Shown here: positions 1 to 45,922 of the stretch, piece after piece
Position numbering within the stretch: position 1 is the first letter of the stretch
Layout of the letters: the number at the start of each line of letters is the position of its first letter
DNA from: Fibrobacter sp.
GTDB lineage: Bacteria; Fibrobacterota; Fibrobacteria; Fibrobacterales; Fibrobacteraceae
Assembly: GCF_017551775.1 (NCBI RefSeq)
Contig: NZ_JAFZKX010000095.1
Location: forward strand, 1-45,922
Length of the DNA stretch: 45,922 nt
Direction: 5' to 3'
The notes under the pieces: generated by a model
The model's database searches: none
Told to the model about the DNA's origin: nothing
What the model saw: the letters and a program-made list of their open reading frames with translations, nothing else
Translations under genes and position numbers: made by a program

Positions 1-1
1 T

Positions 2-475
2 CGCGACCGCGGCCTCGCCTACCTCAAGAGCCAGCTGGCTTCCGGCAACAAGGTCCCGAGCGAAGGCAACATCTTCGTCTCCCTCAAGGACGAAGACAAA
101 CAGAAGGCAGTGCCGCTCATCAAGCGCCTCGTGGACATGGGCTACCAGATTTACGCCACCCGCGGAACCTCGACCCTCCTCTATAACGAAGGCATCAAGA
201 CCCGCGCCGTGTTCCGCATCTCCCGTGGCCGCCCGAACCTCCTGGACCTTATCCACGACAAGGAAGTCCAGTGGATCGTGAACACCACCGAAACCGGCGC
301 AGAAGCCATGGTGGACGAAATACAGATGCGCTCGAAAGCAGTCGTGTCCGGCATTCCTATCACCACGACCATCGCCGCCCTCACCTCTACCGTAGAAGGC
401 CTCATGGACAAGCACGACTTCGGCCGCTTCGAAGTGTGCAGCCTCCAAGAGTATCATAGGCATGTGAAGAAATAA
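2..475 (+). CDS. carB: Carbamoyl-phosphate synthase large subunit, C-terminal part
   Basis: The reading frame is open from base 2 to a TAA at 473-475, so only the last 157 residues are present and the start lies outside the window. The visible part is the C-terminal MGS-like allosteric domain of the large subunit. It shows the FVSLKDEDK start of the domain, the YATRGTS segment, GRPN, and the WIVNTTE and AVVSGIPITT segments typical of CarB. CarB joins ammonia from the glutaminase subunit, bicarbonate and ATP into carbamoyl phosphate for arginine and pyrimidine synthesis in the cytoplasm. In the family this domain binds UMP or ornithine-type effectors. The gene is followed by a clear terminator. 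Family call is secure. Confidence 0.93.
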   Translation, partial: RDRGLAYLKSQLASGNKVPSEGNIFVSLKDEDKQKAVPLIKRLVDMGYQIYATRGTSTLLYNEGIKTRAVFRISRGRPNLLDLIHDKEVQWIVNTTETGAEAMVDEIQMRSKAVVSGIPITTTIAALTSTVEGLMDKHDFGRFEVCSLQEYHRHVKK

Positions 476-486
476 AGCGAAGGGCC

Positions 487-511
487 ATCCTGACGCCGAA
501 GGCGAAAGGAT
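487..511. repeat. Small palindromic intergenic element (ATCCTGA type)
   Basis: ATCCT-gac-GCC-gaa-GGC-gaa-AGGAT forms a small hairpin between carB and its terminator. A related, weaker copy starting TCATCCTGAA sits at 31796-31816. Short elements of this kind are dispersed through many bacterial genomes; no function is visible here. Confidence 0.45.
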
Positions 512-534
512 CTCACCGCATCTCTTTGCAAAAT

Positions 535-571
535 GGACCTCGGCATTATCGCTGAGGTCCTTCGTTTTTTT
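535..571 (+). terminator. Rho-independent terminator after carB
   Basis: GGACCTC (535-541) pairs with GAGGTCC (554-560) and is followed by TTCGTTTTTTT. It ends the carB transcript. Confidence 0.85.
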
Positions 572-640
572 ACTCAAAATTTTAGCAGAATTCATTAGTT
601 TATATAACTTTTTAAAGGTCAAAAAAGTATATTAAACTGA

Positions 641-751
641 GTGACAACTAAAAAAAATCACATTCAGCAAGGATTACAGATTCTAAAAAAAGCAGCAATC
701 TGTTGCATAGCTATTGTTATAGCTTGCTTTGCAGCACTATACAATCCCTGA
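641..751 (+). CDS. Possible small membrane peptide, 36 residues
   Basis: A GTG at 641 opens a 37-codon frame ending at TGA 749-751. The peptide has a Lys/Gln-rich start (VTTKKNHIQQ) and one hydrophobic segment with three cysteines (AAICCIAIVIACFAALY), as expected for a single-pass membrane peptide. An AAAGG sequence lies about 25 bases upstream, too far for a convincing ribosome binding site. It precedes the lipoprotein gene at 791 by 39 bases and shares its low GC content. It may equally be chance in AT-rich DNA. No family recognised. Confidence 0.3.
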   Translation: MTTKKNHIQQGLQILKKAAICCIAIVIACFAALYNP

Positions 752-790
752 AATAGAAAAACTTTTTTTGAACTGTCGGGATAAATTCAA

Positions 791-1591
791 ATGATAAAAA
801 AAATTTTATACGCTCTAGCAATACTTTTGCTTGTCGGTTGTGGTGAAGAAAAAAAATTTATGACACCATCAAGTGATGTGGCCATAATAGACATCACCTC
901 AAAAGAGTTTTTCCTCAATGGAGAAAAAGTTGGGGATACATTCAACGAAATTGAAGATGAAAAACGAGGTCAAATGATAGCTTCGTTGGAAAGAAAAATA
1001 AAAGAGCTTAGTCCTAGCCCGAAAACCGCGCACATCCACATTGCTTCAAAAAATTCTTTCAAAGTTCTCTTTAAAACTCTTGGTACTGTTAATTGGTCGG
1101 GACTCGATTCCGTAAAAATTGCGTTAGAAGATGATTTTTCTTCAATCATTCACGCAAAACTTAATGAAGAAATCAATCCTTGTAATGGACCTCGAGTCAT
1201 CAACATCCATGATTTATTGATGAATAAAGGGCTTTCTGCAGACGAGAAGAACAATCAAAAGATTCAGGAACGAAACCGCGATCTCGAATGTGCTGAAAAT
1301 TTTATGGAGCTAGCTTTCTTTTTAAACAAGACTAAAGATTCATTTTTCATTAGCTCTAGCATCAACGAAACAGGTTTGATTGGCAAGAAGACAACAACAT
1401 CTTTTAAAAACGAAACAGAAATTTGGGCATATTTTAAAGAAATTCGCACCAGGGAAAGCCTTGCAAATAAAAAAGACCGAAACATCGTAAATTTCGCTTG
1501 CTCAAAGGACCTTTCAACAGAAGAATTCGCTCCTTATCTAAGGGGATTAGCGAATTTAGGCTATCAAGTCAAATTCTCCCAAATGGATTGA
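791..1591 (+). CDS. Hypothetical lipoprotein, 266 residues
   Basis: The N-terminus is a type II signal peptide with lipobox LLVGC (Cys17), so the mature protein is probably a lipid-anchored envelope protein. The rest is a soluble region rich in Lys, Glu, Asn and Phe with no motif I recognise. The DNA is clearly AT-richer than neighbouring genes, with many AAA, AAT and TTT codons where the others use C- and G-ending codons, which suggests recent acquisition or weak codon selection. A GGGA lies about 9 bases before the ATG. The gene stands alone and converges on the GNAT gene at 1634. Function unknown. Confidence 0.75.
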   Translation: MIKKILYALAILLLVGCGEEKKFMTPSSDVAIIDITSKEFFLNGEKVGDTFNEIEDEKRGQMIASLERKIKELSPSPKTAHIHIASKNSFKVLFKTLGTVNWSGLDSVKIALEDDFSSIIHAKLNEEINPCNGPRVINIHDLLMNKGLSADEKNNQKIQERNRDLECAENFMELAFFLNKTKDSFFISSSINETGLIGKKTTTSFKNETEIWAYFKEIRTRESLANKKDRNIVNFACSKDLSTEEFAPYLRGLANLGYQVKFSQMD

Positions 1592-1633
1592 AAACATCTG
1601 CCCGTATTACCACGAACTATTAAAGCGACGCAA

Positions 1634-2164
1634 TCACTTTTCTTTTGGCATCGCGTCCCAATAAGAGCGTAGTTCGTTTATGATCTGGTCGTAATCACGT
1701 TGCGTGAATGAGCCTTCGCCAATCATCATAATGGTATAGTCAATGCCCTTGAAGGATTTCCCGACACCCGTATCGCGGAAGCCGTTGCGCAGGTAGAAAG
1801 CGTGGCGGCGCTTGCGCTGCACGGAATTGTCGCAAACCTGCTCCGGCGATTCCATGTCGAGAATGTTGGATTGACCCCTGTACTTTTCAAGCAACTGCGA
1901 AAGAATGCTTTGCCCGATACCGTTCCCGCGCAAGGATTCGGGCACGGCGAAATACCAGAACCAGTTGAACTGCGGCCGCGAATAGACAATCGTCAGTCCG
2001 ACAAGGTTTCCGTCTTCGCTGTAAGCGCTAAAATCCAGCGACATCGTTTTCATAAGCCGCATCAAATCGGCCCAGGGAATCTGTTCCTCTTTCGGGAAAG
2101 CGGATTCGTAAAGGTTTCGGACCTGTGCGTTCTCTTCGGCAGGATTTAGCTGTACAATTTGCAT
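1634..2164 (-). CDS. GNAT-family N-acetyltransferase
   Basis: The 176-residue protein has the GNAT fold signature. A substrate-side N-terminal half contains LVGLTIVYSRPQ, followed by acetyl-CoA-binding motif A, RGNGIGQSIL, near residue 85. A later FYLRNGF motif matches the typical family C-terminal strand and helix. It should transfer an acetyl group from acetyl-CoA to an amine; the substrate cannot be read from sequence. It is the last gene of the minus-strand run chorismate mutase, tyrA, aroA-like, nadK, GNAT, starting 18 bases after the nadK stop, with TTAGG before the ATG. It may simply be co-transcribed. Confidence 0.8.
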   Translation of the reverse strand: MQIVQLNPAEENAQVRNLYESAFPKEEQIPWADLMRLMKTMSLDFSAYSEDGNLVGLTIVYSRPQFNWFWYFAVPESLRGNGIGQSILSQLLEKYRGQSNILDMESPEQVCDNSVQRKRRHAFYLRNGFRDTGVGKSFKGIDYTIMMIGEGSFTQRDYDQIINELRSYWDAMPKEK

Positions 2165-2182
2165 AACGGCCTAATCTTTCCG

Positions 2183-3067
2183 CTATGCAAGGCGCGGTTT
2201 TCCGGTCCAGCCGAGCTTTTCGCGCAGCGCACCCACGAAACCGGTATGGCGCATGCGGATAAACGTGGTCACGGACTTGCTTTCGCTGAGTGTGACCTGG
2301 TAACCCGACTTCATTTCGACCGTAATTCGGCCATCAAAAACAAGGTCAAGCGGCCTGTCGACAGCGGATGCAATCTGCAACTTCTTGTCGGTAAGCGAAA
2401 GCACAAGCGGGCGCACGGAAAGACTGCTCGGGGCCACAGGCGTGAGCACGACAGCGGGCGTACTCGGGTGGATAATGGGGCCACCCGCCGCAAGATTGTA
2501 TGCGGTGGATCCCGTCGGGGTCGAAATCAACAGGGAATCGGCCCAGTATTCCGTCAGGTCCGTTCCATTGTAGGCGACATTCACGTTCACCATGCGGTCG
2601 GGAGCATGGGCGCGGATATGCACCTCGTTCAACACGGTCTGCTTCGCGACGCACTTCTTGCCGCAATAAACGGAAGCGTCAATCATCATGCGGTCGCGCG
2701 TAGAGAAATCACCGGCAATCAAATCGTCAAGCGTTTTCGAGAGGCCTTCCACCCTGCTTTCGGCAAGGAACCCCACGCGGCCCGCATTCACGCCCAAAAT
2801 GGGAATGCTGTGCCCGAGCGCAATGTGCGCGGCAGAAAGCACGGTACCATCTCCACCGATGGCAAGCAGCAGGTCCATGTTGCGCAGGCCCGGTTCCTTC
2901 ACCACGCGGATAGGCTTCTGCACCAGCCCGGAGAGGCTATCAAGCGCGAAGAACTTCACCTGCGGATGAGCGACCGCCCAGAGCGCAATCTGGTTCAACG
3001 CACAAGCGAGATCCGCGCTCTTGTCCTTAAAACCGACAATCCCGATTTTCTTGAAAGTGCCTTTCAT
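2183..3067 (-). CDS. nadK: NAD kinase
   Basis: The 294-residue protein has the NAD kinase hallmarks: GGDGT at residues 71-75 (nucleotide-binding and catalytic Asp), then NAGRVGFLAE, the LNEVHI segment, and STPTGSTAYNLAAGGPI, which contains the NAD/ATP-binding loop. It phosphorylates NAD to NADP with ATP or polyphosphate in the cytoplasm. Length fits the bacterial family. It starts 17 bases after the aroA-like stop, with a GAGG seven bases before ATG, and is co-directional with the aromatic genes. The link may be supply of NADP(H) to shikimate-pathway reductases, but that is inference. Confidence 0.95.
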   Translation of the reverse strand: MKGTFKKIGIVGFKDKSADLACALNQIALWAVAHPQVKFFALDSLSGLVQKPIRVVKEPGLRNMDLLLAIGGDGTVLSAAHIALGHSIPILGVNAGRVGFLAESRVEGLSKTLDDLIAGDFSTRDRMMIDASVYCGKKCVAKQTVLNEVHIRAHAPDRMVNVNVAYNGTDLTEYWADSLLISTPTGSTAYNLAAGGPIIHPSTPAVVLTPVAPSSLSVRPLVLSLTDKKLQIASAVDRPLDLVFDGRITVEMKSGYQVTLSESKSVTTFIRMRHTGFVGALREKLGWTGKPRLA

Positions 3068-3084
3068 ATTCAGCCTCGAATGGA

Positions 3085-4452
3085 TTAGCCTTCATTTTCG
3101 GTCTTTTCGGCGACCAGCACCTGTTTGAGCCGCTCGGCAACGCCCGGAAATACACGTTCCACGCAATCCAAGCCACCTACCGGCTCGTCGTTCTGGAGGG
3201 AAAGCGAAAGGACGCTCAGGGCAAGCCCCGTCTCGGCAGAGTCTCCCCCGTCGAATTCGCTCCCGTTCACGATGGTTTCCATCCCGCGAATGACAAGCCC
3301 GTCGTCGTAGACGCCGACTTCCACGCCCGTCTTGCGCAAGTTTTCGGCCAAGAACTCGTTCTTGACGCGCATCTCCTTGCGGTATTCCTTGGGCACGCGG
3401 AGGATGGTTTCGCCTTCGGCATAGCACGCGGCTACGGCGAGCAGCGGGAATTCGTCAAGCGCAGTCGCGATGGTGTCTTCGCTAAAGCGGCGACCCTGGA
3501 GGCGCTTGCCCGCAGCAAGCGGATAGATTTCCACATCGCCGTAGACATCGCCGAACTTTTCGCGGCGGGTAACGGTCTCGATGTTTGCGCCCATGCGCTT
3601 GAGGCACGTGAGGGCACCGGCGCGCGTGCTGTTCAAATCGACGTTCAGCAGGCGCACCACATTTTCCTTGGGCATGTTCCCGACAGTCGCGAGCAGGGCG
3701 AAAGCCGTCGCCTCGGTCGTATCGCCGGGCACGTAGTATTCGCGGCCGGTAATCACGCGAGCCTCCGAAAGTTCGGTAAACTGCGTGCGTTCAATCTTCT
3801 TGCCCTGCGCAATCATGAGGCGGCGTTCGAACTCGCTCAGTTGTTCCATGCCGCGGCCTTCGTAGCGAACCGGGACACCGAAATACATGAGCATCTTGGT
3901 CCACTGGTCATGAACCGTAGAGCGTTCCTCGAAACTCAGGTATTCCCCGCGCACGAGGGCACGCAGCAAGAGGCGGTTTCGCATCACGAAGGGCACATTC
4001 CCGAGGGAATCCTTCTTCAATGCGGGCTCTTCCACGGCGAACCGGAAAACGAACCTCGCGGGGGAATCCTCATCGACATTCAGCTTGAAATACTTGAGCA
4101 GGCATTCCTTGACGGATGCAACCTTCGCGATTCCCGCCTCGTCGGATTCCTCGGCGAGGGTGAAAACATGTTCGGGATCCTTGCTCGAAAGCGTCCAGAG
4201 GAGCACGTTCTCGGCTTCGGAAAAACCGCAGGGCAGCATCGACGGGAGCGAATACTGGAAGCCCTTGCCGTCGAGAACCAGCTGGTGGCCGTGCTGTTCG
4301 TAAACAAGCCCGAATTCCGCGAGCGCGCGGGCGAATTCCTCGGTACCGCTCGCCCATGCGAAATCTTCGAGCACGGTGCGACCGTTGACCAAAAGGCCCA
4401 TCACCAGGGTGAGCGCCATGCGTTCGCGATCTGGATTAAGCGTAAATTCCAT
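3085..4452 (-). CDS. aroA: EPSP synthase-like protein (AroA family, divergent)
   Basis: This 455-residue protein aligns with 3-phosphoshikimate 1-carboxyvinyltransferase, which joins PEP to shikimate 3-phosphate. Family segments visible are YVPGDTTEATAFALLA, the LDEFPLLAVAACYAEGET block containing the catalytic Asp, and AENLRKTGVEV. Several diagnostic motifs are missing: the N-terminal GxKSxSxR motif reads NPDRERMAL, the GTxMR loop is not recognisable, and KESDR is replaced around EYRKEMRVKNEF. Its position directly after tyrA (the ATG follows the TAG with no gap) and downstream of chorismate mutase supports a role in aromatic amino-acid synthesis. It may be a highly divergent active enzyme or a family member with another role. 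Homology is secure, activity is not. Confidence 0.75.
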   Translation of the reverse strand: MEFTLNPDRERMALTLVMGLLVNGRTVLEDFAWASGTEEFARALAEFGLVYEQHGHQLVLDGKGFQYSLPSMLPCGFSEAENVLLWTLSSKDPEHVFTLAEESDEAGIAKVASVKECLLKYFKLNVDEDSPARFVFRFAVEEPALKKDSLGNVPFVMRNRLLLRALVRGEYLSFEERSTVHDQWTKMLMYFGVPVRYEGRGMEQLSEFERRLMIAQGKKIERTQFTELSEARVITGREYYVPGDTTEATAFALLATVGNMPKENVVRLLNVDLNSTRAGALTCLKRMGANIETVTRREKFGDVYGDVEIYPLAAGKRLQGRRFSEDTIATALDEFPLLAVAACYAEGETILRVPKEYRKEMRVKNEFLAENLRKTGVEVGVYDDGLVIRGMETIVNGSEFDGGDSAETGLALSVLSLSLQNDEPVGGLDCVERVFPGVAERLKQVLVAEKTENEG

Positions 4453-5607
4453 CTAGCGTTCCTTCACTTCGTAGCCTAGGTAGCGCAAAATTTTCACAGC
4501 GCGGGCAGCCTCGTCGGGCGTCTTGAAAGCAAGCAGGAGGGTGCCCGCGACATTCTCGCGAACCTTCATGAGTTCGATATCGCGAATGTTCAAGCCTTCT
4601 TCGGCAAGCGGCTGCATCACGCTGAGCAGCGCTCCCGGCTTGTCCTTGAGCTGCACCGTAATTTCGGAGAAGGCGGCGCCGGCATTGCGGCCCGGAGCGA
4701 ACAAACTCGCACGGCCTTCGTTGCCCGCCTTGAAAATCGTCTCGAGCCCGGCGGAACGGTCATCCGTCGCAGGCTTTCCATCCACCACGACATCGAGGGC
4801 GTTCATGGCCTCGATCGTCTTCTCGAGCCCGTCTCGGACTTCGCCGAGCGCACGTACGGTCTCGTCGCGGTTCGTGACCGCGATGTCATGCCACATTCCC
4901 CACCCACTCGCGGCGATGCGCGTCATGTCGCGGAAGGCGCGGCCCGCATAGTGCTGGTAGTTGTGCTTGAGCAGGCGTTCGGGAAGGTTGCCCGCAAGCG
5001 TAGAACTGAGCATCTGGGGCATGTGCGAAACCCATGCCATCGTGCGGTCATGGTGTTCCGGCGGAAAAACGACGGGAGTCGCCCCGAGGAACTTCACCAG
5101 TTCCAGGAGTTCGGCGTATGCGGATTCCTCGGTACCCTCCGGAGGGCACACGAACCAGTAGGCGTTCTCGAAAATCGCGGGGTCGTTGTGTTCGCAGGTC
5201 CGCTTCTCGGAACCGGCCATCGGGTGGCTCCCGACAAAGCGGAACGGAGCAGGCAGCTTCACGCCCGCCTTGCAGATTTCGACCTTCGTAGAGCCGATAT
5301 CACTCACGAGGCACGGCGCACTGGACCCGGCATCGTTCTGCTCGGTCCACTTCACATGCGCAAGCGCATCGATGGTCTTCAAGATATGCAGAATCGGGCT
5401 GCACAGCAAAATGAGGTCGCAGTCCCTGGACCACTGTTCGACATCGCCGTATTCGAAAAATTCATCGGCAAGTTCCAGCTCGCGGGCGCGCGCAAGCGTC
5501 ACGGGAGAACTCACGGCCCGGATTACAGTCGGGCGCTTTGCCTGCTTGAGTGCAGAGGCGATGGAACCCGCAAGCAGCCCGAAACCTACCAGCGCTATAC
5601 GTTTCAT
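4453..5607 (-). CDS. tyrA: Prephenate dehydrogenase with C-terminal ACT domain
   Basis: The 384-residue protein starts with a Rossmann NAD-binding motif (VGFGLLAGSIA). It then has the VSDIGSTK segment and the GSHPMAGSE motif that is diagnostic of prephenate/arogenate dehydrogenases. Residues from about 305 to 384 form an ACT regulatory domain (LKDKPGALLSVMQPLAEEGL), which in this family binds tyrosine or related amino acids for feedback control. The enzyme oxidatively decarboxylates prephenate to 4-hydroxyphenylpyruvate on the way to tyrosine. Its ATG follows the TAG of the chorismate mutase gene directly, and a GGAGG lies within the end of that gene, so the two are translationally coupled. 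Confidence 0.93.
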   Translation of the reverse strand: MKRIALVGFGLLAGSIASALKQAKRPTVIRAVSSPVTLARARELELADEFFEYGDVEQWSRDCDLILLCSPILHILKTIDALAHVKWTEQNDAGSSAPCLVSDIGSTKVEICKAGVKLPAPFRFVGSHPMAGSEKRTCEHNDPAIFENAYWFVCPPEGTEESAYAELLELVKFLGATPVVFPPEHHDRTMAWVSHMPQMLSSTLAGNLPERLLKHNYQHYAGRAFRDMTRIAASGWGMWHDIAVTNRDETVRALGEVRDGLEKTIEAMNALDVVVDGKPATDDRSAGLETIFKAGNEGRASLFAPGRNAGAAFSEITVQLKDKPGALLSVMQPLAEEGLNIRDIELMKVRENVAGTLLLAFKTPDEAARAVKILRYLGYEVKER

Positions 5608-5871
5608 CTATTCCTCCACCTTGCGGGTCTCTTCCATGATAACCTTGAAAATGCGGCGCACCGATTCACCGGAAAGCGGGCCACCGGCCTTTTCCGCCTT
5701 TTCGGCAACTTCGGCCAGCACGGCCTCTTCACGAGCCGTATCCAGCACAGGCAGGCCCTTCTGTTTCTTGATTTTTCCAATTTCAGTCGCATAGACGGCG
5801 CGCTTGTTCAAGAGCGCGATTACCGAATCTGTCAATTCGTCTATGCGTATGCGCCAGTCTTCTATTTCCAT
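5608..5871 (-). CDS. Chorismate mutase, AroQ type
   Basis: The short all-helical protein (87 residues from the ATG at 5871) matches AroQ-type chorismate mutase: WRIRIDELTDSVIALLNKR, then AxxIGKIKKQKGLPVLDTAREE, and an IFKVIMEETRK helix. The active-site Arg, Lys and Glu pattern of the family is present. It converts chorismate to prephenate and feeds the next gene, tyrA. A longer frame could start at 5913, but its extra residues (MGVKRACQITIFFR) do not look like the family. A TATCTT box ends seven bases before the ATG at 5871, suggesting a leaderless transcript that begins the operon here. Confidence 0.88.
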   Translation of the reverse strand: MEIEDWRIRIDELTDSVIALLNKRAVYATEIGKIKKQKGLPVLDTAREEAVLAEVAEKAEKAGGPLSGESVRRIFKVIMEETRKVEE

Positions 5872-5990
5872 ACGAAAAAAGATAGTAATTTGGCAAGCCC
5901 GTTTTACGCCCATCCACCGCCTCTCCCGCCCGCTTTTTCGCCCCTTTCAATACACTTGATACAGTTGGTTTATAATTTATTTTCATCGCA

Positions 5991-6019
5991 TTGCGACCCC
6001 CACTTTACGGACCTATATT
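5991..6019 (+). promoter_or_regulatory. Predicted sigma70-type promoter of the lichenase gene
   Basis: TTGCGA (5991-5996) and TATATT (6014-6019) are separated by 17 bases. The predicted start near 6026 gives a 5' leader of about 25 bases carrying the AGGAGG ribosome binding site at 6036-6041. A TATAAT at 5971-5976 is an alternative -10 but has no well-spaced -35. Confidence 0.55.
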
Positions 6020-6050
6020 AAGGACACACGTGTTTAGGAGGTTGTTTTTT

Positions 6051-7130
6051 ATGAAAATCAACAAAATTCTTTCGGCAGGAACCCTTGCGGTAATGACCAT
6101 GGCAGCAACAACTATTGCAAAAGACTTCAGCGGTGCAGAACTCTACACCAATGAAGAATTTTCTTACGGTAAATTCGAAGCCCGTATGAAGATGGCGGCC
6201 GCTTCGGGCACTGTCAGTTCCATGTTCCTCTACCAGAACGGCTCCGAACAGGCCAGCGCACAGCGTTGGGTCGAAGTCGATATCGAAGTCCTGGGCAAGA
6301 GCCCCAACAGTTTCCAGTCCAACATCATCACGGGCAAAGCCGGCGCACAGATCACCAGTGAAAAGCACCACGCCGTCAGTCCGGCAGCAGACCAGGGGTT
6401 CCACACCTACGGTCTCGAATGGACGCCCGATTACGTCCGCTGGACCCTCGACGGAAAAGAAGTCCGCAAGACCAACAAGGGCGAAAACAAGAACCAGGTC
6501 GAAAACCTGATCGGTACGCAGGGCCTCCGCTTCAACATTTGGTCTTCTGAAACTGCTGAATGGGTCGGCCAGTTTGACGAATCCAAACTCCCGCTCTTCC
6601 AGTTCATCAACTGGGTCAAGGTTTACAAATACACTCCGGGCAGGGGCGAAAACGGCAGCGACTTCACGCTCGACTGGACGGACGATTTCAATTCGTTCAA
6701 CAGCTCTCGCTGGAGCAAGGGCAACTGGACCTTCGACGGCAACCGCGTTGACCTGACCCCGAACAATATTTACACCAAGGATGGCATGCTGATTCTCGCC
6801 CTCACCCGCAAGGGCCAGGAAAGCTTCAACGGCCAGGTCCCGGTTGATAACGAACCGTCCCCAATTTCTTCGAGCAGCAACGTCACTCCGCCGTCTTCGA
6901 GCAGCGTTACCCCGCCGCCCAGCTCCAGCAGCGAAGTGATGCCGCCGCTCTCCTCCAGCAGCATCGTGATGCCCCCCTACTCCAGCAGCGTCGTGGACGC
7001 CATCCCCCAGATGCGCGCAAAGCAGCTGCAGGACAAGGAAACCCACACCGTCAACGCCAAGGGCGCCCGCGTCAACAACACCCGCGCAAGCGATCCCCGC
7101 AACCGTTACCGCGTGAACTTCAAATTTTAA
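6051..7130 (+). CDS. Secreted 1,3-1,4-beta-glucanase (lichenase), circularly permuted GH16
   Basis: The 359-residue precursor has a signal peptide (about residues 1-23, ending TIAK) and a GH16 domain that hydrolyses beta-1,4 bonds next to beta-1,3 bonds in lichenan and cereal beta-glucan. The catalytic motif WVEVDIEVLG places Glu75, Asp77 and Glu79 near the N-terminus. The strand normally at the N-terminus of Bacillus lichenases (DFTLDWTDDF through GMLILALTRKG) comes after it, at about 204-254. This is the circular permutation known from the Fibrobacter enzyme. Residues 270-315 are a Ser/Pro linker (PPSSSS units), followed by a basic C-terminal tail ending YRVNFKF. AGGAGG at 6036 fixes the start at 6051. 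The regulator at 7197 follows. Confidence 0.95.
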   Translation: MKINKILSAGTLAVMTMAATTIAKDFSGAELYTNEEFSYGKFEARMKMAAASGTVSSMFLYQNGSEQASAQRWVEVDIEVLGKSPNSFQSNIITGKAGAQITSEKHHAVSPAADQGFHTYGLEWTPDYVRWTLDGKEVRKTNKGENKNQVENLIGTQGLRFNIWSSETAEWVGQFDESKLPLFQFINWVKVYKYTPGRGENGSDFTLDWTDDFNSFNSSRWSKGNWTFDGNRVDLTPNNIYTKDGMLILALTRKGQESFNGQVPVDNEPSPISSSSNVTPPSSSSVTPPPSSSSEVMPPLSSSSIVMPPYSSSVVDAIPQMRAKQLQDKETHTVNAKGARVNNTRASDPRNRYRVNFKF

Positions 7131-7147
7131 CTAAACACCCCCCAAAC

Positions 7148-7185
7148 AACAAAGTCTACGTGGCGAATGTCGCGTAGACTTTGTT
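7148..7185. promoter_or_regulatory. 13-bp perfect inverted repeat between lichenase and regulator genes
   Basis: AACAAAGTCTACG (7148-7160) and CGTAGACTTTGTT (7173-7185) are perfect inverted repeats separated by 12 bases. As RNA this would form a hairpin followed by a short U-run, so it may end the lichenase transcript. It also abuts the TATTTT box at 7185-7190 in front of the regulator gene and could be an operator for that regulator. The two readings are not exclusive. Confidence 0.6.
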
Positions 7186-7196
7186 ATTTTATAGCC

Positions 7197-8570
7197 ATGC
7201 GCAAAGAACTCGCACTCATCCTGGAAAAACTCCCGCACAAAGACGGGGACAGGCTACCCAGCGTACGCGAAATCATGAAGGTGTACGGCTTGTCGTCAAG
7301 CACGGTACAGGCGGCTCTCCGCACGCTCGAGCGCGAATCGAAAATCTGCCGCATCCAGGGGAAAGGCTGCTTCTGGACATCGCAGGGCATCACCACGATA
7401 TACGCGGGCAATTCCGTCCCCGCAATCCGCGAATCCGCCATGGAAAAAGTGGAGAGGCTCTTCCGCGAGGACTGGGAACGCGGCGTGTTCAAGACAGATG
7501 ACAACCTCCCCCTCATGAAGGAACTGTCCATCCGCTACAACATCTCGCAGGCCGTAATCCGCAAGTTCCTGAACCTGGAGGAATCCCGCGGGATCCTCGA
7601 GAGGGTCGGGCGTCATTACCGCTTCACCCGCAAGGACGAGAGAAAAACGGGTGCCTCCTTGAGCGAAATCATTTTTGTCACCCGCTGCAACAGCTGGGGC
7701 GGCTTCACCGCCGAAAGCGAGCGCGAGATGGATTTTTTGCGCATGGTCTACAAGAAGGCGGGTGCCGAACACTACAAGCTCATTTTGCTCGGCCTGAACG
7801 AAAAGACCGGAACGCTTATCGACCGGAGCGGCAAGCCGCGCAAGCTCACTGACTTCCGCAACGCCGTCGGCGCAGTTCTTTCTACCCTGCTCGTGATGGA
7901 ACCAAAAAAACTCCTGCAGCTATTCGCCGAGGTCACCTACCCGGTCGCCGTGTGGTGGGAACATCCCGTGCAGTCGCTGCCCGAACGCTACATCCGCAAG
8001 GACAACTGGACGTTCTTCAATTCCACATTCGGTCCCGGCCCCGGAAAGGAGATGGGCAAGTACCTGCTTTCGCGCGGGGTACACGATGTCGCCTTCTTTT
8101 CGCCATACCATGACAGTTCCTGGTCCATAGAGCGCCTCGCCGGCCTGCGGGAAATGGGCCTGAGCGTCATGGACTGCACCGACGATGAATTCGCAAGCCC
8201 GTGGGACTACAAGCAAATCGCCCGCAGCAAGGTGGAAAAGCATTCGGTGGAAGCCTACGCCCGCGAACTCCTGAAGCGCAAAATGGTCAGCATCCTGGAA
8301 AACCGGGATTACGGGCAAATCCCCATCGTGTGCGTGAACGACGACGTCGCATCCGCCCTGCTCGAACTCCAGGAAGAAGGCCGCATCGGCCCGCTGGGAC
8401 AGCTCTACGCCTTCGACAATTCTGCGGAAAGCTACCTGCTGAGGCTACCCTCGTACGATTTCAACACGCAGGCGCTCGTCGACCGCATGTTCTACAGCCT
8501 GGTAAACAGCGACGCGTTCCACATGCAGCACCGCATCCAGCAGGTGCTCGGCCAGGTCGTGGAAAAATAA
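7197..8570 (+). CDS. GntR-type regulator with LacI-like sensor domain
   Basis: From the ATG at 7197 the protein has 457 residues. Residues about 5-65 form a GntR winged helix (RLPSVREIMKVYGLSSSTVQ, then GKGCFW in the wing). Residues about 85-150 look like a second, GntR-like winged helix (LPLMKELSIRYNISQAVIRK, then VGRHYRF). The remainder resembles the periplasmic-binding-like sensor domain of LacI/GalR regulators, with a late QIPIVCVNDDVASALLEL segment, so a sugar effector is likely. It lies 66 bases downstream of the lichenase gene on the same strand, suggesting control of beta-glucan use, but the target is inference. No Shine-Dalgarno sequence is visible; TATTTT lies six bases before the ATG, so the mRNA may be leaderless. 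Confidence 0.8.
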   Translation: MRKELALILEKLPHKDGDRLPSVREIMKVYGLSSSTVQAALRTLERESKICRIQGKGCFWTSQGITTIYAGNSVPAIRESAMEKVERLFREDWERGVFKTDDNLPLMKELSIRYNISQAVIRKFLNLEESRGILERVGRHYRFTRKDERKTGASLSEIIFVTRCNSWGGFTAESEREMDFLRMVYKKAGAEHYKLILLGLNEKTGTLIDRSGKPRKLTDFRNAVGAVLSTLLVMEPKKLLQLFAEVTYPVAVWWEHPVQSLPERYIRKDNWTFFNSTFGPGPGKEMGKYLLSRGVHDVAFFSPYHDSSWSIERLAGLREMGLSVMDCTDDEFASPWDYKQIARSKVEKHSVEAYARELLKRKMVSILENRDYGQIPIVCVNDDVASALLELQEEGRIGPLGQLYAFDNSAESYLLRLPSYDFNTQALVDRMFYSLVNSDAFHMQHRIQQVLGQVVEK

Positions 8571-8571
8571 G

Positions 8572-8602
8572 GCCGCAACGCCCTCCTTGAGCAAATGCGG
8601 CA
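8572..8602. terminator. Possible bidirectional terminator between convergent genes
   Basis: GCCGCA (8572-8577) pairs with TGCGGC near 8595-8600. The hairpin is followed by CACAAAAAC on the plus strand and by CCTTATTTTT on the minus strand. It sits between the stop of the regulator and the stop of the mechanosensitive channel gene. The loop is long, so confidence is moderate. Confidence 0.4.
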
Positions 8603-8628
8603 CAAAAACAAACCGAAAATTTCCGGAA

Positions 8629-9825
8629 CTACGCCCTAAAGCCGTTACCGTATTGGTAAAGTTCCAGCCCGAATTCCGGCAATGCGGCAATCAGGTGATC
8701 AAAAATATCGGACTGGATGCCTTCATAGTCCTCCCACACGGTCGTATTCGTGAACGCGTATATCTCGAGCGGAAGGCCCTGCGGAGTCGGCTCCAGCTGG
8801 CGGGTCATGAGCGTCATGTCCTGCGCGACATACTTATTCGAACGGAGGTAGGCGGTACAGTAGGCGCGGAACGTGCCTATATTCGTGAGATGGCGGGTAT
8901 TGAGCATATCCGGGTCTTCGGTGCCCGAAGCAACGCCCAGCAAGCCGGCCTTAGATTCCTCGCCCACAATTTCGTGCGCCTTCGCGTTCAGGTATGGAGC
9001 GAGAATTTCAATCTTTGAAAGATTGGCGATTTCTTCGGGAGTGAGGAAGCGGATGCACTTCTGGTCGATAAACATCGCCCTCTTGATGCGCCGCACTCCG
9101 GAATCCTGCATGCCGCGCCAGTTGCGGAACGAGTTCGTGATGAGGTCGTATGCGGGGATGACCGATATGGTATTGTCCCAGTTGCGCACCTTCACCGAAG
9201 TAAGCGTGATGTCCATGACCGTGCCGTCGGCATGGTGACGCTCGATTTCGATCCAGTCGCCCTTGCGCAGCAAATCGGAAATGTTTATCTGCACGCCCGA
9301 AACCACGCCAAGAATCGAGTCCTTGAAAATGAGCATCAGGACAGTCGCCATGGCGCCCAATGCCGAGAATATGATGACAGGGCTCTTGTCGGTCACCTGG
9401 CTCACGATAAATATCGCGGCAAGGCAGAACAGCGCGACCTTCACCGCCTGAAAAATACCGTGCAGCGGGCGCTTCATGGTGCGTTCGTTTATGCCGTTCA
9501 GGTGCTCGACCACATCGAGCATGGAGCAAGCAATCGCAAACGAGAGCAGCGTGTACCAGATGTTGGACACGCGGGAACACAATTCAAAAAGCCAGCCGGA
9601 CTGGTTCAGAATCCGCGGCGTGGTCGTAGAAAACGCGGTCGCCGGCAGAATCTGCAAAAGGCGCGACGCGACATGCCTCTCCACAAGGAGCATGTTGAAC
9701 GTGTTCGGTGTCTTTTTCGCCCAGCGCTTGAGCAGCGGGACGAACGCCGCATAGATTGCAAGGAAAAGGAATGCAATCGCCGAAAGCAAAAAAGCGAGAT
9801 TGACGTATTCGTTTTCTATTGGCAT
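8629..9825 (-). CDS. MscS-family mechanosensitive ion channel (YbdG/MscM type)
   Basis: The 398-residue inner-membrane protein has several N-terminal hydrophobic segments (AFLLSAIAFLFLAIYAAFVPL first). It then has the pore-lining helix and beta-domain typical of MscS proteins: ALGAMATVLMLIFKDSILG, VSGVQINISDLLRKGDWIEI, and VRNWDNTISVIPAYDLITNSFRNW split over the domain. The SFRNWRGM...RRIKRAMFID stretch is characteristic of the YbdG subgroup, a miniconductance channel releasing solutes on hypoosmotic shock. It is the last gene of the minus-strand envelope cluster. A TATACT box seven bases before the ATG suggests an additional promoter with a leaderless transcript. Confidence 0.88.
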   Translation of the reverse strand: MPIENEYVNLAFLLSAIAFLFLAIYAAFVPLLKRWAKKTPNTFNMLLVERHVASRLLQILPATAFSTTTPRILNQSGWLFELCSRVSNIWYTLLSFAIACSMLDVVEHLNGINERTMKRPLHGIFQAVKVALFCLAAIFIVSQVTDKSPVIIFSALGAMATVLMLIFKDSILGVVSGVQINISDLLRKGDWIEIERHHADGTVMDITLTSVKVRNWDNTISVIPAYDLITNSFRNWRGMQDSGVRRIKRAMFIDQKCIRFLTPEEIANLSKIEILAPYLNAKAHEIVGEESKAGLLGVASGTEDPDMLNTRHLTNIGTFRAYCTAYLRSNKYVAQDMTLMTRQLEPTPQGLPLEIYAFTNTTVWEDYEGIQSDIFDHLIAALPEFGLELYQYGNGFRA

Positions 9826-9846
9826 AGAACAAAGTATAATAAAAGA

Positions 9847-10542
9847 CTACTTCTTCAACAGACGCATGATTCCCTGGCGGTTGAATTCCGGAGAATCCTT
9901 CGGGAACGGGCTCTTCTGTTCGGCACGCAGCGTGAAGGTGCCGCATTCTCCCCCGTCGACCTCGGTACCGGACTTCGAGGAGATACCATCCACGAATATG
10001 GAATCCGCGACAACGGAAAGGATGTTCCGGAGCTCTTCGGGATTGCCGTTCGTACGCGAAATGCACAAATCCGGCGAATTGAAGACTTCCAGCCCGAGCG
10101 TGTAGAGCAGATTGTCGCTTTCCACGAAGTTGATCCAGGGGTCCATCGGGAATTCGCCATCGTCGAGTTCCTCGCGGAAGGCGTCGGCAGTCCAGGCCGT
10201 GCCCGACTGCTGCATGTACACGCCCGTCGCACCCGCGGCAAGCACCTTCAGGATGGCGGAATTAACCATCTTGAGGTCATCCGCGCTCTTGAGCGTACCG
10301 AGCAAAAAGAGCAAGGACTTGTGAGAATCGATGGCGGCAGCCTCTTCCGCGCTCAGTTCCCGATGCTCGGCAAAAATACCCGAAAGGCCCGAGGCCGGGG
10401 CGTTGCGAACGACATCGAAACTCACGCTGCAACCGGGAACGAGAAGCGTCTTCGTGTCGGCACCGACGGACACCGTCTCCGTCAACTGGAAAGCATCCGC
10501 GGGAGCAACGGGAATCGGGAAAGCAAGGACAAAACGGTTCAT
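9847..10542 (-). CDS. Hypothetical protein, possibly DUF4261-like
   Basis: The frame extends upstream to 10755, but the start at 10542 is preferred: a GAGG lies seven bases upstream, and the longer N-terminus would overlap the glycosyltransferase gene with Arg/Ser/Pro-rich sequence. The resulting 231-residue soluble protein begins MNRFVLAFPIPVAPADAF. It has a central AILKVLAAGATGVYMQQSG segment and a later MDPWINFVESDNLLYTLGLE segment, reminiscent of DUF4261 proteins. That comparison is from memory and weak. No signal peptide or membrane helix is visible. It lies between a glycosyltransferase and a mechanosensitive channel gene. Function unknown. Confidence 0.7.
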   Translation of the reverse strand: MNRFVLAFPIPVAPADAFQLTETVSVGADTKTLLVPGCSVSFDVVRNAPASGLSGIFAEHRELSAEEAAAIDSHKSLLFLLGTLKSADDLKMVNSAILKVLAAGATGVYMQQSGTAWTADAFREELDDGEFPMDPWINFVESDNLLYTLGLEVFNSPDLCISRTNGNPEELRNILSVVADSIFVDGISSKSGTEVDGGECGTFTLRAEQKSPFPKDSPEFNRQGIMRLLKK

Positions 10543-10564
10543 TATCAACCTCAAATAAAATGTT

Positions 10565-11644
10565 TTACAGCAGCTCCCGAACCGCGGCCTGGAGCAGGTC
10601 TTCGCGCGGGGGCGCGGGCAGGGCAACTTTAGCCTGGAACGCCTTTTCGAGAGCGCCGGCAGTGAAACTATGCGCGGGAATATAGGCGGCATAACCCGCA
10701 GAAGAAAGTTCCCTGGCGAGGACTGTCTGTTCGAACTGGCCGGGAGTCGGGACAAAAATGCAGCGCGCGCCGAGGAAGGCCAAGTCCATCACGGTGCTGT
10801 AGCCTCCCCTGCTTATCACCCAGTCGGCGTTCCTTACGGCGCGGGCGAATTCTTCCGTCGGCAGGTGGTTGTGGAACTCGACATTCCCTTCCTTCCACGA
10901 GCGCGTGCCCTTCTGCGGTTTCCCGAGCACCATCACGTGCTCGCCCGGAACCTGCGCGAGAATCTGCCGGAGGGCGGTCTCGAACTGCGTTCGTGCGGGT
11001 TCCACGCCCGAAACTATGGCGAGAACGTTACGGCCCGATGTAGACCCGTCCCCGGAGCCAAGCGTCTCGAGGCCCGCGAACCGGGAAAGGAGCCCCACGT
11101 ACCGGAGCGGCACCGGGCAGCCTTCCACATGCGAAAGCGCTCCCGCATATCCGGGGAAACCTTCCACATCGGGAACCCACACCTCGTCAAACTTCTTCAT
11201 CAGGGAATTGTGCCAGCGGATGCCGATGCCTTCCAGCGTCGACAACGCGGGCGGGAAAGCGATGCGCCGCTGGTGCGTCATGTACACGCTATGCGCCCTG
11301 GTGGAATAAAAACCGAAACGGTTATCCGAAAAAACGATATCGTACCCATGGCGCTCGACCATCTCTTCGGCATAGCGGTGCTCGTACCGGATGACGGCGT
11401 TCAAATGCGAACTCTTCTTGAGAAGCCAGAGCCCCATGTTGAACCCGTGCTTCGGGTAGACGATATTGTAGCTCGGCGCAATGCGCTGGCGCACCTCCGG
11501 GAACACCTCACGGAAAAAGGCCGCATTCGCGGGCACAACCGCAATTTCGACCTCAGCTCCGTTACGGAGAAATTCCCTTATGACGGGCACGCAACGCGTC
11601 GCATGCCCTAGCCCCCAATCCAAAGGGGCTACAAATACTTTCAC
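10565..11644 (-). CDS. MurG-like (GT-B fold) glycosyltransferase
   Basis: This 359-residue protein begins with the glycine-rich GT-B motif DWGLGHATRCVPVIREFL, typical of GT28-like enzymes. It carries a C-terminal nucleotide-sugar site with WVISRGGYSTVMDLAFLGARCIFVP split over the usual region and a following GQFEQTVLARELS segment. It should transfer a sugar from a nucleotide donor; the acceptor is not readable. The start is a GTG that overlaps the stop of the upstream GT-C gene by four bases (GTGA), so the two are translationally coupled and probably act on the same envelope glycan. Confidence 0.85.
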   Translation of the reverse strand: MKVFVAPLDWGLGHATRCVPVIREFLRNGAEVEIAVVPANAAFFREVFPEVRQRIAPSYNIVYPKHGFNMGLWLLKKSSHLNAVIRYEHRYAEEMVERHGYDIVFSDNRFGFYSTRAHSVYMTHQRRIAFPPALSTLEGIGIRWHNSLMKKFDEVWVPDVEGFPGYAGALSHVEGCPVPLRYVGLLSRFAGLETLGSGDGSTSGRNVLAIVSGVEPARTQFETALRQILAQVPGEHVMVLGKPQKGTRSWKEGNVEFHNHLPTEEFARAVRNADWVISRGGYSTVMDLAFLGARCIFVPTPGQFEQTVLARELSSAGYAAYIPAHSFTAGALEKAFQAKVALPAPPREDLLQAAVRELL

Positions 11645-14220
11645 CGGGCCTCCAGCCAGGAGTGTGCCCAGTCGCCGTGGTCGCAGTCCTTGTTGTCGCC
11701 CATCTCGACCTTCAAGTTAAGATGGCGCACGCCGGTAATCTCGACATCCAACTTCTGTTTTTCCATCGAGTAGAGCTTCTTGGAGCGGGCAAGTTCGCGC
11801 CCGTCGCCCAGCACGACAAAGTAGGCTCCGTCACCGCAGGCGCTTTCGTCGTCAAGCCCGACAACCGCATGGAACATGTCGAACCCGCGCGGGAGCGTGT
11901 ATTCGAGACTGGAATTCGCATGGGAGCCGATACCGTAACGGAACGGTTCACCGTCCAGAGTGAGCCTGTGGTGTTCCACAGATTGGTTCACCTGCGGGTC
12001 ACCCCAATCCTGAGCGTAGCGCTCCATCTTGAGGGCCGAAAGGAGGACCGCCCTGTCGGATTCCAGGAAGAAATCCCTGTAAATGACAGTCGTATCGGCA
12101 TCGGGCATGGAGCAGGTGAACAAGGCACGATTCATGCCGTTCCTGATTTTCAGGGAATCCAGGCGCAAAGTATCCGCCTCCAAAGTCAGCAAGATGCCGC
12201 CCTGCTTTTCGTCGTTGAGCGAATAATCGCATGCGATGGACTCGGGGAAGCGCTTGTTCAATACGATCATCCCGTCCATCTGTTCGCTGACGGTGAAGTT
12301 CTGCGCGTAATGCGACACGCCCTTCTTGGAAATAATCTTGTAGATTACCAGCGGGTAGCCGAACTTCTTCGCATCCACGAGCACGCGTTCGTGCTTGTAG
12401 CTGTCGAGAATCTTGTCGATCTGGTCGGTCGTCTTGAAACCCACCACGCGGCTTTCGCGGTTGACCTTGCCGTAACCGTCCTGACCGCGCACCAGATAGA
12501 TGTTCCCGCCGGATTTCTGCATCCATTCGGCAAACACATCGGTGCTCCAGCCTTCGAACGTGCGTTCGCTGAAGGCGCTGTGGCCCTGAGCAAGCATCTG
12601 CCACGGCCTAGAGTAGATGAACACGGAATTCGCAGGGTAACTCGCCAGTTCGTTGTTCAGGAATTCCTCTTCGCCCAACAGCTTGTTCTTGTAGTAGAGC
12701 ATGTTGTTGCGGTAGCTCGGGGCATGGTACAGCATGAGGCCGAGCGTGAGGACGCATGCGAGCCCCATAACAATCGACGCGGCGGCATCCTTCCTCATCT
12801 TGGTCGAGAATTCAAGCGCATCGTAAAGGCCTAGCGCCATCAGGAGCGCGAACATCGGGAGCGCCACCAGCACGTAACGCTGGTTGATGTCGATGGTGAA
12901 CGTGCCCGACACGTTGAACATGATGACGAAAATCTGCAAGCAGAAGAAAATACCCAAGATGAACCCGCGCACATAACGGCCAAAGACAATCATGCGCACG
13001 AGGAGCCACACCGTCGCCACAAGCAAAATGATGGTGAACGTCGTGTAGAACGGGTTCGTCATGATACCACCGAAAGACGGGTCGGTATCGAAGTTCAGCA
13101 TCGTCACGATATTGGTCTTCAGGTTGAACCAAAGGTTATCAAACGAATGAGCCGCATGCTCGCCACCCTGGAAGTCGTAACCGCGGTAGGCCGCCATGTT
13201 GTTGACGCTCGGCCAGCTCACCGCAATCACCGCGGCAATGAAGGCCGGCAGGCGGTAGGGCTTCTCGAGGAAATAGCGGTAATAGTAGAGCGCAAACGGG
13301 ATGAAGGCGAAAACCGTCTCCTGGCGGGTCTGCGCGAAGAAACCGAGCAGCGGGACCGTCAGCAAGAAGTGCTTCCAGGTGACCTTGTTGGTCGGGACAA
13401 ACGCATACCAAGCCATCAGCATGGTGAGCAGGCAGATGTAGAGGACTTCCGTCGAAGCGGAACGCGCCTGCAACAGGTATATGGGCATACCGCCCAAGAA
13501 GGCCGTCGCCGCTAGAGCCAGCTTACTACTCCTGAACCACTTGGATAGCGCCAAGAAGAACGCTATAAGGCTCAAGATGTAGAACGGATAGTTCACCAGG
13601 AGGGCGGTATCGCGGTTCGGTTCCATGAAGTTGAACACGAGCGAATATACGAACCCGAGCGCCTTGCCCTTGAAATTGTTCACTTCGGTCTTGCAGTCGA
13701 GAACGCCGTCGGTCCACACGCCCTCATTGCAGATGCCGCCCGTGTGCTGGAAGTACATCTGCAAGCCCATCGATTCCCAGCTCGTCTCGTCGCTCAGCAC
13801 GCGGTGCGTATTGCTGATGTTGCCGAACATGAACACCGAGAAGAAAATCAGCAGCAGGGCGAGCCCGCAGAAGCTCTTGCCACTCGGGAGGAATCCCTTC
13901 AGGTGCTTCGCCACGAAGGGGATGTTGACGATAATGCCCGCAATCAGCAAGACGAACGTCGAAAGGATGGAGTAGTAACCCCAATCGATATCCCAGCGGC
14001 GCGCGTACGAAACGGTAAGGTTGTTGAAAATCAGGAACGCGACAAGCAACACCGCGACCGAGACCGCAGCCATCACCGCATGGGGTTTTCCCAGCATGAG
14101 CGAAGAAACCCAGTCTCGAAGCGACTGCGCCAGAGACTTTTTCTCCACCCCGGTTTCCTTCTTTACAGACAAATCCTTTTTTGCAACAGATTTCTTATTT
14201 TCTCTTCTACTCATATTCAA
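11641..14220 (-). CDS. Polytopic GT-C glycosyltransferase with C-terminal NPCBM domain
   Basis: The 859-residue protein has a Lys-rich cytoplasmic N-terminus, then around a dozen membrane helices to about residue 510. An Asp-Glu pair (LSDETSW, residues 144-145) lies in the first large periplasmic loop, where PMT/ArnT-type enzymes carry their catalytic acid. These enzymes move sugars from polyprenyl phosphates to proteins or lipids in the periplasm. Residues about 735-859 match an NPCBM carbohydrate-binding module: YGIGSHANSSLEYTLPRG, then VGLDDESACGDGAYFVVLGDG. Fusion of a GT-C transferase to NPCBM is unusual. It overlaps the downstream glycosyltransferase by four bases and follows the Aas fusion by 24 bases. 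Confidence 0.8.
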   Translation of the reverse strand: MNMSRRENKKSVAKKDLSVKKETGVEKKSLAQSLRDWVSSLMLGKPHAVMAAVSVAVLLVAFLIFNNLTVSYARRWDIDWGYYSILSTFVLLIAGIIVNIPFVAKHLKGFLPSGKSFCGLALLLIFFSVFMFGNISNTHRVLSDETSWESMGLQMYFQHTGGICNEGVWTDGVLDCKTEVNNFKGKALGFVYSLVFNFMEPNRDTALLVNYPFYILSLIAFFLALSKWFRSSKLALAATAFLGGMPIYLLQARSASTEVLYICLLTMLMAWYAFVPTNKVTWKHFLLTVPLLGFFAQTRQETVFAFIPFALYYYRYFLEKPYRLPAFIAAVIAVSWPSVNNMAAYRGYDFQGGEHAAHSFDNLWFNLKTNIVTMLNFDTDPSFGGIMTNPFYTTFTIILLVATVWLLVRMIVFGRYVRGFILGIFFCLQIFVIMFNVSGTFTIDINQRYVLVALPMFALLMALGLYDALEFSTKMRKDAAASIVMGLACVLTLGLMLYHAPSYRNNMLYYKNKLLGEEEFLNNELASYPANSVFIYSRPWQMLAQGHSAFSERTFEGWSTDVFAEWMQKSGGNIYLVRGQDGYGKVNRESRVVGFKTTDQIDKILDSYKHERVLVDAKKFGYPLVIYKIISKKGVSHYAQNFTVSEQMDGMIVLNKRFPESIACDYSLNDEKQGGILLTLEADTLRLDSLKIRNGMNRALFTCSMPDADTTVIYRDFFLESDRAVLLSALKMERYAQDWGDPQVNQSVEHHRLTLDGEPFRYGIGSHANSSLEYTLPRGFDMFHAVVGLDDESACGDGAYFVVLGDGRELARSKKLYSMEKQKLDVEITGVRHLNLKVEMGDNKDCDHGDWAHSWLEAR

Positions 14221-14244
14221 GACAATTTAGTTTATTTTTGATTC

Positions 14245-17200
14245 CTAACCCGTAATGCCGAGGCGTTCCATGGCAATCTTCTTGCCCGTCTGCACGTCGC
14301 TCTTGCCGCTACCAAGTTTCGGAAGCTCATCGACCTTCACGACGGCGCCCGGAAGCATCAGGGGCGGGAGTCCGACCTGCTTAAGCATATCCTTCACTTC
14401 GGCTTCTTCCTTATCGCCCGCATACACCAAGACGATCTTCTCGCCCTTGCTCCCGTCGGGGACGGCCACAGCGAAATGGTCGATTTCGTCGAACAGGGCG
14501 CATTCCGATATCTTGAAGTCCACGGAGCCGAGGCTCACCATCTCGCCGCCGAGCTTGGCAAAGCGGCTGTAGCGGTCCACAATCGTAAGGTAACCGTCCT
14601 CGTCCACATGGCCCTTGTCGCCCGTCTTGTACCAGCGCTTGCCGTTGATGACTGCAATCGCCTGCGCCGTACGATCCGGATCTTTCAGGTAACCCTTCAT
14701 AATCTGGGCACCGCCAATCAAGATAAGGCCATCCTCGCCCACGCCGAGTTCTTCCATGGTATCCGGGTCCACGATGCGGAACTGCGTCCCGGGCAGCGGA
14801 GCGCCGACGGTACCCGGCTTGTTGCCCTCGATAACCGTCTTGTAGTCGTCCATGAGCACGTCCTTCGTGTTCACAGCCGCCACCGGAGTCGTTTCCGTAC
14901 AACCGAAGCCTTCGAAAATCTCGATCTTGAACTTGGTGCGGTAAAGCTGGCGCACATCCTCGCGAATCTTCTCGGCGCCGGCGTATATGGCACGGACATG
15001 CGAGAACATCAGCGGGTGCACCGCACGGTTCAGGCCCCACATGCGCAGGAACGTGCCCGTGGCCACCATGATGGAAACCTTGAACTGGGCACACATGCGC
15101 GACACGAGCCTAGCGTCCGTCGGGTCGGGGCAGGTCGCCACCGGCACGCCTTCCACAAGGCAAAGCATCGTCGTGATGGAGAACCCGAACGCATGGAACA
15201 GCGGGAGCGAACCGAGGAACACGTCCTCCGCGCTAGGCAAGAGCACACTTTCGCACTGTTTGATATTGCCCATCAGGTTCTGGTGCGTGAGTTCCACGCC
15301 CTTCGGGCGGCCTTCGGAACCAGAGCTGAATATGATGGTCGCCACGTCGTCGAGGGTAACCTTCTTGAAGAAGCGCAGTTCCAGGTACCAGGCCGGCAGG
15401 AACATCACCCGCAAGAAGTTCTTCACGAGGGTCGACTTGTGCAGCTGCTCCTTCAGGTCTTCCATGTAGTAGACCTTGTAGTTGTCGAGCAGTCTCTCCA
15501 TCGGGAGGCCCTTCTGCTTCAGCTTCTCGATAAACACGCGTGCGGTAATGATGGTCTTCACGTCCGCGACACCGCAGCAGTAGTCCATCGTCTCGGGCGT
15601 ATTCGTGTAGTTCAGGTTATATACGGTCTTGCCCTTGATGAGGCAGGCCATGTTCACGATGATGCCCGGACCGGAGGGCGGGATAAGCACGCCAATCTGC
15701 TTCTCGCCCGCCGTTAACTTGTCAATCATTCCCGAGAAAGAGAGCGCGGCAGTCGCGAGCGCATTGGCGGAAAGGTGGTTCCCGTCGGGGCTATACACCG
15801 AGGGGCCGCTCCCGATACGCTTCACCGTGCGAATCCAAGCGGATGCCACCGGGCGCAGCTTGCGGATGTAGGTCGTCCATGCGGTAATCGAGAGTTCCTG
15901 CACCGCACGCTTAACCATCATCGGGCTCGTATCGAGCGGAAGGCTCTCGCCAAACGCGACAGAGACGATTCGGCCACCGCTATGCACCATATCCTTGAAG
16001 CCGGCGTCGGCCATGGAGTAGCTACTCCCCCACAGGCCCTGCACATAGAACGGCAAAAGCTTCACACGCGGCACGTCCTTGATGGCGGCCGAGTAATCCA
16101 GACGGAAGCGGCTCATGTTGCCCGTCGAAGTCATCGCGTTCTCGGGGAACATCACCACGGCTTCCCCACGCATGAGCGCCTTGCGGGCAGCCTCCATCGC
16201 GGGTCCCGGATTCGCAATATCGAGGTCGATAGTCTCCATCTGCGAAAGCAGGAGCCTCACGTACCACTTCTCGAAAGGCCTGCGCGTAATCACGAAGCGC
16301 ATCGGGCGCGGGCTTGCCATCTGGATCATCGCCCAGTCGATATACGAGATGTGGTTACCGACCAAGAGCACAGGACCTTCCCACGGGATGTTCTGCACGC
16401 CGGTCACGAGGAACCTGTAATGCACGGAGAGCACCGAGCGCAAAAGCTGGCGCAGAAGCGTCTGCGGCAAGGCCCAGAGCGCCCAGACCGTCCCCACAAG
16501 GCATACGATGCCGAGGACGAAGAACAAGTTTATCTTTGCGAGCCCGACATAGCGGAGGGCGATAATCGCGAGAATGTCGAACACGATAATGCTGAGGTTC
16601 TGCACCATATTGGACAGCGAGAGCACATGGCCCGCGGAGCGCGGTTTGGTGTTGTAGAGCATCGTCGCGAACATCGGGAGCGCGAAGATACCGCCGCAGA
16701 ACCCGAGAAGCGCGAAGGCAATCGAGTTGTAGGGGCGCGGAATAAACGGGATAAGGAAGATGAGCACGGACGCACCGGCCGTCCCCATCGGGATAAGCCC
16801 CATCTCGATAAAGTTCTTGGACATGCGAATCGCAAACAGGAAACCAGCGACAAGGCCGATGGCCGTACCGAAGATGGCGTAGTTCGCAAGAGCGTCCTTG
16901 TCAAACAGGGAGCCGGAACTAAACTGGTCCTGGATGACGAACACCATGAGGAAGATAATGACCCAGAACATCGACTGCCCGACGAGCGCCTGGCGGAGCG
17001 GCCTGTTCTTCCAGGCCTTCGCCATCTTGCGGCGAGCGTACTTGGTCGTCCAGTAATACTTCCAGGGGAACTTCAGATCCTTGTCATAAGCACCGATGGA
17101 AGGGAGCCTGAGGGCAAAAACAAACGCGAGAAGCTGGAGCCCGCCAAGCGTATAGAGCACGGGCAATGTCAAGTCTGCGCGCACGGCAAAAGCGAGTGCC

Positions 17201-17658
17201 ACGCCCGCGAAGAACATCGCGCAGAACGTCACAATCATGAGCGTCCCGCTTCCGTTCGCAAGGAAGCGCACACCCAGAAGTTCCTTCAGGTAGCCGTTCT
17301 TGGCCGGACTCTGGAAGGCCTGCAGCACAAAGAACAGCCCCACGCCGGCAAACATCATGATGAGGTTCCCGAGATAGGCACCCGCACAGAACAGGCCAAT
17401 CACCGGGAGCGAAAGAAGCGTCGTCCACACAAGCACGCGTTCCTTCGGGTGCTTGTCCGAAGCAAAGCCCGCAGGCGTCAAAAGCAGCACGCAGGGCAGC
17501 AGGAACAGCAGGTGGAGCACATAGAACTGCCACGAACCCGTAGGCGTGAAGCCCATGCGGTTGAGAACCAGTTCAGTATAGGCAACAACCGCCGTAGAGA
17601 CGGCCACCTGAGTAAAAGCCAAGCCAAAAAACGAAAAACAGCCTTTCACCTTTTTCAT
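14245..17658 (-). CDS. aas: LplT-PlsC-acyl-ACP synthetase fusion (Aas), copy 1
   Basis: From the ATG at 17658 (AAAGGAAA upstream) the protein has 1137 residues. The first about 400 residues form a 12-helix MFS domain of the lysophospholipid transporter LplT type. Next is a PlsC acyltransferase domain with the HX4D motif NHISYID and a modified second motif FPENAMTSTG. The last about 500 residues form an AMP-binding acyl-ACP synthetase domain with IFSSGSEGRPKGVELTH, and later YKTGDKGHVDEDGYLTIVDR. Together they would import lysophospholipid and reacylate it. In E. coli lplT and aas are separate adjacent genes. A second copy lies at 23225-26653. This gene heads the envelope cluster running down to 8629. 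Confidence 0.9.
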   Translation of the reverse strand: MKKVKGCFSFFGLAFTQVAVSTAVVAYTELVLNRMGFTPTGSWQFYVLHLLFLLPCVLLLTPAGFASDKHPKERVLVWTTLLSLPVIGLFCAGAYLGNLIMMFAGVGLFFVLQAFQSPAKNGYLKELLGVRFLANGSGTLMIVTFCAMFFAGVALAFAVRADLTLPVLYTLGGLQLLAFVFALRLPSIGAYDKDLKFPWKYYWTTKYARRKMAKAWKNRPLRQALVGQSMFWVIIFLMVFVIQDQFSSGSLFDKDALANYAIFGTAIGLVAGFLFAIRMSKNFIEMGLIPMGTAGASVLIFLIPFIPRPYNSIAFALLGFCGGIFALPMFATMLYNTKPRSAGHVLSLSNMVQNLSIIVFDILAIIALRYVGLAKINLFFVLGIVCLVGTVWALWALPQTLLRQLLRSVLSVHYRFLVTGVQNIPWEGPVLLVGNHISYIDWAMIQMASPRPMRFVITRRPFEKWYVRLLLSQMETIDLDIANPGPAMEAARKALMRGEAVVMFPENAMTSTGNMSRFRLDYSAAIKDVPRVKLLPFYVQGLWGSSYSMADAGFKDMVHSGGRIVSVAFGESLPLDTSPMMVKRAVQELSITAWTTYIRKLRPVASAWIRTVKRIGSGPSVYSPDGNHLSANALATAALSFSGMIDKLTAGEKQIGVLIPPSGPGIIVNMACLIKGKTVYNLNYTNTPETMDYCCGVADVKTIITARVFIEKLKQKGLPMERLLDNYKVYYMEDLKEQLHKSTLVKNFLRVMFLPAWYLELRFFKKVTLDDVATIIFSSGSEGRPKGVELTHQNLMGNIKQCESVLLPSAEDVFLGSLPLFHAFGFSITTMLCLVEGVPVATCPDPTDARLVSRMCAQFKVSIMVATGTFLRMWGLNRAVHPLMFSHVRAIYAGAEKIREDVRQLYRTKFKIEIFEGFGCTETTPVAAVNTKDVLMDDYKTVIEGNKPGTVGAPLPGTQFRIVDPDTMEELGVGEDGLILIGGAQIMKGYLKDPDRTAQAIAVINGKRWYKTGDKGHVDEDGYLTIVDRYSRFAKLGGEMVSLGSVDFKISECALFDEIDHFAVAVPDGSKGEKIVLVYAGDKEEAEVKDMLKQVGLPPLMLPGAVVKVDELPKLGSGKSDVQTGKKIAMERLGITG

Positions 17659-17732
17659 TTCTACTTTCCTTTCAAGATCGATCCAACGGGGCACAAACCC
17701 CGCTCCCAGTAAATATAGCAAGCGCCGACATA

Positions 17733-17766
17733 TATAAGAAAGGACGGCACCCGGATGGGTGCCGTC
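17733..17766 (-). terminator. Rho-independent terminator after the 17804-18676 gene
   Basis: On the minus strand GACGGCACCC and GGGTGCCGTC form a perfect 10-bp stem with a 4-base loop (17743-17766), followed by CTTTCTT. It separates the lipoprotein gene from the downstream Aas operon. Confidence 0.8.
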
Positions 17767-17803
17767 GCTAAGCAATTCTAGGCGGTATAGAGCCTAAACC
17801 AGC

Positions 17804-18676
17804 TTACTTCACTTCGAAGTAGTAGGTCTGGAGGGTCTTGCCTTCCTGAGAGAACTGGATAATCTGCTTGCCCTTCGGGAGGTCACCAGTAATCTTGTAG
17901 AGGTTTTCGGCAACGTAGGTCACCTTAAGGTCGGTGGACTTGCTCTTATCCGGGAAGATACCCTTCACGTCGGTCTCGACGAAGCCCTTGCAGTCCTTGT
18001 GGTTTGCAACCTTGTCTTCAATCGCGGCGAAAGTCTTGGCGACGAGCGGAGCGGTGACGGAGGAAGCGTTCACGTAGAGCACGTTGAGCTTGCTGTCAAC
18101 GACGAGCGGCTCCTTGAGGGTGAGCGTCTTGGTTGCAGCGGCGGCAGTCTTGCCCTTAGCCTTCTTGCCCTTCTTGTCAGCCTTGGGCGGAACCTTGGCA
18201 CCATCGGTGGACTGAGTCATTTCAAGGCGGTAGCCGGCGACAGATTCGGTGCACTGGGTAGAGAAGAGCACCCAATCGTTGTTGATCTTGGTCGGGGCCT
18301 TTTCGCCCGTCTTGTAGAGACCCGGATTCACCTGGTCGCTGTAGATGTAGAGCTTGACCTTGAGGTTCGGTTCGGCTTCGGAAGTCTGAACCGGGTTACG
18401 GCTCTTGATGTACTTGGAACGGCCGGCGAGGATGCGGTAGCTGCCCACGGGAACCTTTTCGAACTTGAATTCGCCCTTCTGGAGTTCAGCCTTGTACGGG
18501 TACTTTTCCTTGGTGGTCGTGAAAATAGTGGAGTCCATCCATACGGTCGGCATCGGGACGGCCTGTTCAGTGAACGGATCAAGAACGACACCTTCGATAG
18601 TACCAGTCTTTTCGCAACCGGTCATGGCCATGGCGACGAGAGCCGCGGCGCAAGCAGTAAGAATTTGTTTCTTCAT
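17804..18676 (-). CDS. Hypothetical lipoprotein with carboxypeptidase-regulatory-like domain
   Basis: The 290-residue precursor has a lipobox MTGC (Cys21). The first about 100 mature residues (GTIEGVVLDPFTEQAVPMPTV, then GEFKFEKVPVGSYRILAG, given here in part) resemble the small beta-sandwich CarboxypepD_reg fold often found in surface proteins. Residues about 155-180 are Lys/Ala-rich with the run DKKGKKAKGK, a motif also seen in the giant repeat protein at 32493-39833. The C-terminal part has no recognised motif. AAGGAAAAAAA precedes the ATG. The gene is preceded by rpmE2 with a terminator between them, so it is probably transcribed on its own. Likely an outer-membrane or periplasmic lipoprotein of unknown role. 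Confidence 0.78.
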   Translation of the reverse strand: MKKQILTACAAALVAMAMTGCEKTGTIEGVVLDPFTEQAVPMPTVWMDSTIFTTTKEKYPYKAELQKGEFKFEKVPVGSYRILAGRSKYIKSRNPVQTSEAEPNLKVKLYIYSDQVNPGLYKTGEKAPTKINNDWVLFSTQCTESVAGYRLEMTQSTDGAKVPPKADKKGKKAKGKTAAAATKTLTLKEPLVVDSKLNVLYVNASSVTAPLVAKTFAAIEDKVANHKDCKGFVETDVKGIFPDKSKSTDLKVTYVAENLYKITGDLPKGKQIIQFSQEGKTLQTYYFEVK

Positions 18677-18710
18677 TTTTTTTCCTTGTTTTGAAAACCC
18701 AGTTGAATTT

Positions 18711-18743
18711 AAAAAAAAATGCCCCCCGCAACGTGGAGGGCAT
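18711..18743 (-). terminator. Rho-independent terminator after rpmE2
   Basis: On the minus strand ATGCCCTCC and GGGGGGCAT form a stem (18719-18743) followed by a run of nine T. Confidence 0.8.
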
Positions 18744-18759
18744 CGGAAACAGCCTAAAA

Positions 18760-19062
18760 TTAAGCTTCTTCTTCGGCCTTGGCGGGCACAGCCTTGCGGG
18801 TCTTGCGCTTTGCGCCCGTGATGTTGCCAGCGAAACGCTTGTTGAAGCGATCGATACGGCCAGCCGTATCCACGCGGTGCTGCTTACCCGTCCAGAACGG
18901 ATGGGTATCAGCGGTGATTTCAAGGGAAATCACGCTATGTTCAACCCCATCGATAGTCTTCTTTTCGGCGGAAGACTTCGTGGAGCGGGTGATGTATTCT
19001 TTACCCGTATTCGCATCGACAAACACGACCGGTTGATAGTTAGGGTGGATACCTTCTTTCAT
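18760..19062 (-). CDS. rpmE2: 50S ribosomal protein L31 type B
   Basis: The 100-residue protein begins MKEGIHPNYQPVVFVD and contains the DTHPFWTGKQ and DRFNKRFA segments of L31. It lacks the zinc-binding cysteines of the type A form, so it is the type B paralogue, which in other bacteria replaces the zinc form when zinc is short. A Lys/Ala/Glu-rich C-terminal extension (AKRKTRKAVPAKAEEEA) is present. An AGGAT sequence lies about eight bases before the ATG, and a terminator follows the gene. Confidence 0.93.
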   Translation of the reverse strand: MKEGIHPNYQPVVFVDANTGKEYITRSTKSSAEKKTIDGVEHSVISLEITADTHPFWTGKQHRVDTAGRIDRFNKRFAGNITGAKRKTRKAVPAKAEEEA

Positions 19063-19160
19063 TTTTCAAATCCTATTGAAGTGAATTATTTGGAGTTCCA
19101 AATTTAGCAGTTTTTGAGGATTTTGGCAAGATACGGGCTCTTTTTTTGTATTTTTAGAGC

Positions 19161-19787
19161 ATGAAAACGCTGAAATGTCTAATTGCCGCCCCACTCATGA
19201 CCGGGTTGGCCCTTTGCTTTACCGCCTGTAACGATGAACGTCCCGTAGCTAAAATCATCAAGGTGGACCAAAAAATGCCGCTCATCGAGTGGCCCGACAG
19301 CGTTTACGTGAATTCCCTCGATTCCATTCTCGCGCTGGAACCCGTCAGAAAGCCGAAGAACGAGAACGTGACGAACCTGCGCCTGAACCCGAACAAGGCG
19401 CCCGTATTCAACCTGCCCTCCTCCGTCACGGGCAAGCCCGACAAGAAGACCGCAAGCAAGGATGTGCGCAAGAGTAATCAGGAAGCCCGCGGCATGGGAC
19501 TCCCGCAAGGCCAAAGCAACGACGCTTTCGGCAAGAAGGGCGAAGCCTTCAGCGACAAGTTCATGCGCGCCATGTCGGCGCTGCAGTCCGACCCGAACAA
19601 CTCGAGCCTGTACAAGATGGTCGTCGCGAACGAAGAGGATCTTAGCAAGTTGCTGCGCCGGACCTATGGTGCCGGTTCGCAGAGCCTCCCCGGCTTCCTA
19701 GTGAGATCCGAACTGCAGACCGTTAACCCAAACGTCGACCTCGACCACCTGAGGGCAGGCGACAGGGTCAAGGTCCCGCGGCTCTAA
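19161..19787 (+). CDS. Lipoprotein with LysM-like C-terminus
   Basis: The 208-residue precursor has a lipobox-type end to its signal peptide (LCFTAC, Cys23). A low-complexity Lys/Asn/Pro-rich middle follows. The C-terminal 55 residues (YKMVVANEEDLSKLLRR, later NVDLDHLRAGDRVKVPRL) resemble a degenerate LysM domain, which binds peptidoglycan or related glycans. It may tether the outer membrane to the wall. No Shine-Dalgarno sequence is visible; TATTTT (19149-19154) ends six bases before the ATG, which suggests a leaderless mRNA. The gene is convergent with the HExxH protein gene at 19845. Confidence 0.72.
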   Translation: MKTLKCLIAAPLMTGLALCFTACNDERPVAKIIKVDQKMPLIEWPDSVYVNSLDSILALEPVRKPKNENVTNLRLNPNKAPVFNLPSSVTGKPDKKTASKDVRKSNQEARGMGLPQGQSNDAFGKKGEAFSDKFMRAMSALQSDPNNSSLYKMVVANEEDLSKLLRRTYGAGSQSLPGFLVRSELQTVNPNVDLDHLRAGDRVKVPRL

Positions 19788-19844
19788 AGCCTTATTTTTG
19801 CCCTATTTTCAAGCGGCTAATTCAAGCAGGCAAAGGCCCGAAAA

Positions 19845-22079
19845 CTACCTCGGGCTCTTCCGGCCATTCACGCGGAAGCGGAAATCGCGCCCGTTTTTCT
19901 TGAATTTTACGAACAAACTCTGCTCTTTTGAATCGAAGTAGATTTTCGGTTCGTGCATTTCCGTAGCCGGCATGCGAGCAATGTTCCTGATGGCAATCGT
20001 AGTATCCTGACCCGCAGGATTTCCGGATGTCCCGACAGAATCCTCCGCTATGGCGTACCACACGGCATTCTCGATACCCGCCGTCGCGTCGGTGGGCGGT
20101 TCCGTCAGATTCGCGCCGTAATTCGGGTTGTTCAGCATCGCATCTTCAACCAAGCCGAAGAACACTCCCTTCGTGAGTTCCTTGCTGAAATTGTTCTCGA
20201 GGTCGCCACGCAGCTGCGCCGTCCCGCCGACAGTCTTGTATTCAAGCGGCCACATCACGCCGTAAACCTGTGCATCGTCCTTGATGGTGCTTTCAAAAAT
20301 CACCGAAAGCGCGCCGACCTTCGCGTTCCCGCTGATGCTCCCGCCCACGAGCCAGGCGTCTTCTTCGAGCACGGCGTCGTCGCTGACCGACCCCGCGCTC
20401 ATGAAGGCACGCCCGCGAACAACGGCGTTGTCGCCGACGGAACCACCATTAATAACTGCAAAATCCTCGATGCGGGCCTTCCCCGTAACGGTTCCGCCGT
20501 TCACGACCGCATTCGGCCCGACAAATGCAGTGGTGGCCACGGTCGCCTTGCCGCTTACCCACCCCCCACCATTGGCGTGCTGCTTGTAGCCGCTTGTGTT
20601 CGCGGGTTTCCAGAAATCCTTGTTGTAGCCTTCGGGTGCGCCGTTCACGACCTCAATCATGTACGGATAGCGGTAGATGCTATAGTAGAACTGGTCCCAG
20701 AGAATCGTCTGCATCTCGGTCGGGGTCGCCGCCACGGCAAGCCACAAAGCCTTGTCGCTTGCCTTCGTCTCGATTTCAAGGTTGAATCCCGTACCGTGCT
20801 TCATCTCGCTGTAACGCGCGGTCCCGTCCGCACCTTCGGCGACAAGGCCCGCCGTCCAGCCCGAAGCCGGATCCGGCAACTTGTCCGGCGCGTAGTTGCA
20901 CCAGTTGTACTTCTTGCCCATGTAGTCGTCGGTATTGTCGCCAAAGCAGGTGTAGCCCTTGACGGTCGGCTTGTCCTGCACGATTCCGCGGAACTTGACC
21001 GAGACCTTCCCCGCCTTGTCAGGGTAAAGCCGCACCAGATTGTAGCCCCAGCGCTGCGGAGCCCAGTAGCTCGGCGAAATGTATCGGTCGGGGCATTCCC
21101 CCGAAACGGCGGAATCGCACTCCATCTTGTTAAGCATCGTCACGCGGGCATGGTTGCTGTAGGGGTAACCTACACCGACACTGCGCCTCGTCGAAAATTC
21201 GTAATCGCCCCAGGCCTTCTTGTACAAAGCCTTCTTTTGGGGGACGTACTCGAGCGTCGCCTGCTTCATCGCCCACCGGCCGAACTCTTCGTTCAGGTCG
21301 TCAAGCGACCACTTGTAAACCATCATCATGGCCGTGAAGGGCGTCTGGTCCATAAGCCCGTCCTCGCCGTCGGCGATGGATTCCGTCCAGATGCGGTTCA
21401 CCTGCTTGGCCCCCTCGATGCCGCCACCGAACGATTCCTTGAGGTGTTCCATGAAATGCCAGTTGCAGTAACGGTCGCGCGTCGAGCCGTAATACAGGAA
21501 CGGGAAATCGATAAGGTATTCCGAACAGCCGGGAGCCTCATTCGGGATAAACTGGTGGGCCATCCAGTTCGCATGCGATTCGCAAACCCAGCCCGTATGG
21601 CTGTTGTTGCCCATCCATCCGGCAAGGCTCTGCATGCCGTGCGCATATTCGTGCGCAAGACCCCAGCGGTCGCTCAAGGAGCCCTTCCCGAGCCAGATGC
21701 CGGGAGAACACCCACCGTCGCCACAGGCCTCGTTGTTGTCGCCCCCGTAAAGCGCGCCCATCTTCTCGTCGTCAAACACGTAGACGGCAACCTTTATCTT
21801 GCTATTCGGATTGCCGGGCTGCGGCAGCGCCCATTTTAAAGAATCATGGTAAAACGTGAAAATTTCTTCCAGGATATCCAGGCCCTTCTGCGCCTCGTCG
21901 CTCGAGATTCCCACCATGTTCGTGGAGCCGTCGTCGTATTTGTCCTTGCGGCATATCTCAAAATGCTCGGACGCACGGACAAGCCTATGCCCGTGCGGTT
22001 CGCATACAGGATTCCACGTGACAGCGCCTGCACTGCACAAACCGCCAAGGAAAAGGGAAACCACCACCCATCTTTTCAT
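19845..22079 (-). CDS. Secreted HExxH protein (DUF6055-like) with left-handed beta-helix repeats
   Basis: The ATG at 22079 is chosen because AGGAG lies five bases upstream; a GTG at 22085 touches that site. The 744-residue protein has a signal peptide (ending SAGA). A zinc-metallopeptidase-like motif HEYAH lies at about 143-147, with ESHANWM 19 residues later supplying a possible third ligand, an arrangement I associate with DUF6055 proteins. A region rich in Trp and Tyr follows. Residues about 495-615 contain hexapeptide-type repeats (for example GNAKVGALSVIFESTIKDDA) predicting a left-handed beta helix. The C-terminus carries basic KKNGRDFRFRVNGRK. A secreted protease or glycan-binding protein is possible; the substrate is unknown. 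Confidence 0.75.
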   Translation of the reverse strand: MKRWVVVSLFLGGLCSAGAVTWNPVCEPHGHRLVRASEHFEICRKDKYDDGSTNMVGISSDEAQKGLDILEEIFTFYHDSLKWALPQPGNPNSKIKVAVYVFDDEKMGALYGGDNNEACGDGGCSPGIWLGKGSLSDRWGLAHEYAHGMQSLAGWMGNNSHTGWVCESHANWMAHQFIPNEAPGCSEYLIDFPFLYYGSTRDRYCNWHFMEHLKESFGGGIEGAKQVNRIWTESIADGEDGLMDQTPFTAMMMVYKWSLDDLNEEFGRWAMKQATLEYVPQKKALYKKAWGDYEFSTRRSVGVGYPYSNHARVTMLNKMECDSAVSGECPDRYISPSYWAPQRWGYNLVRLYPDKAGKVSVKFRGIVQDKPTVKGYTCFGDNTDDYMGKKYNWCNYAPDKLPDPASGWTAGLVAEGADGTARYSEMKHGTGFNLEIETKASDKALWLAVAATPTEMQTILWDQFYYSIYRYPYMIEVVNGAPEGYNKDFWKPANTSGYKQHANGGGWVSGKATVATTAFVGPNAVVNGGTVTGKARIEDFAVINGGSVGDNAVVRGRAFMSAGSVSDDAVLEEDAWLVGGSISGNAKVGALSVIFESTIKDDAQVYGVMWPLEYKTVGGTAQLRGDLENNFSKELTKGVFFGLVEDAMLNNPNYGANLTEPPTDATAGIENAVWYAIAEDSVGTSGNPAGQDTTIAIRNIARMPATEMHEPKIYFDSKEQSLFVKFKKNGRDFRFRVNGRKSPR

Positions 22080-22200
22080 AAGCACTCCTATTGGCCCGGA
22101 TTTATTCCCAAACTACGAATGAATATATTCTTTTTTGGGCCCCGTAGGACTGCGCAAAGGAAAGAGTAAATAAAAAAAACGCAAAAGCGGCCGTAAAAGG

Positions 22201-23088
22201 CTACCTTGCACGGCCCAAGTTCTTGTAATCGGGCGTAAGCTTCACGCAGTTCGTGTCCTTCGGGGCACTGCGGTAAAGCGCGAGTTCCTTAGTAAAAACA
22301 CCCTTCGCCGAGGCCGAAACGCTCCACTTGCTCCCGGCGGGGCATCCCGAAATGTCCACTTTCGATACCGCGGTGAACCTCGTAGATGTAATCTTGTAAT
22401 CAAAATAGTCCGTCGATGCGGAATCGCCCAGCTGCAGGGCCTTCGCGTTCCCGACATAGGCGTTCTTCGCGAAGAAATCCTTCTGCGCGTTGATGTAGGC
22501 CAGGGACTGTTCCTGCATGTCCCTGACCGAGGCGGCAAGCTCGTTCTCCTGAGCGGTCTCGTTGCAGCTGCGCACCGCGAAAACGGCAACCACCACCGCG
22601 ACAATACACACGAGCGGAAGCGCTATCTTCTTGAGCGGCACGTTGCCCAGCTTTTCGAGCACCTCGCCGATGGACTCACCCTCGGGTTCAACCTCCTTCC
22701 CCTTCTGCCACTTGAGCAATTTCAAGGCCACAAGGATGTGGAGCATCTGTCGCGGGAAGGCAAGCCCCGCCGCGGCCACCAGAATCAGGAGCACGGAAAT
22801 CACCAGCAAGACGACGAGCGCGACATCCGCCATGGGGAGCAGCCCCTCGGCTTCCTTCAGCAGGCCGAGAAGTTCCTTGTCCTCGGAGAAATTCTGCGCG
22901 GCAAACCGCCCGGTAAAGTTGTTGTACCGAGCAAGTCCGAGCGTCACTGCCCCGCGGGCCATTTCAAGCACCGCGGCGAGCACGCGTTCCAAGAGCAAGA
23001 AAACCATACCCACAAGGGCAAACAGCGACGCGACGAGGTGCGCTGTCCGTACCGGAGCCAGTCCTTGGATTTTCTTTTCTTCAGTCAT
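22201..23088 (-). CDS. Membrane protein with C-terminal pilin-like periplasmic domain
   Basis: The 295-residue protein has three hydrophobic segments at about 17-40, 85-112 and 155-175, with Lys/Glu-rich linkers. The C-terminal 120 residues follow the last helix and include INAQKDFFAKNAYVGNA, a DSASTDYFDYKI segment and a Cys pair (SGCPAGSKW and DTNCVKL). This layout resembles the soluble domain of some Fibrobacter pilin-like proteins, but the likeness is weak and from memory. No ribosome binding site is evident. The gene lies between the HExxH protein and the second Aas fusion, separated from the latter by 136 bases of repeat-rich DNA. Confidence 0.65.
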   Translation of the reverse strand: MTEEKKIQGLAPVRTAHLVASLFALVGMVFLLLERVLAAVLEMARGAVTLGLARYNNFTGRFAAQNFSEDKELLGLLKEAEGLLPMADVALVVLLVISVLLILVAAAGLAFPRQMLHILVALKLLKWQKGKEVEPEGESIGEVLEKLGNVPLKKIALPLVCIVAVVVAVFAVRSCNETAQENELAASVRDMQEQSLAYINAQKDFFAKNAYVGNAKALQLGDSASTDYFDYKITSTRFTAVSKVDISGCPAGSKWSVSASAKGVFTKELALYRSAPKDTNCVKLTPDYKNLGRAR

Positions 23089-23105
23089 AATCTAATGGAG
23101 TTAAT

Positions 23106-23189
23106 AGTTCCTAGTTACTAGAATATCTTATACCAAAATGCTTCTTGATGTCGTCTATGCTAGTAACTAGTAACTCAGAACTAGGAACT
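23106..23189. repeat. Inverted and iterated CTAGTAACTAG-type repeats
   Basis: AGTTCCTAGTTACTAG (23106-23121) recurs in inverted form as CTAGTAACTAG (23160-23170) and CTAGGAACT (23181-23189), split by a partial reiteration. They fill the gap between two minus-strand genes. Could fold as RNA or be a degenerate small mobile repeat. Confidence 0.55.
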
Positions 23190-23224
23190 TCTACGCTCTA
23201 AGTTCTAATTTCACATCCTACATT

Positions 23225-26200
23225 TTATTTCATTCCGGCGAGTTCCTTCGCGAGCTTCTTGGCTGTGGTAAAGTCCGCCTTGCCCGTACCGAGCTTCGGG
23301 ACCTTCTCGACGGCAAAAGCAGCAGCCGGAAGCATGATCGGCGGGAACCCGCTCGCGCGCAGTTCAGAAAGCACGTCCTTCGGGTCCTTTTCACCCTGGT
23401 AGAGGAGCACAATCTTTTCGCCCTTCGCCGAATCCGGAATCGAAGTCACCACGTAGTCGCAGCCTTCGAGCACCGGCGTATCCTGAATCTTCTTCTCGAC
23501 AGCACCGAGGCTCACCATCTCGCCACCAAGCTTCGCGAAGCGGCTGTAGCGGTCCACGATCGTGAGGAAGCCGTCCTCGTCGAGGTAGCCCTTGTCGCCC
23601 GTGCGGTAGTAGCGCTTGCCGCCAATCATCACGGTCACGTCCTTCGTGCGTTCCGGATCCTTGAGGTAGCCCACCATCACCTGGCAACCGCCGATGAGGA
23701 TCATGCCCGCCTCGCCCGTCGGCAGAGGTTCGTTCGTATCCGGATCCACAATCAGGAACTGCGAGCCCGGGAGCGCCATGCCCACGGTACCCGGCTTGTT
23801 GTTCACCTGCATCGTCATGTAGTCGCTGTGCAGGTTGTTCTCGGTATTGATGGATGCCACCGGAGCGGTTTCGGTACAGCCGTATCCTTCGTAGATTTCC
23901 TTGCCGAACTTGAGGCGGAATGCGGTCGCAAGTTCCGGACGCAATGCTTCGGCACCAGCGATAATCAGGCGGACATACTTGAGCGCCATCGGGTGCACGT
24001 AGCGGCTAATCGTAAACGCACGCAAGAAGGTCGGGGTCGCGACGAACGCCGTAACGCGGAATTCCGCACATACGCGGGCCATGGTCTTCACGTCGGTCGG
24101 GTCGGCAACCGTCACGATGGGGCAACCTTCGGTAAGGTTCAAGAGCGTAGTCACCGTGAGGCCGAAGCTATGGAACAGCGGGAGTTCCGAAAGCATCACG
24201 TCGTTGCGCGTCACGTTGAAAATACAAGCGAGCTGCTGGATATTGCCCATCAGGTTCCTGTGGCTCAGCATCACGCCCTTCGGGGTACCTTCAGAGCCCG
24301 AACTGAACATGATGGCGGCAATGCTGTCGAGGCTCACGCGCTTGCGGAACAAGAACTTGATGAGCCATGCGGGCGCAATCATGCAGAAGAACATGTAGAA
24401 CGCGATCTTCGCCTTCGGAATTTCCTTCATCAGGTCTTCGGCGTAGAGCAGGTTCAGGTTCTCGCCCGCTATCTTCGAATAGTCGTTTCCGCGGCCCTTG
24501 AGCTTTTCAACGAACATGCGGCTCGAGACGACCGTCTTCACGTCGGCGCGGGCGGCACAGAACTTCACGTTGTCGACCGACGAGGTGTAGTTCAGGTTCA
24601 CGTTGGTCTTGCCACAGAGCCAGAGCGCGAGGTTCACAATCACGCCCGCCGGAGAAGGCGGGAGCATAATGCCCACGTTCTGTTCTTCGGGCCCAACCTT
24701 TTTCCTCAAGAGCTTGCTGAACGCGATAACCGCGCCCATGAGCTTGTAGCCCGAGAAGTGCCCGCCGTCCGGATTGTAGATGGCAGGGCCGTTCTTCACG
24801 TACTTCTTGTACGTCTTGATCCAGGCGTCGCCGACCGGCTTCACGAACGAGACGGAGTAGTTCCAGGCGTCGATGGAAATCTTGCGGATGATGGCACGAA
24901 CCTTGTTCGCGGGCGTCGTCGCATCGATAGGCGCACTGAAAGCGATGGTCACGGTACGTTCGGCGCTCGCGCCGTACATGTTGGAGCCGCTGTAGCTGAA
25001 GTTCGAGCCCCAGAGGCCCTGGATGTAGAACGGCACGACGGTCGCATCGGTACCTTCCACCGCCTTGGAATAATCTATGCTGAAGGGTTCAACGTGCGGG
25101 GAACGGGAAACTTCGCCCGTCGGGAAGATGACCACCGCATGGCCTTCCATGAGGCGGTCGTGAATCTTCTTCATCGCCTCTTCGGGGTGGCGGTTGTCTA
25201 TACGGATGCTTCCCAGGCGCTTGAGCATGGAACGCAGGTACCACTTCTCGAAATGGTCCTTGTTGCTCGCGATGCACAGCGGGCGCGGGCAGGCCATCTG
25301 CACCATGGCCCAGTCGATGAAGCTGTGGTGGTTACCGACCAAGAGCACCGGTCCGTCATTCGGGATATTGCCCACATTGAGCACGCGGATCTTGTAACGG
25401 CTAAAGACAAGGCGCAAGAGCGAGCGGACGAGGGCCTGCGGAAGGTTCGAAATGGACCAGTAGAAAACGCCCACCGATATGACGGCCAGCCCGATGAAAT
25501 AGTATTGCGGCTGTATGTCCGTGTAACGCACCATAGTAGAATACACGAACAGGAACACCACAAGTACTAGCGCCTGGATAAGATTCGCAAGCGCAAGCAC
25601 CCAGCCGGAATTGTTGGGGCGCGTGTTGTACTGCAGAAGGGCGTTCACCGGCACGAGGAACATGCCCCCGAAGATACCGATGGCGCTATAAAGGATAGAC
25701 AGGGCAACCGGATGCACCATGAACGGGATGAGGAACATGCAGATGGAAGCACCGGCCATGCCGAGGGGGATAAAGCCCGTCTCGATGAAGTCCTTGGAAT
25801 TGTGGGCGGCGATGATGGAGCCCACCATGAGGCCAACGATGGTGAACGAGAGGAAATTCTGGAGCGTGGCTACCGTCTGGGAGCCGGACACGTCCTGGAA
25901 CATGAGGATGAACACCTGAGCCATGGCCCAGAACATCGAAAGCGTAATGATGGTGGCACGCAGCGTGCGGTGGCGCCAGCCGAAGCTCAGGCGGCGACGG
26001 GCCACGGAGAACTTAATGTTGTGGTCTTCGTACTTGACCTTCGGCACGAGGAAGCTCGCGACCGTACCGAGGACGCTCACGCCCGTCAAAATCCACGGAA
26101 TGACGACGGATTTCGAAAGCAGGAAGCCCACAGCCTCATAACGGACGAGCGATTCCAAGTCGATGAGGTTAATACCCACGATGACAAGCCAGCTCGAAGT

Positions 26201-26653
26201 AATCACGCCGATAATGGAGAAAATCTGCAAGAAGGCGTTAGCATAGCTCAAGTTGTGGACGCCGAACATCTCGCGGACAATCGCATACTTGGCCGCACTG
26301 TGGACCGCGAATCCGGAAGAAAGCCCGATAGAAAGCCAGAATGCGACTCGCGGGCAGTTGCAGGAAACCAGAACCGCCTGGGCAATCACGAACGCCGTCA
26401 TGAACAGCGCAGACCAAGCCAGAATCTTATTCTTGGAGAACCTGTTGGTAAAGAACCCGGCGGGCCATATCATCAAAACGTAGGGCGCGAGGAAAAACAC
26501 CTGCAGCATGAACGTCTGCCATATCTGGCCAGTATCCGAGTCGGAAAAAGAGCCCGAGAGAATTTTCTGGGCATAGATGAACACACCACACTGTACGAAG
26601 GTCATTGCGAGAATCGACAGGAAATAGCGGATAGATCCTTTAACTTTCCACAT
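23225..26653 (-). CDS. aas: LplT-PlsC-acyl-ACP synthetase fusion (Aas), copy 2
   Basis: This 1142-residue paralogue of the gene at 14245 has the same order: an MFS lysophospholipid transporter domain (about 1-410), a PlsC acyltransferase with NHHSFID (HX4D), and an AMP-binding acyl-ACP synthetase with MFSSGSEGTPKGVMLSH and YRTGDKGYLDEDGFLTIVDR. The second acyltransferase motif reads FPTGEVSRSP, lacking the Glu of the usual FPEG, and differs from copy 1 (FPENAMTSTG). The two copies may therefore prefer different acyl chains or lysolipids. AAAGGTG before the ATG at 26653 supports the start. It lies alone between the membrane protein and pepP. Confidence 0.9.
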   Translation of the reverse strand: MWKVKGSIRYFLSILAMTFVQCGVFIYAQKILSGSFSDSDTGQIWQTFMLQVFFLAPYVLMIWPAGFFTNRFSKNKILAWSALFMTAFVIAQAVLVSCNCPRVAFWLSIGLSSGFAVHSAAKYAIVREMFGVHNLSYANAFLQIFSIIGVITSSWLVIVGINLIDLESLVRYEAVGFLLSKSVVIPWILTGVSVLGTVASFLVPKVKYEDHNIKFSVARRRLSFGWRHRTLRATIITLSMFWAMAQVFILMFQDVSGSQTVATLQNFLSFTIVGLMVGSIIAAHNSKDFIETGFIPLGMAGASICMFLIPFMVHPVALSILYSAIGIFGGMFLVPVNALLQYNTRPNNSGWVLALANLIQALVLVVFLFVYSTMVRYTDIQPQYYFIGLAVISVGVFYWSISNLPQALVRSLLRLVFSRYKIRVLNVGNIPNDGPVLLVGNHHSFIDWAMVQMACPRPLCIASNKDHFEKWYLRSMLKRLGSIRIDNRHPEEAMKKIHDRLMEGHAVVIFPTGEVSRSPHVEPFSIDYSKAVEGTDATVVPFYIQGLWGSNFSYSGSNMYGASAERTVTIAFSAPIDATTPANKVRAIIRKISIDAWNYSVSFVKPVGDAWIKTYKKYVKNGPAIYNPDGGHFSGYKLMGAVIAFSKLLRKKVGPEEQNVGIMLPPSPAGVIVNLALWLCGKTNVNLNYTSSVDNVKFCAARADVKTVVSSRMFVEKLKGRGNDYSKIAGENLNLLYAEDLMKEIPKAKIAFYMFFCMIAPAWLIKFLFRKRVSLDSIAAIMFSSGSEGTPKGVMLSHRNLMGNIQQLACIFNVTRNDVMLSELPLFHSFGLTVTTLLNLTEGCPIVTVADPTDVKTMARVCAEFRVTAFVATPTFLRAFTISRYVHPMALKYVRLIIAGAEALRPELATAFRLKFGKEIYEGYGCTETAPVASINTENNLHSDYMTMQVNNKPGTVGMALPGSQFLIVDPDTNEPLPTGEAGMILIGGCQVMVGYLKDPERTKDVTVMIGGKRYYRTGDKGYLDEDGFLTIVDRYSRFAKLGGEMVSLGAVEKKIQDTPVLEGCDYVVTSIPDSAKGEKIVLLYQGEKDPKDVLSELRASGFPPIMLPAAAFAVEKVPKLGTGKADFTTAKKLAKELAGMK

Positions 26654-26727
26654 TTTTGCACCTTTATAAAATCGGGTAGGAAAAAACGTGACGTAAAATC
26701 TAGAAATTCTCGGTGTTTTCCCCAGTG

Positions 26728-26748
26728 AAAAAGGGCCGTTATCGGCCC
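26728..26748 (-). terminator. Terminator overlapping the end of pepP
   Basis: On the minus strand GGGCCG and CGGCCC form a 6-bp stem with the loop ATAA, followed by TTTTTC. The TAA stop codon of pepP (26739-26741) lies in the loop. Confidence 0.75.
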
Positions 26749-28103
26749 ATCAGCTTCTCGATTTCGGCAATTTCCTTCGGAATATGCTTTGAAACATTTA
26801 TAAAACCACTTTTTGTAACAAGAAGGTCATCTTCTATGCGGATGCCTATTTGCGCAGTAATACGCCTGCCGCCAAATACGCCCGAGAACTTGCCGTACAA
26901 TCCCGGTTCGCAAGATATGAGCATACCCGGTTCAAGGACCACGTCGAGCGAGCGCGAGCCGGGGTCGCCCTCGTGAATCTGCTCGCCGATAAAATGGCTC
27001 ACCCCGTGGGGGCGCCTGTCGTACAGCAGTTCATACGAACCCTTGGCCCCCTGCACCAGCCTAGTTTCTAGTTGCTCCATTATATAATCCCAGGGAACCT
27101 GCCCGATATCCCTCAACGAGACCCCGGGCTTCACGAACTTCTGGTATTCCGCGGCAGAATCTAGCACAATCTGGTACAGGAGCTTCTGCAGCGGGTCGAA
27201 CTTGCCGTTTACCGGAACCGTACGCGAAATGTCGCTGTGGAGCGAGCCCATGCGGATACCGAAATCCAGCAGCACGAGTTCGCCAGAGACGAGCGGCTCG
27301 TCCTTTTTCACGTAATGCAGGCAGCAGGCGTTCTTCCCGCAGGCGGCAATCGTCGGGAACGCGAGGTCGCCGTCGCTCCGGCGCTGCATCTCGTAATCGA
27401 GACGCAGCGCAAGCTCCCGCTCGTTCCTGAATTCAGCAAACATGGGCAGCACCGTACGGAAGGCCTCGTCCGTCACCTTCTGCGCGGCCTCGGCATCCGC
27501 GATACGCTCGGGTTCGAGCGGGAGCCGCAACTTCCAGTGCAGAGCGGCGGCGCTCCTGAGCGAAATTCCAGTCCCGCGCAGGGACTTGAGCATAGACTTC
27601 CTGAACCGGTCGTTGTGGTCGTCCCTGAACTTCTCGAAATAGTAGGCGTAGGCATGCCCGCCCTCCGGGAGACGGGAGACGCGCAAGGCTATTTCGTCCC
27701 AAAGCTCGGATTCACTACGCACGTCGGCGATTCCCGTAACCTTCGCCACATCGCTGTCACCTTCCAGGTACCCGAGGCGCTTGCCGTTCCAGAACTCCCT
27801 GAACGGATCCTTCGGCGGCACGAAAAGGATTTCCTCGCCCGTCGCGGGGTCGAGCAGCAGATAACAGCCCGCCTGGTTGATGCCCGTGAGAAAAAGGAAG
27901 GCCGGTTCCTGGATAAACCGGTTCCAAGTCTGCACGTAGGCCTCCTCGGAACCCGGATCCGCGGGGATACCGGCTATCACACAAAATGAATCAAGCTCCT
28001 TGAGCATCGCCTTGCGGCGTTTCCTGTACAGATTTCTCGAATTGTAGCGCGGAGAATCAATAAAAACTTGTGAATAAGGCCTGGAAATCGCTTTTGATGC
28101 CAT
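26739..28103 (-). CDS. pepP: Xaa-Pro aminopeptidase (M24B)
   Basis: The 454-residue cytoplasmic protein has an N-terminal aminopeptidase P domain (RNLYRKRRKAML, PAFLFLTGINQAGCYLL) and a C-terminal pita-bread peptidase domain. The five metal ligands can be placed: Asp in LVLLDFGIRMG, Asp in LHSDISRTVPV, His in RPHGVSHFIGEQIHE, Glu in LISCEPGLYG and Glu in IGIRIEDDLLVT. It removes N-terminal residues that precede proline. Length matches the family. The frame begins MASKAISRPYSQVF at 28103, divergent from the lipoprotein gene at 28216. Confidence 0.93.
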   Translation of the reverse strand: MASKAISRPYSQVFIDSPRYNSRNLYRKRRKAMLKELDSFCVIAGIPADPGSEEAYVQTWNRFIQEPAFLFLTGINQAGCYLLLDPATGEEILFVPPKDPFREFWNGKRLGYLEGDSDVAKVTGIADVRSESELWDEIALRVSRLPEGGHAYAYYFEKFRDDHNDRFRKSMLKSLRGTGISLRSAAALHWKLRLPLEPERIADAEAAQKVTDEAFRTVLPMFAEFRNERELALRLDYEMQRRSDGDLAFPTIAACGKNACCLHYVKKDEPLVSGELVLLDFGIRMGSLHSDISRTVPVNGKFDPLQKLLYQIVLDSAAEYQKFVKPGVSLRDIGQVPWDYIMEQLETRLVQGAKGSYELLYDRRPHGVSHFIGEQIHEGDPGSRSLDVVLEPGMLISCEPGLYGKFSGVFGGRRITAQIGIRIEDDLLVTKSGFINVSKHIPKEIAEIEKLMGR

Positions 28104-28146
28104 TTTATCCTCTAAGTAAGTAAAATTTCGCTATAAATTTACCATT

Positions 28147-28175
28147 TTCGCTAACCTTCCACATTAAAATATTAT
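28147..28175 (+). promoter_or_regulatory. Predicted promoter of the lipoprotein-phoH-pgpH cluster
   Basis: TTCGCT (28147-28152) and TATTAT (28170-28175) are separated by 17 bases; the predicted start near 28182 lies 34 bases before the ATG. Confidence 0.45.
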
Positions 28176-28215
28176 AGATTTTAGGCATCACAGACTAGAA
28201 TGGAGCCTGAACAAA

Positions 28216-28533
28216 ATGTCTCTTACAAAAAAATGGAAACTTATCCTCGCCTCTCTCTCCTTTGCATTCTTTACCGCATGTGCCGGCGGATCTAACGGCG
28301 GCAGCAGCGAAGGCTATTACGCCGATGACGAAGGTACGGAAGAGGTTTCCGGAAGCGGCAGCACCAGCAAGAAGAAAGCTTCTGCCCCGAAGGAAGTTAT
28401 TGATGAAAACAAGCTGAAGAAGACCGAAGACGAAGCTATGGCCGCTAACGAAGAAAACCACAAGCTCCGTAAGGAAATCTTCGATGCCAAGAACAAGTTG
28501 GGCATCCCTGTGGAACGTCCCGACGCCGAGTAG
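28216..28533 (+). CDS. Small lipoprotein, 105 residues
   Basis: The precursor has a type II signal peptide ending FFTAC (Cys22). The mature part starts with a Gly/Ser/Asp-rich stretch and ends in a charged helical region (ENKLKKTEDEAMAANEENHK and beyond) that could form a coiled coil. A GGAG lies 12 bases before the ATG. It is the first gene of a plus-strand cluster: phoH starts five bases after its stop, so the two must be co-transcribed. No family recognised. It may be a small structural outer-membrane lipoprotein. Confidence 0.75.
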   Translation: MSLTKKWKLILASLSFAFFTACAGGSNGGSSEGYYADDEGTEEVSGSGSTSKKKASAPKEVIDENKLKKTEDEAMAANEENHKLRKEIFDAKNKLGIPVERPDAE

Positions 28534-28538
28534 GCAGT

Positions 28539-29483
28539 TTGGAACATTATTCCATCTCAGATAACCTGAAACGCGTTGTTTCAGGTGAAAACGAAACGGT
28601 TTTCCGCTTATTGGAGAGCCGTTTTTGTGTTGAAATACAGACCAGGCTTCCGGGGCTATCGGTCAAGACGACCGACAAGTCGGACGTCCACGGCCTGTTT
28701 TCCGTGCTGGACCAGCTGAAATTCATCGCAAAACGCGGTGGCGTGCTCACAGCGAAAGAAGTGGACCGCCTCATCGGGCAACCGGAACCGGGGGAACCCG
28801 TAGATCTGGAAGCCCTGCCGACGGCGCCCATCCTCAGGAACAGGTTCGGCATCGCCATCACGGCGAAGACCCGCTCGCAGGCCGAACTGGTCAAGGCGGT
28901 CGACAAAAACGACATCATATTCGCGAAGGGCCCCGCCGGCACCGGCAAGACGTTCCTCGCGGTGGCGCTCGCCGTCGCAAGTCTCGAAAAACGCGAAGCC
29001 GAGCGCATCTGCCTTGTCCGCCCCGCAGTCGAGGCGGGCGAATCCCTCGGGTTCCTGCCGGGCGACCTCAAAGAGAAAATCGCTCCTTACCTGCGCCCCA
29101 TCCATGACAGCCTCTCCGAACTTCTGCCAGCCGAAAAACTCCGCCGCTACGAAGAAACGGGGGCCATCGAAGTCGCACCGCTCGCCTACATGCGCGGGCG
29201 CACGCTCAAGCGCGCCTTCATCATCCTGGACGAGGCACAGAACACCACCAAGGCGCAGATGAAGATGTTCCTCACCCGCCTAGGCCCCCACAGCAAGGCC
29301 ATCATCACCGGCGACACCTCGCAGGTCGACCTCGCGAAGGGCGAAGAATCGGGCCTGAAGCATGCCATGCGCATCCTTTCGGGCATACGCGGCATCGCGC
29401 AAATCGAATTCGACAAGACGGACGTTCTCCGCCACCACCTGGTCAAGGACATCCTACAAGCCTACGAAAACAAGGAAAAGTGA
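28539..29483 (+). CDS. phoH: PhoH-family ATPase
   Basis: The 314-residue protein has an N-terminal KH-like region and an ATPase core with Walker A GPAGTGKT (131-138) and Walker B FIILDEAQ (Asp231). It also has the PhoH signature [20 protein letters not shown]. The start is a TTG at 28539, seven bases after an AGG and five bases after the stop of the lipoprotein gene; no better start is available upstream. PhoH/YbeZ proteins act in RNA metabolism and are often encoded with ybeY. Here the next gene is pgpH, the same order as in Bacillus, but ybeY does not follow directly. Confidence 0.92.
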
Positions 29484-29484
29484 A

Positions 29485-31770
29485 ATGAAGAAGAAGCAGA
29501 AAAGAATCCATCTCGCCATCGGGTGGATACTTATTACGATACTGGCCATACTCCTTTTCCCCGATAAGAACATCGCCCTGCAGGCGGAACACCCGCATTT
29601 GGGCCAGCTGAGCACGCGCACCATCGTCTCGACGCTCAAGTTCGACATTCCCAAGTCCAAGCAGGAAATCGAGGTCGAACGCCAGCGCGCCGAAGAGAAG
29701 GTGAACGCCATCTTCGGGTACAACACCGACGAGACAAACCGCATCAGCGAAGACCTCAAGCAGTACCTGCAGAAACTCGCGCAGTACGGCTACCTCCAGG
29801 CGCAAATCAGCGCGAACGGCGGCAACGCAGAAAGCAACGACTCCCTGCAGCGCAAGGTGCAGCAGGCCAGCCGCATTTACGAGACCCTCAAGCAGCGCGT
29901 CTCCGTCACCGCCATTCGCCCGCTTAGCCAGAATTCCAAGGCGCGCGATTCCCTGCTCGCCACGTTCAATCGCATGCTCGAGAAGGGCGTCTCCAACACG
30001 CTCGTCGCGAAAACCGAGACCGAAGTACAGTTGTTCAGCAACAACTACAACCTGCAGAACACCAAGGCCATCATCTACAACAAGCCCACGGTCTCGCTCA
30101 TCAAGGACAGCGAAGAAAACACGCTCGAAGTGAGCGAAATCCAGCCCATCCAGCGCCGCGTCGAAGAAGCGTTCAGCCAGTTGCAGCGCGCCTTCCCCTC
30201 CGATCAGAGCCTCCAGAGTGCATTCTACGAAATCCTCTACGTATTCACGCTCCCCAACGTATTCTACCTCGAAAAGGAAACGCAGGCCCGCAAGCAGGAA
30301 GCCCGCGACAAGGTCACCCTCATCAAGGGCATGGTCCCGCGCGGCGTCGAAATCGTCACGCAGGGCACTCCGGTGACCAAGGAAATCCTCGAAAAGCTCG
30401 AAGCCTTCCAGCAGGCGCAGCAGAAAGAAGAAAACGCCCGCACCCTCACCGCCCCTTACGGCCAGGTGCTCGTGTTCTTCGTGTGCATCACCATCCTCTT
30501 CTGCTTCTTCGCGTTTTCTTCGTCCACCAAGACGCTGCGCACCCCGCGCCAGCTTTGGAGCCTCATGGCGCTTCTGGCCCTTCAGCTCGTCGCCTTCTGG
30601 CTCATGCACAACTTCTCGGACAGCCTCAACAAGCTCAACGTGATGCCGCTCCCCGAAGGAATCGACATCATGTGGCTGTACCCGTTCGCCATCACGCCCG
30701 TCATCGCGATGGTGCTTTACGAACAGCGCATCGGCATCGCCTTCGAGGCGTTCTCCTCCATATTCTTCGGCATCCTCAACGGCTACGACCTCGCGGCCAT
30801 GGTCACCGTGTTCGGAGTCCTCTCCGTCCTCACCTACCCGCTCATCCGTATCCGCTACCGTATCCAGTTCGTCTGGTCCATGATGGCCGGCGTAATCGGG
30901 CTCGCCTGCGCCATATGCATCATGTTCCTGCTGCGTAACCGCATGGGATTCACCCCGTTCTACCAGACGCTCATCGCAGGCTCCGTGAATATCATGATTT
31001 GCACGGCCATCGCGTCGGTGTTCTTCATCCACCTTGTCGAGCGCATTTTCGGCATCACGACCGTCCTTACGCTCATGGAAATGTCCGACTTCAACCGCCC
31101 AGCGCTCAAGCGCATCTCCGAGCTTTCTCCCGGCACGTTCCACCACAGCATCCAGGTGTCCAACCTCGCCGAAAAGGTCGCCGACAGCATCGGCGCCAAT
31201 TCGCTCCTGGTGCGCGTCATGGCGCTCTACCACGACATCGGCAAGACCATGCGCCCGGAATACTTCACCGAGAACCAGAAGCAGGGCGTGAACCCGCACA
31301 ACAATATCGATCCGGAACACTCCGTGAAAATCATCGTGGGCCACGTGGTGCAGGGCAACGTGCTCGCCAAGGAATACAAGCTCCCCGACATCGTCACCGC
31401 AGGCATCAACGAGCACCACGGCACGACGCTCATCCAGTATTTCTACCACAAGGCGGTCGAAAACGCAGCCGCCGAAGGCAAGACCGTCAACGAGGCGGAT
31501 TTCCGCTACAAGGGCCCCAAGCCGCAGACCAAGGAAACCGCAATCCTGATGCTCGCCGACATCATCGAGGCCACCAGCCGCTCGATGACCGACCAGAACC
31601 AGGAAAGCCTCGCCGACATGATCCACAACACCATCCAGGGACGTTTCAATGAAGGACAGTTCAACGAGTGCGACCTTTCCATCAAGGAACTGTTCAAGCT
31701 CGAGAAGGCCTTCTTGCACAGCCTGGACGGCACGTTCCATACCCGCGTCAAGTATCCCGGCCAGAAGTGA
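29485..31770 (+). CDS. pgpH: 7TM-HD family cyclic-di-AMP phosphodiesterase
   Basis: The start at 29485 follows the phoH stop by one base, with AAGGAAA overlapping the end of phoH; the longer upstream frame is only the phoH shadow. The 761-residue protein has one N-terminal membrane helix ([18 protein letters not shown]) and a large extracytoplasmic domain to about 325. A run of about seven membrane helices follows, then a cytoplasmic HD domain with [23 protein letters not shown] and the EHHGTT segment. This is the layout of PgpH, which hydrolyses c-di-AMP to pApA and so affects osmotic and wall homeostasis. The family call is firm; substrate is inferred from homologues. Confidence 0.92.
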
Positions 31771-31816
31771 CAAAGATGCGCATAGCTCGTCTTTGTCATC
31801 CTGAACTTGTCAAAGG
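31768..31816. repeat. Hairpin after pgpH plus ATCCTGAA-type element
   Basis: TGACAAAGA (31768-31776, including the pgpH stop) is a perfect inverted repeat of TCTTTGTCA (31790-31798). It runs into TCATCCTGAA...AAAGGA, a relative of the palindrome at 487-511. No U-run follows, so termination here is doubtful. Confidence 0.4.
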
Positions 31817-31835
31817 AAAAGTTCCTGCGCGCTAG

Positions 31836-31908
31836 AAAAAAATTTTCTCAAAAAAATTGCAAAAAAAGCGCTTTTTCACTTGACAAGAACGGAATACATT
31901 TGTATATT
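31836..31908 (+). promoter_or_regulatory. Strong tRNA promoter with upstream A-tracts
   Basis: TTGACA (31880-31885) and TATATT (31903-31908) are spaced 17 bases apart, close to the sigma70 consensus; the box continues as TATATTTG. Upstream, A-runs at 31836-31842, 31850-31856 and 31861-31867 resemble an UP element. The predicted start near 31915 lies 30 bases before tRNA-Asp. Confidence 0.85.
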
Positions 31909-31944
31909 TGGCACGTTGATTGAGAAATCAGTCACAACCACTCT

Positions 31945-32020
31945 GGGGTGGTAGCTCAATTTTGGTTAGAGCACCGGCCTGTCACGCCGGAGGTTGCGAG
32001 TTCAAGCCTCGTCTATCCCG
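31945..32020 (+). tRNA. tRNA-Asp (anticodon GTC)
   Basis: A full cloverleaf can be drawn: acceptor GGGGTGG with CTATCCC, D stem GCTC/GAGC, anticodon stem CCGGC/GCCGG around loop CTGTCAC (anticodon GTC), variable loop AGGTT, T stem GCGAG/CTCGT with loop TTCAAGC, and discriminator G. The CCA end is not encoded (CGA follows). The anticodon region ACCGGCCTGTCACGCCGG is typical of bacterial tRNA-Asp. Confidence 0.96.
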
Positions 32021-32023
32021 CGA

Positions 32024-32055
32024 AAAAGTCCTCTCGAAAGAGAGGACTTTTCGTT
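32024..32055 (+). terminator. Terminator after tRNA-Asp
   Basis: AAAAGTCCTCTC and GAGAGGACTTTT form a 12-bp stem with a GAAA tetraloop (32024-32051), followed by CGTTT. Confidence 0.85.
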
Positions 32056-32127
32056 TATTGAGCAAAGCGAAATAAACCAAATATCCACCTTCGAAAGAAG
32101 GTCTTTTTCGTTTATTGAGCGAAGCGA
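32048..32127 (+). repeat. Duplicated terminator-tail segment
   Basis: TTTTCGTTTATTGAGCAAAG and the bases up to 32070 recur at 32105-32127 with one difference in 23 bases. The second copy is also preceded by a hairpin with the same GAAA loop (ACCTTC-GAAA-GAAGGT, 32087-32102). This is probably the remnant of a tandem duplication of the tRNA 3' flank. Confidence 0.7.
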
Positions 32128-32147
32128 TACAAGCCTAAAAAGCTCTA

Positions 32148-32387
32148 TTACATACCAAGGCATATGCTCCGCTCATTTAGTATGTAAAGCGAATGGGCTC
32201 TCCAATAGGCTTACATACTAAACGCCTAAATACTTGCCGCTGGTATGTAAAAACACGACTCGACAACATAGAAACAGGCCCAAAAGCAGCATTGCGGCCC
32301 CGTCATCCCTTCTTTTATCTCAAAAAGCACCCTCCAGGCGCACAAAATTACATACCAAATGGGTATAAAACATCGATTAGTATGTAA
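32148..32387. repeat. Three 40-bp palindromic units, arms TTACATACYAA / TTRGTATGTAA
   Basis: Units lie at 32148-32187, 32211-32250 and 32348-32387. Each has an 11-base left arm (TTACATACCAA, TTACATACTAA, TTACATACCAA), exactly 18 unrelated bases, and an 11-base right arm (TTAGTATGTAA, CTGGTATGTAA, TTAGTATGTAA). The eight outer bases TTACATAC/GTATGTAA are invariant. The rest of the 32128-32435 stretch shows no gene. Function unknown; see findings. Confidence 0.8.
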
Positions 32388-32435
32388 AGGCTAAAAACGC
32401 CCTCCCCCACACACTACACATCGCGACTTCCATAA

Positions 32436-32469
32436 AGAAAAACCCGCGCAGGTTCACTGCACGGGTTTT
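32436..32469 (-). terminator. Terminator after the giant repeat protein gene
   Basis: On the minus strand AAAACCCGTGCAG and CTGCGCGGGTTTTT form a stem with one mismatch, followed by TTTCTTT. Confidence 0.85.
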
Positions 32470-32492
32470 GTCAATTCATTCAAGAAGGAAGA

Positions 32493-35400
32493 TTACCTTT
32501 TCTTCTTTTTCTTCTTGCCCTTTCTGTCGTCCTTAGCGGGCTTTTCTTCTTCCTTCGGTTCTTCAACCTTCGGAGCCGGCTTCGGAGCGTTGCCACGCAG
32601 GTCCTTCATCTTGAAGGTAACGTTGACTTCGGCGGTTTCGACCTTGGAGTAGACTCCACCCGGATCCTTCACCTTGAAGGTGAATTCATCGAGGCCGGAG
32701 AATCCGCGGTTCGGCGTGTAGGTGAAGCTACCGTCGCGCTCGTTCAGCTCAATCTTGCCGTTGCGCGGACGCTGCACCAGCTGAACGGCCACGGGCTTTT
32801 CGCCATCGGCATCGGAAACGCCATTCATCAGGCCTTCAGATGCGGTCACCTTGAGCATTTCGCCTTCCTGGGTCATGTAGGTCTGGGACTTTGCCACCGG
32901 CGGGTCATTCACAGGAATAACCGTGAAGGTAGCAGTCTTCTGGGCCTTAGCACCTTCCGGGTCGGTCACCGTGAACGTGATACGTTCCGGCTTGCCGTTC
33001 CAGTTTTCGTGCGGCTGGGACACAGTGAGGATCCTCTTGAACTTGTCGTACTTCACCTGCAGGAACTTGTTGCCAGTCCAGGTCCACTTGAGCTCTTCAG
33101 GCCTGTGGTCCTTGTCGCGGGCATACTGATCGGTCTTGATGGTAGCGATAACGCCTTCATTGTCATCTTCCCTGATGGTGAAGTCCTGGATATCGCGCAT
33201 CACCGGAGCGGAGTTCACGTGCTTCACGACGAACTTGACGACGGCCTTGTCCATTCCGCCTGCCGGGTCCTGAGCCATGAACACGAGGGTTTCTTCGCCG
33301 AACCAATCCTGCCTCTTGGGCTTCACGACGGCTTCACGACCGCCAGAAATCATCACGTCGAGATTCTTGGCGCCGGAGACCTTCCACTTGATTTCGTGCG
33401 GCTTGTGGTCGGGGTCAGTCACGTACTGGTCGAGCTTGATAGCCTTGAAGGACTTGCCTTCGAGGGTTTCCTGGCCCGGAATTTCCTGCACGACCGGCGG
33501 GTCGTTCACAGGACGCACGGTGAACTTCACCTTCACGGAGGCCTTTTCACCAGCCGGGTCGAACACGTTCACGGTCACGGTTTCGGTACCATACCAGAAC
33601 TTGTTCGGGGTCTCGGCGGTAAGCACGCCCTTGTCGCTGATTTCAAACTTCATTTCATGCTTGACCGGTCCATCTTCGGGGTCGACAGGCTTAGCCTTCT
33701 TGCCCTTCTTGGCAGGAGCGGCCTTGGCACCCGGGACGTCGTTATCGAGAGACCACTTGAGATCTTCAAGCTTGTTGTCCGGATCGCTCACGACCTTGCT
33801 GAAGTCGAACGGCTGGAACTGCTTCTTTTCGTCGATTACGAACGGCTGCACCGGCTTGAGTACCGGAGGATCGTTGACCGGAGTCACTTCGAAGGTTGCG
33901 CTCTTGGAAGCAGAAGCACCGGACGGATCCTTCACGGTGAACGTGAGGGTTTCCTTGCCGAACCAGTTCGGGTTCGGGGTCACCACCATGGCGCGGCTGC
34001 CCTTGATGTCAACCTTCAAGTCCTTGTTGCCGGCAACAGACCAGCGGAGTTCGGCAGGCTTGTTGTCCGGGTCTTCGGCGGCCTTCGAGAGGTCGACCGG
34101 AGCGAACTTTTCCCTTTCCTTGATCTTCTGGCCAGGAATGAACTTCACGACCGGCGGGTCGTTCACCGGAGTCACTTCGAAGGTGACCTGCACAGTGCCC
34201 TTAGCGCCTTCCGGGTCAATCACGTCGAGCTTGACCTTTTCAGTACCGCTCCAGAACTTGTCCGGAGTAGAGACAACCAGTTCCTTCTTCGCATTCACGG
34301 AAGCCTTCAGAGAGCGGGTAGAGCCCACTTCGAACTTGAGCGCGGCGAACGGATGATCCGGATCAGACACGAACTGAGAAAGATCGATCGGCTTGAAGTG
34401 TTCCTTCTCCTGGATGGACTGGGTCGGAATCGGCTTGATGACCGGAGCGTCGTTCACGGATTCCACGAGGAAGTTCACCGTCTTGGAGGCCTTAGCGCCT
34501 TCCGGGTCGGTGACCGTGAAGGTCACGTTGCGTTCGCCATGCCAGAACTTGTCGGAAATGTTGATGCGGGCGATGTTCCTGCTGTCGATTTCCACCTGGA
34601 ATTCGTCAACCGGAACCGGTGCCGGAGCGGCCTCTTCGACCTTCTCTTCCTTGGCGCCCTTCTTGCCCTTCTTCGCGGGCTTCTTGGGCTTGACTTCCTT
34701 CTTCGGAGCGGCGACAGGGCCGACCTTCGCGACAGTAGCCGTCCACGTGAGCTGTTCGTTCTTGTGGTCGGGGTCACGCACAAACTTGTTCAGGTCGATT
34801 TCCTTGAACTGGCCCTTTTCCTTGATCCTCTGGCCAGGAATGTCCTTCATCTCAGGAACGTCGTTCACCGAGGTAATTTCGAAGGTCACCGTCTGCGAGG
34901 TAGCGGCACCATCCGGGTCCTTGACTTCCAAGACCATCGTCTCGGGTGCGCACCAGAAGTACTTGTCCGGAGCGGAGACGGTAAGGATGCGGCTCGGAGA
35001 AATTTCAGCCTTGAGCTTCTTGTTGCCAGTGACAGTCCAAACGAGTTCGTTCGGCTTGTTGTCCGGGTCCTTCACGAATTCGTCGAGCTTGATCTGCTTG
35101 AAGTTTTCCTTTTCCTTGATCTTCTGGTCAGGAATCTTCTTCGCAAGCGTCGGCGGGTCGTTCACGCGGGTCACTTCGAAGGTCATCCTGTGGTTAGCAG
35201 AAGCGCCTTCCGGGTCGGTGACGGTGAACGTGAGCATTTCGCGGCCAGACCACTGCGGATCAGGCACAGAAACGATGACGGTGTTGTCCTTGCGGATATC
35301 AACCTTCAGCTGCTTGTTGCCCGAGACACTCCACTTGAGGCTGGTGGCCGGATGGTCCGGATCAATAGCGAGGTTAGCAAGGTCGATCGTCTTGAAGCGG

Positions 35401-38400
35401 CCGCCTTCGCGGATGGTCTCGCCCTGCGGAGCCTTCTCGGCAATCTTCGGCGGGTCGTTGATAGAACGCACTTCGAAGCGTGCGGTCTTCGAGGTCTTGG
35501 CGCCTTCCGGGTCGGTCGCGGTGAACGTGATGTTCGCGGCACCGTTCCAGAACTTGTTCGGGATTTCGATGGTCGCCACCTGGTTCGCATCCACGCTGAC
35601 CTTGAGAGTTTCAACAGCCGGAGCCTTCACTTCGGGTTCGGCCTTGGCCTTCTTGCCCTTCTTCGGGGCCGGTTCGGCGGAAGCGAGCTTGGCGGGCTTC
35701 ACTTCGAAGCTCCACTTGATATCAGAAGCCTTGTGGTCCGGGTCCTTCACGAGGTCGCCGAGCCTAATGGTCTGGAACTGCTTCTTCTCGTCGATGGACT
35801 GATCCTTGAGTTCGCGCACGAATTCAGGAGCGTCGTTCACGGATTCCACAGTGAAGGTGACCTTGCGAGAATCGGAAGCGCCTTCCGGGTCGGTGACGGT
35901 GAACGTAATCGTCTCGGAACCGTTCCACTGCGGGTTCGGCTGAGAAACGGTGACCTTGTGGCTGCCGTCCATCTGCACCTTGAGTTCCTTGGCGCCTTCA
36001 ATCTTCCACTTGAGCTTGTTCTTGGCGTGGTCGAGGTCATCGACGAAGTTATCAAGTTCGATAGGCTTGAACTGGCCCTTTTCCTTGATAGTCTGGTTCG
36101 CGATATCCTTCATAATCGGCGGGTCGTTGATGGACTTCACCGTGAAGGTGACCATGGCCTTGGCAGCGGCACCTTCCGGGTCGGTCACGACGAACGTGAT
36201 CTTCTCGGTACCGTTCCACATCTTGCTCGGGGCCTTGACCGTAGCCTTGCCGTCCTTGCTGATGTCGACCTTCAGGTCCTTGTTGCCAGTAACTTCAATA
36301 TTGAGCTTTTCGTACGGATGATCCGGGTCCTTGATGATGGCCGCGAGATCAATCGGAGTGAATTCCTGCTTTTCTTCGACAATCTGGTCTTCAATCTTGC
36401 CGATGGTCGGAGCGTCGTTAACGGAGGTCACGGTGAAGAGCGCCGTGCAGCTGGCCTTGCCGCCTTCCGGATCTTCCACCTTGAACGTGATTTCTTCGGC
36501 ACCGTTCCAGTTCTTGTCCGGAATGATGATGCGGGCCATGCGGTTTTCCACCTTCACGGACAGCTTCGGAATATAGGTCTTCGGAGCACCCTTCGCCGGC
36601 TTCACGTCGAAGCTCCAGGTGAGCTGTTCGGGCTTGTGGTCCGGATCAGCCACGATGTCAGCGAGGTTGATAATCGCGAACTCGCGCTTTTCAGGAATGG
36701 TCTGATCCTTGATGGGCTTGGTGAACACCGGCAGGTCGTTCACGGATTCAACGGTGAACTTGACCTTGCGGGAATCAGCAGCGCCTTCCGGGTCGGTAAC
36801 GGTGAACGTGATAACTTCTTCGCCGTGCCAGAACTTGTTCGGGGCGGTAACGGTCACCACATGCTTGGCATCCATCTGGACCTTCAGGTCCTTGTTGCCG
36901 GAGAACGTCCACTTGAGCTTGGAGTTGTCGTGGTCCTCGTCCTTCGCGAAGTCATCCAGCGCGATGGGCTTAAACTGTTCCTTCTCCTTGATCTTCTGGC
37001 TTGCGATATCCTTCATGACCGGCGGGTCGTTGATGGACTTCACCGTGAACACGGCGTCGCTCTTGGCAGCAGCGCCTTCCGGGTCGGCAACCGTGAAGGT
37101 CACCTTTTCGGAACCGTTCCACTTCGGGTTCGGAGTCTTGATGGTGGCAACACCGTTCTTGTCGATATCGACCTTCAGTTCCTTGTTGCCAGTGACAGTC
37201 CACTTGAGCTTTGCAAATTCATGGTCAGCGTCGTTCACGAGTTCGGCGAGGTTCACCGGGTTGAACTGCTGCTTTTCTTCAATCATCTGGTCCGGGACCT
37301 TCTTGAGTTCGGGCACGTCGTTCACGGACTGCACCGTGAAGAGGGCCTTAGAAGAAGCCTTTGCACCTTCGGGGTCGGTAACCGTGAAGGTAATTTCGGC
37401 GGCACCGTTCCAGAACTTGTTCGGGATATTTACCTTGGCGACGTGCTGGGCGTCGATTTCAACAGAAAGATCGCCGTCCTTGCCCTTCACCGTCGGCTTC
37501 ACGTCGACAGAGAACGTGAGATCAGAAAGCTTGTTGTCGAGGTCGCGGACCATTTCGGCAAGCTTGATGGGCTGGAATTGACCCTTTTCCTTGATAGTCT
37601 GCGGCTGGATCTGCTTCACGAATTCGGGCAGGTCGTTCACGGATTCCACCGTGTAAGCGATGGAGCGTTCGTCAGAAGCGCCTTCCGGGTCGGAAACCTT
37701 GATGGTAAGCGTCTCGGAGCCGTTCCACTGCGGGCTCGGCGGAGTCACCTTCATCACGCGGTTCGCGTCGACGACAACCTTGAGTTCGCGGTTGCCGGTA
37801 ATCGTCCACTTGAGCTTGTCCTTGCCGTGGTCGAGGTCATCGACATACTTGTCGAGTTCAACATCCTTGAACTGGCCCTTTTCCTTGATGGTCTGTTCCG
37901 GAATGTCCTTCATGACCGGCGGGTCGTTGATGGACTTCACCGAGAGCTTCATCGTGGTCTTAGCCACACCGCCTTCCGGGTCGGTAGCAGTGAACGTGAC
38001 AGTCTCGGAACCGTTCCAGAGTTCGTTCGGAGTCTTGAACGTGACTTCGCGAGTCTTCTGGTTGATGTTGACCTTGATGTCCTTGTTGCCGGCGACTTCG
38101 ACCTTCAGCTTCGAGATGTCGTGGTCCGGGTCAGAAAGGTATTCGTCGAGAACGATGGAAGAAAGTTCGGTCTTCTCTTCGACTTCCTGGTCAGGAATCT
38201 TCTTGAACACCGGCTTGTCGTTGATGGAGCTTACCGTAAGGGTAACGGCCTGCTTGATGGAAGCACCTTCCGGGTCGGAGCAGGTGAACGTCGCCACAGC
38301 GGCGCCGTTCCAGTAGGTGTCGGGGATTTCGATAGAAGCGATGCGGTTCTCGTCGATGTTGACGACGAGCGTTCCGGATTCGGGCTCCTTGCCCTGGTGC

Positions 38401-39833
38401 TTCACGTCGACATCCCAAGAGAGTTCAGAATTCTTGTGGTCAGCATCCTTGACGAATTCGTCAAGCTTGATCTTGGCAAACTGCTTCTTTTCTTCGATGG
38501 TCTGGTTCGGGATAGTCTTCGTGAATTCGGGCTTATCGTTCACAGAGTTGACGGTGAACGTAGCCTCAGAAGTGGCGCAAGCGTTAGCCGGGTCGCACAC
38601 CTTGAACTTGAGCGTTTCGGAACCATTCCAGAACTTACTCGGGATGGCGATTGTGGCAGTACCGCCGGCAATCTTGACCTTCAGGTCCTTGTTGCCAGAA
38701 ACTTCCCACTTGAGCTGTTCCATCTTGTGGTCCGGATCCTTCACGAGCTGCGAGAGCTCGATCGGCTTGAATTCCTGTTTTTCTTCGATGGTCTGTTCAG
38801 GCACGTCCTTCGTGAACTCCGGCGGGTCGTTGATGGACTTCACCGTGAAGGTGGCCTTCGTGCTCACCGCCGCACCAGCGGGGTCGGTCGCAGTAAAGGT
38901 AACGGTTTCAGTTCCGTTCCAGAATTCGTTCGGGATCTTGATGTTCGCGGTACCGTACTTGTCGAGGTCGAACTTCAGGTCCTTGTTGCCCGTAATGGCC
39001 CACTTGATTTTCGAGACGTCATCATCGACATCGCTCACGAAGTCCGTAAGGGAGATAGATTCGAACTCGTTCTTTTCTTCGATGGTTTGGTCAGGAATCT
39101 TCTGCAGCACGGGAGCATCGTTAATCGGCTTCACCGTGAAGAGAGCCGTCTTCTTGTCGGACGCGTACTCGCCGTCGGTCGCAGTGAATGTAATCTTTGC
39201 AGAACCGTACCAGTTGGTATCGGGGATGATAATGGTAGCGACGCGCTTCGGGTCGATTTCAACGTTGAGGTCGCCTTCAGCTTGATCCTTGCCCACCGGT
39301 TGGATGTCGAATTCCCACAAGATCTGGTCCTTCGGGTGGTCCGGGTCAGTCACGAATTCATCGAGTTTAATCTTGGTAAACTGCTTGCCTTCGTCGATGT
39401 TCTGTTCGGGAATGGCCTTCATGACAGGCGGGTTGTTCACGGATTCAACAGAGAAGTTGACCGTCTCGGAACCAACAGCACCCTTGGAGTCGGTAGCCGC
39501 AAACGTAATGTCTTCGGAACCGTTCCAGTACTGGTCGGGGACCTGCAGGGTGGCCACATGGTCGTTCGAGATGGACACCTTGATGCTCTTGTTGCCCGAT
39601 ACAGACCACTTGAGCTGCGCGGGCTTGTCCATGTCGTCCGAGACATAACTATCAAGCTTGATCGGAGCGAACTTGCCGCCTTCGTTGATAGATTCCCCTG
39701 GAATCCCGTTCACTGACGGCGCGTTGTTTTCGACCGCCGGGGACTTGCCAGAATTTTCCTGCGCAATTACGACAGAGGCTAGAACTCCAGCCGATGCCAA
39801 AAGCGCTGTAACAGGCCATTTCATTTTATTCAT
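32493..39833 (-). CDS. Giant secreted protein with 22 Ig/cadherin-like tandem repeats
   Basis: The 2446-residue protein has a signal peptide (about 1-24, ending SVVIA). Residues 36-2308 comprise 22 tandem repeats of 96-137 residues, each opening near NDPPV and containing DPDH, GNKDLKV, a WNGSE motif and TDPEGA. A different domain (2309 to about 2410, TYMTQEG...FTYTPNRGFSG) and a Lys-rich tail ending KGKKKKKKR follow. Every third repeat (2, 5, 8, 11, 14, 17, 20) carries an insert between strands; in repeats 14, 17 and 20 it is Lys/Ala/Pro-rich (KKGKKAK). The repeats resemble bacterial cadherin-like/tandem-95 modules; DPDH positions may bind calcium. A role in adhesion to cells or plant fibre is inference. 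GGGAG precedes the ATG. Confidence 0.88.
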   Translation of the reverse strand: MNKMKWPVTALLASAGVLASVVIAQENSGKSPAVENNAPSVNGIPGESINEGGKFAPIKLDSYVSDDMDKPAQLKWSVSGNKSIKVSISNDHVATLQVPDQYWNGSEDITFAATDSKGAVGSETVNFSVESVNNPPVMKAIPEQNIDEGKQFTKIKLDEFVTDPDHPKDQILWEFDIQPVGKDQAEGDLNVEIDPKRVATIIIPDTNWYGSAKITFTATDGEYASDKKTALFTVKPINDAPVLQKIPDQTIEEKNEFESISLTDFVSDVDDDVSKIKWAITGNKDLKFDLDKYGTANIKIPNEFWNGTETVTFTATDPAGAAVSTKATFTVKSINDPPEFTKDVPEQTIEEKQEFKPIELSQLVKDPDHKMEQLKWEVSGNKDLKVKIAGGTATIAIPSKFWNGSETLKFKVCDPANACATSEATFTVNSVNDKPEFTKTIPNQTIEEKKQFAKIKLDEFVKDADHKNSELSWDVDVKHQGKEPESGTLVVNIDENRIASIEIPDTYWNGAAVATFTCSDPEGASIKQAVTLTVSSINDKPVFKKIPDQEVEEKTELSSIVLDEYLSDPDHDISKLKVEVAGNKDIKVNINQKTREVTFKTPNELWNGSETVTFTATDPEGGVAKTTMKLSVKSINDPPVMKDIPEQTIKEKGQFKDVELDKYVDDLDHGKDKLKWTITGNRELKVVVDANRVMKVTPPSPQWNGSETLTIKVSDPEGASDERSIAYTVESVNDLPEFVKQIQPQTIKEKGQFQPIKLAEMVRDLDNKLSDLTFSVDVKPTVKGKDGDLSVEIDAQHVAKVNIPNKFWNGAAEITFTVTDPEGAKASSKALFTVQSVNDVPELKKVPDQMIEEKQQFNPVNLAELVNDADHEFAKLKWTVTGNKELKVDIDKNGVATIKTPNPKWNGSEKVTFTVADPEGAAAKSDAVFTVKSINDPPVMKDIASQKIKEKEQFKPIALDDFAKDEDHDNSKLKWTFSGNKDLKVQMDAKHVVTVTAPNKFWHGEEVITFTVTDPEGAADSRKVKFTVESVNDLPVFTKPIKDQTIPEKREFAIINLADIVADPDHKPEQLTWSFDVKPAKGAPKTYIPKLSVKVENRMARIIIPDKNWNGAEEITFKVEDPEGGKASCTALFTVTSVNDAPTIGKIEDQIVEEKQEFTPIDLAAIIKDPDHPYEKLNIEVTGNKDLKVDISKDGKATVKAPSKMWNGTEKITFVVTDPEGAAAKAMVTFTVKSINDPPIMKDIANQTIKEKGQFKPIELDNFVDDLDHAKNKLKWKIEGAKELKVQMDGSHKVTVSQPNPQWNGSETITFTVTDPEGASDSRKVTFTVESVNDAPEFVRELKDQSIDEKKQFQTIRLGDLVKDPDHKASDIKWSFEVKPAKLASAEPAPKKGKKAKAEPEVKAPAVETLKVSVDANQVATIEIPNKFWNGAANITFTATDPEGAKTSKTARFEVRSINDPPKIAEKAPQGETIREGGRFKTIDLANLAIDPDHPATSLKWSVSGNKQLKVDIRKDNTVIVSVPDPQWSGREMLTFTVTDPEGASANHRMTFEVTRVNDPPTLAKKIPDQKIKEKENFKQIKLDEFVKDPDNKPNELVWTVTGNKKLKAEISPSRILTVSAPDKYFWCAPETMVLEVKDPDGAATSQTVTFEITSVNDVPEMKDIPGQRIKEKGQFKEIDLNKFVRDPDHKNEQLTWTATVAKVGPVAAPKKEVKPKKPAKKGKKGAKEEKVEEAAPAPVPVDEFQVEIDSRNIARINISDKFWHGERNVTFTVTDPEGAKASKTVNFLVESVNDAPVIKPIPTQSIQEKEHFKPIDLSQFVSDPDHPFAALKFEVGSTRSLKASVNAKKELVVSTPDKFWSGTEKVKLDVIDPEGAKGTVQVTFEVTPVNDPPVVKFIPGQKIKEREKFAPVDLSKAAEDPDNKPAELRWSVAGNKDLKVDIKGSRAMVVTPNPNWFGKETLTFTVKDPSGASASKSATFEVTPVNDPPVLKPVQPFVIDEKKQFQPFDFSKVVSDPDNKLEDLKWSLDNDVPGAKAAPAKKGKKAKPVDPEDGPVKHEMKFEISDKGVLTAETPNKFWYGTETVTVNVFDPAGEKASVKVKFTVRPVNDPPVVQEIPGQETLEGKSFKAIKLDQYVTDPDHKPHEIKWKVSGAKNLDVMISGGREAVVKPKRQDWFGEETLVFMAQDPAGGMDKAVVKFVVKHVNSAPVMRDIQDFTIREDDNEGVIATIKTDQYARDKDHRPEELKWTWTGNKFLQVKYDKFKRILTVSQPHENWNGKPERITFTVTDPEGAKAQKTATFTVIPVNDPPVAKSQTYMTQEGEMLKVTASEGLMNGVSDADGEKPVAVQLVQRPRNGKIELNERDGSFTYTPNRGFSGLDEFTFKVKDPGGVYSKVETAEVNVTFKMKDLRGNAPKPAPKVEEPKEEEKPAKDDRKGKKKKKKR

Positions 39834-39926
39834 CTTTTACTGTCTCCCATAATACTGCCACAAGCATCATGAATTTTGCCAAAAAACAAAAACAGGCACG
39901 CTTGCTACATGCGTGTTATGCGCTCA

Positions 39927-39932
39927 AATATA
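39927..39932 (-). promoter_or_regulatory. Candidate -10 box of the giant gene
   Basis: On the minus strand TATATTTG begins at 39932, the same box as in front of tRNA-Asp and leuC. The -35 is weak. A start near 39920 would give a leader of about 87 bases. Confidence 0.4.
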
Positions 39933-39946
39933 ATGCTTTTACTCAC

Positions 39947-40036
39947 GAAAAATCGGCATTTTTAGCAAAAAATCGGCATTTTTTTTATTTTTTTTTGAGA
40001 GAAATCTCGTAAGTCATTGAGTATCAACGACTTACG
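39947..40036. repeat. Direct repeats and a palindrome in the divergent promoter region
   Basis: AAAAATCGGCATTTTT occurs twice (about 39947-39963 and 39967-39983). CGTAAGTC-A-TTGA-GTA-TCAA-C-GACTTACG (40008-40036) is an inverted repeat with one mismatch. They sit between the giant gene and the plus-strand gene at 40164 and may be regulator binding sites. Nothing else is seen in this 330-base gap apart from promoters. Confidence 0.5.
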
Positions 40037-40127
40037 CATTTCAAACAAAATATCGTCCAAATTGGTATAATGCCCCATTTTTTAGGGTCAAATGACAAAA
40101 TCGCGTAAAAATACTAATATTGGCTCG

Positions 40128-40133
40128 TATAAT
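40128..40133 (+). promoter_or_regulatory. Candidate -10 box (TATAAT) upstream of 40164
   Basis: TATAAT at 40128-40133 would start RNA near 40140 and leave a short leader with GGGA before the ATG at 40164. A second TATAAT at 40066-40071, preceded by TTGG, could serve a start at 40092. Confidence 0.4.
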
Positions 40134-40163
40134 ACCAAAAATCCTTCAACGTTGGGACAAAAC

Positions 40164-40574
40164 ATGAAATTCGTATTTCTCTGCGACGCCAATTACCTTA
40201 AGGGCGACCTGGTCAACTTCGTCAATAACTTCCCCACCAACCACGAGCTGGTGACGATGACTTCCGACGACCTGCTGCAGTCCAAGTCCGTCATCGAAGG
40301 TACATTCGCGATTCTCGCCGAACGCGCCACCTGGCAGAAGAACTTCAGCCTGTTCCGCTACTTCGGTCTCCTCCCGCTTCTTGAAGTGCTCCCGCTCGGA
40401 GTCGTTTCCCGCGGCCGCCGCGGCGAACCCCTCAAGGGCAGAAGCCAGAACAGGAACCAGGAAATCTATTTCAACCCGTCCGCAAGCCCCGAGGAACTCT
40501 ACCTGCAGGTCGACAAGTTCGTCGCCGCTCCTCCTTCCGGCTTTACGTACCCGAGAGGCTCCAGGAAGGTCTAA
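40164..40574 (+). CDS. Hypothetical protein, 136 residues
   Basis: The frame is open from an ATG at 40092, but the start at 40164 is preferred. The 24 extra codons are AT-rich and low-complexity (Lys, Asn, Ser, Thr), unlike the rest, and GGGA lies six bases before 40164. The protein begins MKFVFLCDANYLKGDLVNFV, suggesting an alpha/beta fold, and later contains LSLFRYFGLLPLLEVLPLG-like hydrophobic sequence (as FSLFRYFGLLPLLEVLPLG) and a Tyr/Pro-rich end. No known family recognised. The M23 peptidase gene starts six bases after its stop, so the two probably form an operon. Confidence 0.6.
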   Translation: MKFVFLCDANYLKGDLVNFVNNFPTNHELVTMTSDDLLQSKSVIEGTFAILAERATWQKNFSLFRYFGLLPLLEVLPLGVVSRGRRGEPLKGRSQNRNQEIYFNPSASPEELYLQVDKFVAAPPSGFTYPRGSRKV

Positions 40575-40580
40575 CCGCCC

Positions 40581-42086
40581 ATGCAGCGGCAGGTTCTCGA
40601 TTACCTGTATGCGCAAGGCGAACTGGTGATGGCGGTTTTCCCCGGAAGCCGCATTCCCCAGGAGGCCCTTGAAAAATTCGCGCTGGCAATGAACGCTGGC
40701 GCGTGTTTTGTTGTTTTCGATTTCACGCGCACCATGAAGGAAAAGGCACCGCTCACGCTGGCGGACCTGTTCACGCGCACGCTCACGAAAACTGAGCTGC
40801 AGGAAATCGACGAGCGAAAGCAAGACGGGCTCGTGTTCGGCGGGTTTGCGCCCGTAGATTCCGCCGAGGATTCGTTCCGCAAGTTCTACCGCAATCTCGA
40901 ATCCATAAAGAAGATTGTACCGCATACGATATGCGTGATGCCCGCGGACGATCCGACCGCGCTCGACAAGAACATCATCGAGATTACGAAGCTCGTGATG
41001 ATCTCTGCAGACAACGTAAACGACGCCGCGGCATTCATCGAGGATAGCCCGACACTGCAGAAAAAGAACATCCTCTGGCTTCCGGCGAAGTTCCCCGACA
41101 AGAAGCGATTCCCGCGCGCAGCGAAGGCCGTCAAGCGCAGTTGCTCGAAGTATGTGGCGGAGCGCAGCAAGTTCGAGGACAAGCCCGAGGCGCTGGCCGA
41201 AAGCGTCAAGTACATCTTGAAAGAAGGCATACTGCGCAAGAACCCGATGGAAGGGCTCTCCAGGCTTTTCCGCAACCTATTCCCGTTGTTCCTGCTCATT
41301 GCGCTGCTTACGCCATTCATCTACCCGACCAGCATACAAAGTAGCCACTCCAACATGCGCGACCGCATACCCGAAAGGAACAAGCTTTCGGTCGCACCCT
41401 CTTTCGACTACACCTTCGACGGCAAGGAGAACCTGCGCCGCATCGCGCGTTACGCCATCGGACGATTCAACGCGGTCATCTCCGACGACAAGATGGTCCG
41501 CCAGTACCTCGACGAAACGATAAACGACAACGGTTACAAGGGACAGGGCTGGGAATCGAACGCGCTCGCCACGCCGCCGCAAGGGACCGTCATCAAGTTC
41601 TCGCGCCCGAGCAACCTCCCCCGCGCCGCAGCCGATTCCATCGGAGCCGCATGGAAGTACTGGACCTCCATACTTTCGGACAGCGTCGCCTACATCACCG
41701 AGTTCTACAACGAGAAAGGCATCGGCGGACGCAAGCACAACGGCATCGACCTGGCATCGAGGCAAGGCGCGCGCATTCTCGCCCCGTTCTCCGCGAAGGC
41801 CTATACCAGCAAGAACGAACGCGGCGGCGTAATGATCGGACTCGTACGCGAAAAGGACGTGCTGATCTTTATGCACTGCGACCAACTTTTGTACCTTGAC
41901 GGGCAAGAAGTTATGCAGGGCGACCCGATAGCGACGGTCGGCATGACTGGGCACACGACAGGCCCGCACGCGCACATTGTAACGGGCGTTATCGACAAGC
42001 GCGGCACGAACCGCATCGGGAATGTTTCGTACAAAGTAATAGACCCGATTGCGTGGTATTACAAGTTCAAACCGAACATGCCTTAA
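40581..42086 (+). CDS. Membrane-anchored M23 (LytM-type) peptidase
   Basis: The 501-residue protein has an N-terminal soluble domain of about 225 residues without signal peptide (QRQVLDYLYAQGELVMAVFP and onward). One membrane helix follows at about 233-252 (LFRNLFPLFLLIALLTPFIY), then an extracytoplasmic part ending in an M23 domain. Zinc-site residues are His386 and Asp390 (HNGIDLA) and His463/His465 (HAHIVTG). M23 enzymes cut peptidoglycan cross-bridges or regulate such cuts. The topology, with a sizeable cytoplasmic domain, suggests signalling across the membrane. AGGAAGG lies 11 bases before the ATG. It is linked to the small gene upstream. Confidence 0.82.
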   Translation: MQRQVLDYLYAQGELVMAVFPGSRIPQEALEKFALAMNAGACFVVFDFTRTMKEKAPLTLADLFTRTLTKTELQEIDERKQDGLVFGGFAPVDSAEDSFRKFYRNLESIKKIVPHTICVMPADDPTALDKNIIEITKLVMISADNVNDAAAFIEDSPTLQKKNILWLPAKFPDKKRFPRAAKAVKRSCSKYVAERSKFEDKPEALAESVKYILKEGILRKNPMEGLSRLFRNLFPLFLLIALLTPFIYPTSIQSSHSNMRDRIPERNKLSVAPSFDYTFDGKENLRRIARYAIGRFNAVISDDKMVRQYLDETINDNGYKGQGWESNALATPPQGTVIKFSRPSNLPRAAADSIGAAWKYWTSILSDSVAYITEFYNEKGIGGRKHNGIDLASRQGARILAPFSAKAYTSKNERGGVMIGLVREKDVLIFMHCDQLLYLDGQEVMQGDPIATVGMTGHTTGPHAHIVTGVIDKRGTNRIGNVSYKVIDPIAWYYKFKPNMP

Positions 42087-42124
42087 TAGCGAAACAGCGC
42101 ATTCAAAAGCCCATTCAAGGCAAC

Positions 42125-42199
42125 AAAAAGCCGCTTTGTGACAGATGTCACTAAAGGTTCCGAAAAACATGGTGACTCAGGTCACAAGAATGGCTTTTT
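42125..42199 (+). terminator. Large hairpin with two GTGAC-N4-GTCAC palindromes
   Basis: AAAAAGCC and TTGTGAC on the left pair with GTCACAA and GGCTTTTTT on the right, giving a long bidirectional terminator-like hairpin after the M23 gene. Inside it lie two 14-bp palindromes, GTGACAGATGTCAC (42138-42151) and GTGACTCAGGTCAC (42172-42185), 34 bp centre to centre. Both fit the CRP-like pattern TGTGA-N6-TCACA with one mismatch. Confidence 0.6.
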
Positions 42200-42333
42200 T
42201 TTGCTTATTTTCACCGGAAGTAAGTAAATAATTACAAAACCACCATCGCCAAGATATCAACATTTAAATAACTTTGTAACCAGTTTTAGGGACGAAGAGA
42301 ACTTTAGAGTAAAAACCAAGGAGTTTATCAATA

Positions 42334-42768
42334 ATGAAATCTGGATTTGTGGCCTCTCTCCTCTTCTCTGCAGCAATGTTGGCCGGCTGCTCAGGCATCA
42401 AGACACCGACGGCGGATCTCGCCAGCCATGACTCCCGTCATGACATTCCTGCTATCGACCAGATGATCGTCGACATGAAGCAGGACTACATCCAGGCATG
42501 CTACATGCCCGTCGCCAAGAGGGAACCGCCCGTCAACGCTTGCCAGACGGAGCTCTTCCAGATGCTCGAACGCCGTTACCACATGAACTACACGCAGAAC
42601 CACGTGGACATGGCCAGCAACGACCTCTTCTTCAAGGATGTGAATTCCAAGATTACGGACCTCGTGCGCAAGGACCGTCAGGTTGGCGCCGCTGCCCGCA
42701 GGGCGTTCGGAAGTACGGACGAGATGATGGCGTACTACCGCGAAGCCTACAAGTTCGAAACGAATTAA
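42334..42768 (+). CDS. Hypothetical lipoprotein, 144 residues
   Basis: The precursor has a lipobox MLAGC (Cys19). The mature protein has two further cysteines (QACYMP and NACQTE) that could form a disulphide, an aromatic-rich helix (LERRYHMNYTQNHVD) and a C-terminal helix (DEMMAYYREAYKFETN). No family recognised. AAGGAG ten bases before the ATG supports the start. A TAACTTTG box about 65 bases upstream may be the -10. Upstream CRP-like palindromes at 42138-42185 could control it, though they also belong to a terminator. Probably periplasmic or outer-membrane anchored. Confidence 0.75.
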   Translation: MKSGFVASLLFSAAMLAGCSGIKTPTADLASHDSRHDIPAIDQMIVDMKQDYIQACYMPVAKREPPVNACQTELFQMLERRYHMNYTQNHVDMASNDLFFKDVNSKITDLVRKDRQVGAAARRAFGSTDEMMAYYREAYKFETN

Positions 42769-42827
42769 GACCGTTCGCGCTTAGTTTGAGTATTAAATTA
42801 CTCCGGTAAGCGCTCACTCTCACTGCA

Positions 42828-42852
42828 AAGGCCCGTTAATACGGGCCTTTTC
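42828..42852 (+). terminator. Terminator after the 42334 lipoprotein (unit A)
   Basis: AAAGGCCCGT and ACGGGCCTTT form a 10-bp stem with the loop TAAT, followed by TTCC. Confidence 0.8.
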
Positions 42853-42978
42853 CATTCACAAAAGACCGCTCGTTCGACATTTTGAGTGTCGAGACCTCCG
42901 GTTCCTCACTCGCTACCCCCGCAAGGGGGGCCATGCCCACATAAGCGCTGAAGCGCTAAGTGGTCAAAGGTCGCAACC

Positions 42979-43004
42979 GCCCCAGTTTGATAACTGGGGC
43001 TTTG
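42979..43004 (+). terminator. Terminator hairpin of unit B
   Basis: GCCCCAGTT and AACTGGGGC form a perfect 9-bp stem with loop TGAT, followed by TTTGTT. Confidence 0.75.
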
Positions 43005-43089
43005 TTGCTCACGGAAGACCGTTCGCGATTACAGACCGAGCACTCGACGTCTCTGGAGCAGAATCTCCGGCAACTCGTGCTCTCTCACT

Positions 43090-43195
43090 GCAAAGGCCCG
43101 TTAAATAAACCTAAGCCGAGTACAGCAGAAACAAGCTTGCTTGTTTCTATTGTTGAGGCGCCGGTTTATGCGATGAAATCGCAATACGGGCCTTT
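43090..43195 (+). ncRNA. Split terminator of unit C with an 80-nt structured insert
   Basis: The arms of the unit A terminator, AAAGGCCCGT (43090-43099) and ACGGGCCTTT (43184-43193), are here separated by about 80 extra bases (43103-43182). The insert contains ATAAACC/GGTTTAT enclosing GAAACAAGC-TT-GCTTGTTTC, then GCGAT-GAA-ATCGC. Folded, this gives a three-way junction closed by the old terminator stem. It may be a small structured RNA or a small insertion; only structure supports it. Confidence 0.4.
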
Positions 43196-43312
43196 TCCGT
43201 TCACGGAAAAGCGCAAACCCGCAGCTGGTAACAACGGTAAACGCTTTGTGACATATAAAAAAGGACATCAACCATTTGCAAATCTATTTTTATTTTTGTA
43301 AGTGAGGAAACT

Positions 43313-45643
43313 ATGTCCATCCGCAAAATTTGTTTACCCGCAATAATCCTTTCGGCGCTCCTGCTCCCGGCAAGCGCTTTTATCGCCTGTTCCGATGACC
43401 CCAGCAACTCGAACTCCGCCGACGACACCATAGACGATTCCGGCAACGGGGATTCCTCGAGCAATCATCAAAACGCAAATTCATCTTCGTCCGCCCCCAA
43501 GGACACGACCATTCTCACGCCTGACGTCCCCCCTCCTGATGGCGGCTACACGGGCACCCTTACCGGCGTATGCGAAGGCCCGTTCCAGGCCGGAGCCACC
43601 GTAAAGCTGCAATACCTCTCGGAATCCGACCTTTCGCCGACCGATGATGCGGCAAGCGGCACCGTCTCCGACGAATTCGGCAAATACACCCTTCCGTACT
43701 CGGGCCTCCCCTCCTTCGCCATGCAGGAAGTTTCGGGAAAATTCCTGAACATCGTTCAGGGCGATGCCAACGCGACAATGACCCTCCGCTCGCTCATCCG
43801 CGGTGTTGACGGCGACACGGCCAACGTGAACATGCTTACCCACCTGGAGGCCCCGCGTATCGCCTACCTGATGAAGGAAAAATCCATGAGCTACGCCGAC
43901 GCTCAAGGCAAGGCGGAAGGCGAAGTCCTGCGGGCGTTCCACATGCAGAATCATCTTGTTCCGGCGCGCGGTCTTTCCGTATTCGGCAACAGCGCCGCCG
44001 ACGCGAACCTGCTCACGATTTCGTTCTTGATCACCGCCGACAACGCATCTTCCGACATTCAGGGCATCATAGACGCAATCGCTGCCGATATCGAGAAGGA
44101 CGGCACATGGGACGACGCCAAAACAAAGGCGCAAATCGCAGACTGGGCGTACATGCAGAGAATGGACGACCTCTCCTACACCCTCGAGAACATGATTCTT
44201 CCGCAGGAACTGTCGAACTTCGATCAAAAAGTCCGCATCTTCTGGTTCGAAACGTTCGGGCTCGGCACCTGCGATTCTACCAACCAAGAAGAAATCAAGA
44301 AAGCCGTAAACGAGTTCAGCCAATACTACGACAAGAATTTCGTATGCGGAGATTCCATATGGCGTATCGCATCGGCCGCAGTGCTCCAGAACCGCGAAGG
44401 ATCCGAGCTGTTCGGGGAATGCACCGAAGCGTTGGAAGGAAAGCTTAAAGAATCGGGCGACAAGAATTTCCTCTGCAAAAAATCCAAATGGAAATATGCG
44501 AGCGACGAGGAACTCCTGGACATCGCCGTAACAGAAAAGAACGGCGCATGCACCGCCGAGAAAAACGGGAATATCGTCCAACACGAATCCGCTTATGTGT
44601 TGTGCCAGAATTCCACCTGGAAAAAATTGAACGTGGTTCCGGTCGACTACTCCAAGGGACGCGCCATGAACGAGAAGCTCGGCCCCGGCATCAACCTGGG
44701 CAATGCCTGGGAATCCCAGGGCCAGAAAGGCGCCACGGCCGACTGCGGATGGAGCAACTGCATCAAGGATGAATATTTCAAGATTATCAAGGATGCCGGT
44801 TTCAAGTCCATACGCCTCCCCGTCCGCTGGAACTACGATGCCGCGAAGGAAGCGCCCTACACGCTGGATGCCGGCCGACTCGCTGGCGTGAAGGCCGATA
44901 TCGATCTTGCTCTCGCACAGGGACTCATCGTCATCGTGAACTTCCACCATTACATGGAACTCAACAACTACGCCCTCTACTACGACAACAATCCCAGCGG
45001 TTACGACAAGGAAAAGGCTCGTTTCCTCGGAATGTGGGAACAGGTCGCAAGGGAAATGGACGAATACGGCGACGACCAAATCGTGCTGGAAATCTTTAAC
45101 GAGCCGCATGAAATGAAAAACAAGTTCGTCGATGACCTGATGCTCTCCGCCTACGAAGTCATCCGCAAGAACGCCCCGGGCAAGACAATCATGTTCGAAG
45201 GCAACGGATATTCCAAGTTCGCGCAGATTTCGAACGTGAAGCTCCCCGCCGACGGCAACATCATCTTCACGGGCCACTACTACGAACCGTTCGAGTTTAC
45301 GCACCAGGGTCACGGCTACGACTGCGGAAGAAGGCTGAAGGATACCGACATTTCCAAGATTCCGATGCAGTTCAAGTCTTACGTTGATTCCGCCCTCGTC
45401 CATTTCCCCGACATTAACGGCGGGCACATCCCGATGAACATGGGTGAATTCGGCGTTTCGACTTGCGGCGGCAACGGCCCCACCAGCGAAGAGCGCGCGA
45501 AATGGACCGACGCGGCCATCAAGGCGGCAGAAAGCTACGGCATGTCCTGGCATTACTGGGGATTCACCGGCGTGGGCGGTTTCGAGGCCTATACGGGAAA
45601 CTGGAACAGCAATCTCATGGACGTGTTCAGCAAATACCTCTAG
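43313..45643 (+). CDS. GH5 endoglucanase, lipoprotein-anchored
   Basis: The 776-residue precursor has a lipobox-type signal (AFIAC, Cys26) and an Asp/Ser/Asn-rich linker to about residue 75. A beta-sandwich-like region follows (TGVCEGPFQAGATVKLQYLS), then a helical region to about 330. Three Cys/Trp modules (NFVCGDSIW, NFLCKKSKWKYAS, AYVLCQNSTW) precede a C-terminal GH5 domain from about 445 (GINLGNAWE, SIRLPVRW). The acid/base is Glu597 in EIFNEP and the nucleophile Glu712 in MGEFG. It should cleave beta-1,4-glucans such as cellulose at the cell surface. GAGG before the ATG fixes the start. TTTGTGACATAT upstream is half of a CRP-like site. A terminator follows. Confidence 0.9.
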   Translation: MSIRKICLPAIILSALLLPASAFIACSDDPSNSNSADDTIDDSGNGDSSSNHQNANSSSSAPKDTTILTPDVPPPDGGYTGTLTGVCEGPFQAGATVKLQYLSESDLSPTDDAASGTVSDEFGKYTLPYSGLPSFAMQEVSGKFLNIVQGDANATMTLRSLIRGVDGDTANVNMLTHLEAPRIAYLMKEKSMSYADAQGKAEGEVLRAFHMQNHLVPARGLSVFGNSAADANLLTISFLITADNASSDIQGIIDAIAADIEKDGTWDDAKTKAQIADWAYMQRMDDLSYTLENMILPQELSNFDQKVRIFWFETFGLGTCDSTNQEEIKKAVNEFSQYYDKNFVCGDSIWRIASAAVLQNREGSELFGECTEALEGKLKESGDKNFLCKKSKWKYASDEELLDIAVTEKNGACTAEKNGNIVQHESAYVLCQNSTWKKLNVVPVDYSKGRAMNEKLGPGINLGNAWESQGQKGATADCGWSNCIKDEYFKIIKDAGFKSIRLPVRWNYDAAKEAPYTLDAGRLAGVKADIDLALAQGLIVIVNFHHYMELNNYALYYDNNPSGYDKEKARFLGMWEQVAREMDEYGDDQIVLEIFNEPHEMKNKFVDDLMLSAYEVIRKNAPGKTIMFEGNGYSKFAQISNVKLPADGNIIFTGHYYEPFEFTHQGHGYDCGRRLKDTDISKIPMQFKSYVDSALVHFPDINGGHIPMNMGEFGVSTCGGNGPTSEERAKWTDAAIKAAESYGMSWHYWGFTGVGGFEAYTGNWNSNLMDVFSKYL

Positions 45644-45675
45644 ATAGCGCATTTTATGGAGTTTGTGCATGGGAG

Positions 45676-45702
45676 AACCTCGGCAATTGCCGAGGTTTTT
45701 TC
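45676..45702 (+). terminator. Terminator after the GH5 gene
   Basis: AACCTCGGCAA and TTGCCGAGGTT form an 11-bp perfect palindrome followed by TTTTC. Confidence 0.85.
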
Positions 45703-45755
45703 TATATTTGTGCCGCAATTGAACGGCTCCATTCGGACATTTGCGTAAATGTCCG
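45703..45755 (+). promoter_or_regulatory. leuC -10 box and leader hairpin
   Basis: TATATTTG (45703-45710) follows the GH5 terminator directly and would start RNA near 45716. The leader then contains CGGACATTT-GCGT-AAATGTCCG (45734-45755), a perfect 9-bp hairpin ending 26 bases before the leuC ATG. It may influence expression. The -35 is not clear. Confidence 0.5.
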
Positions 45756-45781
45756 GACGAGCGCAAAAAAGAGAAAAAATC

Positions 45782-45922
45782 ATGGGAAAATCACTCTATC
45801 AGAAGATTTTTGAGAGCCACACGGTAGCAAAGCTCCCGAGCGGCCAGTGCCAGCTCTTTATCGGGCTCCACCTCTGCCACGAAGTCACCAGCCCCCAGGC
45901 CTTCGCCCAGCTCCGCGAAGAA
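45782..45922 (+). CDS. leuC: 3-isopropylmalate dehydratase large subunit, N-terminal part
   Basis: The first 47 codons are in the window and the gene continues beyond it. The start [15 protein letters not shown] and the later [18 protein letters not shown] match the N-terminus of aconitase-family LeuC proteins (usually LYEKI and [12 protein letters not shown]). LeuC with LeuD isomerises 2- to 3-isopropylmalate in leucine synthesis and carries a 4Fe-4S cluster whose cysteines lie outside the window. The ATG at 45782 is preceded by an A-rich leader with GAG. A homologous dehydratase of the same family cannot be excluded from so short a piece. Confidence 0.82.

Follow-up and report, generated by a model that had tools for sequence, protein, structure and literature searches.

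The pseudo-EPSP synthase (AroA-like, 455 amino acids) described here probably derives from an aroA linked to tyrA and has been kept for something other than catalysis. Going by gene position, its most likely job would be to regulate or scaffold the enzymes of the tyrosine branch. EPSP synthase (EPSPS) is the enzyme targeted by glyphosate, and the gene lies at positions 3085–4452 on the minus strand of the window, that is, the whole stretch of 45,922 nucleotides of Fibrobacter sp. DNA that was analysed. The protein matches PF00275, is predicted to have the EPSPS fold over its full length and retains 1 of 19 active-site residues. A preliminary description of this DNA recognized the relative of AroA and its missing motifs; that such disarmed copies form an ancient family, spread through the phylum and maintained by selection, went unnoticed there.

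Operon context and relationship to EPSPS

A tight minus-strand cluster in the window comprises a type II chorismate mutase of the AroQ class (5608–5913; PF01817) upstream of TyrA, a prephenate dehydrogenase with a C-terminal ACT-like domain (4453–5607; PF02153 and PF20463), followed by the pseudo-EPSPS and by its downstream partner in gene order, the NAD kinase NadK (2183–3067; PF01513 and PF20143). The position between tyrA and nadK and the relationship to AroA, both given in the preliminary description, were thus borne out. The pseudo-EPSPS frame starts with ATG, the stop codons of chorismate mutase and TyrA, both TAG, directly abut the ATG of the next gene, and 17 bases separate the pseudo-EPSPS from NadK. 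Chorismate mutase, TyrA (together 4453–5913) and the pseudo-EPSPS share one frame, interrupted by the two TAG stops, each followed by ATG. A fusion of TyrA and the pseudo-EPSPS, or read-through of the stop, was rejected because, among the 72 loci compared, the two genes were in the same frame at only 17 and had a zero gap at 10, and many other junctions overlapped as TAATG or TGATG; translational coupling is thus a simpler explanation. The "open frames" of about 760–950 amino acids met in scans were read as frames running past a stop or as long high-GC frames overlapping TyrA, not as fusions. Next to the cluster, a GH16 glucanase (5991–7130; TTG start in the list of open reading frames) is transcribed away from the operon and is followed by a GntR-type regulator (7167–8570). 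A record of Fibrobacter succinogenes (L034) encodes a protein identical to the pseudo-EPSPS of the window.

By sequence, the relationship to AroA is clear for the C-terminal half only, with PF00275 matching residues 231–442 alone (72 bits; gathering cut-off 22.8) and the equivalog cut-off of TIGR01356 missed (97.9 against 287.25 bits). The best NCBIfam match was the TyrA–AroA fusion model PRK14806 (102.8 bits; cut-off 902). The closest solved sequences were the EPSPSs of Bacillus halodurans (E 2e-25), Coxiella, CP4 and Acinetobacter, and the E. coli EPSPS chains were far weaker matches (E 0.02 to 0.05). The N-terminal half has little sequence similarity to AroA, and residue mapping there rests on a MAFFT alignment together with the aligned ranges of an AlphaFold2 model (pLDDT 74.7; pTM 0.63) built from the window protein and 18 Fibrobacter relatives (67–100% identical). 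In VIA-align, model residues 1–452 paired with 3rmt_B (Z 28.4; 386 residues; 3.8 Å). In the superposition on E. coli AroA that had been proposed in the preliminary description, model residues 1–449 paired with residues 14–427 of 1g6s (Z 25.5; 355 residues; 3.5 Å). The whole protein is thus predicted to have the two-domain EPSPS fold, well beyond the half recognizable by sequence. Structures of MurA and NikO (4fqd) share this fold superfamily with the model at Z of about 24, and at the sequence level the only match among them was the MurA chain 4r7u (E 0.38).

The genome matched PF00275 in three places, namely contig C40 (425.6 bits), contig C15, which carries a MurA-like sequence (345.8 bits), and the window (67.1 bits), and at least one match over the cut-off was found in all 167 Fibrobacterota genomes. 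The copy on C40 is a canonical AroA with the motifs PGSKSITNR, GNAGTAMR and RVKETDR intact, the kind of second copy for which a genome search had been suggested. Two readings had been offered from the window alone: a strongly altered enzyme serving the shikimate pathway, or, with a further aroA elsewhere in the genome, a pseudo-enzyme or a protein of new activity. The latter agrees with the AroA on C40 and with the loss of active-site residues, whereas the former fails, with that AroA present and no conserved Lys or Arg near enough to the lost residues to substitute for them.

Loss of the active site

The 19 positions compared are those that we take to form the active site of studied EPSPSs, including the S3P and PEP residues K22, S23, R27, N94, G96, T97, R100, R124, S169–Q171, K340, E341, R344, R386 and K411. 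The E. coli numbering was checked against the AroA from NC_000913 (L140), and the alignment held 59 operon copies (the window protein and those of 58 loci), 22 canonical AroAs and E. coli AroA, the partial copy L069 having been dropped and L076 moved to the canonical set before counting. E. coli S197 and Y200 were misaligned (anchoring on the FGV motif by eye gives R177 and V180), and both were left out of the 19 positions.

All three motif changes noted in the preliminary description were recovered in this alignment. In the altered GxKSxSxR segment (residues 9–14; 4411–4428, minus strand), K22, S23 and R27 read R9, E10 and L14, model residue 1 pairing with residue 14 of 1g6s. The unrecognizable GTxMR loop, GNAGTAMR in canonical copies, reads FSEAENV (residues 77–83; 4204–4224, minus strand), with F77, E79, A80 and V83 in place of N94, G96, T97 and R100. 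Instead of the KESDR motif, the stretch K340-E341-T-D-R344 reads EMRVK (residues 360–364; 3361–3375, minus strand), with E360, M361 and K364 at the three numbered positions. R124, S169, S170, Q171, H385, R386 and K411 are also replaced, and only the catalytic D313 is retained, as D333 (3454–3456, minus strand), a position with D in 22 and E in 25 of the 59 copies. The canonical AroA of the same genome retains 18 of the 19 residues. The operon copies retain 0–4 (mean 1.27) and the canonical AroAs 16–19 (mean 18.4), counts that are not independent since the rows include closely related species; the start codons of relatives were chosen by rule, which leaves the beginning of some rows uncertain. 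When 19 columns were drawn at random (2000 draws), the operon copies matched E. coli at 3.14 of them (sd 1.05); the loss is therefore heavier at active-site columns than elsewhere in the alignment.

In 69 operon copies, no column with at least 70% conservation offered a Lys, Arg, Ser or His near a lost residue as a possible replacement, and sister species do not share the local KE of the window protein (K359-E360). In copies of genus g4 (about 360–380 amino acids), the GNAGTAMR loop region is deleted together with the rest of the stretch matching E. coli 88–128, as shown for L082. By alignment, the pseudo-EPSPS is thus an enzyme homologue without its catalytic residues. It resembles AroA (PF00275, TIGR01356) in the predicted two-domain fold, in the kept D242 of the GD/PGD motif, in D or E at D313 and in several structural Gly, Ala and Leu columns; it differs in the loss of the S3P and PEP residues, in its score below the TIGR01356 cut-off, in a lengthened segment with an invariant R211 and in the presence of a canonical copy elsewhere. 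If S3P and PEP binding is gone, as these residues suggest, the question of an unusual glyphosate response of this protein would be moot. Automatic annotation could nevertheless name it EPSP synthase, and the glyphosate response or pathway redundancy of rumen Fibrobacter could thereby be misread.

Selection and distribution in Fibrobacterota

The dN/dS ratios of the pseudo-EPSPS gene of the window, obtained by the Nei–Gojobori method against 17 relatives, were 0.05–0.20 for 16 of them, with one saturated, and the same method gave 0.05–0.12 for TyrA and 0.06–0.23 for the canonical AroA (two saturated). In 29 pairs with a TyrA dS below 1.2, the ratio for the pseudo-EPSPS was 0.02–0.24. The pseudo-EPSPS is thus a working gene, on which purifying selection acts as it does on the genes beside it. 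Searched against 167 Fibrobacterota genomes, a profile built from 18 diverse operon copies (A2) detected it at E ≤ 1e-50 in 155, with an open frame in nearly every case; the protein is thus kept as a functional one, as expected of a pseudoenzyme. A scan of genome contigs with the window protein itself gave 18 loci, all from Fibrobacter. In f4 copies (L063–L068), the first half carries long Ala/Glu-rich insertions, giving proteins of 480–617 amino acids, and the C-terminal half is well kept.

The 12 genomes without a match at this threshold were G114, G138, G148, G120, G003, G024, G001 and five genomes of family f8. A search of six non-carriers with the window TyrA found no TyrA in G114, G138, G120, G148 and G003, and in G024 no more than 770 bases lie between TyrA and the end of its contig, so the absences in these six are most simply explained by gaps in the assemblies. 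The G001 (f6) contig stops at TyrA, and presence there cannot be judged. In the f8 genomes G028 and G026, NadK comes after TyrA with about 10 bases or fewer between them, and the pseudo-EPSPS is cleanly missing; in G029 and G030, TyrA and NadK are on different contigs, and neither was found in G027 (69% complete). Clean loss was thus seen in f8 only, in two genomes. In the TyrA and NadK trees, f8 was sister to f7, f9 and f11 together, weakly so for NadK.

The order (chorismate mutase–)TyrA–pseudo-EPSPS–NadK was found in f1, f2, f4, f5, f7, f9 and f11. The exceptions were L062 (G153), with no NadK nearby, L086 and L173 (G010), with no NadK found, and L080, L068 and L069, without TyrA in the examined stretch; no AroQ-type chorismate mutase was adjacent in the f7, f9 and f11 loci. 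In G166 (f13), the pseudo-EPSPS lies between chorismate mutase and NadK, and TyrA was found only as a sub-cut-off match elsewhere. The same slot in f13, in the class members and in f7, f9 and f11 argues, by parsimony, for ancestral presence, vertical inheritance and loss in f8. From its residues, the family seems to illustrate well how an enzyme of core metabolism can be disarmed early in a phylum and still be held by selection in its old operon. Our literature search, with subscription journals mostly beyond its reach, found no paper on this EPSPS copy.

Origin and possible role

The available part of a 2005 study describes tyrA and aroA as adjacent or fused in many bacteria and reports that in Pseudomonas syringae the EPSPS domain fused to TyrA (AroF) lost about 200 residues, a separate gene having been acquired for the step; the remnant, it was suggested, might become a new regulatory domain (PMC1173090). 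The family in Fibrobacterota resembles a long-finished instance of this scenario. In both, the linked EPSPS is inactivated and a separate gene does the step; the P. syringae case, as far as the available text goes, is a deletion in one species, whereas the Fibrobacterota copy is near full-length, unfused, phylum-wide and under selection (PMC1173090). The idea that leftover tyrA-linked EPSPS parts turn into regulators thus becomes testable. In the bifunctional TyrA–AroA proteins (PRK14806; Acinetobacter baumannii 5buf, numbered 326–751), the AroA part likewise follows TyrA, but in the window the two are separate frames with a TAG between them, the score is far under the cut-off of 902, and the AroA part is non-catalytic as judged by its residues. 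A shikimate-pathway domain kept without activity, as the pseudo-EPSPS would be by its sequence, is also described for the dehydroquinase domain of Candida albicans Aro1 in the part of that report available, which differs in being a domain of a multi-enzyme protein and in concerning a different enzyme and lineage (PMC9074039).

Considering these results, we propose the following scenario. An ancestral aroA would have been linked to tyrA, as in other bacteria; a separate aroA may then have taken over the pathway step, after which the linked copy would have lost catalysis and kept a non-catalytic job. The pseudo-EPSPS may be translated together with TyrA, and the segment around R211 may serve as a contact surface. 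This segment (residues 200–238; 3739–3855, minus strand) lies before the PGD motif, exceeds its E. coli counterpart in length and contains the family-specific motif E..RR.......K.E (residues 207–221; 3790–3834, minus strand), whose R211 is present in 69 of 69 copies; the model has low pLDDT at 195–207 and 217–242, around a helix at 207–215. Because of their position, chorismate mutase and TyrA are the best guess at partners, and a regulatory or scaffold job with them is the leading candidate, which we put forward tentatively. That this ancient family is a free-standing regulatory subunit of tyrosine biosynthesis across the phylum, with the invariant-Arg segment as its contact or sensor, is a more doubtful proposal. 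TyrA cannot be the partner everywhere, since G166 lacks a TyrA above the family cut-off, and neither TyrA nor NadK needs the pseudo-EPSPS in f8, where they stand side by side without it. The f7, f9 and f11 loci, with no AroQ-type chorismate mutase next to the gene, also count against the proposed partnership.

Replacement of the ACT domain of TyrA by the pseudo-EPSPS was also considered. In a scan of nine TyrAs, five beside a pseudo-EPSPS had no ACT match (L077, L174, L175, L085 and L087), their relatives having ACT, and both scanned f8 TyrAs (L183 and L181), without a pseudo-EPSPS, had ACT; L079 and L098, however, have both, the ACT match of L098 being below the cut-off. The pattern is compatible with such a swap and is not evidence for it, because nearly all genomes have a pseudo-EPSPS.

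The chief alternative, if a rather unlikely one, is a new enzymatic activity: the EPSPS cleft would have been rebuilt for another substrate, perhaps aromatic or phosphorylated, with R211, R321/R322 and D333 in the new site. Strong purifying selection would fit such an enzyme, as would the family-specific charged residues, namely the invariant R211 and R210, K219, R286, E298, R321 and R322, the last six conserved in 49–58 of the 69 copies, and the D or E at D333 in 47 of 59. The invariant columns, however, are few (R211 and the three glycines G380, G385 and G390), unlike an active site, the domain 1 segment is gone in g4 copies, f4 copies carry long first-half insertions, and the R211 segment is mostly of low confidence in the model. 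Service to NadK or to a protein outside the operon, rather than to the tyrosine branch, is improbable; NadK directly adjoins the pseudo-EPSPS at most loci, G166 without a recognizable TyrA among them, but it stands without the pseudo-EPSPS in f8 and was not found beside it in G153 (L062) and G010 (L173). An active EPSPS taking its residues from shifted positions, for which the PF00275 score and the retained D313 equivalent could be cited, is very improbable and was ruled out as the pathway enzyme, given 18 of 19 residues lost, the lack of conserved basic or Ser residues in their vicinity, a K359-E360 not conserved in sister species and the canonical AroA of the genome. Decay as a pseudogene, which the lost motifs and the clean loss in f8 might suggest, was rejected on the dN/dS ratios, similar to those of tyrA and canonical aroA, and on the open-frame copies in 155 of 167 genomes, and has next to no probability. 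A pseudo-EPSPS kept for a non-catalytic role, most likely in the tyrosine branch, is the reading that we prefer.

The canonical AroA of the genus has a feature of its own, a Ser at the position of E. coli P101 (GNAGTAMRS), seen in the copy of this genome (1480–2793 of L001, minus strand), in 17 of 17 relatives (L141–L157) and in L158 and L160, L159 not matching the search pattern. This substitution reduces sensitivity to glyphosate, and PDB titles include E. coli Pro101Ser EPSPS structures.

Follow-up and report, generated by a model that had tools for sequence, protein, structure and literature searches.

The homing endonuclease I-Bth0305I, of the EDxHD or Vsr-like type, is a dimer that recognizes a very long target of nearly 60 bp by separate DNA-binding regions (PMC3943268). 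The protein-array system described here resembles such Vsr-like enzymes in that I-Bth0305I provides the best structural match for its nuclease domain, and a long target and a dimer are proposed here as well. It deviates from them in its location outside of introns and phages, in a presumed target of three to four phased palindromes, in gene-less arrays present in trans, in a specificity exchanged together with the array and in a cleavage reaction that is putative. MITEs and other solo transposon remnants are likewise short, intergenic, gene-less copies whose recognition sequences are common with a gene-bearing copy, and the direct-repeat flanks found here would also permit solo copies; in the arrays, however, arms and spacing are conserved and linkers and centres hardly, the terminal repeats are direct instead of inverted, and the protein carries no known transposase domain. 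The REP/BIME elements with their RAYT proteins also consist of small groups of intergenic palindromic units plus a dedicated gene, whereas the array units lie on one helix face, their arms vary by gene lineage and the linked protein is PD-(D/E)XK-like rather than a Y1 (HUH) transposase. In type I restriction systems the specificity domain of HsdS can be exchanged with no change to the remaining protein. In the array system, too, it is the specificity domain that is exchanged, but here the target DNA adjoins the gene and takes part in the swap, and no methyltransferase partner was seen. At the sequence level, the nuclease domain is related to the PADLOC candidate PDC-S68, which differs in its size of ~1200 residues and for which no arrays are known. 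A CRISPR array does not describe the locus, as its repeat consists of an inverted pair and the linkers range from 23 to >100 bp.

The window, i.e. the whole analysed stretch of 45,922 nucleotides of Fibrobacter DNA, contains three exact matches to TTACATAC-N24-GTATGTAA at 32148-32187, 32211-32250 and 32348-32387. Dinucleotide shuffles gave a mean of 0.03 units and never reached three, and the three 40-bp units reported in an earlier note on this DNA are therefore real. The window contains six TTACATAC/GTATGTAA octamers, and each of them is part of one of these units. The 11-bp arms (32148-32158 and 32177-32187 in unit 1, 32211-32221 and 32240-32250 in unit 2, 32348-32358 and 32377-32387 in unit 3) differ little: in units 1, 2 and 3, TTACATAC is followed by CAA, TAA and CAA, and GTATGTAA is preceded by TTA, CTG and TTA, respectively, the right arm of unit 2 being CTGGTATGTAA. 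Linkers of 23 bp (32188-32210) and 97 bp (32251-32347) set the units 63 bp (6 helical turns) and 137 bp (13 turns) apart from centre to centre. The array (32148-32387) is flanked by two terminator-like hairpins, one (32024-32051, + strand) belonging to the tRNA-Asp (GTC) gene on its left (31945-32021, + strand; outside the element) and the other (32439-32469, - strand) to a convergent gene on its right (32493-39833, - strand). The latter encodes a 2446-aa protein with many similar tandem repeats and a secretion signal-like start. The tRNA-Asp terminator and a CGTTTATTGAGC...AAAGCG tail form two tandem copies in 32024-32135, with more copies in G055 (L033). The cognate gene of this solo array of the TTACATAC type is indeed absent from the window, in line with the earlier note, and is found at another place of this genome (G000:C47:1364-2179).

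The strongest regularity of the array is the unit spacing, on which the earlier note did not remark. The distances of 63 and 137 bp recur in another group of the same genome (G000, C47:947/1010/1147), with unrelated linkers. Among 60 distinct groups, mostly of three to four units each, the centre distances correspond to whole helical turns (62-64, 73-74, 83-85, 95-96, 106, 134-138, 146-148 and 158 bp); for 119 spacings R was 0.93 (near 10.4-10.5 bp), and it was 0.95 for 51 spacings from other arm types. A p-value is omitted because many groups are related, and the stronger argument is that the regularity returns in arm types unrelated to each other. Spacings in multiples of 10.5 bp imply DNA sites on one face of the helix. 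Within a unit the half-sites are about three helical turns apart, and in a set of 121 distinct units A/T makes up 79-96% at the dead centre, with positions 14-17 being G+C-richer. Phased units with an A/T middle show the layout as expected for protein dimers on one face of a bent DNA. The former description of near-identical arms around unrelated centres thus holds for the sequences of the centres, but not for their supposed freedom of composition. A motif TTACTTT(A/G)T or TTAGTTT occurs in the linkers at fixed offsets from the units in more than one third of the arrays (L119, L029, L102, L037) and spans three arm types.

The orthologous array of G055 differs from that of the window at 0/48 positions in the outer arms (those of unit 1 included), 2/24 in the inner arm, 7/48 in the centre, 16/120 in the linkers and 11/117 in the flanks; ascertainment by arm sequence biases such counts, but this array was reached also by position via the neighbouring gene. 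Other close ortholog pairs show a similar pattern. The three units are thus conserved, contrary to what would have spoken against the original proposal, and its claim that arms but not centres are constrained is borne out for the outer arms and fails for the middle of the centre, where A/T is needed.

The genome of the window (G000; 3.2 Mb, 114 contigs) contains 13 exact TTACATAC units in five groups, and the search for further copies suggested in the earlier note found exact units in 15 of the 61 genomes of the genus, whereas 40 relatives from outside the genus had none. A single unit in G028 was discounted, as this genome is 8% contaminated and the contig measures 3.8 kb. The full 40-bp pattern occurs in 40 stretches among 84,980 species genomes, all of them Fibrobacter or Fibrobacterales records. 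A phage or plasmid origin of the window array was considered and rejected, as blastn gave no match among plasmids or phages; IMG/VR contained no exact units and no relatives of the array-linked protein. Other arms occur in the same arrangement. At the same tRNA-Asp locus, G033 has a group with TGGGTACCAAA arms upstream of the tRNA, and G045 has about eight groups with TATGCTACTAAA arms and spacings of 84/85 and 95 bp. More than 25 arm types were found beside homologs of the linked gene; the outer arm varies and the architecture is constant. The array family is limited to Fibrobacteraceae.

Nine of the TTACATAC groups adjoin a gene for a protein of ~275 residues without family match in Pfam and NCBIfam, transposase, integrase and resolvase domains included. 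This gene is present in 41 of the 61 genus genomes, among them all those with TTACATAC units except the discounted G028. In a search of 168 genomes of the phylum, members of its family occurred in two genera only. An array with the same exact arms was found within 700 bp upstream of 37 of 48 homologs and in none of 592 control windows. When one mismatch was allowed, a same-arm array adjoined 71 of 74 homologs (54 upstream, 8 downstream, 9 on both sides); in two of the three without array, decayed arms can be recognised by eye. Loci collected once the rule had been fixed carried an array in 25 of 26 cases (6/6, including two from a sister genus, and 19/20) compared to 2 of 250 control windows, one of which contained an array whose arm is that of a homolog encoded on the same contig. 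On the basis of these comparisons the array-protein system is well supported, and no earlier description of it was found in the open-licence literature. A terminator-like hairpin followed by a T-run shortly 5' of the start codon was found in 21 of 48 genes (e.g. in L152 upstream of 1364), which makes attenuation possible. A full-length relative with 31% identity on a human-gut contig (MT839528.1; L202 3054-3830) has no such array upstream; GTTGC-rich inverted repeats lie downstream of this gene.

Division of the protein at residue 69 into an N-part and a C-part revealed which portion is associated with the arm. Among pairs whose C-parts are at least 80% identical, those with the same arms have mean N-part identities of 76 and 90% (two identity bins), and those with different arms of about 30-37%. 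Thus, the C-parts of the proteins G006:C83 (TTACATAC) and G044:C3 (GTACCTATA) are 97% identical and their N-parts only 30%, and G055:C3 and G034:C8 have an identical N-part and array and a C-part identity of 91%. The agreement of N-part and arm despite a nearly identical C-part indicates that array and N-domain are swapped as one module. At the purA site of relatives the gene is present with several arm types, and where it is absent no array was found. The N-domain is predicted as helix/beta-hairpin/helix, and the hairpin residues follow the arm type (LR(V/I)(I/V)(T/R)NH in TTACATAC proteins, LRVGMNH in the TTACGGAC protein). This pairing, read from sequence comparison, suggests that the N-domain probably reads the arm. 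When the whole model or the domain by itself served as query, structure searches returned coiled-coil/prefoldin-like and similar helical matches only (Z ≤8.5), and Foldseek gave nothing under 1e-3; no DNA-binding family is therefore named. The earlier suggestion of sites for a dimeric DNA-binding protein appears broadly right.

The C-terminal domain is predicted to be Vsr/EDxHD/PD-(D/E)XK-like, i.e. homing-endonuclease-like. The model of the protein (pLDDT 88.9) is best matched, although modestly, by the I-Bth0305I catalytic domain (Z 8.8, 93 residues, rmsd 2.8); further matches are TnsA (Z 8.6), Vsr (Z 7.1) and Bax1 (overall Z 7-9, modest). No sequence relative was found in the PDB. The catalytic-type residues E161, E207 and H208 are present in 54 of 54 proteins and D192 in 53 of 54, and this invariance argues for catalysis being kept. 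The WEHFG motif is without the lysine usual in PD-(D/E)XK enzymes. Nuclease fold and retained active-site-type residues, both predicted, are features of a homing endonuclease gene. As the linked protein is a predicted nuclease and not an integrase, the tyrosine or serine recombinase sites once considered for the window are disfavoured.

Gene-less arrays in trans were found with at least four arm types (TTACATAC, TATGCTAC, GGGGCGTATA and TGGGTACC), and G033 has five TGGGTACC arrays, yet its two homologs bear other arms. Several arrays in G048 have common linkers and different flanks, and those in G045 are distantly similar to one another, which implies that arrays are copied. In three cases (G140:C2, G004:C1, G029:C3) the gene lies between direct array copies that are 91-92% identical, the repeat in G140:C2 stopping at the outer arms; in an older case (G001/G051) the copies are ~80% identical over 108 bp. 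To judge from these sequences, such a structure is expected after recombination at arrays. Gene loci as occupied orphan arrays were also considered and rejected, as no allelic gene/no-gene pair around one array was found in the relatives. The idea of a mobile repeat raised in the earlier note appears broadly right.

Taken together, we consider it somewhat probable (roughly 55%) that the window harbours a solo array of a modular protein-array system of Fibrobacteraceae, which would be a homing-endonuclease-like selfish element. The array family, its phasing, the gene linkage, the co-inheritance of array and N-domain and the copies in trans are supported by sequence comparison. We infer dimer binding, cleavage and homing-like copying in the following scenario: A homodimer would bind to each unit with one N-domain per arm across the A/T-rich, bendable middle, and three to four dimers on one helix face would assemble into one complex. 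The protein might then, less certainly, act as an endonuclease inside the array, and array recombination might, also less certainly, copy the element in the style of a homing endonuclease gene. Finally, a gene trapped between two direct array copies might be lost again, leaving behind a solo array as found in the window. The intact gene-less arrays, which coexist with the cognate gene in the same genomes, count against an active nuclease, as it should cut them unless controlled. More tentatively, the data may reflect a categorically new class of genetic element, namely a single-gene, specificity-swapping nuclease for which cognate multi-palindrome arrays are maintained by selection throughout the chromosome, protein and targets turn over together and array-to-array recombination constitutes the life cycle, with a turnover logic comparable to that of PRDM9 hotspots; we regard this extended reading as possible rather than probable.

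The main rival is a lineage-specific DNA-binding regulator or chromosome organiser with a nuclease-like domain of structural function, for which the arrays would be operators or tethering sites, with autoregulation through the gene-linked array and organisation or insulation of the chromosome through the orphan arrays. Strict helical phasing, A/T-rich middles and the scattering of arrays through the genome agree with this proposal. It would also account for the preserved arms of the orphan arrays: that these are kept while centres and linkers drift suggests a cellular function rather than dead remnants, although the array search favours arrays with good arms. Moreover, the upstream array in 54 of 74 and the leader hairpin in 21 of 48 cases fit a plain autoregulated DNA-binding protein as well. 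However, the intergenic orphan arrays (17 convergent, 17 tandem and 10 divergent versus a baseline of 20/33/21) show no promoter preference and have differing neighbours, unlike the sites of a transcription-factor regulon, and a regulon of neighbouring genes was rejected on this basis. Furthermore, the array is solely downstream of 8 homologs and on both sides of 9, the catalytic-type residues are invariant, and specificity swaps faster than it would in a global regulator. We judge this role to be doubtful. TIGR02147/DUF4423 regulators, found near 10 arrays, were rejected as trans-acting factors; genes of this family are very numerous in the genus, and those next to the arrays represent different paralogs, so that chance explains the adjacency.

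A transposon family, consisting of the gene with its arrays as autonomous element and of MITE-like solo arrays that the protein itself would move as a TnsA-like transposase, appears unlikely. It would account for the array-exact boundaries, the direct repeats around the gene, the paralogous arrays with unrelated flanks and the presence of TnsA among the best fold matches, but the orientation of the terminal repeats is at variance with it, neither a second (DDE) subunit nor a target duplication was seen, arrays that look recently copied are rare within one genome, and old copies have conserved arms. Still less probable is a defence or addiction function, in which chromosomal arrays would restrain a nuclease that is freed on invaders or upon array loss. 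The match of the C-terminal domain to the C-terminus of PDC-S68 (E 2e-25), leader hairpins suggestive of expression control, the patchy presence and the switches of specificity are in line with it; PDC-S68 is, however, itself a candidate, its large N-terminal part is missing here, no partner gene was found and no defence-island context established. Transcribed RNA hairpins, proposed in the earlier note and conceivable insofar as a unit can fold into an 11-bp stem with an 18-nt loop, are very improbable, as the spacing obeys the DNA helix, in 26 of 157 units the half-sites pair imperfectly owing to C/T differences, with no strand preference, the Rfam match is the tRNA only and the array of the window sits between two terminator-like hairpins.

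The three palindromes thus belong, as an orphan piece, to a family that appears to be undescribed, with more than 70 protein-array pairs and more than 25 recognition sequences, which accounts for recurrent intergenic palindromes in rumen Fibrobacter, an important genus. The comparisons point to a selfish or self-targeting genetic element of an undescribed kind, whose reading domain and array would be swapped together. Because a protein domain and its DNA can be matched by comparison alone, the family provides a data set for a recognition code of the helix/beta-hairpin/helix domain, represents a case of a selfish or regulatory element changing its genome-wide targets via one module swap and is a possible source of natural long-site nucleases. 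Several arrays deserve mention in their own right. A gene-less array with the arm TGGCGGTGAAA is located at L265 1595-1795 (G033:C8), and homologs with this arm are present in G055:C70 (L282) and G006:C161 (L290). The linked genes in the genome of the window are of the TTACATAC and TGGGTACC types; relic units of the GGGGCGTATA type are present there at C6:31706 and C70:44885 (L276, L277). Finally, a TAGGACTAAA array is amplified upstream of its gene in tandem copies of ~201 bp (L183 5070-5586; L283).
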